From contig CP141148.1 of the NCBI GenBank assembly GCA_035235625.1, positions 5,017,001-5,081,000 on the forward strand: DNA of 64,000 bases, given 5' to 3'. Below are positions 1 to 64,000 of the stretch, in pieces; the first letter of the stretch is position 1; each line of letters begins with the position of its first letter. Under the pieces are notes generated by a model. The model was given only the letters and a program-made list of their open reading frames with translations. It was not told where the DNA came from and did no database searches. Made by a program: the position numbers and the translations under genes. Source of the stretch: Saururus chinensis (Eukaryota; Streptophyta; Magnoliopsida; Piperales; Saururaceae).

Positions 1-451
1 TTGATGGGCATTTACAAATCCTTATTTTTTTGTTGTAATTTTTTTCAAATAAAAGGGAATCTAGAATTCCTAGATGATATCATAAAATTGACCTGAAAAT
101 ATGTGATAAATGGGAAAATGGCTGAAGATGTGTAAATTCCCGCCTCCTTGATTTTTATTGAACCACCTTGATATTTTATCTACATGGGAAAATTAGCATT
201 GCATTTATCACTAATCGGTTAACTGGCAGATTACAACCGTCTTCATCCTATGAGCTATGGTATCTAAGACAACAAGTTATGTTTCCCTCAAATTCCCCAA
301 GGGAGAGGCTAGAGGGATCTAGAGAAAAGTCTTTCTGTTAATATGTATATATAAGCAATAAACTCAAGATGCCAAAAGCTGCAGTGATAAGTTCAATGAA
401 GACAAACAATGAAGACAGGTTCCACTCTTCCTCTTGGACCGTATATTTGTC
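1..451. other. 3' flank of UGT-1
   Basis: AT-rich DNA next to the stop codon of the minus-strand UGT-1 gene. It should contain the 3' UTR and polyadenylation region, but I see no unambiguous signal and no coding segment. Confidence 0.5.
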
Positions 452-1900
452 TCATTTAATTCCCTTCTGGCAGCTGTTGGTCTTCAACTCCTCAATCAAA
501 CAATCAAGATCCAAGTAAGATGACCCACCCTCCTCAACCGCCTTCTTGGCCATCTCTCCCAGCTCCTTAGCTCTCCTCCTCATCTCCTCAGCCTCCTGTC
601 CATCTCCCATAACTCTGCTTATAGCCCTTTCAATTGCCTCCCTCCTCACCAACTCTCCATTCTCTTCTTCCCATTTGACCCACCTCCTCACTCCAACCCC
701 AACTCCCACCTTCAACACCTGCGTAATTAGCTTTTCATTATAAAACTGGTCAGCAAACGCCGGCCAAGTGATCAATGGCAGGCCTGAGCTAATGGCCTCC
801 AGTGTAGAATTCCATCCACAGTGGGTCACCATTCCTCCTACAGCAGGATTCCTGAGTATCGGAAGCTGAGGAGCCCAGCCCCTAATTATCAGTCCCTTCC
901 CTTCTGTTCTCTCTTCAAATCCTTCAGGTAGGACTTCACTGGCTTTGACCACCCAAATGAACGAGCACCCAGATGATTCAAGAGCTGCTGCTGTTTCAAC
1001 AAGCTGTGTGGCGGCAAACTTGCAAATACTCCCAAAACAAACATACAAGACTGAGCTTGTTTCCTTCTTATTGAGCCAGCTCAGGCACTCTTCTGGGCTG
1101 ATGGAACATTTCTTACATCTTTCACCCGTATTCTCTGTCATTCGATAGATGCATAGACACAAAGGGCCGATATGCCATGACTTCTTACCCAGAACCTCGT
1201 TGAAATGCTCCACATAGGCGGGCTCAAGCTCCACAAAGCTGTTCAGGACCATCCCATAGTTCTTGCTATCCACTTCAAAAATTTTCTCCACTAACTTGAT
1301 CACGGTGGCTGACTTGCCGGTCACATCAGGCACCTGGCCTCTTGTTAGCTCGATGGGGTCTGGAAGGCCCGGAACAATGAAGGGCTTTGTGTCTGACTCA
1401 GTGTCCTTCTCTGGCTTGAATTTAGCCAGGGAGTTCCAGACACAGAGAGAGAAGTAGTTAAATCCATTGAAGACCAGCCGGGGGATTCCGAAGCTGCCGG
1501 CGACGTCAGTTGTCCATGGCAAGAACATGTCTGAGAGGATGCAGTCTGGCAGAAGCTCTTGGACAAGGTCATGGAAAGGCTGCTCTAGCAGTGGAAGGGC
1601 AGCAAAGAACTTGTCGCTTTCTTCCTGGGAGGTGACGAAGTCGGTGTTCTCGAACCCCTCCGGCAGTCCGGTGTTGGCTGGGCTTGGGAAGTTGATAGGG
1701 TGAATGCGGATGGGGTGGCTAGCTTTGCTGAATTGGTTGATGGAGTTCTGGAAGATGGAGGCGTTGACGGGGGTGAGGATGACGGTGGCCTTGACACAGC
1801 GAGAGGCAAAGACTTTGGCAAGGTCTATCATGGGTATCATGTGGCCATGGGCCATTAGTGGGAAGAAGATGATATGAAGCTGCTCAGCTTCTGACTCCAT
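452..1900 (-). CDS. UGT-1: UDP-glycosyltransferase, UGT73 type (group D)
   Basis: Family-1 glycosyltransferase (GT-B fold) that moves a sugar from a UDP-sugar to a small lipophilic acceptor, expected in the cytosol. The 482-aa frame is intronless, as usual for group D. Visible features: catalytic His20 in the N-terminal HGHMIPM motif, partner Asp124 in SDMFLPWT, and a complete 44-residue PSPG box (residues 342-385, bases 746-877) with the HCGWNSTLE core, ending Asp-Gln; the final Gln usually goes with UDP-glucose. The frame is open upstream to a Met at 1996, but the Met at 1900 (MESEAEQ) aligns residue for residue with the UGT-2 start and gives the same length, so it is preferred. It is clearly diverged from UGT-2 and UGT-3 and lies in opposite orientation. 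UGT73 acceptors include flavonoids, coumarins, triterpenes and hormones; the acceptor here cannot be told. The stop is TGA at 452-454. Confidence 0.95.
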   Translation of the reverse strand: MESEAEQLHIIFFPLMAHGHMIPMIDLAKVFASRCVKATVILTPVNASIFQNSINQFSKASHPIRIHPINFPSPANTGLPEGFENTDFVTSQEESDKFFAALPLLEQPFHDLVQELLPDCILSDMFLPWTTDVAGSFGIPRLVFNGFNYFSLCVWNSLAKFKPEKDTESDTKPFIVPGLPDPIELTRGQVPDVTGKSATVIKLVEKIFEVDSKNYGMVLNSFVELEPAYVEHFNEVLGKKSWHIGPLCLCIYRMTENTGERCKKCSISPEECLSWLNKKETSSVLYVCFGSICKFAATQLVETAAALESSGCSFIWVVKASEVLPEGFEERTEGKGLIIRGWAPQLPILRNPAVGGMVTHCGWNSTLEAISSGLPLITWPAFADQFYNEKLITQVLKVGVGVGVRRWVKWEEENGELVRREAIERAISRVMGDGQEAEEMRRRAKELGEMAKKAVEEGGSSYLDLDCLIEELKTNSCQKGIK

Positions 1901-2899
1901 TAGACCAAGAGGAAGAGCGAAATGGATTGATGTATGGAGTTCAATAAGAGTGGAGTTGAGCTGATGGAGTTTTGCTTCTCCGGTGGGGCTGGGCATCTTG
2001 CGTCCACATGATTGATGTGCAAAACTCCAAGTTCGGATAATCTAAGTCAAGATAATGTAGCCATGGAATTATAACCAATTTAATTTGGTTTAACTCAACC
2101 TGCAGGTCAAAAATCCGGGTGGGTTACTTAAGCCTAATCGATCAAACCGGTAACATGGATGATTGTGACAGTTTGGTTAAAAAAAAGGACACCGAGAGGG
2201 GAGGGCGGAGAAGGGAGATGCACTGGGAGGGAAGGGGAAGAGGGCCCATGTAAAGCCCACTTACTTACCATGAAAAACCTATTTACTCATTTGTATAAAT
2301 ATTCATATTGGTCATTTTCTCATTTGGAGGTGGTTGAGAGTTTTGAAGGGTTTAAAGTACTCTACCCCCCCTCTTAAAAAAGAAAAAACTCCATCTAAGA
2401 TAAATCAATCAAGTTCATAATTTCTTATGTTTTTACCTTCAATCCTATATTTTTCTCTTCTTAAATGTAATTTCATGTCCTCTACTCCTCTTCAAAGCTC
2501 ATTTTTTATCTATGTTTTGAAACCCTAGATATTTGTTTCTTATTTATACTCTTGTGATTTATGTTTTGGGCACAAAAGAATAATTAATTTGTCTTTTATT
2601 AATAATTTTGAGTCTCTATTTAGTAGAAAAATGTAGTTTTTACTTAGGGCTAATATGACCTAATTTATTAGTTAGAGATTCCTTAAGGTTGGGAAGAGAT
2701 TGAAGGGTCTACCAATTGATTTAAGGTAAGAGGTTTTTGTTTAATAGGGTTTTTCTTAAATTAACACCATGATTGTGTGTGATGTCATGCTCTTGAAGTA
2801 TATTGGATGTATAAGCTTATATATTTTTGAATGTGTGTTTTGATGATGTCTTGACATGAATGTGCATGAGTTATATTGGATTTATCATGTCTAAAGTTT
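1901..2899. other. 5' flank of UGT-1
   Basis: This is the promoter side of the minus-strand UGT-1. Bases 1901-1996 would encode a 32-residue N-terminal extension if the upstream Met were used. A purine-rich G/A tract lies at about 2185-2250. The TGACGT pair found upstream of UGT-2 and UGT-3 is not visible here. The rest is AT-rich and without genes. Confidence 0.4.
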
Positions 2900-4769
2900 A
2901 GATGATGGCTACATGAAGTTTTATAAAGTTTTATGAAGTTTCAATGGGATATCGGATTAGTTTTGTTCACAAAATAAAACTATTTAATTTCGTGTTTTTG
3001 GGTCAGCTGATCGATCACCATATCAGGTAGGATCAATCACCCATGCAGGCTGATTGACTGGTTAAACGTTTGTTTTTGAATTTAGGTAGACCGATTGATT
3101 GCTCTGTCGGACCGATCTATCAACAAAATGACAAAATGATTGTTTATTATTCCTTCATGCCCGATAGATCGCCCCTTGAGGCCAATCGATTGCCCAAGTG
3201 TAAATTGACTCTCATAGTTACTTTAAAGTTAGAATTTGAGGGTGTCATCTTGTCTCTTACATGTCACTAGTAAAGTATTATCATGCTGAAGTATAAATAC
3301 TTGCATACATATGATGTTATTCATGTATGAACCATGTTCAATGTACATTAAATCATTTATGAACATGACCGCTTTTATTTACATGCACTTATATATGCTT
3401 ACATGACCATGGTATCCACTCATAAACCATGTCTCATGCATATTATAACTACTTATTAGTATGAATGCTTATGCTTTCATGTACTTAGTATTATTCATGT
3501 ATGACTCATATGTTACACATCATGAAAATGACTTGCTAAACATGTTTAATTGTGATTGGCCATGATATTCCTTAGTTTTCTAGATTTGTTGTATTGGGGA
3601 TTTGAATGAATCAATTTTTTATCTGAAAGGGCTTGGTTTTATGTTCGAAATGGTAGGGTTTTTTGTACCAAAAAGTTGGGTTCCTCCCTGGGTCTAGAAG
3701 AGAAGAAAACTACAATGAGAAAACTAAATGAGACTTCTGAAGTGAGCTCTAGGCTGGTTTGTTTGTATACACCAACTAACAAAGGACATTTTCCATTTAT
3801 AGGATTGCTAATTGCTTTTAGTATTTTCAATTTAGGAATACCGGGTAAGTAAGTATTAATTAAGTATCTCCGAGTACCAGGTTTTTTCTATTAATGATTT
3901 TTGGATTATTATGATACTTCTTTACACAGTTTTTATATATGGATTATGATGCTTATTTACATAGATTTTGTGTACTGATTATGATACTTATTTACACAAG
4001 TTGTGTATAGATCATAACACTTGATTATACAAGTTGTGTATAGATTATGACACTTGAATGTAAAACTTGTGTGTATGGATTATGATACACAATTAAGGTA
4101 TTTGCATAAGTTTTACTTATGAACTATGATGCATGATGAAGATATTTGTACAAGTTTTATGTGTAGGATTTGACATGCTCTTATGTTCTTTAACATCGGA
4201 TATTGCATAAGGTTTATATATGTTATGAATCTTAAGGATTATGTTTTTGGTGTTAATGTGAGCTATATGTTTTCAAACTCATACTGAGATAAGCTTACCC
4301 CGTTTGCCTTGTTTTATTTTGGGTATCCCTCTGAGATCCTATGTGTGGTTGTGCCATGTAGGTGCTCAAGATTATTTATTTTGCGAGCACGATGGAGATT
4401 AAATGGACATAGAGTGGGGATAGTTCACATGTTTTTGGATATACTTTAGTTAACTTCTTTTGTAATTATGAGACTTGACTATGTTGTGGGAGAGCCCCTT
4501 AGTTTGATAGCATGAACTTGCTTGTTTCTTATGGAGAAGGCTTAAGACTCTTTTATGTTTTTTACAAACTTACATGTGGGTGTGAGAATGCTTATAGTTA
4601 TACTCTACCATTTTATTTAATTTATTTTATCTTATGGTAATTGCTTTTGTACAAAGTGGGTTTTGTGTACTTCGATCTAGCTCGAGATTGGGTTAGAACT
4701 TATCTAATCACACTGTTATCATTCCTTTTCAGCCGGGTTTGGGTCAAGGGGCATGGCTGGGGCGTGACA
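2900..4769 (+). repeat. Long LTR, 3' part (LTR H)
   Basis: The right end GGGGCGTGACA at 4769 is a typical plant LTR terminus ending in CA. About 480 bp before it, TACTGAGATAAGCTTACCCC occupies the place where other LTRs in this window carry their conserved palindrome. Bases 3000-3230 contain repeated CCGATCGATTG-like stretches also seen at 19990-20105 and 25590-25660, both inside minus-strand LTRs. The left end and a target duplication were not found, so 2900 is only approximate. Confidence 0.45.
3897..4185 (+). repeat. Degenerate tandem repeat, unit about 45 bp
   Basis: Five to six diverged units of the form ATTATGATACTTATTTACAC followed by AAGTTGTGTATAG lie inside LTR H. Units vary in length and carry small indels. 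Confidence 0.6.
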
Positions 4770-7571
4770 CTTGTGCTCATAGTTGGAGGAGGACTGGGTG
4801 GTGAGTAGCGACTGTGAGTAGTCAAACAGCTTACCCAACTCCTCGGATGTCTCAACAATAGCATGCAACCGGTCATCCGCCATTACTGGGTGACCTTGCT
4901 CATGGAGTCCAATTGCTGGTGGTGATGAGGGTGGTTGTGGGCCTGGGCATTGCTGTGATGGAGGACTTCGAATTGTGGGTCTGGCCCAACCTACTGCTCC
5001 ATGTTGCCATTGTATGACTTACAACGGCAAGTAGAATTTTGGGTGTCTTGGATGGGGTGTTCAACGGGGACGACAACCAGGAGACATGGCGTTGTTTAAA
5101 TTATAATTGATGATCAACCATTTATACCAACTAGGAACCGGGTCAACCCATTGGAACCAGTTGATCTGGTTGGACACCAATCTAAATTGGTGTTCAGGCC
5201 GGGTTTTAAAACATTGATTGTAACTCAAGTTACTTCTTAGACTGAAATGTGTAGAAGGTTCATCATCAATTTTTTTGGAATTTTTCTTTGTGATGGTGGA
5301 CACTCTTGGAGAGCAACAAGATCGAGGTTAGTATTCTTTTGCATAAAAGAACTCATACATGGGATGCCCTCCTTGACACCAGAATATTAAGTTGGAAGTT
5401 CTAATTCTACTTTTTCTAACACACAAAGAATGTATGTAATATTTCACATTAATGCATATGTAGAGTTTGTCTGAATGTTGTGGAGCTCTGTTATGGAAAT
5501 GAAAGGGATGCACATGAACATCCATAGTCTGGTTGTTTGTTATGTATATATTTAAATAAGGCGAACAATTTTTCATGTCTGGGTTGGACACGGATGTAGA
5601 CATAGATCAAGTTTTTTTTATCTACCCTAATAGGTAGCTATGGACACGAACATATATTTATTTGTATATGCAAATGTCTGCATCCACCTCTATGTACCTT
5701 GTTAAAACTTGTCTTAAGATGGTCAAATTATGATACATTATACCTACTAGACAATATGGTAAAAAGAAAATAACATTGCTATTTCCCTCCAAGATCGTCC
5801 CAATCCCCCCATTACTTATTTCCTCCATCAAATAATCTAAAACTGGAGTCATTGCTAGCATGATGTGACACTCGCATCCTCTTCCTGGTCCACCCCTCCA
5901 TCACTGCCATAACTTCCATTGCTACTTTCTTCCCCATCTTCCTCCTCCTCTTCTTTATTCTCCTCTTCCTCCTCTTTTTGGCCTTTGAAAAATGCGAGTG
6001 GCCATGCCAAAGGCAGGGCCTTTTTGGCAGTGGAAAGATCCAGGTTGTAGTTTTGCGGCATGAGGCTTGTTTGGCCACAGTAAGATGTGGCTTGCGGCTT
6101 GGCTTGCCTGTGACAACTGGTCTTGCCACAACCATGCCAAACCAAGCCGTGGTGCTTGGCCACTACCATGGCCATCCCTTGTTTCCTCCTCCTTTTTCAC
6201 CTCCTTATTAGTAGCCAGTGGGATGCATTGGTGCCAGCGTCGAAGGAAAAAAAAAGGAAGATAGAGAGAAGGGGGTGGGGTAATAAGGAAAGAGGGCTCA
6301 CATGGAGGAAGAGAGAAAAAAAAGATGCCCTCAACATTGTTACCCCCTTAGAGATTGTCTCAATACCCTCAACATTGTTTAGGAGGGTAACGGAGCTAGA
6401 AACAAAATAAAAAATTGTTGTGCGGCTTAATATTGCAGTAGTTGGAGGTTGAAGACTATACTTTGTTCACATTTACTATTCACTATTAATGTTCATTGAT
6501 ACCACAACAAATGGGTATAATTGATTTTTTTTATTCTTCTTTACCACTTGTAAGTTTCTTTTCATTTAATTTAATTGTGGTTATAGTCTTAGCTTTTAGA
6601 GTAATGAATGACTAAATTCTTTGCTAGGGCTTGGATGAAGCTTCATCAAATTATAGAACTTTATTATTATGTGACTTGATTAATTTTTCTTAATAGTGAG
6701 TTTAATGTTAACTATTTCTTCCTCTTTAATTGATGTGATTAATTTGGATATGGTTTTAGTTATGCTTCTCTCATAATTTAAGTTGGTTCTCTTAATTCAT
6801 TAGTTCATTACTTAGTTTTGTCTTATTTAATATTGAAATTGGGTACCAGTTGTGATTTGTATATGTGGATAAAATTAATGGCTTAGTTTTAATCCATTGA
6901 GGTGAAGAGGAACTATTTATTTTGATAGTGAATGAAAGATTATTGATGATATTTTCCATAATAACAAAGATTAATTTCTAGATTATTATGAGATGAATGT
7001 GAAAAATAATTAATGATCATAATTATGGGTTTATTGATTTAAAGAGTGTATATTCCTATGCCCTATTGTTTTGTTCAATTGATATTTTAGTTATTTTACA
7101 TTGCTTTCTTAATCTAGATCAAAGCTTTAAAATTTTGATTTGGATAGTTTAATTACTTTTTAAATTCATATTTGCTTTTGTTAATTACTTTAGTCAAGTG
7201 AATTATTGTATATTTGTTAACTAGATTAGGGTTTACTTAAGTTAGATTAAATTTAGTTTTTCGATTTCATGTTTTTGTGAGATTGACACTCGATTTAGTC
7301 ACTTGTTACTATAGATTTATGTGCTTGCGAGTAACAATTACAATTTAACAACACAACATCTTTGTAGTAGAAGAAACTTCTTAAATAACACCTAGATGAT
7401 AAAAAGATAAAACCTCCACTCCATGGAGTTGCTTAGATTTGAGCCACTCTACATTTAGAAAACTTCCTATTTTCCATCATCTTGGATGTACACGTTCTAA
7501 TTATCATACCTATTTAAAATAGAGGATGTTATTGGTTCTGCCCATGAACTGATAGTTGACTAGCCAGAGAT
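4770..7571. other. Gene-free stretch with possible retroelement remnants
   Basis: No convincing gene. Minus-strand frames at 4770-5060 are open and look like a degraded retroelement leader, but are too short to assign. Bases 5830-6200 are locally GC-rich with repeated GCCATGCC/TTGGC words and a homopurine run near 6245-6330. Bases 6430-7340 are AT-rich; the part ending near 7340 (GTGCTTGCGAGTAACAATT) resembles the 3' end of Athila/Tat-type LTRs, but no boundary can be fixed. Confidence 0.3.
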
Positions 7572-8547
7572 GTAGATGTCTTGCCTGGGGTTTTCTAAGT
7601 ATTTTTTTATCAAATTTAAATAAATATTTTGTAATATAACGCTTATAAATTGGTGAAAATTCGAAACATGTTTAAAATATTTTTATAATTTCCACTCATC
7701 TGTATCAAGTCATTGTAAATATTTTCTTTTCAACTCAACACAAATATATAACATTGATAAATTATTTAAATCCCATAGTCTACTCAACCCAAGCGTGAAT
7801 AACGAACAAAAGAAACACAAATGCCATGGCCATGGGCTTCAAATAGATTTTTCCCGAGTGTAGCTAGGTACAAGTTCCATAACAGTCAAATATAATAACA
7901 CAGTTCATGTACAAGTCCAAAATTATATACACGTAAAAGTTCTTACCTCACTTAATACATGTATTTGAAAAAAAAATTTACAACAGATCTTGACATAAAA
8001 TAATCAAAGAACCATGGGGTCAAAATATATCGATCTACAATCCAAAAAGTGTGTACTAGATCCACCTAAACAACTCTCGAACTAGGACCCGCATAAGTGT
8101 GACGACCCAACCCGAGCCGGGCCCACAAAATCGCTAATAAAAAATTTTTTCTTTTTCCTTGAGCCAGGAATCATCGTCTGAGTGCGAGAGGTACAACGTT
8201 CGTCTACGCACTACGGAGCTTTAAGGCTTCCTCGTACGTAGACTTAGGTTGTAACAAACATATACACACGACGAAGCTTCATAGTTCGTCGCATGTAAAA
8301 TAAAACATATTATTATAATGATTTGGATCGGGCCAACGTTGCCTTGCCGTTGGTTGCCTACGTACGTATTGGATATTATCCCAATACGACCGGATCCGAA
8401 TGTAGTTCTGCCTAATGGCTACTACATACTACAAACATCATAAAATCATACGTATAAAATACATATCTTCGAATATTTAATCGGAGTATACAAACACTCA
8501 TCATATATCGGAGTCAAGCGGAAGTTAATAAATTAACGGAATCGTAC

Positions 8548-8662
8548 ATCTCGCTCTACCATAGAGCGGGATCGGAATCTCATACACGTATCTCGCTCTA
8601 TCACTGAGCCGAGACCGAGAACACAAATTACATGTCTCGCTCTACCCTAGAGCGAGACCACA
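8548..8662. repeat. Three hairpin-forming repeats around CTCGCTCTA
   Basis: TCTCGCTCTA followed after a few bases by TAGAGCG or a decayed form occurs three times at roughly 50-bp spacing. The third copy, TCTCGCTCTACCCTAGAGCG, is an almost perfect hairpin. It lies just before the 20-bp tandem array. Confidence 0.6.
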
Positions 8663-8671
8663 CACGTCATA

Positions 8672-8966
8672 TAAGTATATATCATGGCATCTAGGTATAT
8701 AGCATGGCATATAGGTACATAGCATGACATATAGGTACATAGCATGGCATATAGGCACATAGCATGGCATATAGGTACATAGCATAGTAAATAGGCACAT
8801 AGCATGGCATATAGGCACATAGCATGGCATATAGGTACATAGCATGGCATATGACATATAGGCACATAGCATAGTATATAGGCACATAGCATGGCATATG
8901 GCATATAGGCACATAGCATAGTATATAGGCACATAGTATGGCATATAGGCATATAGCATGGCACAT
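8672..8966. repeat. 20-bp tandem repeat (CATAGCATGGCATATAGGYA)
   Basis: About 14 units of a 20-bp motif, with point changes (GGTACAT/GGCACAT, GCATAG/GCATGG) and two extra half units (GCATATG) near 8848 and 8896. Because 20 is not a multiple of three and the motif lacks stops on the minus strand, all three minus frames stay open across it; these are not genes. Confidence 0.9.
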
Positions 8967-9679
8967 ACGCCGTTCTATAAAAACGGGAGATCAGAAAAGC
9001 TTACTGCCCTCATGTCTCGTATAGTAGTGGTATATGGAGTTGCTCACACGAGCATCCTCTTTGTCAGATCCGAAGATATTTAGACGGAGCTGCCTCTAGC
9101 CTCCATACGTTCCTCGTTTTGTATCGAAAGACTACGTATAAATATTTTCCTTGCCGGAGGCTCTTCTCGTTTTCTGTACCCATGAGCGGCGGACAGAACC
9201 TCCCCTAGTCTGGATTACTTCTCTTGATGTAGCTTGGCAACTCCGGACAGAATCCCGTCTTGGTTCGGGCCCATTTTTCTTGTTCGTTGCTCGAGGATCA
9301 CGGGTGGAGCCTCTCCTTGTCTCGGGGCATTTCCTCCTTATACAGTTGCCGGATCAAAGAACGGACCTCTCCATCGCGTAGAACATACTTGATTTAGTCA
9401 AGAACGCCTCTTGGACTGACTAAATCGGAGTTGGGATGACCAGAGACAGAGAAAACGAAGTTCGTCGGTGCATGAAGATAACGGGCAGGACCTCCTCTTG
9501 TCTTGGGACGTTTCCTCATCATACGGTCTTCAACTCAAAGAACGGACAGCTCCATTGCGTAGAGCATACTCGATTTAGTAGGAAACGGGTCTTGAACGGC
9601 CTTAATCGGCCTCAGAACGGTCAAGAACGGAGGAAATGAAAATCTGCCTGAAGAATGGAGAGAAATGGGGGTTTAAATA

Positions 9680-9890
9680 GCCCCAGAGCCGCCGAAACCG
9701 CGGCGCCGCGCCGCCAAAACCGCAGCGCCGCGCCGCCAAAACCGGCGCCGCCGCCCCGCCGAAAATGCGCGCGGGTCGCGCCCGCGCGTTACGCGGGTCG
9801 CGACCGCGCGCGAACCCGCGGCCCGCGCGTCGCGCCGCGCCGTGTTGGCTCGCACTGCGGCGCGCGCCAGCCGCGCGCCGGCTAACCCAA
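9680..9890. other. Extreme GC/CpG-rich block inside the LTR
   Basis: About 200 bp of nearly pure G+C with repeated GCCGCC, GCGCGC and CCGCGCG words in otherwise AT-rich DNA. The other long LTRs also have a GC-rich core (33780-34320, 38930-40400, 44050-44900), so this is a structural part of the LTR, not a gene. Confidence 0.7.
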
Positions 9891-12704
9891 TTTCCAAATT
9901 TCTTTTTTTTATTTTTAACTTAAAATTACAAAAACGCGCATCTTTCTACCCCGGAATCGGATTTGCGCGTTCTAGGTACCGTTGGACTCGTATCGACGAG
10001 CCCTTTGATACCAACCCACTTAAAGTAGCAAACCACACTATTTCCAAGTGGGTCCGCCTATAAAGCACGTTTTTCAAATATCGTAATTTCCGGTCCCGAC
10101 CTCTGTTTTGCGCGTTCTTCGAATCGTTATGTTAATAATGCCAAGTTCTACCTGGCTACGGGTATTTCATATAATGAAAACCCCTAATATTAATCTCAAA
10201 TTACCGAATTACCCTTAACCCTCCCGAGTTAAGCGTAACCGAAAAACAGGTCGTTACAATAAGTCCCTGGGGTATCTAAGGATTAGAGGAAAAAGGAATA
10301 TGAGTATTTTCATACCCAGTAGGAGAGTTAAAATTAGTGAACCTTAAAAGTTCACACAAAAGTTGCTTTACAAGATTGTAGCATACCACAAATCGGGAGA
10401 AAATAACCGCATAGCCTCAACACAAGTACTACACTTTCCCTGAACCTCCTAGACTTAACGAATTTTCTTGTCACCTTACTTATAAACAATTCTCGTACCA
10501 TCATACTCTTATTTTCACGTACTTACCACTTGCACTTACGGTCTTACGCTTGTCATCTTACATTGACACTCGACAATTAGAGCTAATTAAGCCTTAATCA
10601 ACTCTAATGTCGTAAGGAAGGAATGCCACTAGGGTGTCATCTTGACCTTCGGGGAGGGATGTATATGCTAGAAAGATTCCGAAGACAAAGTACACTGGTG
10701 CTCATGGGACACATGATCAAATAAGTAAGAGAAGATCCATGATGCTACTAACCTAAGCGCGCAAATGCCCACTCTCTGAGGCCATACAGGGCTTACAAAA
10801 GGCCTACTAGTACTAATTAAGGCAAAAAAAACTTATGGTGCCACTCTTGGTCAGAAAACTTACAATGCTCTTAACAGAGCATCAAAAATCTGAACTTACA
10901 CATATTTTGAAGATATCACCCCAAAGGGTATGTATTACATTAACCTTACAAGTGAACAACCGACCATCAGTCAGTTGCCAACAAATACGGAATTCAATCA
11001 GTTGAACTAGCTAGGGACTCAACTCTTATTATTAATCTACTTAATTCAATTATGTTGAAATTTATAATTTATATATTATGCAGGTACTATTATGGCAAGC
11101 ATCTTACCAGTTGTAAGCTTACATCTAAGCCCTGAACCCAGTTTGCCTATTTACTAAACCTTGAAGTCTCCATCTCATTTCTCTGAAATTCAATTCATCC
11201 TAAACTGATCATAACTTATCAAACACACGCTCATCATCATCACATGTATAATCACTAACAGTTCTAGACTACACGCCACACATAAACCTTCTAACATGCT
11301 ATACGGCCTTCAGAATGCATAAATATAATTATTTGTGTATTCATGTCAACCACCCATGCATTCAGCAAGAAATTAATTCATTATATGGACTTGCCACTCA
11401 TCCATCTATCTAAATTAAGGATAAGTCAAAACGTAAATGTTTGACTAATATAACCAGCCCACACACAGGTAATTTATAACATACACATACAGATACTATA
11501 ATTAACTCACATACTTAACATCCTCTGCATTAATATACATCTAAGCATTAAGCATTTAAACACCTTAGTCCTAGCATGCATTCAATCATAAAAGCACATT
11601 ACAGTGAATTTATAAGGTTCAGAGTCTCCAACCTCATCGTCCAGGCGAATTTGATGTCGGGACGTACCACGATGGTGATGTTGGTGATGAATCGGTGGTC
11701 CAATGTACTCTTAAACCATAAAGGAAATCGCTTTGGGGTGGAAAACTATATTGGCTAGTCTCCAATCAACGGCCAAGGTCCTGAACGTCTCCCACGATGC
11801 ACACAAGGGCGATCCGGCACATGCATGCTCAATGAAGGGGCTGATGTGAGGCATGTCCGGACCCAAGGTGGGTTGACGGAGCAGTGGCTGGCCGGAAATG
11901 GCTCACGGCGGCAGATCCCGTCGGCTCCGATGCAGTTCGGCCTAGAATTGAGAAATTTCCTACAAAACGGTATGTAGATGAATTTTTGTAGGGGAGATGG
12001 TCAGCCGGATTGAAATCGGGGAAGAGGGTGGCACGGCTGCAGCCCAAGGTGGTGCAGCACCATTGTGGCGAACAAAGTGGCCGGTTTCCGGCGGTGGTAC
12101 CACGGTGGTGCGCTATCTTGCCTCACAAAACCAGGGAGAAACAAGGCAGAGTGAAAGGCTGACGGAAAGTGGAAAAGGGAGGAGGGCTGCCGACCCAGGG
12201 TGTTGCCTGCTAGTTTGTGGCGGCCAGACGACCAAATTCCGGTAGGGGGATGGCGGTGTCACAGCAACTGGACCAAACAAAGGGGTCTCCTTCCACCCGA
12301 CCAAAAATGGGAAGCATAACGCATTAAAAAAATCCCTTTTTTTTCTCAAAGCCCTCTTCACGCGTGCACTTCTACATCATTCGTCAAAACTTCATTTCCT
12401 CGCGTGAGAACTCCTGACCTGTGATGAACTCCCCCATAAGACCACACCTTAGACCAAAAAAACCCTTTTTACCCCAAGAACGCTCTCCCAAGAGCCGTGT
12501 CTTAATTTAAGCATTGAAGCCTTAACTTACACATTAGAACCCTCGAAAACATGCGAAACCTTTTCCACCCATGAACAAGGCCAAGTACGACACCAAACAC
12601 ATAATTGTCGGGGAAAGTAATACAGAAGATTAAGATTAAAAAAAAATTAATTTTTCAAAAAGTAAATAAAGAACTACAAAAAACATTCGGGTTATTACAG
12701 TAGA

Positions 12705-14429
12705 GAGCTGTAGATGACTAGTTTTTTCTTTAAAAGAAATGCACTGTACTTTTGGCTTAGACCATTTGAATTTGGCTTTGGCATTTATTTGACTCCACCT
12801 AGACGGATAGTATGCTACAATCACCAAAATTCGAGCCAGCTAATCACATTTGACTATTAATATGTTGTTTACACAGTCTTTCCAAATCAAATTAAAAGAA
12901 GAATTACCAACTCTTATTGATTGAGCCCTTGAAAATTCTTATAATTTTGTGTGTTACAGTGTGTGCCATTGATCTAAGGCCACCAACGACTGCTAAAATT
13001 CCACTAGCAACTCCGCGGGTGAAGCTTCACCAAGGGATTTAAATTATTCTAATGCTTGGGCTTGGCTTATAAACTCCGAGAGGCATGCATCACCAACACA
13101 ACCAAGAAGGGTGCATTAGGATTTCAAAAGCTACTATTTGAGAAGTTGATTTTCTCACTTAATTTTCACTTATATCTCAGCCTTGCCCGGATTGGCCTCC
13201 TCAATTTCGAATTTTCCCTTTTTAGAAGATAAATAGAAAATGTAAATCATGGGTAACTAAATAAAGTGTAAACAGGTAGCACTTGTTGGCTTGCACACAC
13301 ATCAACTTATGCCTGGCTTATCGTATGTTATCCTTTTAGGTTCTTTCTGGATAGCTAAATAATGTGGAAATATTTAGCATGTGATAGGTCACATGTCCGT
13401 TGGTGTGCACCTAGTGTATCATGCACCAACGGATCTTGATCCGACAGTGTACATGTGTGTATCATGGGGCAGGCAAGCAGAGCCATATTCGCCTTCCCCA
13501 CGAGTAATAGGGACTACACAATTTCCAAAAGTGTTCAATATTTATGAGCTCCTAATAATGTTTTCTTCTTTATTTGCCTTGAAAGCCGAATTTTGTACTC
13601 TTTCCCTTTTGTTTATATTGAAGAAAATTATAGTCTATGCCCCACGTATCTATCAAAAAAATAGAATTATCGTAGATTTGATGTAGATATTAAATTTATA
13701 ACATATTAAGAAAGTAAATATTTTGGTGTTTTGCATATATTTTATGTAACACTAGGACAATTTTTTTTAAAAAAATTGAGAATTTATATCATTGGCAGAT
13801 CATCGTCGCGTCGGTGAGTTGTGGGTTATGAGTTGGAAGAGGCAGTCATACCCCTTAAAAAGGGCAAAGATTATGGAATGCTGAATTCTCTTGGATCCAA
13901 AGAGCATATAGTCCAAGGAGGAGCAAAAAACCTTTGGTGAAGTGCTTTGAGAGCAATTCCATAGCTAAATGTGGACGTACTAATGCGAGGAAAATACAGG
14001 GGACAAAAAATTGAATTCTTTGGCAAACCTCAGGTTTGGAGGTAGGATACATGAGTGGAAGATCGTTCTTTGAATTTTTAAGACTCCTAAGTGGGATGTT
14101 TTCAAAAATTTTCCTATAACTAATGGTTTAATTCTATGACAATTTATGAATTTTAGTATTTTTATCAACTTTAGAGTGTTTAGTCCATTATTGGAGTTGA
14201 TTCGATCTTATGCTAAATTATTGGTGTTGCCACCAATGTATCAATGAGGTGTCGTTGGTTGGAGAAAATAGTTCCCTACACTAATGTGTGAAAGGCATAT
14301 CATTGTATCATACATTGGGCATCAATAGGGGGTTGAAGTGTCAATAATCGCATCAGTGCCTAAGGATGGAGTAAGCCTTTCCGCTATAGGTGAAGACTGA
14401 TGTGTTGATGAAGGTGTCAATGACCATCA
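12705..14429. other. Gene-free stretch
   Basis: No gene recognised. One perfect 10-bp inverted repeat is present: TCCGTTGGTG at 13396-13405 and CACCAACGGA at 13424-13433, with an 18-nt loop. Bases 14170-14430 probably belong to the leader of the Gypsy gag remnant that follows. Confidence 0.4.
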
Positions 14430-15180
14430 ACACTCCCACAGATGTGTCGATAGGATAATCAAGGGGTCTTGGTTGGTGTTTTCAAACTACATGGAGAGTT
14501 ATTTCTCACTGACCCATACCTAGAGGATGAGAAGATCATAGTGGCAGTGGTGTATATTGAGGGAGATGCAAAGCTATGGTGGTGGACATGGTTGGAGGAT
14601 GATACAATGCGGGTCGGCCAAGGATAGAAATGTGGTACATGTTCAAGAAGGAGTTGTAGGCGCAGTTCCTTCCAAAAAACTTGTCTTAGATAGCCCAGGT
14701 TGCAAAACCTCAAACATACGAGGGAAGTCCAATTCTACATTAAGGAGATTCAATCGCTCATTTTGGGCGTAACAAACATGGCGGAGAAAGGCAAGCTCTT
14801 CTACTTCATGTCAGGCTTACAAACATGGGCTCAGAATGAGCTGAGATGAAGGGAAGTAGAGGATCTTCTTGCATTGATTCCCACAGTGGACAACTTAGTG
14901 GATTTCAAGCAAACTTCCACTAGCAAGGGAAGAAGGACGGGAAAGAGAAGTCATCCGACAAGGAAGGCAACAAGGGTGGCATCGATGGCAAGGACAAGGG
15001 CAACAAGCAATTGGGCCGACCGAATAAAGGTGGTGGCTATTTCATGTGCAATGGGTCGCACCATGCAAAAGACTGTCCGAAACGGGAAAGGTTGAATGCA
15101 CTTGTCGCTAAGGAGGATAGAAAGGAATCCAATTATGAGGAGCTAGCACAAATGAATCCTTTGCAGTGAATTGGGAGCAT
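14430..15180 (+). pseudogene. Degenerate Ty3/Gypsy gag
   Basis: Translation in shifting frames gives a plant Gypsy gag core: EDEKIIVAVVYIEGDAKLWW, then YIKEIQSLILGVTNM, KGKLFYFMSGLQTWAQNELR and IPTVDNLVDFKQT, and a zinc knuckle near 15035-15080 (FMCNGSHHAKDCPKRERLNA) in which the first Cys is lost. Gag packages element RNA; this copy has several stops and frameshifts and is dead. No protease, reverse transcriptase or integrase follows. Bases 15181-15637 are degenerate internal sequence, and an LTR begins at 15638, so pol was deleted. Confidence 0.85.
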
Positions 15181-15637
15181 TCAGTTGGTGAAGTCCCCAT
15201 CCAAGGGGGCAGCATCAGGTCATTGAGGACTCAAGTGGAGGAGGGAAGCGGACTCCCCAAACCTTGGCTGATCGAAGAAGCCAAGGTAGTGGACCAATGG
15301 AGGAATTCACCGGATACTGGGGTGGCTTGAGTCATCCAAATCTGGCCGAAGGTGAACTTAGGATGGGCAAAACATGACTTGGCTGAGCGGTCAGCTGAGT
15401 GGATACCTTGTTGGTGCAGGGTGCAGCAAAGACGGAGGTAGTGAATGCTTCCAAAAAATAACTAAGGATGAAGCAAGCTTTGGCTGAAGGAGTAACAAAC
15501 TTGGCCGTGGTGTGCTGGGAAGTGTTGGCTACTTGCTTGATAGGTTCTACAAGGCAGAAGGCTTAAGAGCTTCAATCGGTGCATTTGAGAAGTTGGGGCA
15601 TCAACGAGGTCGTCGAAGGAGTTAAGTGGGGGAGGTC

Positions 15638-16754
15638 TGTAAGACCCCTAGCCAATGAATAGGCTAAGGGGAGGACGAGTTTTAGCTTGGTGAGCAAACA
15701 ACCAACGAAAAGTTGAGAAACGATAGCGTTGGAGCATTGGTGGACTTATATACAAGTCCTACTCATAGTAGGATTTGATGGCGGGCTGGGCGCCATCACT
15801 AGGGCAGTTCTTAGGAAGGTCGAGACTCTCACAGACATCTCCTACTTGAAGTAGGAGAGATACTAGATACGGTTGCTGATTCATTCCCATGTTTTCTAAT
15901 GCGACTAGGAGTCGCTTTGGAAACCTAATGCAAGTAGGAACCTCAGACAAGGAGTTGTTAGCAAGTCAGATTGCTCAAGGCAACTGAATCATAGTGGGAA
16001 AAGACTCTATGTAAGAAGTGGATGCAGCCAGGACTCTTCCTAGATGAATGACATGTAGGATAGGGACTTTTAGCTGGAGTAGGAGTCTCGAGGAACGCTA
16101 GATAAGGCGGGACACTTGAAGTATGGCTCAATTGGACTTCTAGTTGGGTTAGGACTCCATAGAGATGGTTTTGTGCATGTGTATGGGCTGATTTCCTATT
16201 TGTGTATGGGCAGTGAAGTGGGATTCTGAATTTTTAACCAAAGGGGTGGGCAAGTCTAGTAAGACTCAGCTTCCCGACCCTTTCCTATATAAGGGCGTCG
16301 TGGCTACTTGAAAAGGGGATTCAAGCATTCAGAGGACTCAAAAATTTTGCTAGGGTAGATTGAGAGCCTTGGCGACAATTCTGAATGACTGTTGGGTAGC
16401 AAACACTTCGTTGGCAACTTAGAGGAGTTGCTAGGAGCGCACTCTGCAAAGGGACAAACCATACTTGACATCTCAGCAAGGCTTGAAACAGGTCTTAGCC
16501 AAGGGGTTGATTGGTTTGCAAGATAGTTGAGAGGGTGTTGGGTTTAGGAGCAAGGTTGGTGCCTTGTTAGTGTAAATTGCTATGCTGAATAAAGATTTTG
16601 GAGGCGGTCCTCCTTTTTCTTTATCTTTTCCCTACGTATAGCTTTGTTTTTAACGTGCATATACTTGGGTGAAAAGGCAAATAAGTTGTTTGTTGCGTAG
16701 GGCATCCATGCCATCACCTGTGCGAATGCAAGTCTAAGCTTCACACTTGTGACA
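15638..16754 (+). repeat. 3' LTR of the degenerate Gypsy element
   Basis: A purine tract (AAGTGGGGGAGG) immediately precedes TGTAAGACCCC at 15638, the expected polypurine-tract/LTR junction. The end is placed at CTTGTGACA (16754); CAACA three bases later is an alternative. TATATAAGGG at about 16285 could be the LTR TATA box. The matching 5' LTR was not found. Confidence 0.6.
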
Positions 16755-17794
16755 ACAACTTGTGCTTGAAATTACAACAAACAAAGCCCTCTACCTTGAA
16801 TGAACATATAATGCATATTAAACTCTCAAACCTTGATCCTAAACCCAAGGAATAACCTGCACTTCCATAGGACAACACATCTTTGCAAAATCAAGTCATA
16901 CCCAACTTGCCCTCTTAGCTCTTTTGATGATTTTGACTCACCCCATGGTTGAATGCCCTCTCAATCCACCCTTCCATGCCTCATATAAAAGAGAGGTTCA
17001 GAGAAGCCTAGTACTACTAGAACTCCTCTATCACTATTACAATTCATCACTCAAATGACCATGCCAATTACAACTAGGAAACCTGCACACAATCCCACCC
17101 AAGACAACTATCCAGATTCCCAACCCAGCTCAAAAAGAGCATTTGGGCCTCTTGCTCCAATTTAAAGCCCTCAGCTCACATGCATCTTGCCTCATCAAAG
17201 TGTTGTGCCCAGCTTGGGCACGAACGGTACCTTGCACGATTCACGAAAAGGAAGAGGGAAGAGAGTAGGAAGAAGAGGGAAAGGACTAGATTCTTAATTG
17301 CATAAAACATAAGCAGGCAAGAAGACGACCCCTTATAGGGAAGCAGCACATCTCCTTGGGCATCATGCCAGCTAGTGGGCCCGCTTAATCAACAGGGTCA
17401 CAGCTGGCCTATTACAAACTAATACATCAATGTCTAGGTAACTACAAAGTAGTACAATTATAATAGAAGTATAAAATAAGGAAAGTAGCCTAGTGCGATC
17501 GTATGTAAGGTTGAACAGGGCGGAAGGTGTTCCTAGGTGAATGTGCACAACACAAAGTTTGCCCACCATCTACCTCTTGCATGGAGTCCAAGTTCCGCTA
17601 GAATTGGCCATCTTGAGCAGTCCTATATACATACACTATCACCGAGTTTCCCACTTGCATTAGGTCTCTGTGCAAACTCTTAGTTGTGGTAGGATTTTTT
17701 CCAATGAACTAGTAGTCAATCAAGCCTTCGTTAGCTTGCACATTAGCCATCTGTCATGTGCATAGCATGTTGCTTGGGCATCTAGGAGTGGCTA
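16755..17794. other. Gene-free stretch
   Basis: No coding sequence or RNA gene seen. Parts of 17570-17790 and 21198-21430, on either side of the next LTR, resemble LTR-type sequence, but no clear boundary is visible. Confidence 0.35.
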
Positions 17795-20700
17795 TGTCAT
17801 GCCTGGGCACTGCCCAACCCGAGCCAAACCCGATCCAAGGGCGGGTCAAGCGCGTGGGGGCGACAAAATTTAATGGATTAACGTATAGCGGAAGACTTAG
17901 CCCTTCAAATGGGCAATTCACATAATGGAGTAACACACCTAATGTCCTTTGAGCAAGAGTAATAAGGATAACAAAGAGGATCATAAACTATGATAATCCT
18001 TACACAAACCTACATAATAATTTCTAGAGCCTACACACGACTCGAAATCAGAGAAGTTTAGATAAGTCTAAAGACAACAGATAAACTCAAGCATAATGTA
18101 TAATCCACCATATTGTGTTTTCTAATATCAAAACTGAGAAGATCAGAAAATAAAACATCATCAAAATTCCACGAAGGCTAATCCCATGAGTACCCATGTC
18201 ATCCCTCAAATAAGGTGTCTTGCGCGTCTGCACGTCGCATAGTGCAGCCCCAAAACAAATCACAAAAGAGGGGTGAGTACAAAACTTAGTAATGGTTTGA
18301 AAACGGTAACATTAATTAGAAAATCATCACGATATAACATTATGACAATTCAAATCCATAAATGACATGGTATACCTTTTTTTGATTATCCCCTTACTAA
18401 ACTACTACTTATCCATAAGTAAAAGATTTAGCATGCGTATATCACATATCCCAAAATTAGAACACATAGGATCATAATATGACCTAACATCCATTTGCAT
18501 AACCAGTGATTTTCACACCATCACTTTCACAATCATGCATAACAAATCATTCTCCTTTGTAACATTCAACATGCATTATGCATGTACACAACACGTAATC
18601 ACATAATGTGTAGTCACATCATTCATTCATAGATCATTCACCCTGCATGATAAGAATCTCAATCCCATGATACTAAATCATGCCTAATAACTCATAAGGA
18701 CATGTGTCACATAATCATAATTATCCCTACACAACCTGTGTAAACTTGGGCATAACATTATCTCAATACACATGCATCATCACGAATGATGAATGTCTCC
18801 ATCATGGAGAGAACACAAAATCAAGCCACACAGGCGGGACACATAGTCCGGTTTCCATATAGGAAATATAGAATGTCAAGGTAGTCAACCCCTAAGTCTG
18901 CTCGCCCTAGAGAGTCCTGACCAAGGAATTTCCGAATCTCACACAGAGAAACTAGAGTAGGTGTGTTCGCCGTAGAACATCTTCTGCGGTGGGAAGAGTC
19001 CGAATTTCCACACATAAAACCTATAACATGTGGTAGCTGGTGCACAAGACATACCACTCTGGATTCTCAGGTTCCAGATGACAATCTCAAGAATCTCAAC
19101 CGCAAGACAAGTACACAACTCATCCTCAACCAGCTCAACACAATTCAAATTGACTCAACCCGGGGAGTATACATGTTCCACACAGGAACGCAAATCGAAA
19201 TCATGTCCTATTGGACCCGCCAAGTTCTGATTAAGCCAACGATCAATTAATCCGACACGCAATCTCACATCATTGCATACAATCAATCAACTATAGCTAA
19301 TCATCGATAAATTCTCATTCTTGAAGTCCATTTCATAATGCATGCAAAATGATACATACATGAGTAATTTCTACGTGAATTCCAATACAGGGAATGTGCT
19401 CCCATCATGCCCCCACATGCATCATATTTTAGTCATAAATAACCACGATTTCATAATAAATTCCCTCCCCCCCCATGTGTGTGTGTTTATACATTCCTAA
19501 GTACATGCCCATTCTTTGACAATAACTCACAAGAAAATACACACATGCTTTGATAAAATCTACTCATAGTTTTCAACTAAAATCATGGGGAAATCCATTC
19601 AAAACCATCATTTCAATCAAATGAAGTCTAATGCTCAACTCCTACAAGCACATTTAGCCCATGCATGACACTAGAATATGGTATCACCATTCACCCACAA
19701 TTCATTCATACAATAAGAAGGCACGTTAGATCATTGTTACATAATAACCTTACTGGAAGCATGCTTAAACATGAGAAATTATCCACCATAGATTCAAGAT
19801 AAATCATACTAATATGTCTAATCATCAACTTGTACTTCCCTATAATACTTAAACATGCTCCATAATTCCCAACATAAATAGCATTCCCTTCCAATAGCTT
19901 ATTCTAACTCAAAACACTCCACATGAGCATTAGAAACAATATTTGGAAGTAGAAACATTAAAATAAGCATAGGAAACAAAATGCCCAAAATCTGTTGTGT
20001 AGTCGATCTATCGGCCTGTAAGGGTGTTCGATCGGCTAGCCTTAAAATCAGCCTAAAATGCAGTTTGACCAATCGATTGGCGTGTCAGGGCAATTGATCG
20101 CCATAACGGCAGATCTGGTTCGTCTTCTTTATTTTGAAAACCAAACTGAGACACCATCAATCAAATTTAAAACCTCCATTCAAAGCTTCAAATATCATAA
20201 AAATTTAATTAAACCTTTCAGAACACTAAATCTACCCATTTCTAATCAAAGACCTAAGAAATTAATAAAAAAAATTAACTTTTTATTAATCTACCATTAA
20301 AGCCCTAAACATGAAACCCATTCAAGTAAAACACATAAAAATCGAGATTTCCAAACATAGTAAGGCTGAGATTGAAATCTATTACCTTTTACCTTGTTTT
20401 GAGTTGGATTAGCTCCCAAATCACCTCTGAAACCTTCCAAAAAAATAATTTTTGTTAATACCCACCTAAATCCGACTTAGAACTTGAAAATCATTGAAAA
20501 AATATTAGATCTATTGCTTTAGAGATGTAAAAATGGAAATTTGAAAGCTAGGGTTTGAAGTAGATGTGTAAATCAGTGATTTAATGGCTTGAAAATGAAT
20601 TGACTCAATGGAGGAGGATGAGATTAAAAGAAGTTTACTAGAAACCTTAATGATTAAAAAATAATTAAAAAAATCTTACCTTTAATCACTTTCCTCTATT

Positions 20701-21197
20701 GGCCTAATGAGGATTAGGCTCTTGATTCCTTAGCTTAGCCCTTTCCTAAATGGGAAAGGGACCAGCCCTTTCCTTTTATAGAAAAGAATGGGTTAGACCT
20801 AATTAAAACTTGAGGTGTAAATAGAATTCTTAACTAAAAGTAGGTAATTTGGCCATTTAAATCCAAATTAAGTCCAAAAAAATTCTAATTTTTTTTAATA
20901 ACTTGTTTTAATGTATGAAATATTTTGGATCAAAACCCCAAATTCGACCGTGGGGCCCACAAGGGGTCCCATCAAACCCTAATTTTTGAAAAATTAGTAA
21001 AAATTCTAAAAAATTCACAAATGACTTATATTCACTTAAAAATCATAAATTTGAAGCTATTTTTATTTAAAAATTTTTAAAATCATATTTATTTATGAAA
21101 ATCATCAAAATTGATGAGAAACAGCTTAAACTACATAATAACCATTAAATAATAAATAAAATCAAAAGTAAACCGGTTCAAGATAAGAGTTCTTACA
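17795..21197 (-). mobile_element. Long minus-strand LTR (LTR F)
   Basis: TGTCATGCCTGGGCACTGCC at 17795 and AGAGTTCTTACA at 21197 form TG...CA ends. A relic of the LTR palindrome (GTGAGTACAAAACTTAGT, near 18274) lies about 480 bp inside the minus-strand 3' end, as in the other LTRs. The GATCGG/CGATTG zone at 19990-20105 matches LTRs H and G. Flanking pentamers differ (GGCTA and AGTTG), so no target duplication supports an intact single insertion. No genes inside; a short poly-C/(TG)n tract lies near 19465-19487. Confidence 0.55.
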
Positions 21198-22079
21198 AGT
21201 TGCCTGTATGTGCCCACAAATTCGGCTTTGCATCCAATTCCTACTCCAATTAGGAGCCTTCACGCATATATTCAATGGGCATGGGACTTTCCCTATGCTG
21301 ATAGCGCTTAGCCCACCATCAAGTCCCTTTGAAGTAGGACTTCCACAAATTAGTCTGCCAATGCTCCAATAATGTCGATGTTTTACACACTCACCCCAAA
21401 GTGTATATACCTTGGTTGTCCACACACCAAAGTTGAGGGTCTCTATGCCTCTTTTGCCTATTTATGGGCTAATGATCTAACAACTATCCTATTATGAGAC
21501 ATTCAAAGAAAAGAAAAAAACAAATGCATAAATATTGCCTTCTATGTTTTGAGAAAGTAGGTAATTCTAAGCTAGAAGCTAGAAGCATGATCCAAGTAAC
21601 TGAGTTTGGGACTCTCCCCTAAACCATAACTCATATAAACAAAAGTAAGAAACACCGTATTAAAGGCAACTATTGTTGGTCCTAACTTTATGTGGAGCAC
21701 ATTGTTGGGCTTTCTTCCTCATGTGGGTGCCCATCCCTTAGTCCACTTTGGATTTATGTGGGATTGAGCAAGAGAAGAGGCCTTTTGGTAAAAAGCCTAC
21801 TCTTCTTTAAAGAAGAGGGTTTTCCTTTGAGAAAGAATGTGGTAGGACTAAGGACTTGGGAGAGAGATTTGGAGAACTAGAAAGTAGGTTTTCTTGGAGG
21901 AAGAAGGAAAGGAGGAGGCTTTTCAAGCTCAAGTTGTTCCTCTTGGCATAGAAAAGACAAATCAAGGTGATTTGTGTTGATAACTCTTTCTCATTTCTTC
22001 TTTGTTTTTCTACCTTTGGGTGAGATATCTCTATTGTATGTGAAGAAGATATTGACCCTTAATTGTATAATCTCTACAA
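21198..22079. other. Gene-free stretch
   Basis: No gene recognised. It looks like degraded repeat sequence leading into the minus-strand Gypsy remnant. Confidence 0.35.
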
Positions 22080-23640
22080 TGTAAAGTGTGGACCCGTCCT
22101 TAATAGTGAAATTGGTATACATAGACCCCGTAGATGTAGCCATTTCTTTGGCGGTGAATCACATAAAATATTGTGTCGTCCATGTGTTTCATAACACAAA
22201 ATCTCTCAATGAGGCAAGACCTAGAAAACTTCTAATTTCCATTATTGTTTTGAGCATTTCCAACCTCATCAATGCTTCTATCTTGGTGGGGTCCACTAAT
22301 ACTCCATCTTTTGAAATAACATAACCTAGGATAACTTCCTTTGAAGCATAAGCTTCTTTAGTAGTAATAGCATAGATTCTCCCTTGAGCTTAGGGCTTCT
22401 ATTCCTACTTGATCTCCTTATGGCTCTTTTTCTTAGGACAATCCTTTATTCGGTGTCCCTATTCACCACAAGAAAACATCTCCCTTCAATGTAGTAACAA
22501 ACTCCATGTGGATGGAATTGGTTGTACTTGGAACACTTTTCTAATTTTTTCTCCCCTTGAGATAGTGTCTGTGGCTTAGAAGGCTTGTGAATTTTTTTAT
22601 TACTATTTAGGCCATTGAACATAACTTTTCTCTTTCTTCCTTCAACCGCTGCTCTACCCGCAGTCCTTACGTTCTGCCAAGAATTCTTGATATTCTTGTT
22701 CCAACAAAAAAGCCAATTCTACTGCTGTGGCGAAGGTAGTAGGTTGAAAACCTATAATTCTACTGTGGAGTCCATTGTTCAACCCCTTGACAAGCTTTTG
22801 GGCTTAACTCTATAGGGCAATAATTAGGAGCAAAGCTTTGTAAATGTACAAATTTATTTTCAAACTAAGCTATTGTCATACTTCCTTGTTGAAGATATAA
22901 AAATTCTTTTTTTTCCTCTTTTCCTGAGCATGAGGAGGAAAATATTTATCATATAATATCTTGCTAAACTCTTCCACTTGATTTTTTGTTATAAAAAAAA
23001 TTCCTTTTCACTAATGGCCACCAAAAGTTGCCTCCCCCGTCATGGCAAAAGTGGCTACATATACTTTTTTGTCCTCTAGAACTTTCATTGCTTTAAAATT
23101 TCTTTTCACTTCAAAGGTCCACTTCTTGGCTGCCTCGGGACTATATTCTCTTGTAAAGGCTGGAGCAATTTTCTTAAATCGCTCTAAGATATTATCCTCA
23201 CTAAGATTATTCTTAATAGAATTATTAGTGTTACTCAAATAGTTGGAGTTGAGTTGGAACCCTTGTGCTTAAAGATGCTGAGACATTTTCTTCATCATCA
23301 AGTCAAAGAAGTTTTCCATAGGGTCCCCTAGTGCTACTAATTCCTGGGCTGATGTTTTAGTAAAAGTCAAGTTCTCAGACTATGGCACATCTTTGCCACT
23401 GTTAGAAATCATCTCTTGGGTCTTAGTGGATTGTAATAACCTTGAATTCACAATTTGATACACACATACTCACAAGTTCTTCTTCTTCTTCTTGTGACAA
23501 GGTGTGCATTTTAAACAACCCACTCACATATTCACCTAACCAACCCACATAAAATCATTTAGATCTTGAGAAAATATTATATAAATAGAATGCTAATTAT
23601 CTATGTTGACAAATTAAATTACCCCTCTATATATAGTATA
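22080..23640 (-). pseudogene. Internally deleted Ty3/Gypsy gag-pol remnant
   Basis: On the minus strand, in element order: gag core (23011-23238, APAFTREYSPEAAKKWTFEV then VATFAMTGEATFGGH), degenerate gag, a zinc knuckle (about 22435-22480, CGExGHRIKDCPKK, with a stop in place of x), then a jump to the end of the reverse transcriptase (about 22230-22345, GYVISKDGVLVDPTKIEAL and EIRSFLGL). Protease and most of the reverse transcriptase are missing, and integrase is absent. The 5' end is next to a primer-binding site and an LTR, so orientation is certain. Many stops; not functional. Confidence 0.85.
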
Positions 23641-23647
23641 TCTCTGA

Positions 23648-23659
23648 GCTCTGATACCA
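23648..23659 (-). other. Retrotransposon primer-binding site (initiator tRNA-Met type)
   Basis: The minus strand reads TGGTATCAGAGC, complementary to the 3' end of initiator methionine tRNA and the usual primer site of plant LTR retrotransposons. It lies between gag and LTR G and fixes the element's orientation. Confidence 0.85.
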
Positions 23660-23663
23660 ACTA

Positions 23664-25600
23664 TGATATCCATCACATATGAAATTATAACGTACGAAAG
23701 AAATACACGAACTATGACGACCCATAAAATCTAATACTCATAAATTCAACACATTTGAAATAAAATAATAGGTGCTAAGGATTATTGTGCATAGAGTTGA
23801 TAATTATACATAGTTTTATCTCCAGGCATTTCATGCATTTAAACAACAATCAACATAAATAATTACACAGCTTTTAATGTAGCAAAATATAGATAAATCA
23901 CTTAGAAATTTTTTCTTCTTTCACCTCTGTCATTGCTTCAACTCCTGTAGAATTTGGGGTGAGTGAGTATTTTTATACTCAATAAGTTGCGCTAAATTCT
24001 ATAAGCATTCTAATCATGAGTCTTTGTAAAACACTCATAATCTTAACATGATCATTATGTTTTCAAAGAATCATACATAAAATAGATTAATCTTGGAGAA
24101 ATTTTTAGAACAATCACAATTTTTTCATCAGAAAACAATTCTTAGAACAATCATAATTTTTTCACAAAATCTTTCATTAGAAAACAATTCTTAGAACAAT
24201 CATAACTTTTTCTTAGAATCTTTCATTAAAAAACAATTTTTAGAACAATCATAATTTTTTTGTAGAATCTTTTAGAAAATAAGTTATCCAATAACAAATT
24301 AATTATGGATCAATCTTGAATGCATCTAAGATCAATCTTAATTTTAATACAGAATCTCTCAGAAATCAAGCATATGATAATAAATCAATCTTGGATCAAT
24401 CTTATTCTTAGCACAAAATCTCTTGTCAAAAAACAAATCTTAGAGCAATCATAATCTTTTTAGATAATCTTTTAAAAAACAAATCATTTGATAACAGATC
24501 AATCTTGGAGCAATAATATTCTAAACACAAAATCTCTTATCTAAAAGTAGATCTTAGAGCAATCATAATCTTTTCACAAAATCTTTCAAAAAATAAATTT
24601 GCAGATAACATATCAATCTTGGAGCGATCATAATCGTATCTCTTGTCAGAAAATAGAACTTGGATTAATCATAATCTTTTCACATAATCTTTTTGAAAAT
24701 AAATCATCCCATAACAAATCAATCTTAAAGTCCTAATACCTAACGAATTACTTCTACACTCATGGAATCACGAAAGTGAAAAGGATAAGAGCCTTCCCAT
24801 AATATTCAACATCCTGTGTGTGCCAGAGACGAGTATGGCGGGTATTCAGAATATAATGATAATTCCTAGTTTGTTAACCAACTAACTACTCAAAGAGTGC
24901 AAGCACCCAAAACATATCATGGTATAAATAAATTATTTATTATATATAATTTCTTCCCAGACAATAGAATTATAAAGTTTATAGCAACATGATATTTCAA
25001 AAGAACTGGAATCCCATAACACATTAGAGGTTTAGATTTTAAAACCCCCTACCTTAACCTTTGATGCTAATTTTCCTAACTCTAGGTCTCTCTAATCACG
25101 AAAACAACGCCGTCAGGACATCCAACACATTTTATTTTGATAAAATTGCCTCTTGAGCAACCTTAATCAAACTTAGAAGGGCTTACAAATAGATAAATAA
25201 AGTCTGAGGAGCGTGTGGGAGTAGAAAACTGAAAAAAAAACCCACACCCTATTTATACCCCAATGCACCACTTCAGAAGTGGCATGAGCGCCGTAAGCTT
25301 GACCCGCATCGTCGCACATCTCAACGGTGTGTTGCTTCGCGGTGACACACTGTGTGGCTCTCACGTCACCGCGGTCAATTTGGTTTTTGTAAATATTTTA
25401 TTTTTTTAATATCAAAATATCCAAAATTTTAAAATTTTATTTTATTGTTGAGCTTGTATCAACGAGCCCTATGAAACTAGACTCTACATAAGTAGATTAT
25501 CCCACACTGTTCAAATAGGCATACAAAAGATTTTTGGATCGATAGACAAAACGAGATGTTCAATTAGGTAATATATGACAACTTCCTAATAAGGCAGATC
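23664..25600 (-). repeat. 5' LTR of the minus-strand Gypsy element (LTR G)
   Basis: Located directly upstream (minus sense) of the primer-binding site. Its 3' end is either TGATATCC at 23664 or the more LTR-like TGACGACCC at 23715. The palindrome TGAGTATTTTTATACTCA lies at 23964-23981, about 250-300 bp inside. The segment TGTATCAACGAGCCC near 25455 matches modules at 9990 and 37630 in other LTRs. The 5' end was not found; 25600 is approximate. Confidence 0.6.
24095..24735. repeat. Imperfect tandem repeats in LTR G
   Basis: Repeated blocks of AGAACAATCATAATTTTTTC, then ACAAAATCTTTCATTAGAAA and AATCAATCTTGGA, at about 50- and 110-bp periods with drift, roughly eight to ten copies. Confidence 0.7.
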
Positions 25601-26966
25601 AATCACCCTCTTGGTCATGTAGGTCGTTTGATCACCCTATAAGGCCGATCAATTGTCTGAGAAGAAATTAACAATAAAATGAGAATTAGCCATTTATAAC
25701 TAGTAATTTGTACAAGCTTAGAGTACTATTAATAATTCTAATTTATAACTAATTAAATTATGTTAACTCCTAATTGAGAATATAAAATAAAATAAAGAGG
25801 GATAAAATAACACATAAATCATACTCATCAACAACCTAGGGTGTTGGCTCTCAATGGGCATGGCTTGAGCTTCATAGCTTAGGCTACTCACTGTCAAGAA
25901 CCTAAAGTGTAAATATTTTCTCTCTATGTATATAACAAAGTGAGTAAATATTTTTTTTTTATATTGTGAACAAATGAAGCTATGGTTGATGCAAGGTGTC
26001 CAACAAAGTTCAATTTTGTTGAAAAAAGTTTTTTTTGCATACAAGTGAAATCCAATATAGGTTTTATAATTTTGAAGAGGTCTTTGAGCTCAATTGTCAT
26101 AGTTATTTATAGTAGAGGGTGGAAATCAAATTTTTTTATGGTTGCTAATGTTTAAAGCCCTATTAATAGAGTTGAGTGGGATTTGGTATTATTGAGAACA
26201 CATATAAGAGGAGAAGCCTTTGTGCTTTTTGCAACCTGCCTGCGGCCAGATTTGCTCACTGTAAGTGAAAGAAGAAATAAAGAAAAGAGGAAGAAAGGGG
26301 AGGTGGAGGGAGAAGGGGGAGGGTAGCGGTGGCCGAGGGTGGGGTTGGAGGTGGCAGATAAATTGTTGGTACAAGTGGCAGGTGGATTGTTGGTAGAGGC
26401 GGCAGATAAATTATTGGTGGAGATATTAAAAAGATAGTAAATAGAGGCGGATTTTACTGTGGAGTAACAACTAGAAGGCCAAATATATGCAACTGCGTGG
26501 GTAAATTCGGTGGAGGTAAAAAAAGAAAAAAAAAAGGTACATAATCATAATAATTATTATATTTAAAAGTAAAAAGTATTAAACTTTAAGGGTAACATAA
26601 ATAATTGTGAGAACTTGTGAGAGGTGGCTCAGCAATGCCGGTTCTTTTCATAATAGTCGGCTGTTAGTTCTTTCAAATCTTTTTGGAGTCAGTCAGTGCC
26701 ATATCCTCTATTATATGGTCCATCTCGAATACCAAGGATGACTACTTAGGCTCGTTCGTTCTTCCTTATTATACTGTGGTCGTCGCCTGTGGGACTGCCA
26801 ATGTTGGCCATTAACGTATTGTCGTGATTGAAGCGTACTCTTGAAGAGATCGTAGAAGATATCAGGACCAAAAACGAATATTTTGACTTGTTTGGAGGTG
26901 CACAAGTTCATATACGTGCGCCGTCGATCTTCCTAATGCCTACCCTTTCAATCAACGTTCTTCGCA
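25601..26966. other. Intergenic DNA upstream of UGT-2
   Basis: No gene. A GATCAATCACCC/GGCCGATCAATTG zone at 25590-25660 may still be LTR G. A purine-rich tract with GGTGG repeats lies at 26270-26420. The duplicated UGT block starts at 26967. Confidence 0.4.
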
Positions 26967-27110
26967 TGTCTCCTCCGCTCCCACACCCTTATACAAAAAT
27001 ACTATTATAATAAAAATGCGTTTATTTTCCCGCTTAAAAAAATATTTAGAGCTTCAACACTCCATAACTGATAGAAAAGGCGACGTTCTTATAATAATAA
27101 AGTAGAGTTT

Positions 27111-27129
27111 TGACGTACAATTAACGTCA
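27111..27129 (+). promoter_or_regulatory. as-1-like TGACGT/ACGTCA pair upstream of UGT-2
   Basis: TGACGT (27111-27116) and its inverse ACGTCA (27124-27129) lie about 370 bp before the start codon. Paired TGACG sites bind TGA-class bZIP factors and mediate salicylate and xenobiotic induction; the spacing here is close to that of as-1. The pair is identical in copy 2. Function is inferred. Confidence 0.5.
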
Positions 27130-27490
27130 CTTAAGAAATCGTAAGCCGGTTTCTTCAACAACTGGTTGTTCTTCTCATTTTTCAAAGCAGAGAAACGTGA
27201 GGTCTTTAGTCAATGGTGCTGTCTGTGGCTGCTGCTGCCACTGCAAGATTTATCTGTGACGAAGAAGCCTCTCTCTTTTCTCTTATCATATTCTCTCTCG
27301 GTCTCGTCTCTGAAGAAGTGAGTTTTTGTCTTTCTGGGTTGTGTTTCAAACAGGGGAAAAAAGGCATTCTTAGATTCGGTTTCTTGGGTGGATCTATTCT
27401 GGGAAGGGAAAGATTGAGTTGGGTTGTTTGTAATTAAACGCACTCAGGCCAGGGGGTGTTCACCAGGTATTATTCAGTTGGAGTATAACA

Positions 27491-28939
27491 ATGGGTTCAT
27501 CAGCTCAACAGCTTCATGTCTTCTTCTTCCCATTCATGGCGCATGGCCACATGATACCCATGATAGACCTGGCCAAAGTCTTTGCTTCTCGAGGTGTCAA
27601 GGCCACCATCATCCTCACCCCCCTCAACGCCTCCATCTCGGAGAACTCCATCAATCAGTTCAGCAAGGCCGGCTACTCCATCCAGATTCAGCCCCTCAAC
27701 TTCCCAAGCCCGGCCAGAACCGGATTGCCGGAGGGAGTCGAGACAACGGACTTCGTCACCTCTCAGGAAGACAGCGATATGTTCTTTGCTGCCCTTCCAC
27801 TTCTAGAGCAGCCTTTCCATGACCTTGTCCAAGAGCTTCTGCCGGACTGCATCTTCTCAGACATGTTCTTGCCATGGACAGCCAACGTCGCCCACAGCTT
27901 TGGCATCCCTCGCCTGGTCTTCAATGGATTTAACTATTTTTCTCTCTGTGCCTTAAATTCTATTGCGAAATTCAAGCCAGAGAAGAATATGGAGTCAGAC
28001 ACAGAGCCCTTCATTGTCCCGGGCCTTCCTGACCCCGTCGTCATAACAACAGCCCAGATGCCTGATGTGATCGGGAACTCAGCCGTCATGGCCAAGTTAA
28101 TGGAGAAAATTTATGAAGCGGAGAGCAAGACGCATGGAATTATCATTAATAGCTTTGTGGAGCTGGAACCGGCCTATGTGGAGCAATTAACCAAGGTGTC
28201 AGGAAAGAAGTCATGGCATGTTGGCCCTTTGTCTCTCTGCATCAAAGGAAACGCAGAGATGATGAGTGGAAGAGGGAAGAAGTCTTCAATCAACCCTGAA
28301 GATTGCTTGAGCTGGCTAAGTAAGAAGGAGACAAGCTCAGTATTGTATGTTTGCTTTGGGAGTTTGTGCAAGTTTACGGCTTCACAGCTTGTTGAAACAG
28401 CAGTAGCTCTTGAATCATCTGGGGTCTCATTCATATGGGTGGTGAAGAGCAGTGAAGTCCTACCTGAGGGATTTGAAGAAAGAAGAGAAGGGAAGGGATT
28501 AGTAATTAAGGGATGGGCTCCTCAGCTCCTGATACTCGGCCATCCTGCTGTGGGAGGATTTGTGACCCACTGTGGCTGGAATTCTGCACTGGAGGGAATT
28601 AGCTCAGGCCTGCCGATGATCACTTGGCCGGCATTTGCAGAGCAGTTTTTTAATGAGATGCTGATTACGCAGGTGTTGAGGGTGGGAGTTGGGGTTGGAG
28701 TGAGGAGGTGCAAGTGGGAAGAAGTGATTAAGGCAGAGTTGGTGAAGAGCGAGGCAATTGAACAGGCTATAAGCAGAATTATGGGAGATGGCGAGGAGGC
28801 TGTAGAGATGAGGAGGAGAGCCAAGGAGCTGGGAGAGATGGCCAAGGAGGCCGTTGAGGAGGGTGGCTCATCTTACTTGGATGTTGGTTGCTTGATTGAG
28901 GAGCTGAAGACCATCAGCTGCAACAAGGCGGCCGGATGA
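27491..28939 (+). CDS. UGT-2: UDP-glycosyltransferase, UGT73 type (group D)
   Basis: Full-length 482-aa, intronless glycosyltransferase, the only intact plus-strand UGT in the window. His20 (HGHMIPM) and Asp124 (SDMFLPWT) form the catalytic pair. The 44-residue PSPG box is residues 342-385 (28514-28645), with HCGWNS at 360-365 and Gln385 at the end, which usually indicates UDP-glucose. It has NSALE where most UGTs have NSTLE. Starting from ATG at 27491 (MGSSAQQ) it aligns with UGT-1 without gaps to about residue 406. Compared with UGT-3 it lacks one codon near residue 407 and has Cys there instead of Trp. A 74-codon upstream open frame (27213-27437) ends 53 bp before the start; copy 2 lacks its ATG. 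Predicted cytosolic secondary-metabolite or hormone glucosyltransferase; acceptor unknown. Confidence 0.95.
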   Translation: MGSSAQQLHVFFFPFMAHGHMIPMIDLAKVFASRGVKATIILTPLNASISENSINQFSKAGYSIQIQPLNFPSPARTGLPEGVETTDFVTSQEDSDMFFAALPLLEQPFHDLVQELLPDCIFSDMFLPWTANVAHSFGIPRLVFNGFNYFSLCALNSIAKFKPEKNMESDTEPFIVPGLPDPVVITTAQMPDVIGNSAVMAKLMEKIYEAESKTHGIIINSFVELEPAYVEQLTKVSGKKSWHVGPLSLCIKGNAEMMSGRGKKSSINPEDCLSWLSKKETSSVLYVCFGSLCKFTASQLVETAVALESSGVSFIWVVKSSEVLPEGFEERREGKGLVIKGWAPQLLILGHPAVGGFVTHCGWNSALEGISSGLPMITWPAFAEQFFNEMLITQVLRVGVGVGVRRCKWEEVIKAELVKSEAIEQAISRIMGDGEEAVEMRRRAKELGEMAKEAVEEGGSSYLDVGCLIEELKTISCNKAAG

Positions 28940-29339
28940 GCCAAATGTGGTGCAAGCGAAAAACTGCAAGTCTGCTACTTTGTTTCCTTGTTCATTGGAA
29001 AAGAAAAAGATAAAAAGTATAATATTCCTTCTTTGCATATCCTCACGAGACATTGACCATGCCCTCTTAATTTTGTTACTTATGCGGACGAGACGTGGTG
29101 AAGCAACAAGATCAAGGTCAATAATTTAAAAAATTTATGATTAGGTCTTTGACTTAGTCGAAATTTTAAATTTATGATTTTTATATTTTATAATATATCC
29201 TATTTTTATATTTAAAATATAAAAAAATTATTTAAATAATAATTAAAAAAATATATTATCAATTTGGTGTTGTTTTTTGCCATGCAGTGCCAGCTAAGCA
29301 ATTGGTGTATGCGTAATATTTTAAAAAAAAAATTTATAT

Positions 29340-29619
29340 GATTTTATCTTTGAGAGTAACAAAATCAGATTTAAGTTGATTTCGTGGTTTAACGTTTTAT
29401 AAGACTTAACCCGATTTTGTCCTTTAAAATGATAAAATCAACTTAAGGCGATTTTATCCTTCTAAACGACAAAATTGCTACATTTAGGCAATTCGGGCCG
29501 TTAGATTCTGAGAGCTAAAGACGGTTTCATCCTTTTAAAGGACGAAATCACGTAACTTTGCGACTCTAGGCCAGTTAAGCGGCTTATGTATTGATTTTAT
29601 CCTTTAAAATGATGAAATC
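29340..29619. repeat. Array of five 27-nt self-palindromes downstream of UGT-2
   Basis: Units at 29340-29366, 29413-29439, 29450-29476, 29523-29549 and 29593-29619 are each exactly 27 nt: an arm like GATTTCGTCCTTT, a central base, and the inverse arm AAAGGACGAAATC, with TG/CA-type changes at the CpGs. Start-to-start distances are 73, 37, 73 and 70 nt, close to multiples of about 36. Four of the five positions are preserved in copy 2. Function unknown. Confidence 0.8.
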
Positions 29620-29642
29620 AAATTAAAATATTTTTAAACTAA

Positions 29643-30068
29643 GGGGGCATTTGGCAAACAATTTGAAGTAGAAAGAAAATAACTTTATAAGAGAATTAAT
29701 TTTTGACAAAAAAAAGTAAACGTTTGGTTAGGGTTTTTTTTGGATAATTTTAAAAAGAAATCAAATTTAAGCTCACTTTTAATTTTTATGTAAAAATAAC
29801 AAAAATACCCTTTAATACTATGGGTAAAATGTATTTGATTAATAGGTAAAACGTCTTTTCACGCCTTTTTAAACCAGAAAGCGAGAGGTGAGTTCTTGAA
29901 GAAATCAAATTTTGGGTCAATTCGGTTTGAATTGACCCAAAAGTTGACTTTGTTGGGAAAACCATTTTAATGCTAAATGACCTTTCCATATGGTTTTCAG
30001 CTCAGAAAGCGATTTTTAACCTAAACAAATCACTTTCCACTCATAAAATCTACCTCCCAAACGAGCCC
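29643..30068. mobile_element. Tourist-like (PIF/Harbinger) MITE
   Basis: A 426-bp element with terminal inverted repeats GGGGGCATTTGGCAAAC (left) and, inverted, GGGCTCGTTTGGGAGGT (right), flanked by a TAA duplication (29640-29642 and 30069-30071). The duplicated block at 61756-61758 has the unoccupied TAA site with matching flanks, proving insertion after (or loss since) the UGT-2/UGT-3 duplication. Confidence 0.9.
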
Positions 30069-30279
30069 TAACTTTAACACCTGTCCCTATTTATTCATTC
30101 AATACATACACAATTTCATTCATTCCACATATTCTATGCATAACAAAGATAACATTAAATTTATTTACATTAACTAATAAAAATAAACATAAAATAAAAA
30201 TATTTATCAAATATATTATATCACATGTTAATAAAATGTTTAGTTTAAAATAAACATATAATAAAACTAATGACACGGT

Positions 30280-30868
30280 CTCCTACGTCCTCAACCTTGG
30301 CCTCGACCTCGACGGTGCTATACGAGCTCCTCCTCATGATCTGCCTGCTCCGGCTCTAGCTGTGGCTCTGGCTCCTGATGTGGCTCCGGCTCAGCATAAG
30401 TAATAGATGGTTCAATATGAGCTAGTCGATGTCGTCTATAATATAAAATCGAATATGGTTGAGCTACATGTGCAGTGAAGGAAATGATAAACGAGGAGGA
30501 GAGCTATGTGCTGCTGATGAAGATAGAATATCAGGGAATGAATCGTGCATCGACTGTGCCTGAGTGGCCTCGTCGATAGGATAATCTCTATGAACATCTT
30601 TAATCATGGACTGAAGCAGTGACAAGCTACGAAGGACATCATCATGCTCCCTAAGCATCAACTGACATAATGCTAACAAGTCCTCACCCAAAGTAGAGGT
30701 GTTAATTGTGCCAGTCAAATGCGCATATGTACGTCGAACTAGACGAAGCTGTAAAATAAATAAATTAAAGATTAGATAAATAATAAATAAAAAAATAATA
30801 TGTGTCTTAATTAACAAAGTTATACTTACCAAAGCTGCCTTAGACGCACCCCTAGGCTGATATGTCAT
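30280..30868 (-). pseudogene. C-terminal gene remnant, possibly plant-mobile-domain (MAIN-like) protein
   Basis: On the minus strand the frame begins MTYQPRGASKAAL, is interrupted by a clean GT-AG intron of about 80 bp (about 30750-30828), and continues LRLVRRTYAHLTGTIN through HDDVLRSLSLLQSMIKDVH. Further on are EPEPHQEPEPQ-type acidic repeats and a broken Arg/Gly-rich tail, as at the C terminus of transposon-associated plant-mobile-domain proteins. Stops separate the tail from the body. The N-terminal domain is absent; the junction with the Copia element is at about 30869. Family assignment is tentative. Confidence 0.35.
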
Positions 30869-30872
30869 CTCA

Positions 30873-31586
30873 ATTATTGTTGAATGGGGTGGTGGAAAGA
30901 AATAATAGAATTATTGTTGAAATGGCAAAATCAATGCTCCATGATAAGGAAATGCCTAAATCATTTTGGGGATAAGCAGTGTATACGGCGATCTATTTAA
31001 TGAATAGATGTCCAACAAAGGTGGTGGAAAATAAAACACCATTTGAAGCTTGGAGTGGAAGAAAACCTTCGGTGAATCACTTAAAAGTATTTTGTTCTAT
31101 TTGTTTTACTCATGTCCCAAAAGAGGTGAGACACAAACTTGATGAAGCTAGTGAAAAATGCATCTTTGTAAGTTATAGCTCAAAATCAAAGGGCTATAGA
31201 CTCTTTAATTTGAAGAGAAACAAAATAATTATTTGTAGAGATGATCTCTTTAATGAGAAGGCCTCTTGGGATTGGAAAGAGAAGAAGATTCAAGAGAAAA
31301 TTATCCCTATCAATGAAGAATTAGGGAATCAAGAAAATAAAGATGTCCAAAATACTCTACAACAAAGTTCTCCAAATGCTAGTTCTCAAGTATCCTCAAC
31401 TTCTACAAGTTCAACACCGACAAAAATGAGAAGACTTAGTGATGTGTATACAAGTTGTAACTTTTGCCTTGTTGAACTGAAGAGCTTCGAAGAAGCAATT
31501 AAAGAAGAAGCATGGATAAAAGCCATGTAAGAGGAAATTCACGTGATAGTGAAAAATAGAACTTGGGAGTTGGTGGAGAGACCTAA
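30873..31586 (+). pseudogene. Copia integrase C-terminal part and start of reverse transcriptase
   Basis: The frame reads EMAKSMLHDKEMPKSFWG, stop (TAA at 30973-30975), then YTAIYLMNRCPTKVVENKTP, GRKPSVNHLKVFCSICF and SKGYRLFN, typical of the Copia integrase core and C-terminal region. It continues into the linker and the start of the reverse transcriptase (FEEAIKEEAWIKAM), a stop at 31528-31530, and NRTWELVERP, where the nested element interrupts. Coding resumes at 34920. Confidence 0.9.
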
Positions 31587-34500
31587 TGTCACGACCCGGA
31601 TTTTTTTAAAGCATTTTTAAATAGCACGAACGGTAGGTAAATTTTTTTTCTTTAAATACAAAACAAATCCTTCGATTAAATATCCAGGTCATGATAACTG
31701 GGGTTCACAAATACGAATATCAAATCATATGATATTATTTAACATCTGACAATTTATAAAGACCAGCTCATCCATCTAAGTACAAGTCTGTCACCCGTCT
31801 GAAAATAAATAACAAGTTGACTCTCACGTTTAAGGCACACTTACGTATCGGAGTTTCAAAAATGCGAAAACCTCTTGAGCTCGCCAGCCTTGGTGTCACT
31901 TGTCGTCGCCTGGAGAATCTGCAATAAAGCAAACCAAACAACAACCACAACCACAATGGAGCATCTTCGCCTTCAGGAGAAGAGCTTCCAAAGGACAAAA
32001 GGTTTTATTAGTATTATTCGGATCGGGCCAACATCACCCGATGTTAGTTGCCTACGTACTCATCAGACAACATCTCCAATGTTTCCAACAAGATCGGATC
32101 CAGACGTAGTTCTGCCTAAAAACTACACTATACTAAGAAGCATAGCATCACCCATGCAATGCTTAAGTATTTTCAATCAACCTACATTTTATGCAAGTCC
32201 TTTAATCGTTCCACTTGTTCTAATTAAACAAGCAATATCAATCAATGTTATTAATTATTTCTCGAACCATTGTTCGATAATTAATATTCCCGTCTAATCC
32301 CAAAGACAGACAGACACATCAGATGTCAACCTAAGTGACAAATGATAAGAAACACCCTGGAATCCACCAGGCCCCTGGAATCCACCAGGAAGTGCCATCT
32401 CCCAACCTAGCCCATAAGGACCTGACCGGAGTGGAAGGGCATGGCCCACAACTGCACCTGAACAGAAGTGGTCAGAGATGCCAACCAAGCAGGATGTCAG
32501 CGACCCTAATTGCGTGTACACTAAAAGATCCTCAATAGATCTGCGGTGAGCCCGGCTCACAAAGAACTCCCTCCAATGGGGAGGTGTAACTACACGGTCA
32601 AATCAACGGCTCCTCAATAGAGCTAGAACTCAGGAAAGCATTCTGAACCCTATCCTGCTCATCTATAAGCCAGGATTCCGAATAACTATCCCAAACCCTA
32701 TTAGTCCTTTCTAGACTAAGGTTTACAACTCGAGACATGCCATCGGTTCATCAACCAAGGCAAATCGCCAGGTCAAAGGCTTTGTTCACTGTATGAACTA
32801 GTCCCAGACCCCTCTGAGGTATTTTAGTCTTTATCTTGATTAGGTGTTCTTGCCTAATCCAAAGCTATCAAACCCCAAATAATTATTCTTTCAATAATTT
32901 TCAACTAGTGATAAATTACTATCACAACATCAATATCAAAAATTGAAACAAAGAACAACATAAACAGTTAGAACCACAAAGGTCCAAGCAAATCATAATA
33001 TCAATAATAAAATTCATTAATGATATAAGAATTATTCGAGCTCTCGTGCCCTAACCCTCCTTGGGTTATCTTAATAAATCTTTATAAAACTGGTCGTAAT
33101 GCACCTAAGGGCATTAGAGTAATTATCCAACATAGGATACAGTCCTCTCAGCACTTGGGTAAGTCTTTAACCTCTTAAAAGATTTTAATATCACCTTGGC
33201 CCGTTAACAACATCCACGTGAATGCGGGCAAGTTTGCATAGGAGTATTTCTGTCATTTGGTTTAAGGCCTTAATGATATCCAATGGGTCTAAAATTCAAC
33301 TCAAGGGTAATACTGGCCTTCATGGACTCTATGTAATTTTCTTGGCATGTAACGGGGTCATGAACCCCTTAAACCGACCCAGGTTTGCTTAACGGTTTAC
33401 TATAAACCCTAAGGACAAAAGAGTCAATTATCCACTCACTGAGATTTTTCCTCACTAAGTGGTTTGGCCTATAATTAGTTTACACATTAAACTATCACTG
33501 AGAATTTTTCCACTTTTTAGATCAACTCATAGGCCTTTGAACCGGAGCCTCTAAATCAGGTAAGTGATTTTCACACGATAACTTAACTACTAAGGGTAAA
33601 AAGGTCATTTCACAATCTCTGGGATTTTTCCCCAAGCTGAAACTAGGTCAGAATAATCCCAAACCTCTCCAGGTCCAATAATAATTTTTAAGGATTTTTT
33701 TGATACAATTAACCCCCTGAACCGGACCCGGTTCTGAGAATATAAATTATGTTTTTTTTTTTAAACAGGACCGGACCGGATCGGGTTTGGTCACCCGACC
33801 CGGTCCAGGGAGCAGACGACCCACTAGGGTCGTCTTCCCCGCGACCGGCCAGAGGCCGAACGGCCTCTGGCGGCGCCGCTTTTCCCCCCAGGCGTCCCGG
33901 CGGGCGAGGCCGAGGCAGGTCGGATCGCCGTCGCCCGGCGAATCCGACGGACTCGGCCTTGCCTCCGTCCGGTGGCTGGCCGGAGACAAAGCGGCCACTT
34001 TTTATTTCTTTTATACTGTGCGACAGTGACGCGACGGCAAGCCGCCTCTGCCGGACGGTGGCCTTGCTTGACCGGATCTCCATCGTCCGGCGATTCCGGG
34101 AAGCCAAGTCCCTACTCCGGCCGGGCTGCGCCGCGCCGCCACCACAGTGTTCTCTTCTCTGTCTCTTTTTTTTTTTGCAACGATCTGGCGGCCAGCACAG
34201 CGGCAGCCGAGTTTGCAGCCGCCAAGGCTTCGCCGGAGCAAGGGGCCGCCGCGGCCAGAGTCAGGGACGCCGAGGCCAGGCCAGGGCCACGGACAAGGCC
34301 GTGGCCGCCCTTGCTTACGACCGAACCCAACTGTTCATGCGAACAGTTTGTGCATAAATTACTTTTAATATTATGCTGAGTAAAATAAATTAATGAATTC
34401 CCTACAATTTCAACTTGAAATCTCACCTCAACGGTTGAGTTTCTGTCGATCTACCGCTGCCGGAGCTCTGTCAGACCCTCGCCGGAGCTTCGCCTTTCAC

Positions 34501-34919
34501 CGTCTTCTCTCCTTTAATCGGGCAAAGACCCCTATAAAAGCCCTTATTAATTCTATTTATAGGCATGGGATTAGGAGCCCTAATCCCAAGAGAAATTGAG
34601 TCCCAAAAACCCAATTTCGGAATGCTAAATAATCGGGCCCTCAAAACGACTTAAACGGCCCTATTGCACGTTTAATTCGGGTAAATGGGTCCTACACGAT
34701 ATATTCAACTTCAGACGGTCGTTTCTCCCTCATCCGGACTCCGATTCGCGCGTTCTTGGTGGCGTTTCGAAGCTCTTTCTGTCTACTTTCCAATAGAATT
34801 AGTTTCAGCCCCAAATTATATCTAGAGAGAAAGTTATTTTAATAAGAATGTCAATAGGTCAAACACCATAATTTCTATGTATTAAAATTTCGAAACCCGG
34901 GAAAATTAGGGATATTACA
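31587..34919 (-). mobile_element. Solo-LTR-like element nested in the Copia
   Basis: TGTCACGACCCGG at 31587 and GGGATATTACA at 34919 bound 3333 bp, flanked by a perfect CCTAA duplication (31582-31586, 34920-34924). Removing it rejoins the Copia reading frame (ELVERP before, [10 protein letters not shown] after). It shares GGATCGGGCCAAC and GTTGCCTACGTAC markers with 8098-10258. A GC-rich core is at 33780-34320; open frames there carry no domain. No internal second LTR or pol was seen. Confidence 0.9.
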
Positions 34920-36342
34920 CCTAAAGAAAAGAAGTCATTGGTGTGAAGTGGATATACAAAACAAAACTCAATCCGGATGGTTTAATTCAAAAGCACAAAG
35001 CAAGATTAGTAGCTAAAGGGTATTCTCAACAACCCGGAGTTGATTTTCAAGAGACATATGCACCGGTTGCTAGACTTAAGACAATTAGAGTTCTCATTAG
35101 TTTAGCGGCACAAAAAGGTTAGTCCTTATACCAACTTGATGTGAAATCGGCTTTCTTAAATAGTATTTTAGAAGAAGAGGTTTATGTGGAGCAACCTCAA
35201 GGCTTTGTAGTGAAAGGTAAACAAGACAAAGTATACAAGTTAAGAAAGACTTTGTATGACTTAAAACAAGCACCCCGATCATGGTATAGAGGGATTCATT
35301 CTTATTTCAAAGAAAGAGAATTTGAAAAAATAAAAGTGAGCCAACCCTATATGTGAAGACTCAAGGTAATTCTAATATTCTCATTATTTCTCTTTATGTT
35401 GATGACATAGTGTTTACTGGAAGTGATAGTAAAATGATTAAAGATTTCAAAAGAGATATGATAAGCAAATATGAAATGAGTGACTTGGGTTTATTGCATT
35501 ACTTTTTGGGGTTGGAAATCAATCAAAATGTTGATAGTGTGGCTATTTGTCAAAAGAAGTATGCAAGAACTCTTCTTGAAAAGTTTAAAATGAAAGATTG
35601 CAATCCGATTGATACACCATTGGTTGTGAATGAAAAATTTTCAAAAGAATACGGAAGTAAAGAAGTTGATAGTACTCTTTATAAAAGCTTAATTGGAAGC
35701 TTATTATACTTGAGGGCTATAAGACCGGACATCACATATGCTTCTAACATATTGGCAAGGTTCATGGCTAAGCCAAGTCAAATTCATTTTGGAGTGGCCA
35801 AGAGAGTATTGAGATACATTCAAGGTATTATTGATTATGGAATTTTCTATAAGAAAAATGTCAATGAAAAATTAATTGGATTTTGTGATAGTGATTGGGC
35901 TGTAAGTGTTCATTACATGAAGAACACTTCTGGATATGCTTTCTCTCTTGGATCGGGTGTCTTTTCATGGGCTTCAAAGAAGCAAGATAGTTTGCATTAT
36001 CTTCTGCCAAGGCTTAATATGTTTCCGCCTGAATTGAAACTACTCAAGCAATATGGTTGAGAAGAATCTTAAATGATGTGGGAGAAAAAACAAGACAAAG
36101 CTACTTCACTTATGTGTGACAACAAATCGGCAATTGCAATGGCAAAGAACCCTATCTTCCATAGTCGAACAAAGCACATTGCAATTAAGCATCACTTCAT
36201 TAGAGAAGCAATTGAAGATGAAGAAATAGAGCTCAAGTTTTGTAAGACACAAGATCAAGTAGTGGATATTTTCACTAAAGCACTTCCAAGAGATAAGTTT
36301 ATTTATTTTAGAAAAATGTTAGGTGTTCAAATATGTCTTTAA
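34920..36342 (+). pseudogene. Copia reverse transcriptase and RNase H
   Basis: Reverse-transcriptase motifs in order: [57 protein letters not shown] and the catalytic YVDD at 35395-35406, followed by SDLGLLHYFLGLEI. RNase H: GFCDSDWAVSVHYMKNTSGY, LMCDNKSAIAMAKNP and HSRTKHIAIKHHFIREAI. Defects: TAG at 35120-35122, a frameshift near 35345, and a scrambled stretch near 35980-36070. Overall close to the Copia consensus, so the damage looks moderate in age. Confidence 0.9.
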
Positions 36343-36349
36343 AGGGGAG

Positions 36350-36584
36350 TGTTAAAATGTAATGACTTATGAGGGCATTTTGGGTACTCTACTCTCTAGG
36401 GTAATGCTCTAATATGTAAGGCTCGTTGGGCACAAAAAAGATACTCTATTTTTTCAACAAAACATCCCCCTCCTCTTCTCCATAAAAGAAGTTTATTGTC
36501 TTCTATGAAAAATTGCAACTTTCTTATGAAAATCTATTTTGCTTCATTCTTAAATTATGCATAGCCTTGTATCTCAAGCCAACA
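36350..36584 (+). repeat. Copia 3' LTR
   Basis: Starts TGTTAAAATGTAATGACTTA right after the polypurine tract and ends CAAGCCAACA at 36584; 235 bp. The next base begins UGT-4 sequence (CAGGAAGACAG). Confidence 0.75.
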
Positions 36585-36585
36585 C

Positions 36586-37233
36586 CAGGAAGACAGTGAT
36601 ATGTTCTTTGCTGCACTTCCACTGCTAAAGCAGCCTTTCCATGACCTTGTCGAAGAGCTTCTGCCAGACTGCATTCTCTCTGACATGTTCTTGCCGTGGA
36701 CAGCCAACGTCGCCCACAGCTTTGGCATCCCCTGCCTGGTATTCAATGGAATAAACTATTTCTCTATTTGTGTCTACAACTGTATTGATAAATTCAAGCC
36801 ACAGAAGAATATGGAGTCACACACAGAGCCCTTCCTTGTCCAAGGCCTTCCTAACCCCGTCGTCCTAACAAAAGGCCATGTACTTCTTGTGAACTCAGTC
36901 ACCGTGCTCAAGTTATTGGAGAAAATTAATGAAGTGGATAGCAATACCTATGGGATGGTTATTAACAACTTTGTGGTGCTGGAACCTGCCTATCTTGAGC
37001 ACTTAACTAAGGTGTCAGGAAAGAAGTCACGGCACGTTGGCCCTTTGTCTCTCTACACAAAGGAGACGCAGGGAATATGAGTGGAAGAGGGAAGAAGTCT
37101 TCCATCAGCCTTGAAGAGTGCCTGGGCTGGCTAAATAAGAAGGAAACAAGTTCAATCTTGCACGTTTGCATTGGGACCTTCTGCAAGCTTTCCACTTCAT
37201 AGCAAGTTGAAATAGCAACAGCTCTTGAAATCA
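36586..37233 (+). pseudogene. UGT-4: truncated UGT73 fragment
   Basis: Covers roughly residues 92-311 of UGT-2. It starts at QEDSD beside the Copia LTR, keeps the catalytic-Asp motif SDMFLPWT, then diverges (QGLPNPVVLTKGHVLLVNSV). A one-base deletion near 37058 shifts the frame and gives a stop at 37078-37080; homology continues in another frame (KKSSISLEECLGWLNKKETS) with a further stop at about 37199, and ends at CTCTTGAAATCA where a palindromic element begins. The N-terminal catalytic His and the whole PSPG box are absent, so it cannot be active. It resembles UGT-2 and UGT-3 more than UGT-1 (KNMESHTEPF against KNMESDTEPF) but is older than their split by its divergence. Confidence 0.9.
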
Positions 37234-37415
37234 GAGAAATTTTTCAATGTACATCGCACACCGTGTTAGCCATGTATTTCACCATTTACAAAACAACTCA
37301 TCAACATAGTTGTAGGACATGAGGACAGCAAGCGGTTATAAATGTTAATGGGTCGTGCCTTGAATGGTGAAATACATGGCCAATAGGGTGTGTAACTCAC
37401 ACTGAAGAATTCTCA
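37234..37415. mobile_element. MITE-like element with about 50-bp terminal inverted repeats
   Basis: The left arm starts GAGAAATTTTTCAATG and includes GCCATGTATTTCACCATT; the right arm contains the exact inverse AATGGTGAAATACATGGC and ends TGAAGAATTCTC. The 182-bp unit could fold into a near-complete hairpin with a short loop. No target duplication could be fixed. It marks the 3' break of UGT-4. Confidence 0.7.
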
Positions 37416-37427
37416 TAACACGTGCAT

Positions 37428-37910
37428 GTCACGTCCCCAAAATCATGCAGGCATGGTCCCACATGGCATGTGTTGGTCATGCTAGCTGGTGCCACTAATG
37501 CTAGCCATGCATCAGCCTGCATTAGCCACCCATTTTTATAATTTTTGTATTATATTTTCATTTCAAACTTTCAAAATGCGATATCTTTTTAACCATAAGT
37601 CTTCTTCACATGCTATTGGTACCGATGGACTCATATTGATGAGCCCTTCAAAACAATACTATTCATAGGTAGGTTATCCTATATTTTTCTAGTGGGTCCC
37701 GCCCATGGAGCACATTTTTCGAGGCTTGGCTTATGAGTCCGATATCTGATTTGAGTAGTTCAAGGTATGTTATGCTCGTCTTTCGAAACTCTATAACAAT
37801 CTTATAAAAACTTATCACATAACAATTTTTCAATAATTAAAAATTGTTAAAAACTTTAACATTAGCTTTATTAGGGGCTAAAAACTTACCGAAAATTCAG
37901 GGTCGTTACA
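37428..37910 (-). repeat. Internally deleted LTR derivative
   Basis: TGTCACGTCCCC at 37428 and GGGTCGTTACA at 37910 are LTR-type ends only 483 bp apart. The module GGACTCATATTGATGAGCCC (37627-37646) matches those near 9990 and 25455. Flanking pentamers (GTGCA, GCCAA) do not match. Confidence 0.55.
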
Positions 37911-40900
37911 GCCAACCCCGCTCAACCTCCTCCCCCTCCTCTACCCTAAAAATGGCCACCTTCCCCTCTACTCCTCTGTGTTTTTCCACCCAACAAGCCA
38001 CCAATACGTTCTGCCCTCTCCTATTTTGCCCTTTTTAGCATGTGTTGGCCATTGGAGGGCCGCCATTGTTTGTTGTCATCCTCCATCGAACCCAGTTCGG
38101 CCAAGTAGCTAGGGTATGGCAGAGCCAACCAAAGCTGCTGACACCCCCTCGCTGCTCCTCTTCTTTGATTTGTTCCCCTGCTTCTATGTTTTTCATTGGC
38201 TAGAAGCTTCTGGGTGCATCTCTAGCCATTGACGATGGCCATCCTGCCTCCAGTCGGCTCCGTCATGGCCCCGCTAAGGCGGAAACCACCATTACTAGTA
38301 CTTTTCCACCTATCCTGGCTCTGTTTCTGTCCTCCAATCCGTGCCAAGTCCCTTGGTCTCTCCCATTTTTGTTTTGATGAACTCTATTGGCTAGCTAGCC
38401 TCTAGCTCGCTGTCATGGGCTTCACCTTGGACGACAATGACGGTAGTGCCATCCCAGCCCAACCCTGCTGCCTCTTGGCCCCTTAGGACTCTGGGTAATC
38501 ACCGTCTAGCCCATCTTCCCCTCGAGTGGCCCCCTTTGGTAGCGTGTGCAAGTGGCCGAGCTTGCGATTTAGGGTAGGCATCATTTTTGTGCCACTTGAC
38601 TATCAAATGGCTCTGCCACTGAGTAGGATTGACCCTCAAAGCCCACTTCCACCTCTCCTATATAAATTAATGTCATTGAGTGCTGTCCATGGCCAATTTT
38701 AGTGTCTTGTGGCAAGTCAAGTGTAAGGTCCCTAATTTTTTGAGATTTTTTTGGTCATTTTCTGTGGAAAAATATGATGCTTTGGCGTATTTGGTCACAA
38801 CCCGTATAGTCAGGTGTGAGTCCAATTGTAGGCCATGGACCTGGATGCGCGTTCTAGTGCAAAAAATTGAAAGAAAACAGAACTGCAGAGGATATGTTGG
38901 AAAAAGAAAAAAAAGAAAGAAAAAGGAAAGGATAGGGCTCGGGTTCGGCCGAGCCCAATCCGGAATCCTCTGGAAGAGAGCCGCCCCCCCCTTCGGTTTC
39001 CTTGCCCCAGCCACCGGCAGCCGCCGGTGGGCAGCAAGGCCCCCGCTGCTAGCTCCACCTCAAAGGTGCTACGATGGTGGACCTCCGCCCCGACCCCCAT
39101 GGGCGCTCCGCCCTCCGCCGGTATTTTTTCCCTGGTCTCTCTTTGCGCTCTCTATTTTGGTTGTTTCGCCGCCGTCGTGGGCCGGCACGGCCCCACCGAC
39201 CGGCCGGCCACGGCGGGAGGCCACCCCTCCCAGCCCAGTGGGCCTCCGTTTTGCTACCCCGTCCTCATTCCCCTTCACCCCTGTTTTCTGCCGCCTTACT
39301 GTTTTGATTAAACAGTGACCGGCGGTGGCAAGCCACCACCAACCGGAACTTTGTCTAGCCCTACCTTGGTCCGGCGAAGGTGGTGAACCACCCCTCCCTG
39401 CGGTTCAGCCTCAGCACTCCCTGTTTCCTCCGGCCATACCCACTTTCTCCTTGTCTCTGTCTGTGATGGATTTTGGGGTTGCACCGGCGAGCACCAGCGC
39501 TCAGCTTGCCTTTTGCCGACCAGCCTTGGGCTGACAATGGTAGGACCACCCCAGCCAGCTCCATCGCCTCCATGGCCGCTCCACCCTTATTGGTTTTCCC
39601 CGGCTTGTCCCTCATCTCCCCTATTTTGCCCGTGTTTGTCTGAGTTCACTGGCTGGCACCATTAGCCGGACATCGGACTTGACCCACTAGACCTTTGTTC
39701 GGCTTCTCTCTTGTCGGGCAACGATGGTGGATGTTTCCACCCAGCCCGGTTTAGCCTTCGTCCCCTCCGTTCCGCTGGAACGAGATTTCTCGCCTGCTGG
39801 TTGATGTGCTAGTCCACTGAAAATTGAGCCTTTGCTCCTCACTGTGCTAATTGTCTGGCGTGTGGCTGTTGACTTTGGCCGTCACCTCTGGCCGGAGATA
39901 GTTCCTCCTGGCCGCTAGGGTGACGATGGAGTCAGCTAGAGCCGCCAGTAACCCCTGCTCCTTCGTGCCCAAGAGTTTTCCACCCGTTTTGGGCCATTGA
40001 GTGTCGTTGGATGACGAATGCCCTCTGACCACTTTAGTGTGGCGGGTCTCAGCCTGGAGATGCTAGCCGCCCTAGTGCGGCACCGCCCCTCTCGTTCGAC
40101 ATGAGCCACGCGTCCCCTCTGTCGGTTGTGTTTGACCACATGATTCAGAGAGTTACCATCCTACCTTCACCGGACACCGTATGGCCTCTAGTCGGCCTAC
40201 CTCAACACGACAATGGCAAAGGCCATCTTTGTTGGTCACCACCCTTGGTATGGCCCTACCGCCCTTCCGAGTTTTGGGCCGACACTGTCAAGCCCTCTCT
40301 CCCCTCCCTTTGGCCGCGTGTGCAAGTAGCCGCGCATGTAGGTTAGGGTATTGGTGCCGCTTTGGCACCGCCCGACCGTCAGATGGCTCTGCCATCATCT
40401 GGAGTTGACATTGGAGTCCTCCACCACCTCTCCTCCATCCTTAAGTGTTGCTCCACGCCCTCCGCCCATATGTGGGCCCTTGTAAACGCGAAATCGACGC
40501 CGTTGGGTGCTGTCCACAGCCGATTTCGACGTTTTGTGATCACTTGGGTATTGTTCAACTATCGATCAAATTTTAGTGAGTACACTCTGCCTTTAGGTCG
40601 CACCTGCCACTCATTGGCACGATCTTTCTCCCGGCCGCCTCTAGTGTGCTGTTGTGGATCGCAGATTTATCACATTAAATTTGACATCCCTTTTGGCCGT
40701 GTGTAGTTCCGGCACTTCCTAAACCCTCAGGACAGCAGCTCCCTCATCCAGGCAACGGTTTTGGCCACCAACTCCACTACCGATGCCGCCACCGTCGTGT
40801 GCTCGCCATCGAACGTCATGATTACGAGGTATGGGAGCTTTGAACTCGTAATTTCATGATAGCATGTTTTGAATGAGTAGCAACATGCTAGGATTGTATG

Positions 40901-41000
40901 ATTCCATGCTTTGGATGTTAAGTAACGATCCGATTGCATGATGTACATGTAAGCATGATTATATGGTATGTTGAAATGTAAGTATGTTGGATGTAAGTAT

Positions 41001-41380
41001 GTGCTAGTGATGATTAGCGTGTTTGTTGGTATGTTTCGTATGTTGATTGAGTATGTGCTGGTGATGGCTAGCGTGTATGTTGACGTATATATGCATGTGC
41101 TAGTGATGGCTAGCGTGCATGTTTGGAGTATGTATGGATTATGCATGTGCTAGTGATGGCTAGCGGGCATGTTTGAAGTATGTTTGGATTATGCATGTGC
41201 TAGTGATGGCTAGCGTGCATGTTTGGAGTATGTATGGATTATGCATGTGCTAGTGATGGCTAGTGTGTATGTTTGACATATGTATGCATGTGCTAGTGAT
41301 GTCTAGCGTGTATGTTTGAAGTATGTATAAATATGTATGTATACACTAGTGATGACTAGTGAGCATGTTTGTAAGCTGTG
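41001..41380 (+). repeat. 50-bp tandem repeat in LTR B
   Basis: GTGCTAGTGATGGCTAGCGT plus GCATGTTTGGAGTATGTATG plus GATTATGCAT recurs exactly 50 bp apart at 41097, 41147, 41197 and 41247, with shorter decayed units on both sides. Confidence 0.9.
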
Positions 41381-42104
41381 TATGTATGACCGTATGTGTA
41401 TGTTATACGTACGTGTGATAGACATACGTATGTATGTGGCTATTTGCCTATGCTATGTGTAAGTGTATGTGGGCAGAGTATGGGCGATGGACAGTAAGAG
41501 GTGATAGAGGCTTTGTCTAGATTTGGATATTGATGTGTAAGCGTATGACAAATGACAGAGGATATGGGTATCATGGGTGAGGTTTGTCAGAGAGTAAGAG
41601 TGTTTATAATTGTACAAGCATAACGTACAAATTATGAAGTGAAAAATAAGTATAATAAGTGAGATATAAGTAAGAGGGAGACAAGTGGGTTGACTCTGAG
41701 GAGCTTCATTTGATGATGTCAGTGTAAGATGTTTTGGCCATAAGATAGATGGCGGAGATTGTAAGACCGTAAGGATTTTGATGTACGATGAGTTTTGTCC
41801 ATGATGTGGACGGGTAAGTGAAGTCTGCTGCCTTGACGAACTAGGGTTTCGATCGGGCTCAGCTTTGGTTTGATCAGTCGAGGACTGTGAGTTTGTGTGG
41901 CATAATTGTACTGCATAATGTACTTAATTCAAACTTGAATTATAAGCACAACTAATGATAGCGTTGTGAGTTTGAGACCTGAGGGTTTGACGGATTAAGT
42001 TCCGTGTATGTGCTAGCCAATAACGAGTCGGCTGAACATTTCTCATGTCTTGCCATGGTGTTTATCCAACAGGATATTGTCTGTGTGCTGTAGAGAGCAC
42101 CAGA

Positions 42105-42330
42105 CGTCTGATGCTCTATTGAGAGCGACTTATGTTTCTGATTTGGTCGGCATGCTATATAAGCCCAGACGTTTGATGCTTTGTTGAGAGCGATGTACGT
42201 TTCTGACTTTGGTCTATGTGCTGTATAAGCCCAGATATTTGATGCTCTGTTGAGAGCGATGTACGTTTCTGATTTTGGTCTGTGTGCTGTATAAGCCCAG
42301 ACGTTTGATGCTCTGTTGAGAGCGTTGTAT
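42105..42330 (+). repeat. About 65-bp tandem repeat in LTR B
   Basis: TTGATGCTCTGTTGAGAGCG, GTACGTTTCTGA and GTGCTGTATAAGCCCAGACG recur as about 3.5 units. LTRs A and C keep a single related unit. Confidence 0.8.
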
Positions 42331-42664
42331 GATTCCGCCCAAGAGTGGCACTGTATGTTTCTGCCCAAGTGCACTGTATGTTTTCTGCCCAAGAGTGGCA
42401 ATGGCACTATAAGACCAATTATGGTGGGCAACTATATGACCCCTTATGTGTGGATGTTTATGTTTGCGCGCTCAGGTAAGTAGTATCATGGATCTACTCT
42501 TACCTGTTTGATCTAGTGCCCCATGAGCATTGGTGTGCCTTACCTTCAGAAAAGTCCATGACATCTAGTCACTCCCTGAAGGTTAAGGTGTTGCCCTAGT
42601 GACATTCTTTTCCATTTCGACGTTGGAGCTTATTAGTTGTAATGAGCTTCAGTGGTCATTGATA

Positions 42665-42965
42665 TGTGTACGATTATGAGTATGAACACGACTGTAAGAG
42701 TATGTGTATGAGTACGACTGTAAGCGTATGAGTATGAGCACGACTGTAAGAGTATGTGTATAAGCACAATTGTAGGAGTATGTGTATGAGTACGATTGTG
42801 AGAGTATGATTTTGAGTAAGACTGTACGAGTAAGGTCATACAAGTATGATTGTACGAGTAAGGTCGTACAAGTATGTGTAAGCTATATGAGTAAGCATAT
42901 GATTGTACGAGTAAGGTTGTACAAGTATGCGTATGTTGTATGAGTATGCGTACAATGGTACGAGG
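42665..42965 (+). repeat. Short tandem repeats (GAGTACGACTGTAAGAGTAT type)
   Basis: Around ten drifting units of about 28-30 bp built on GTATGAGTACGACTGTAAGA in LTR B. A related array occurs at 48330-48560 in LTR A and a weaker one at 45920-46010 in LTR C. Confidence 0.7.
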
Positions 42966-43017
42966 AAGTTTGTATGACCCTGAATAAGGGTGTTTGTGTA
43001 AGTTTGAAGTTTAATTT

Positions 43018-43140
43018 GATGGCATAATTTTGGCATGATGGTGTATTTGGTATGACTTTGGCACGATGGTGCATTTGGTATGATTTTGGCATGATGGTGC
43101 ATTTGGTATGACTTTGGCACGATGGTGCATTTGGTATGAT
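43018..43140 (+). repeat. 29-bp tandem repeat (GGCATGATGGTGCATTTGGT)
   Basis: Four units of TTTGGCATGATGGTGCATTT plus GGTATGACT, alternating CATGATGG and CACGATGG, just before the LTR B palindrome. Confidence 0.85.
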
Positions 43141-43554
43141 TGTATGCGTATGAGCATGATATTGATATGTCTTTCTACTTCATGTTTGAGTTGCATGAAC
43201 GCATGTATTATGAAATTTGTGAGTTCACTGTTTTGGTTTCCCCTACTAGGTATTTTCCTACTGAGTATGAAAATACTCATCACCCTACTTTTTAGCCCCG
43301 TTGTACGGGAGGTTTTGCAGGTTGTGCGGAGAGCTCCTGGAGATGGATGTTCATTTCAGCGGTGGACTGATTCCCGTTGACTCAGGTATATGCTTCACTC
43401 ACTGCGAGTTTATTTGTGCCATGATCTCTTGTATTGGGTGAGACAAGACGTTAAGATGTTAATATTTTGGACTTTCGGTTGGATTAGACTGTGGACTGTT
43501 ATGGGACTTGTACTCAGGGATGCCTGAGAGAGATTTGTATTTAAAGTCTATGAT

Positions 43555-46500
43555 TGTAATGACCTGGTTTTTTTTTCCGCGGTTTCTACTTGTTTTGTGG
43601 AAAATAAATCAAGTTGCCCCTTATATTTAATTTGCATTTGTTCCGTATATGTATGTGTACATGTGTTACGTTTGGAGCTTGAGTAAGTGGAGAGGTTTGC
43701 TTGTAAATTAAACCTTTGGCGTGAAGAGAAGGTTTTGACGCGCAAAAAGGGGTTTTGCACCTAAAATACGTTTTGGCACGTAAGTCGAGGCTTTGGTGCA
43801 TAAAATAAAGCTTCGCCGTGCGAAGGGAAGCTTCGGTGTGAAAAGGGTGGGCCCGAGGTGTATTAGCTTTTGGGCGTGTTAGAGGCGGCGTGGCACGTGT
43901 ACGGGAGCGGCAACGTGTAAAACAGGGAGGCTGTTGTGAAAAATATTGAAAAGCTTATATGGATTAAATTAAAACCTTATAAAGGAATAGTGGATCGTGG
44001 CTTTCCAGCCACGACCACTATTCATTCCAGAACTCCAGTAAGATTTTCAGTCCGGGAAGAAAAAACGAGGGCTTTTTCGGACCCTCCGTCGCGCCTCCTC
44101 CTTGGTCGGAATCCGCTGTTTCTTGCCGGATCTCGCTTCACCCGGCCGCCACGAGTCTGGTGGTACCGACTAGAGCTTCCGCCGTCACCTCCTTGCTCCT
44201 CCTCGCACTACCGGATTTTGGCTCGGTTTTCACTCTTTTGGCCGTTGGAGCGTCGGGGCTTCGTTTGGTGACCGTCGTGCGCCGTTTCTGGCCGGCCACC
44301 ACCTCTCCACCCCTCCTCCAGTCAGAGGCTTCCTTCCCACGCCCTTCTTTCTCCTCTCCGACCTTCCTCCCATCCACCGTCCCCTGTTTTTCACCCAAAA
44401 GCTCACACCGGGAAGCAAGAACCTTGCTGTCCAGCAGTCGTGTGGCCTTGCCGGAGGCCGTGGCTGGCCACCCTCGCCTTGTTTCTCCTCCTCCTCACCT
44501 CTCTACCTTAGATCACGCCCCTCCAGCCCTTGTATGTGGGTTTTGGCCTCCGGAACCACGATTGTCGACCTCTACCCGGTACGATTTGGGCTTCCAGCGA
44601 TTCGCCACGACGCCCGGTGATTGACGGTGGAGCTAGACACCACACAGAATTTGGATTTGCATAGCAGCCCTTTTGGGCGCAGTGTCCACCCCCGACCACC
44701 TCTTGTACACGTCAACGGGAGGCACGGAGATTGACGGGTGTTGAATCGGGACCGGACCAGTTCATCGTGTAAACCCCGGCAAGCTTGCGGCACTTTCGCA
44801 CCCAAGGGCAGCTCGTTTTATAGAAAGCGACGCTTGGGTTCGCCGAAGTTGCCACTGACGTCGCTACAGTTGTGCGCCCCGACAACACCGTACGCCCGGA
44901 AAGCGAGGTAGGGGGCTTTGAATTTGTAATTCTATCGTAGCGTGCTTAGTATGTTAGAATGCATGCTAGGGCCAATTTAATTACATGCTTCATAACGCGT
45001 AATGCTATGGATATCGCATGTAATGGTGTGATATTAGCTTATGCTAATGCTAATTAAATGACATGTTATTGGCTTGACAAATGATGGATGTATAGGTTTA
45101 CGGGGTAATTATTTGCATGCTAGTAGGATAATTTATCTGCATACATATGCAATGGTTTATGCATATAATGGATGTGCTATAATCGTAAGTAGGGTTTGGT
45201 TAGATGTGTGTGGATGGACAAATACATACGGAATGATGAATGTTTATATCGATGGTATCGATATGTATACGCTTGATGGGCTGAGATTAGTTTGGATTGG
45301 ATCAGGCTTTGATGCCATGAGCGGAAAGCTTCAGGGTTCTCGGGGAAAACAGACGTAGTTTTGAGTTCATCGAGAGACTTTATGATAGTATGATTTCAGA
45401 GGAAAATTACTCGAGCATAACATATTTAATTCAAACTGGAATGTTAAGTAAAAACTAAAATGTTAACCTTATGAGTTTGAGACTTTAGTAGTTTGACGGA
45501 TTAAGTTCCGTGGTTGAGCTAGCCGGTGATTAATCGGCTAAGCATTTCTCCTGTCTAGCCATGGTGTGTATCCTGCGGGAGTTGGTCTGTGTGCTGTAAT
45601 TAAGCCCAGACGGTTGATGCTCTATTGAGAGCACCGTATGATTCTGCCCAAGAGTGGCATTGGCACTATAAGACCCTAAAGTATGGGCAATTGTATGACC
45701 CTAATGTGTGGCCGTTTATGTTTGCGCGCTCAGGTAAGTAGTATCATGGAACTACTCTTACCTGTTTGATCCTGTGCCCCATGAGCATAGGTGTACCTTA
45801 CCTTCGGAAAAGTCCATGGCGTCTAGTACTCTCCGGAGGTTAAGGTGACGCCCCAGTGGCATTCCTTTCCGTCGACGTTGGAGCTTATTAGTTTGATAAT
45901 GAGCTCTAGGTGTCGATCGTAAGTGTATGTGTTGAGTATGACTGTAAGATCAGGACTGTAAGTGTAAGAGTTAAGTAAGACAGTAAGTGTAGGTATATGC
46001 GTAGGATTGTGTGGAAAGATGGAATGAACATGAGTTCGTGATATGTGTGTGGTTGTGAGCATCATATTTTGAGAGACTTTGATTGCCATGTTTTGTTGCT
46101 TCATGTTATGCTTCATGAAGGCAACTACGTTTAGGCTTACAAGTTCATTGTTAGAAATCCCCTACTGGGTATTTTCTACTGAGTATGAAAATACTCACTT
46201 TCCCTCTACTGAATTTCAGATCCTCCAGTGACTTCTGCGGGTCCCAGCACGAGAGCTTCGTAGGCGGGACTTAGTTTTGGAGGAGAGGACAGACTTGCGG
46301 ACTTCAGGTCGATTTTTGACTGTTCAGTTTCTTTTGTTTAGTTATGCCACGATCTGATGCAAATTTTGAGTATACATGTATTGGGCGAGTTGAGAGCTTA
46401 TGCATGTATTATTTTGGACTTGTATATGGACTGTTTATATTGGGACTGTTATCGGACTTGTACTCGGCTATGCCTGGGAGATGTGTATTTAAGCCCATGG

Positions 46501-46740
46501 CCATGGCACTCGTGTTTTTATGTGTGTTTGTTTGATCTCACACCCGGGTGTTTAGTCGGTATGTTTTGATGATTTAAAAGAAAGTTTAAGGTTGTGTGAT
46601 TTTAAATTGATGATGTGAGAAATATAAAATGTTTTCACAGGTTTCGATTTTCGTCAATTTTCACAAAATACAGCCGTTATATTGCAAAAAATTTTCATAA
46701 AATTTACTGGAAAATGGTTTGAAAAACCCGGGCTGTGACA
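43555..46740 (+). mobile_element. LTR C, solo-LTR-like, inserted in LTR B
   Basis: TGTAATGACCTGG at 43555 and CCGGGCTGTGACA at 46740, with perfect ATGAT target duplication (43550-43554, 46741-46745); 3186 bp. It is a diverged relative of B and A: GC-rich core at 44050-44900, GGTAGGGGGCTTTGAATTTG near 44907, GTTTGACGGATTAAGTTCCG near 45493, the palindrome TGAGTATGAAAATACTCA at 46180-46197, and CCGTTATATTGCAAAAAATT near 46674. Long frames at 43.9-44.8 kb are GC-rich artefacts. Confidence 0.9.
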
Positions 46741-48329
46741 ATGATCATAGCAATTTAGTCGTACGTGTGTTTTCAAGTAGCGCCTGATGATATTTGCTTT
46801 GGTCGTATGATGTTTGACCGTATGATGAAAACATTTAGATGGAAAATGGATGTTTAGTGTTTTAAATTATAAACTGTTTTATCAGGTTTTGATTTCGTCA
46901 TTTTTCCTTAGATTTACAGACGTTATATTGTAAAAATTTTCCGTGAATTTTAAGGAAAATGTGTAAAAAATCTCAGGCGTTACATCAAGTACTTCTCAGC
47001 CGTCGACCAACCTTTAGTTAGCCCACCCTTGACTTTCGGTCACACTTGCCACTTATTGTTGGCACACAAACTTATGTTACCCCTAGTGCACTGCCGTAGA
47101 TCGTGAATTTTTCCGCATAGACTTGTGTTACCCAGTTTTTCCATGATTACTTCCAACACTCTATAAACCTTATACGCTTGTGTGATAGATATGTGTATGT
47201 GTGTACGGGTAGATGTATGTGCAATGTACGGTAAGAGGTGACTGAGGGTTTGGTTTAGATTTGTTGTGGATTTGTAACCATATGATGGAAGACAGAAGAT
47301 ATAAGTTTGACGGGTAAAGATTGGAATGGATTGGAGCCTATGTTAGGGGTTTAGTAAGTAAGCAGATTTAAGGTTTGATGTTTTATGGGGGATTGTTTGA
47401 TAGTAAGAGTGCACAACATAATTGTGCAAGCATAACATAGATATTATGAAGTGAAAAGTAATAACAATAAGTGATGTATTAGTAAGAGGTTCATAATAGG
47501 AATGAGATTTGAGAGGCTTAATTTGAGGATTTTGAGTAAGATGATTTGGTCATAAGGTAGATGGCAGAGATAGTATGAATATGTTTATGGTGAGTTATGA
47601 ATATGAGATGGATGATTAAGTGAAGTATGTTACTTAATGAATGTTTCAGAACGGGCTTAGCTTCAAATTGATTAGTAGAAGATTGTAAGAATGAAAGTTA
47701 GTGGCATAATTGTACTCGCATAAATTACTTAATTTAAACTTGAATTATAAACAAAGCTAATATGGTAACATTGTAAGTTTGAGACCTAAGGGTTTCGACA
47801 AATTAAGTTTTGTATTTAAGCTAGCCAATAATGAGTCGACCAAGCATTTCTTATGTCTTATCATGGTATTTATCCTATGTGATATTGTTTGTGTACTATA
47901 TTTAAGCCCAGATGTCTAATGCTTTGTTGAGAGTGTTGTATATTTTTAAATTTTTTCTGTGCGCTATAATAAGCTCATATGTTCACTTTATTGACAACAT
48001 TTTATATTTCTACCCTTAGTCGGCACTGTATGGCACTGTATGATTCTGCCAAGAGTGGCACTATATGATTCTCGCCCTTAGTTGTCATTGTATGGCCCCT
48101 AGAGTGTGAGCGTTTGCATACTCAAGTAAGTAGTATCATGGATTTGCTCTTACTTATTTGATCATGTGCCCCATGAGCATAAGTGTGTCTTACCTTCAAA
48201 AAAGTCTATGACATCTAATCACTCCCCAGAGGTTAAGGTGATGCCCAAGTGGCATTCATGTTCATTTCAATGATGAAGCTTATTAATTGTAATGAACTTT
48301 TGTGGTTAAAAGTATGTGTACGACTATAT

Positions 48330-48560
48330 GAGTGAGTAAATAAGTGTCTGAGTAAGTTTGTAAGATTATGAGCAAGACTATAAGAGTAAGCATATGAGCA
48401 ATATTGTAAGTGTATATTTCAGAGCAAGACTGTAAGAGTAAGTATATGAGCAATATTGTAAGTGTATATATTTCAGAGCAAGACTATAAGAGTAAGAATT
48501 TGAGTAAGATGATATGAGTATGTTCGTAAGAATGTTCTGAGTAAGATTGTAAGTGTAAGA
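48330..48560 (+). repeat. Tandem repeat in LTR A
   Basis: Units of about 50 bp around GAGCAAGACTGTAAGAGTAA and ATATGAGCAATATTGTAAGT, three to four copies with drift. Confidence 0.7.
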
Positions 48561-49249
48561 GAGATAATATGGAATATGTTGTGCATGATTGTTATATCTG
48601 ATGCGTGTATATGTTTTTATGCTTCATGTTTGAGTTGCATGAATGCATCTAAGTATAGACTTACAGAGTTCACTATTTTAGATTTCTCCTACTAAGTATT
48701 TTCCTATTGAGTATAAAAATACTAATTTTTTATTTTTTATCCCCCATGTTTGTGAGGCTTTTGTAAGTTTGTGATGGAGAGTTCCTAGAGATGGATGTTA
48801 GTTTCTGTGGTGGATTGATTTCCATTGACTTAGGTATACCCTTGGCTCTCTGCAAGTCTTTATTATTTTTTTCACAATCATTATATATTGGGTGAGATGA
48901 AAATTAAGGTATTTATACTGTCTAGACTTGTATTTTGGATCATACAATGAACTTTTTATAAGACCTGTACTCAGGGATGTCTCAGAGATATTTGTATTTA
49001 ATGCCCATGATCATGATAATTTATTTCATACATTTATTTTTTAGTAGTGCCTGATAATGTTTGATTTGATCGTACATTGTTTGATTGAAAAGAAAATTTT
49101 GTATGGAAAAAATTGATGTTTGATGTTTTAAATTATAAATTTTTTTCACAAGTTTCATATTTCATCTTTTTTTCCTGATTTACAGATGTTATATTGTAAA
49201 AAAAATTGTAAATTTTTAAGAAAATATGTTGAAAATCTTGGGCGTTACT

Positions 49250-50735
49250 AGAAGCTTACTTATCTTGACCCAAGAAAAGGAGAGGCTCCAACCACCATGA
49301 CCATGATCGCAAGAGAGCAGGGTAAGTAGTTAAATTTCTAAATTAATATTCAAATTAACCGGATTTTAAAAGATTATTCTTGGGCTTTGCCCACAACTCT
49401 TTCAAAAAGCAATCCTAAATGACACCTTTTAATTTGAAAAGAGATATTATGTGCTATTTTGAAAAGATATTATGTCTTTTGAATAGAGTTTCTTTTTATG
49501 TTTTGGGTCTTCATACTCTATGGATAGTTATTTAGTACAAAGCCTAAAAGCTATCAATTCACTAGGTCATTATTTGGTATAAAGGCCAAAAGTTATTGAT
49601 TATAGATGTGTGCCACACTTGGCTCTGGCGCATACATGATTTGAAATATCATAGAAAAGTCTCTTCTCTTTTAGCTTATATTGCCCTATGATTACAAGAG
49701 TAAGCTATTAAGTATCACAACTATATGAAATAATGATTTATTGAATTCTATTAATGAATGATTTATTGATTATATGAATGAAAGATTTATCTGATTTTGT
49801 GAATGAATGATTTATCAAATTATACAAATTTGATATTTATCTTATTACAAGAATGATCTCTCTAATTATATTAGTCATTAAGTAGAACTACGTTTAGATC
49901 CAATCTTATTAAAATAACATTAAAGATGTTATCCAATAAGTATATAGGTAACTTGCATTACAACAATGTTGGCCTAATCTAATTAATAATAAATTATTAT
50001 TTTATTCTAATTAGAGTGTGCAATAATAGTGTTGAGGTGCTAGAAGATTATTACAGCTCTCATAGACAAATGGGGATCCTAGTGGAATAAAAGAAAAAAC
50101 ATTGTTGCTGTATTTTTGAACCCCAGGTCGATTTCACTCTTTAATTTGAGGCACCGGAGGGCCCGAGCATTACACAAGACCAATTGAAATTCCCCCCCCC
50201 CCCCGCGCCCCCCCATTTTACATGCACTGCAAGTATTCATATGAAGGAGCACAATGCATTAGGCCGAAAATTTTATTCCGTAGCATATGCATATAATGTT
50301 GCTTTTGCATGTATAATATGCACCTCTAACAATAGTAGCATGGATCTTATGATTTTGTATTAATAGTAAAATTAATTCTATTTTTTCCTTTATAGTATTA
50401 ACCTCTCGTATCTCTTCTATCATCTTTCCTATTAATAGTAGAATTGATTTTACCATTTATGCCTTAACATTATTCACCTTTAATAATAATAAAATTGAGT
50501 ATATAGTTTTTGAGTAAACTGGATTTTACTTATTTTTGTTTGTATAACATTTACCTATAACAATAATAGTATCCATTATATGATTTTGTATCAATATAAA
50601 AATTGATAAACTTCTCCTTCTCAACTCTTCCTCCTCCACGGTCGCCTCCTCCTCCTTTTCTACGATATAGGGTTTTCCTAACTCTTCTAATAATTGAATT
50701 AATGATAAGAGCATATTGCTTACTAAATTGTTTAC
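49250..50735. other. Gene-free stretch
   Basis: No gene recognised. Bases 49260-49320 are open in one frame (LDPRKGEAPTTMTMIAREQ) and end at GGTAAGTAG, which could be a donor splice site; with no neighbouring exon this is not called. The rest is AT-rich. Confidence 0.35.
50192..50214 (+). repeat. Poly-C tract
   Basis: Thirteen C, GCG, then a further C run. Such tracts are unstable and prone to sequencing or assembly error. Confidence 0.8.
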
Positions 50736-50737
50736 TA

Positions 50738-51477
50738 CTCCTTCTATCCGACATAATAGTCCTATTTGGTTTTTCAAAATGAATTAAAATATGAGACTAT
50801 TAATATGGGACAACTAGAATATATGGTTGTGTGGACCTAGAAATTGAAATATAGGCTATGCAGGAATACCGTGACATCAACCTAGGTATATTAAGTTTCC
50901 CTAATCTTTGATAAAATTGTGTTTAACAATTAAATTTATAATAAATACCTTGTACATTGATAAATATCATATTTCTAGCAACATTATTGGCTACAACAAC
51001 TCCCTTTTTACTTTTAAAACTATTACATGTTCATTTCAAGACCCATAACTTGTGTTTCACATTTATATTAGTATTATTCCTCCATGTTCATTGGATATTA
51101 TGTGGAAACTTAAAATGATACACCCTCCGTTTGATATTAATAACTACATTTTAAAAAATAGTGATTTTTATTAAAACTATTACATGTTCATTTCAAGACC
51201 CATAACTTGTGTTTCACATTTATATTAGTATTATTCCTCCATGTTCATTGGATATTATGTGGAAACTTAAAATGATATGTCCTCCGTTTGATATCAATAG
51301 CTACATTTTAAAAAATAGTAATTTTTATTAAATAGTAAAATCTATACATGAAAAGAGAGAAAATAAGCTTACGATATTTTTATTTGAGTATTAAACTATT
51401 TAAATTGAATAAAAGGAAGCTATTAATATGGAACAATTTTTTTGCTAAATAAAACTATTAATCTAAGATAAAGAGAG
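50738..51477. mobile_element. Stowaway/mariner-like non-autonomous element
   Basis: Terminal inverted repeats CTCCTTCTATCCGACATAAT (left) and, inverted, CTCTCTTTATCTTAGATTAA (right) continue as related sequence for about 45 bp, with TA at both edges (50736-50737, 51478-51479). Consistent with Tc1/mariner-derived MITEs, although it is long (740 bp) and contains a tandem duplication. No transposase seen. Confidence 0.5.
51016..51329 (+). repeat. 157-bp tandem duplication, two copies
   Basis: 51016-51172 and 51173-51329 are nearly identical (AAAACTATTACATGTTCATT at the start of each), differing at a few sites such as ATACACCCTCC/ATATGTCCTCC. Confidence 0.9.
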
Positions 51478-51479
51478 TA

Positions 51480-53676
51480 CTCTATTATTAAACTGGGCAC
51501 GTAGGTAAAAATAGTTTCATTTGATATGTGGGCACATGGGCTTTGATGGAAAGCCTCCTAAGCCCAACTAGCGCGTCACGTTTTCCAGTAAAAGCTTGGC
51601 CATGGGCCATACTGTAGGAGACCATTGTTGAAATAGTCAGTCCGCCAAGTAAGAAGTATTCGTTGTGGTGTAACTCAGGTGAATGGCTTGATTTTACGTT
51701 TTTTGGAACATGATTGTACAATGGATTTCCATAGAATAACTCTCCTCCTGAGCCCAGCTATAATTTATAGAAGTTTTTTTAATATTCCCATCTATCATAA
51801 GAAATGCCTAGGATGACACTGTACACATTAGCAATAATATCAAAACTAATATGCATCTCATAGATGAACGGTCCCTAGGCTTTCCTTACGCTTACGCTGG
51901 GCTCATAAATAAGTGAAGAGCATTAAAAACTCTTTCCAACCAGTCAGTTTTCTTTCTCTTTCACCAATTCACACAGCTAAAATTATCTCGAAGGGAATTG
52001 TCATCACAGGTCTGGGCTAGAAGTTATTCGATAAGACACACGATCAGAAGCTGCATTTGGTACCTTTGTGCACCAAGGAGAACTTACCGGAAAAGCTAGT
52101 GACCTACCACCCACCATATTCAGCACACATCAACTTTGAGGCCGGCCAGTGGACCACTCTTGGCATCTAAGCCACATGCAAATGGCCCCAAGGGCACATG
52201 AACATGAAGAACACTTTCAAGTAGGAACCAAGGCACAAGACATAAAGAGAGCTCTGCTAGCTAGCTTTTGATCAAGAGATAAGATCAGAGAGACAAAAGA
52301 AGGAAAAAGGTTGAAGCCACCCCACCACCCCAGTGATGATAACTCCACTGCAGCTTACATGGGTCGCCCCTCACTCTGTACACATTTGCAGCTTAGGACA
52401 GTGATGGTTTGGAGCTTGGCACCAAGTTCACCAATTTTACAGAAATGGGATGCTTGAACCAGGTTGGGTCGACAAGTGGACCCGGATTGGAGGAGAAGCG
52501 TGAGGAGGACAACTCCACCCGCCTTCCACGTTGCCTTTTGTCTTAAGATAAGCCGGGTCGACGGTGACAGAAAGCGAGAGAGGCGTAAGACCAAAGCCGG
52601 CCTGGTCCGGATTTTCGTTAAGGATTTGACAAGGCAAGCAGACTTTCTTGGCATAAAAGGGTGTGATTAGGTGGTAATTTCTAACCACTTTTGGTAATGT
52701 TATATTTTTTTTTTACGAATTAAAAGTAAAAATAAATAAATAAAAGTAAGCTTTATCCGGTCTAAGTGAAAGTCATTCATTTTAGGTCACATAATGTCTT
52801 AGGGTTTTGGAGTGAATTAGAACTAGACACGTCTTAGCTAAGACAATTTTTATCAAATGATATAATATATTGAATCAGTTCTACTTCTACCACTACTCAT
52901 GATAACGAGGGAAGCCTGCCTTGTCTATGCTCTCCGTTTATCATGAGCCTAACATAAAGAATGTCTATCATTGGTGAGATCAATGTCACACATACTATCG
53001 CTAACGTGTAGTGTGTGTATTGTTGATCTCATAAATGAACACTGAGGCTAACATGTGCTGCCTTGTGCGCCTTCAAACTTAAATATCGATGACCCTTAAG
53101 TGTTCCTCACACTAGGCTCATAGTAAGTGAGAAGGAATGCTTTTGATAATGAGTCATTTCTATCTTTGATACTTAATTCAAATTCAAATATCAAATTTTG
53201 TTGTAGCAACATTTTTTTCATCAATTAGAAATATTTCACCCTTTTGTTAATTATAATAAATAAAAATTACATTATAACATAGAGAAAACACCAATGCATG
53301 GTAGCATATAGTAGTTTCTTCGTGCCCCAAAGTTGTGTGGATCAAAGACATTGACAAAGCACGAGGGCTGGGGAGGACTAGTAGGTAAGCTTGCAAGCCG
53401 ATTGATTGATGAGCGTGAAAGGAAATATTCCTTATTTTGAAGGTTTCCTTACACACACAAACACATTCTTTGATCTTTGTATAGAATAACACTACAAATC
53501 AAATGAATTATTGGTACATATTCATTCATTAAACTGCAAACAATAATATAGAGAACCTTAATTGGCAAACTAATTTTCAATTCAAAAGATACTAAAAAAA
53601 ATTATTTCTTAGACCTTCTAATTACTTACTTGCCATCGCATGGGCTTAACACCCATGAGAGTACCCGTTGCCTTCT
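51480..53676. other. Intergenic DNA with a possible gene relic at about 51950-52270
   Basis: No complete gene. Bases 52021-52170 are open in one frame (KLFDKTHDQKLHLVPLCTKE onward) and nearly open in another; I do not recognise either product. The first 41 nt of this relic (52024-52064) recur at 61886-61926. Minus-strand frames at 52355-52690 look random. The rest is AT-rich. Confidence 0.35.
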
Positions 53677-53800
53677 TGTCATGCCCCGCATAGTGAGAAG
53701 GAGGCGACAAACATGCCAAAGGGCGAAGGCACCTACAACACATGCATACATATATATAAATAAATGCTTTACATACTACTTTATAGTATTTTAATTAATT
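53677..53800 (-). repeat. LTR end fragment
   Basis: TGTCATGCCCCGCATAGTGA at 53677, followed by GGAGGCGACAAAC, matches the end of LTR F (TGTCATGCCTGGGCAC, then GGGGGCGACAAAA). The other end is not found before the UGT-3 block. Confidence 0.45.
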
Positions 53801-53997
53801 AAAATTTTAATTAAAAATTTAGACAAACCCTTGGGTTCATGGTTGGGACTTAGAAAGGGTTGAAGAAATATTGAAGAAAAAGAGGGGCATTTTATGAGAA
53901 AGGGCAATAATAATCAAGTATTTCCCCAAGCAAAAAAGGGCCACCGCCAGGACAAAAGAGAAAAAGACTGTGGCAGCCAAGGCCTGAGACAGAGCAA

Positions 53998-54017
53998 GCA
54001 GCAGCAGCAGCAGCAGC
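53998..54017 (+). repeat. (GCA)n microsatellite
   Basis: Six to seven GCA units, 17 bp upstream of the left edge of the UGT-3 duplication block. Confidence 0.85.
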
Positions 54018-54159
54018 CAGCAGGCAAGCTCTGTGTCTCCTCCGCTCCCACACCCTTATACAAAAATACTATTATAATAAAAACGCGTTTATTTTCCCCC
54101 TTCAAAAAATATTTAGAGCTTCAACGCTCCATAAAGAAAAGGCGACGTTCTTAGAGTTT

Positions 54160-54178
54160 TGACGTACAATTAACGTCA
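54160..54178 (+). promoter_or_regulatory. as-1-like TGACGT/ACGTCA pair upstream of UGT-3
   Basis: TGACGT (54160-54165) and ACGTCA (54173-54178), identical in spacing to the pair upstream of UGT-2, about 345 bp before the UGT-3 ATG. Confidence 0.5.
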
Positions 54179-54520
54179 CTTCAGCATTTACAAGAAATTC
54201 GTAAAGCCGGTTTCTTCAACAACTGGTTGTTCTTCTCATTTTTCAAAGCAGAGAAACGCGAGGTCTTAAGTCCTGTCTATTTATCTGTGACGAAGAAGCC
54301 TCTCTTTTTTCTATCATATTCTCTCTCGGTCTCGTCTCTGAAGAAGTGAGTTTTTGTCTTTCTGGGTTGTATTTCAAACAGGAAAAAAAGGGATTCTTAG
54401 ATTCGGTTTCTTGGGTGGATCTATTCTGAGAAGGGAAAGATTGAGTTGGGTTGTTTGTAATTAAACAACGCACTCAGGCCAGGGGGTGTTCACCAGGTAT
54501 TTTTCAGTTGGAGTATAACA

Positions 54521-55971
54521 ATGGGTTCATCAGCTCAACAGCTTCATGTCTTCTTATTCCCATTCATGGCGCATGGCCACATGATACCCATTATAGACCT
54601 GGCCAAAGTCTTTGCTTCTCGAGGTGTCAAGGCCACCATCATCCTCACCCCCCTCAACGCCTCCATCTCGGAGAACTCCATCAATCAGTTCAGCAAGGCC
54701 GGCTACTCCATCCAGATTCAGCTCCTCAACTTCCCAAGCCCTGCCAGAACCGGATTGCAGGAGGGAGTCGAGACAACGGACTTCGTCACCTCTCAGGAAG
54801 ACAGCGATATGTTCTTGCAGCCCTTCCACTTCTAGAGCAGCCTTTCCATGACCTTGTCCAAGAGCTTCTGCCGGACTGCATCTTCTCAGACATGTTCTTG
54901 CCATGGACAGCCAACGTCGCCCACAGCTTTGGCATCCCTCGCCTGTTCGTCAATGGATTTAACTATTTTTCTCTCTGTGCCTTAAATTCTATTGCGAAAT
55001 TCAAGCCAGAGAAGAATATGGAGTCAGACACAGAGCCCTTCATTGTCCCGGGCCTTCCTGACCCCGTCGTCCTAACAAGAGCCCAGATGCCTGATGTGAT
55101 CGGGAACTCAGCCGTCATGGCCAAGTTAATGGAGAAAATTTTTGAAGCGGAGAGCAAGACGCATGGGATGATCATTAATAGCTTTGTGGAGCTGGAACCG
55201 GCCTATGTGGAGCAATTAACCAAGGTGTCAGGAAAGAAGTCATGGCATGTTGGCCCTTTGTCTCTCTGCATCAAAGGTGACGCAGAGATGATGAGTGGAA
55301 GAGCGAAGAAGTCTTCAATCAACCCTGAAGATTGCTTGAGCTGGCTAAGTAAGAAGGAGACAAGCTCGGTATTGTATGTTTGCTTTGGGAGTTTGTGCAA
55401 GTTTATGGCTTCACAGCTTGTTGAAACAGCAGCAGCTCTTGAATCATCTGGGGTCTCATTCATATGGGTGGTGAAGAGCAGTGAAGTCCTACCTGAGGGA
55501 TTTGAAGAAAGAACAGAAGGGAAGGGATTAGTAATTAAGGGATGGGCTCCTCAGCTCCTGATACTCGGCCATCCTGCTGTGGGAGGATTTGTGACCCACT
55601 GTGGCTGGAATACTGCACTGGAGGGAATTAGCTCAGGCCTGCCGATGATCACTTGGCCGGCATTTGCAGAGCATTTTTTTAATGAGATGCTGATTACGCA
55701 GGTGTTGAGGGTGGGAGTTGGGGTTGGAGTGAGGAGGTGGAACAAGTGGGAAGAAGTGATTAAGGCAGAGTTGGTGAAGAGCGAGGCAATTGAACAGGCT
55801 ATAAGCAGAATTATGGGAGATGGCGAGGAGGCTGTAGAGATGAGGAGGAGAGCCAAGGAGCTGGGAGAGATGGCCAGGAAGGCCGTTGAGGAGGGTGGCT
55901 CATCTTACTTGGATGTTGGTTGCTTGATTGAGGAGCTGAAGACCATCAGCTGCAACAAGGTGGCCGGATGA
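54521..55971 (+). pseudogene. UGT-3: frameshifted UGT73 duplicate of UGT-2
   Basis: Begins like UGT-2 (MGSSAQQLHVF, His20 present) but a single-base deletion at about 54813-54818 (TTCTTTGCTG became TTCTTGCAG) ends that frame after 104 codons at 54835. The remaining codons (Ala101 to the end, 55971) are open and near-identical to UGT-2, including Asp124 and the PSPG box (55543-55674). An alternative upstream frame is open from 54451 and runs through the deletion into the UGT frame, giving a 506-aa frame whose first ~125 residues are out-of-frame translation and lack the catalytic His. The last PSPG residue is His (CAT at 55672-55674) where UGT-1 and UGT-2 have Gln; CGWNT replaces CGWNS. Most likely a recent pseudogene; a sequencing error at the deletion is the main alternative. 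Confidence 0.9.
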
Positions 55972-56799
55972 GCCACATGTGGTGCAAGCGAAAAACTGCA
56001 AGTCTGCAACTTTGTTTCCTTGTTCATTGGAAAAGAAAAAGATAAAAAGTATAACATTCCTTCTTTGCATATCTTCACGAGACATTGGCCATGCCCTCTT
56101 AATTTTGTTACTATGCGGACTAGACGTGGTGAAGCAACAAGATGAAGGTCAATAATTTAAAAAATTTAGGATTAGGTCTTTGACTCACGGTCTGTTTGTT
56201 TACTTTAATCAGATCTTAGCTGATTAAGTATTTATAAGTAAGGTAAAAGCCGCTGTTTGTTTTGAACTTATCTCTGAGCTGATTAAATTGAAAAATAAGC
56301 TCACGTTATTTATTTTGTCCACGAAATAAGATGAGTTTTGCCGGCTGATTTGCTGAAAATCCCCTCTTCCATCCTTCGCCTACCATATTCCATGCTGAAG
56401 CCCTCTCTCATTTCTACCTTTATAGTTGAAGCCTCCTGCAAATCATCCATGGACGAACCTGGCTTTCCCCCTCGTCATCTCCGTCATTGTCCCATCTCCC
56501 CAACGAATCGTTGTTCCTGCCAATTGAAGAACTGCATGAAGGAGTACAGTCTAGCTCCTCTTTCCACACTGGATTCACCGCCATTTCGGAAAGCCGTCGC
56601 TCACTGTAGACAGTTCCGGGAACCTCTCTGCAGGACACGGGGAAATCGAAGGCGAAAACTGGAGAGGGTATTTTTCTGTCCAACCCCGACTGCCCAACCA
56701 TCTCTGAAGCCCTTTCCACGGCGTCGCCTTGCACCTTCGACTTTGTGCACTGCCTGATTCTTCCCGGATTCGTCTCGATTGTTCATCCAGCATCTCCAT

Positions 56800-57578
56800 A
56801 TATTGTATAGAAAGGCAATGTTTTGCCAGAGACGACCGGAGATTCATCTTTTTGCTGCCAGATTCAAGGAACAAAGTGGTGACACTTCTGGTGCACGTGC
56901 TGAGTATCAGCTTTTGCATACTGAGCTATCTCCTGGTTTACTGGAAGCTCTAATAAAGCATGCGAATATGAAAAACCGAATGGTAAGGCCACTTGTGTAC
57001 CTAGTTTTTTTTTGGTGGAAAGTTTGTCTAATTTACTTGATTTGGTTCTTATTATCGTTGCGCAGGGGGAAAAGGAGGCTGCTTGTTCATTATATGAGGA
57101 TGCTATTGCCATTGAACGGCAAAAAGAAGGATCCCTGATCTTGCCTAGTCTCTATGTCCAGTATTCTAGGTTTCTCTTTCTGGTAAGTCTTAGCAGTCAA
57201 CTGCTATTTGGTTTGGTGGTTGAGTTGAAGTTTATGCTGTAAATTTTGTTAGAACTTCATTATTCTCCTAATTAAAATATAAAATTGCTCCATTCAACTT
57301 ATTTATTTACTTATTCTTAGGTGCTGCAAATTGCACCTGGATGTGAGTAGCATTTTGCGGTTAACACAATCTACATTAGCTTATAAAAAAATTAATACGT
57401 TGCATTTCAATACAAAAATTTTGAGTGTTTATTCTATACAATTTTTGTTTGTTGGTGCAGTTATCTTTTTTTTGTAGCGTTGGGCTGTCTGTTTTAGGTT
57501 GCTAGAAATGTTGATAAGGCCAAAGAAGTTTTAGATGGGGCCCTTGAGCATGTTCAGTTATCAAAGCCATTGCTGGAG
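56800..57578 (+). pseudogene. PRP39: Captured PRP39 (pre-mRNA-processing factor 39) exons
   Basis: Three consecutive exons with intact GT-AG borders: about 56800-56982 ([20 protein letters not shown] through [11 protein letters not shown]), 57066-57182 ([20 protein letters not shown] through YVQYSRFLFL) and 57498-57578 (VARNVDKAKEVLDGALEHVQ then LSKPLLE). PRP39 is a U1 snRNP-associated HAT-repeat protein acting in 5' splice-site recognition in the nucleus. Only about 120 aa of the HAT-repeat region are present; no start, N-terminal part or C-terminal half is visible, so this is a fragment. The codons are undisrupted, suggesting recent capture. Bases 56338-56757 upstream hold a 139-codon frame with no recognisable domain. 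Confidence 0.8.
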
Positions 57579-58597
57579 GTTTGTCCTCTCTGGCCTTTAG
57601 TGGACAATTCCATGTCCTTGTATGAGATGATAGACTAATTTTCTATTGCTAATGGTCAGTTTATATTACAGTAGAAATGCAACATTAATGTTCAAATGAC
57701 TAACAATGTAACATAATTCTATACATACAGAGGATCCTAATATGTCTTTGTTCAAGCGGATTGACTATCTAGATTCACTTGTGGAGAAATTTATAACTTT
57801 GCAGCCAGATAATTTATTTCTTGTTGGGCAACAAGGAAATCCCATATACACAAGATGAGTGTTGTATTGATGTGAATATTACCGAGAATCATAATAGAAT
57901 GACCACACAAGAACCCAGGAAAATTGCCAGCCTGTCATGATTGTAAAATATATGAAATGAGCATAAGCAAATGGAAGACATAATCTGGTGGTACAAAATT
58001 TGTGTTCTTTTGAAAGTGTAATATAACCTAAACTCATTGATTTATCAATTTCTGACTCTTTGTCCTGTATTGCATATTAGAGTTGCAGCTGTTTTTGTCT
58101 TTGTATCTTTTTCTTCACTGTTAAGCATAGCTGGATTACCTGCTCATGTAAAAGAAATTCAGGTATCCTATTTGTGTTGGATTAGCGATTCATATCTCTG
58201 CCATGGATCTTCTAATTGTTTTGATGGGCTCTAAGCTCCATCTCTTTGAACATTTCTTTTTTATCTAAGATTGGCTGGAAAAGATTGGTTTTTTTGTCTC
58301 AGATTTTGATTGGGCGATGCTGGTAGGTGGAAATGATTTCTCCTGATTGCCTTTCCATTTTTTCTTTTTTAGGTTAGTAATTAAGTGCTCCACTGTACTG
58401 CTTTTTTTGCCTGAATTGTGGTTATTTTCTCCTTTTTTTAATCATTTTGCCTGATTGTTGTGTCACGATTGATTGCTTGGGGTTTTTGTGCTGTGCTTAT
58501 TGCTAATTACTGTCTCCCTCTTTGCTATTTTTAGCATCATGCTGTATCTAATCATCCTCCCTTGTCTAGAAACCAAGTTTTCTTTTTTTAACTTCAG

Positions 58598-60299
58598 CCC
58601 TGGAAATGATTGTGTCTGTTCTAACTACACAGCAGGTTCAGGTGGTGCTGGTCCTACAATATTGGCAACCAGTTTTTTGCTCCTTGGAGAACATGTTATT
58701 GTTTATAATAAAGGTGCTTTTGCATACATTTTCCAGTATTCTGTTAAATGCTTTCTCAAGCACATAGCTCTTGTTACCAAATCACAAGACACTCTTCCTT
58801 TGGATTTTTAATCAGGAGAAAAGATCAAATTAAAGCCTTACAGTGGAGTCCTCAACATTGACTTTGGAAAAGGGATTGGAAAGAGAGACGTTTATTTGCT
58901 GTAAGTCACATTTTAAGTAGAACTTGCATCCATACATTGTTTTAAAAAAAAAACTGCTATCAAACATATTGTTTCTTGTTTATCAAAAATGTTGTAGCTT
59001 TCAAGTGACAGCGATTAGCAATCTAATTTATGTCGATAATGATATGTCCGTCTCCTTGCTTGATATTCCATCTAATTAAATGTCTGATTTCTTTATCTCT
59101 TCAAGGAGGCTGCTCCTCTTTTGGACATTATCATTTCCTTTTCTCAGTAGTAACTCATTTACAAGTGTAAAATAACTTACATTTCAGTATGAGTGTACAC
59201 GTCTCAACAAAGTTGGTGTCGAGTTTATATTTGAAAACCAGCGAATTTGTTGTTCTTTTTTCAATCTAAGCAGGTTTTGCCTTCTAGACAATGCATTCAG
59301 AAATCGCCAGTTCCCAGCTCTGAAAAGAAAAGTCGCTCATATTCAAGACTTCAATCAATGTAGTGGACCTTCCTGATGGAGAGACACCGGGAATACACAC
59401 TCGGACACTCAATACTCCACACTGTAGTGCTGCGTGCTTAATTAGTACTACTATATTAGTTTATTAAAAGAGCACATAATGCTATGCATTGGCTAAAAGG
59501 ACACTGCCAAATCCCAAATAAATTTTTGGGAGGTTGGGAGGAAACAATAAATATTGCCTGCCATATTATTGTAAGATTATAGAAATTGAATAAAGACATA
59601 GAACTGGTTGGCATTTTGTAACTTGCACGAGACTGATAAGATATCTAGGCAGGTGTGGCTGCTGAAGCAGGAAAATTTACCCCGGAGAGTTTTTTTTAAT
59701 GTTAGTTGTTCACAGTGACCATTTTCAAGATCTAATGCACATTAATACTAATGAGTCCATAATACTATAAGTATTTAAACTCTTATTGAATGAACTCTTA
59801 TAAAATAGTCTGCTTTGCAATGAGCTGGCTATGTCTGGCTTATTGAATGCTCACATTAGACTAGAAAAGTGGTGTTGTAAACTGGTTAAATTATCTATTC
59901 AATTCCATCTTTCAAAACACTGACTGATATTCATATGAGGTGCTTTGGTAAAAATAGCATTGAATTGACTTGGGCTACAATCTTGTGTAGTACGGTTTCT
60001 ATGTGAAAGAATTCTGATGGGAACTAATTTAAAGAATTTTTGTGCACAGCTATACAGTAGAGTTTTTGAAAAAGGAGAAATACAACTACAAAAGTTGTTT
60101 ACTGTAGAAGGAGATTAATTTATGTACGGAGTGCAATTTATATTTTGATTGTAGTAATATGTTTTCTTGGATGGTTCTTATCCAATTCATGATATGTTTC
60201 AGAAACTTACCTGAAGTAAGAAGTGTACATGAGATTTTAGGCATGCCAACTTCGAGTGCTCGTTTTGGTAGTGCACCTGCTTTTGGAATTGGGGAATGA
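58598..60299 (+). pseudogene. Exons of an unidentified captured gene
   Basis: Splice-bordered segments in compatible phase: 58598-58713 (PGNDCVCSNYTAGSGGAGPT through GEHVIVYNK) and 58816-58900 (EKIKLKPYSGVLNIDFGKGI then GKRDVYLL), each preceded by AG and followed by GT. A possible continuation starts at 59274 (FCLLDNAFRNRQFPALKRKV, ending about 59376). A last open segment at 60203-60299 (NLPEVRSVHEILGMPTSSAR then FGSAPAFGIGE, stop) follows a CAG acceptor. I do not recognise the protein. It could be one gene or several captured pieces; a functional chimera with the PRP39 exons is not shown. Confidence 0.4.
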
Positions 60300-61528
60300 T
60301 AGCCATCGCAAATCTTGTTCCAATGGTAATGTTTTAGTTGCTAATAAGCCTCCAAACATATACCATCAATAATTTACTGAATGATTCAACATTCAGTTAT
60401 TTTAGAAACTGTTATTCTTGGGCTGAGAGGAAATTTCTTTCATGTGTAGCATGCATCTCCTAATTAAAAAAAATGCTATCCTTTATAATGTTCAATGATT
60501 TTTATGAGAGCTTGAGTTGGACTGTATCTTTGTTAATTTATATGGTGTATCTTGACCATTGGACATAGCTAGGATAATCATTGGTGAAATAGACTGAAAA
60601 TTGTTATTTCACCGTTTGACATGTTGACTTGGTTAATGAATAATTTATCCTAAATGCATAAAGAATTGTGCTTTGTGCTGCATTGTTGCTGAAGTTGGTA
60701 GCTATGACCAGTAAGACCCTTGCCAATTTTATTTGTGCTTTTATATGCTGCTAACTTATTTTTTGTTCTACATGCATAGTGTTGTACAAGGGACATATAT
60801 TCTTCAATTTGGTTCCAGATATATGTACTGATAAATCTGATCCTATGGCATGTCTTATGGTATCAAAGGGATGGAGGGGGTCGGGCTTGATCGGGCTTTT
60901 TTATTTTATGTGTAATTAGTGTATCAAATATTTTGGCAACAATGTGTAATGACTAATGAGTGATATCAATTGAACACAAGAGATAATTATATTTTTTTCT
61001 TTTTTTTTTATTTTGAAAAGGAATGGATCCCAGAATTAACTGAGGTCAATTTTGTCACGTTGAAGCTTAAATTGAAGATGCAAGTTGCAGTTTTTGATCA
61101 TTTATGAACGTCCTAGCCAGTTTATAAACGTCTCTTGATTCCAATTTAAATTTAGCTAATTTAGCTCCAGATTCAGTTTCAGATTAGCTAATTCAATTTC
61201 AGATTCAGCTAAATTAGATAATTAACTTTTCAGCTAATTAAGATAACTTTTCAGATTTAGATTCAACCGAAACAAACGGACCCTTGGTCAAAATTTTAAA
61301 TTTATGATTTTTATATTTTATAGCATACCCTATTTCTATATTTAAAATATGAGAAAATTATTTTAATAATAATTAAAAAAATATATTATCAATTCAGTGT
61401 TGCTTTTTGTCATGCACTTGTCAACTAAGCAGTTGGCGTATGCACAATTTTTTTTAAAAAAAAATTTATATGATTTCGTCATTGAATTAAATTGATTTCG
61501 TGGTTTAACGTTTTATAAGAATTAACCT

Positions 61529-61735
61529 AATTTTGTCCTTTAGAATGATAAATTCAACTTAAGGCGATTTTGTCCTTTTAAACGATGAAATCGTTGCACT
61601 TAGGCAATTTGGGCCATTAGCTTCTGAGAGTTAAAGACGGTTTCGTCCTTTTAAATGACAAAATCACGTAACTCTGCGACTCTAGGCCAGCTAAGCGGCT
61701 TATGTACTGATTTCGTCCTTTAGAAGGACGAAATC
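61529..61735. repeat. 27-nt palindrome array, copy 2
   Basis: Units at 61529-61555, 61566-61592, 61639-61665 and 61709-61735, in the same order and spacing (37, 73, 70) as units 2-5 of the array downstream of UGT-2. The last unit is almost perfect: arm GATTTCGTCCTTT, central A, arm GAAGGACGAAATC. The first unit is decayed (near 61476). Confidence 0.8.
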
Positions 61736-61885
61736 AAATTAAAACATTTTAAAACTAACTTTAACACATGTCCCTATTCATTCATTCAACACATACACAA
61801 TTTCATTTATTCCACACATTTCATACATAACAAAGATAACATTAAATTTATTTACATTAACTAATAAAAATAAACATAAAATAAA

Positions 61886-61926
61886 TTATTCGATAAGGCA
61901 CACAATTAGAAGCTGCATTTGGTACC
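61886..61926 (+). repeat. 41-nt copy of 52024-52064 at a rearrangement junction
   Basis: TTATTCGATAAGRCACACRA followed by TTAGAAGCTGCATTTGGTAC, with a few differences, joins the end of the UGT-3 duplication to LTR D. At 52064 the same sequence continues into unrelated DNA. Confidence 0.75.
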
Positions 61927-64000
61927 AAAGCTGCTGACACCCCCTCGTTGCTCCTCTTCTTTGATTTGTTCCCCTGCTTCTATGTTTTTCATTGACCAGA
62001 AGCTTCTGGGTGCGTCTCTAGCCATTGACGATGGCCATCCTGCCTCCAGTCAGCTCTGTCCTGGCCACGCAAAGGCGGAGACCACCATTACTAGTTCTTT
62101 TCCACCTATCCTGGCTCTGTTTCTATCCTCCAATATGTGCCAAGTCCCTTGGTCTCTCCCATTTTTGTTTCGACGAACTCTGTCGGCTAGCTAGCCTCTA
62201 GCTCGCCATCATGGGCTTCGCCTTGACGACAATGACGGTAGTGTCATCCCAGCCCAACCCTGCTGCCTCTTGGCCCCTCTAGGACTCTAGGCCGTCGCCG
62301 TCTAGCCCATCTTCCCCTCGAGTGGCCCCCTTTGGTAGCATGTGCAAGTCGCCGAGCTTGCGATTTAGGGTAGGCATCATTTTTGTGCCGCTTGACTATC
62401 AACTGGCTCTGCCATTGAGTAGGATTGACCCTCAAAGCCCACTCCCACCTCTCCTATATAAATTGTTGTCGTTGGGTGCTGTCTATGGCCAATTTTAGTG
62501 TTTTGTGGCAAGTCAAGTACTTCTCAGCCGTTGGCCAACCTTTAGTTAGTCCACCCTTGACTTTCGGTCACACTTGCCACTCATTGTTAGCACACAAACT
62601 TATGTTACCCCTAGTGCACCGTCGTAGATCGTAGATTTTGCCACATAGACTTATGTTACCTAGTTTTGCCATGATTACTTCCAGCACTCTATACACCTTG
62701 GGACATCAACTCTCTCAATTAGGCAATGCTTTTGGCTGCCAACCCACCGCCTATGTCGCCACCATTGTGTGTTCTTCATTGAATGTCATGGAGGTAGGGG
62801 GCTTTGAACTCATAACTTCATGATAGTGTGCATTGAATGTGTAGCATCATATTAGGATTGTATGGTTTAATGCTTTGATCATTATGTGATTATCGAATTG
62901 CATGATGTATGTAAGAGTGAAAGATGATAAATGATGGTATGTTTGAAATGGATATGACATGCATGTGAGCGAAAAGTATATTTAATGTATGTGGACCATC
63001 TGTATGCTAGTGATGGTTAGCGAGTATGTTAGTAAGCTATGTATGAAATTATATGTATATTATATATATGTGTGATGGACATACATATGTATGATGAATA
63101 TACGCTTGTGCAATGGATATGTGTATGTGTGTAGGGGTAGATGTATGTGTAATGTACAATAAGAGGTGACTGAGGGTTTGGTTTGGATTTGTTGTGGACT
63201 TATAACTATATGATGGAAGACAGAAGATATAAGTTTGACGGGCGAAGATTGGAGTGGATTGGAGCCTATGTTGGGGGTTTAGTAAGTAAGCAGATTTAAG
63301 GTTTGATGTTTTATGGAGGATTGTTTGATAGTAAGAGTGCACAACATAATTGTGCAAGCATAACATATATATTATGAAGTAAAAAGTAATAACAATAAGT
63401 GATGTATTAGTAAGAGGTTCATAACGGGAATGAGATTTGAGAGGCTTAATTTGAAGATTTTGAGTAAGATGATTTGGTCATAAGGTAGATGGCAGAGATA
63501 GTATGAATATGTTTATGGTGAGTTATGATTATGAGATGGATGATTAAGTGAAGTATGTTACCTTAACGAACATTTCAAAACGGGCTTAGCTTCAAATTGA
63601 TCAGTAGAAGATTGTAAGAGTGAAAGTTAGTGGCATAATTGTACCCGCATAAATTACTTAATTTAAACTTGAATTATAAACAAAGCTAATATGATAACAT
63701 TGTAAGTTTGAGACCTAAGGGTTTCGACAAATTAAGTTTTATATTTAAACTAGCCAATAATGAGTCGACCAAGCATTTCTTATGTCTTATCATGGTATTT
63801 ATCCTATGTGATATTGTTTGTGTACTATATTTAAGCTCAGATGTCTAATGCTTTGTTGAAAGCGTTGTATATTTTTTAATTTTTTGTGTGTGTTATAATA
63901 AGCTCATATGTTCGCTTTATTGACAACATTTTATATTTCTACCCTTAGTCAGCACTATATGATTCTGCCAAGAGTGGCACTATATGATTCTCGTCCTTAG
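61927..64000 (+). mobile_element. LTR D, relative of LTR A, running off the window
   Basis: From AAAGCTGCTGACACCCCC it matches 38131-38721, then continues without interruption into sequence matching LTR A from 46985 on, so it represents the empty site for LTR B. It keeps about 400 bp near 62700-63100 that A has lost, including GGTAGGGGGCTTTGAACTCA as in LTR C. The right end lies beyond the window. Frames inside are not genes. Confidence 0.85.

What the first reader, a model, noticed from the sequence alone, without database searches (positions are those of the whole stretch)
29340..29619. Phased array of 27-nt CpG palindromes next to UGT genes
Five self-palindromes of identical length (arms like GATTTCGTCCTTT) start 73, 37, 73 and 70 nt apart, near multiples of ~36 nt, and four are preserved at the same spacing in the duplicate (61529-61735). 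The differences are mostly CpG to TpG/CpA changes, as expected from methylated DNA. Each unit can form a 13-bp stem or bind a dimeric protein. It is not part of a gene, and no feature type I know predicts it. It may belong to a transposon related to the nearby MAIN-like remnant, or be a small-RNA or methylation target.
Basis: partly seen in the sequence, partly recalled or inferred. Interest (0 to 1): 0.7.

Follow-up and report, generated by a model that had tools for sequence, protein, structure and literature searches.

The report
Palindromic repeat block in transposon remnant
A small cluster of imperfect palindromes beside a plant sugar-transferase gene is real, but it is best read as the decaying noncoding part of an old transposable element rather than a new kind of feature.

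Summary
Five related 27-nt imperfect palindromes lie at 29340, 29413, 29450, 29523 and 29593 (spacings 73/37/73/70). Four recur at the same spacings at 61529-61735, with a stub of the fifth. They exceed chance. The units are degraded (8-12 of 13 arm pairs), and the ~36-nt phasing is only suggestive.

The two copies are one segmental duplication of a UGT gene and its 3' flank. Copy 2 was split by a ~5.1-kb insertion; copy 1 gained a 426-bp Tourist-like element. Transversion rates in element and gene do not differ, but transitions are about 12-fold denser per base in the element, at CG, CHG and CHH sites, as expected of a methylated plant transposon. Only 15 of 65 differences are CpG transitions, although inside the four shared palindromes 8 of 16 fall at the two CpG sites.

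Best reading: a noncoding, CpG-rich repeat block of an old element, probably one with a MAIN-like gene (recalled; no Pfam support, and that gene lies outside the shared segment). The units were plausibly protein-binding sites. The own-genome search did not complete (13 tries), so copy number and element class remain open.

The parts
29340..29366 (.). palindromic unit 1 (8/13 arm pairs)
29413..29439 (.). palindromic unit 2 (11/13)
29450..29476 (.). palindromic unit 3 (9/13)
29523..29549 (.). palindromic unit 4 (11/13)
29593..29619 (.). palindromic unit 5 (11/13)
29153..29642 (.). old element, copy 1, part shared with copy 2 (61283-61758); its left boundary is not defined
   Evidence: blastn 84.8% over 492 columns; transition-rich divergence
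29643..30068 (.). 426-bp Tourist/Harbinger-like insertion in copy 1: TAA on both sides, ends GGGGGCATTTGG / CCAAACGAGCCC; absent from copy 2
   Evidence: read; blastn break; superfamily recalled, not tested
30069..30198 (.). old element, copy 1, continued (61756-61885 in copy 2)
   Evidence: blastn 93.9% over 131 nt for 30068-30198
30321..30910 (-). possible MAIN-like (PMD) gene C-terminal remnant, two overlapping frames 30321-30503 and 30467-30910; outside the segment shared with copy 2
   Evidence: translation; assignment recalled from the RRHRLAHIEPS/EP-rich tail; no Pfam support
61283..61885 (.). old element, copy 2
61472..61485 (.). left-arm stub of unit 1 in copy 2; a 16-bp gap follows in the alignment
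   Evidence: alignment
61529..61555 (.). unit 2, copy 2 (8/13)
61566..61592 (.). unit 3, copy 2 (10/13)
61639..61665 (.). unit 4, copy 2 (10/13)
61709..61735 (.). unit 5, copy 2 (12/13, best preserved, both CpGs present)
56186..61282 (.). ~5.1-kb insertion between gene flank and element in copy 2; ends GGTCTGTTTGTTT / AAACAAACGGACC; carries a PRP39-like fragment
27491..28939 (+). UGT gene next to copy 1
   Evidence: PF00201, E=5.7e-21
54521..55970 (+). duplicate UGT gene (98.3% identical DNA)

Best explanation
The array is a noncoding repeat block inside an old plant transposable element, probably one that carried a MAIN-like (plant mobile domain) gene whose minus-strand remnant ends just to its right. 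The block was next to a UGT gene before that gene was duplicated, so both arrays descend from one ancestor (shown). Both copies have since lost cytosines in CG, CHG and CHH contexts, as dense plant TE methylation would cause (pattern shown, methylation inferred). When the element was active, the dyad-symmetric, CpG-bearing 27-nt units most likely served as clustered sites for a dimeric DNA-binding protein of the element or host that controlled its transcription or silencing, similar in layout to the tandem motif targets of VANC proteins in VANDAL elements (inferred). I have no evidence of a function in the present remnant.
For: Gene, 3' flank and element are collinear in both copies apart from two later insertions; the pieces were compared separately. 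Transversion rates do not differ between element (12 of 604) and gene plus flank (21 of 1661), p=0.23, so they fit one age. Transitions number 53 against 12; the ts:tv contrast has p=1.3e-5. C-context changes in the element: CG 15/36, CHG 5/17, CHH 33/125; in gene plus flank: CG 3/80, CHG 2/158, CHH 7/564. The array is CpG-rich in AT-rich DNA: observed/expected about 1.6 in both copies against 0.6 for the window. Local palindromes exceed shuffles, and their arm mismatches are mainly single transitions. Published layout parallels: tandem repeats in Tat/Ogre/Retand elements with extra ORFs (PMC7004042 passages; PMC11963269 passages), PMD in 57% of Ogre elements (PMC6317226 passages), and VANC target motifs in tandem noncoding repeats (PMC5735166 passages).
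Against: No element ends, LTRs, TIRs, polymerase or transposase were tied to the block, and its genome copy number is unknown (genome search did not complete). The MAIN-like assignment rests on recall: the 148-aa and 55-aa frames match no Pfam family, and the 61-aa frame only two irrelevant ones at E 0.2 and 1.4. The MAIN-like frame lies outside the segment shared by the two copies (ends 30198), so its membership in the same element is by adjacency alone. Only one ancestral array is available, so selection on the palindromes cannot be tested. The sharp rise in transitions coincides with the 5.1-kb insertion point, so gene conversion on the gene side is not fully excluded. Protein binding is pure inference.
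Confidence: 0.6

Rival explanations
1. Tandem subrepeats without function: the units are by-products of slippage or template switching in the hypervariable noncoding region of a Tat/Ogre-type Ty3/Gypsy element, and their dyad symmetry is incidental. (Shares the TE part of the best explanation, so the odds are not exclusive.)
For: Such repeats are common in Tat/Ogre elements and family-specific in Retand elements (PMC7004042 passages; PMC11963269 passages). One 37-nt tandem step is scored at 29404-29475.
Against: The 27-nt units are alike while the 43-46-nt spacers mostly are not, which simple tandem duplication does not give. The dyad symmetry was probably better before.
Confidence: 0.25
2. 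RNA-level element: the block is transcribed past the MAIN-like gene and folds into hairpins that feed small RNAs (self-silencing) or end the transcript.
For: The minus strand folds better than shuffles: z=-6.8 for copy 1 and -3.6 for copy 2. PMD genes of tea plant give 21-nt phased siRNAs (PMC10673657 passages).
Against: For units 3-5, shuffling only the spacers gives folds as stable in 76 and 52 of 300 (copy 1, plus and minus) and 33 and 89 of 300 (copy 2), so the stability comes largely from the palindromes. The predicted fold differs between copies. The single Rfam match (MIR403, 23.6 bits, gathering 70) is far below threshold. Two AATAAA hexamers lie before the block, so it may not be transcribed; such hexamers are also frequent by chance in AT-rich DNA.
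Confidence: 0.1
3. Subterminal repeats of a DNA transposon (MULE type) that bind its transposase.
For: PMD-C genes occur fused to MULE transposases in some plants (PMC5418596 passages); subterminal motif clusters are usual in DNA transposons (recalled).
Against: I found no TIR, target-site duplication or transposase for this element, but its ends are not defined. The passages read of PMC5418596 mention PMD-MULE fusions for several grasses and Amborella only.
Confidence: 0.12

Closest known systems
Tandem repeats of Tat/Ogre/Retand Ty3/Gypsy elements between pol and 3' LTR
   Same: noncoding repeat arrays in elements that often carry extra ORFs (PMD in 57% of Ogre, PMC6317226 passages)
   Different: described there as tandem repeats; here the shared part is a 27-nt dyad with unlike spacers, and no Gypsy gene is attached
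VANC target repeats of Arabidopsis VANDAL elements
   Same: short motifs clustered in TE noncoding sequence near an accessory gene; the motif regions lose CG methylation when VANC binds
   Different: VANC motifs in the passages read are 8-9 nt in tandem repeats, and 'palindrom' does not occur in that paper's main text; no VANC-like gene is known here
Subterminal binding-site clusters of DNA transposons (for example TNPA sites of En/Spm; recalled)
   Same: clustered, partly inverted protein sites in noncoding TE sequence
   Different: no transposon ends or transposase found

Membership tests
PMD-bearing Ty3/Gypsy (Tat/Ogre-type) element | PMD (PF10536) gene attached | tested here: inconclusive
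   C-terminal frames look MAIN-like by recall; no PF10536 hit; the domain core would lie beyond the truncation near 30970
PMD-bearing Ty3/Gypsy (Tat/Ogre-type) element | Gypsy polymerase and LTRs | tested here: inconclusive
   None among the 16 stop-free frames given to Pfam (two of them overlap; not all frames of the window); polymerase pieces found are Copia-type RVT_2. LTRs were not sought beyond blastn of 28901-31600 against the window
PMD-bearing Ty3/Gypsy (Tat/Ogre-type) element | noncoding repeat array near the extra ORF | tested here: met
   array; nearby frame, itself assigned by recall
VANDAL/VANC-type anti-silencing system | VANC gene in the same element | not tested
   no intact element available
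VANDAL/VANC-type anti-silencing system | protein binds the motif and removes methylation | not testable with these tools
   needs ChIP or EMSA and bisulfite data
methylated plant TE | excess of C-to-T decay in CG, CHG and CHH contexts against neighbouring gene DNA of the same age | tested here: met

The most novel reading that the evidence does not exclude
The palindromic CpG array is the recognition platform of the element's own MAIN-like (PMD) protein, which would act as a sequence-specific anti-silencing factor, a parallel to VANC in VANDAL elements. It would give a DNA target to the plant mobile domain, whose function is described as unknown (PMC9289625 and PMC5418596 passages).
Probability: 0.08. 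Interest if true: 0.75.

Novelty: new member of a known kind. Interest (0 to 1): 0.3.

Why it matters
As it stands it is a clear example of how one part of a gene duplication, a probable transposon remnant, decays at cytosines while the gene beside it does not, with transversions as an internal clock. If intact copies show the same palindromes beside PMD genes, the units would be a concrete candidate target for a protein domain that is common in plant transposons and has no known biochemical activity. In four searches of the open library no listed title or abstract start describes palindromic arrays beside PMD genes; one search found no paper with the letters, and one search listed only 10 of 22 papers.

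Tried and rejected
Own-genome search with the array was asked 13 times in the same form and never answered, so genome-wide copy number, spacing and unit length were not obtained. Exact-pattern scans of viral contigs and prokaryote genome contigs found nothing; these collections do not hold plant genomes, so this says little. A literature search for the palindrome letters found no paper. A larger inverted repeat centred on unit 4 was considered: spacer 3 against reversed spacer 4 scores well (36 of 2000 shuffles as good in copy 1, 68 of 2000 in copy 2), but it is one of seven pairs tried there and spacer-shuffled folds are similar, so it was not adopted. A microRNA reading was rejected (MIR403, 23.6 bits against gathering 70). 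Independent insertion of two elements was rejected because gene flank and element are collinear in both copies. The 3' flank of the first UGT gene (left of 452) shows only chance-size matches, best E 0.50, but only 451 nt are available. A PDB sequence search of the 30467-30868 frame found nothing.

Full report
Observation. The five units exist where stated: starts 29340, 29413, 29450, 29523 and 29593, each 27 nt, spacings 73, 37, 73, 70; the duplicate holds units at 61529, 61566, 61639 and 61709 with spacings 37, 73, 70 (starts refined). In copy 2 the first unit survives only as its left arm (61472-61485), followed by a 16-bp gap in the alignment. A pattern built from the units has 15 matches at 8 sites in the window, all in the two arrays, and none in 100 shuffles (unit 1 is not matched). 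A test that does not use their sequence, 27-mers with at least 11 of 13 complementary arm positions, gives 15 in the window against 0-2 in each of 10 shuffled windows; only 4 of these 15 are array units, so the window is palindrome-rich elsewhere too. Locally, 29100-29800 has 4 against a mean of 0.15 and a largest of 2 in 200 shuffles; one of the 4 (29201) is an unrelated AT-rich palindrome. The cluster is not chance. The units are imperfect, with 8 to 12 of 13 arm pairs. Over all nine units 27 of 117 arm pairs fail, and 18 of these 27 are one transition away from pairing, against 29% expected (p=6e-5). They were probably better palindromes before.

Spacing. A period of 36.25 nt fits the starts to within 1.75 nt; 56 of 5000 random sets of spacings (30-80) fit as well. 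The period was fitted and the null is my choice, so I treat the phasing as suggestive. The 43-46-nt spacers mostly do not resemble one another in direct alignment (534, 551 and 1034 of 2000 shuffles as good for s3/s4, copy-2 s3/s4 and s1/s4; s1/s3 at 21 of 2000). Within the block only 29404-29475 is scored as a tandem repeat (37 nt, 1.9 copies).

History of the locus. blastn within the window gives three collinear pieces: 28901-29154 with 55933-56185 (96.1%), 29153-29642 with 61283-61758 (84.8%), and 30068-30198 with 61755-61885 (93.9%). The UGT genes are 98.3% identical. Copy 2 is therefore the same segment split by an insertion of about 5.1 kb (56186-61282) with inverted ends GGTCTGTTTGTTT / AAACAAACGGACC; it carries a PRP39-like fragment (PF23241, E=3.2e-8, 34.2 bits against a cut-off of 33). 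Copy 1 carries a 426-bp insertion, 29643-30068, with TAA on both sides and ends that look like Tourist/Harbinger (recalled); copy 2 shows the empty site (read). The two arrays are one ancestral array, not independent evidence of conservation.

Decay. In the aligned shared element (604 columns; the last piece overlaps the array piece by four copy-2 bases) there are 12 transversions; in gene plus 3' flank (1661 columns) 21. The rates do not differ (p=0.23; the 214-nt flank alone has 5), which fits one age. Transitions are 53 against 12, about 12-fold denser per base; the ts:tv contrast has p=1.3e-5. By context the element changed at CG 15 of 36, CHG 5 of 17, CHH 33 of 125; gene plus flank at CG 3 of 80, CHG 2 of 158, CHH 7 of 564. 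That is the mark expected of plant TE methylation (established knowledge; not measured here). Inside the four shared palindromes 8 of 16 differences fall in the 16 of 108 columns of the two CpG sites (p=0.0003), and these sites in the nine units read CG 4, TG 5, CA 4, TA 5 and nothing else. The array still has CpG observed/expected about 1.6 in both copies against 0.6 for the window. One caveat: the step in divergence coincides with the 5.1-kb insertion point, so gene conversion on the gene side could contribute; similar transversion rates argue against it.

What it belonged to. On the minus strand to the right of the block are two overlapping frames, 30321-30503 (RRHRLAHIEPSITYAEPEP...) and 30467-30910, which I recognise from memory as the C-terminal tail of MAIN-like proteins of plant transposons. 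Pfam gives no support, and a PDB sequence search found nothing. These frames lie beyond 30198, where the segment shared with copy 2 ends, so their membership in the same element is by adjacency. A Copia-type fragment begins at about 30976 (SH3_retrovirus domain; RVT_2 pieces at 35123-36060). Two AATAAA hexamers on the minus strand (30165, 30095) precede the block, so it may be just beyond the transcript; such hexamers are weak evidence in AT-rich DNA. Published work: PMD-A clades are exclusive to Gypsy elements and some PMD-C genes are in MULEs (PMC5418596, passages); PMD occurs in 57% of Ogre elements (PMC6317226, passages); short tandem arrays downstream of gag-pol are common in Ogre/Tat elements and frequent in Retand (PMC7004042, passages; PMC11963269, passages). 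The element class here remains undetermined.

Mechanism. Shown: clustered dyads, CpG-rich, in one old segment with methylation-type decay. Inferred: the segment is TE sequence, and in the active element the dyads were sites for a dimeric DNA-binding protein. The layout recalls VANC targets, short motifs multiplied in noncoding TE regions whose binding removes methylation (PMC5735166, passages; PMC10398659, abstract). The authors of PMC5418596 speculate that PMD captured by MULEs serves anti-silencing (passages). RNA hairpins are the main physical alternative: the minus strand of the whole block folds better than shuffles (z -6.8 and -3.6; the plus strand was folded only for units 3-5), but spacer shuffles do nearly as well, and the fold differs between copies.

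Verdict. A real, slightly unusual repeat block in a probable transposon remnant; a known kind of feature with an uncommon palindromic form. The decisive genome-wide test could not be run because the tool did not answer in 13 tries.

Noticed in passing
56186-61282: About 5.1-kb insertion with inverted ends GGTCTGTTTGTTT/AAACAAACGGACC carrying a PRP39-like HAT-repeat fragment (PF23241): possibly a gene-fragment-capturing DNA transposon.
   Followed up: partly
29643-30068: 426-bp Tourist/Harbinger-like insertion with TAA on both sides and an internal 27-nt palindrome at 29913; its empty site is visible in copy 2.
   Followed up: partly
30976-36339: Copia-type retrotransposon pieces (SH3_retrovirus, RVT_2) on the plus strand with other sequence between them; they begin next to the MAIN-like remnant.
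   Followed up: no
36565-37077: Frame that looks by eye like a fragment of a further UGT gene; not tested.
   Followed up: no
54451-55971: The duplicate UGT's ATG frame (54521) stops at 54835, and the rest continues in another frame (54451-55971); it may be a pseudogene.
   Followed up: no
window: 11 of 15 strong 27-nt palindromes of the window lie outside the two arrays, against 0-2 per shuffled window: inverted repeats are common in this window in general.
   Followed up: no
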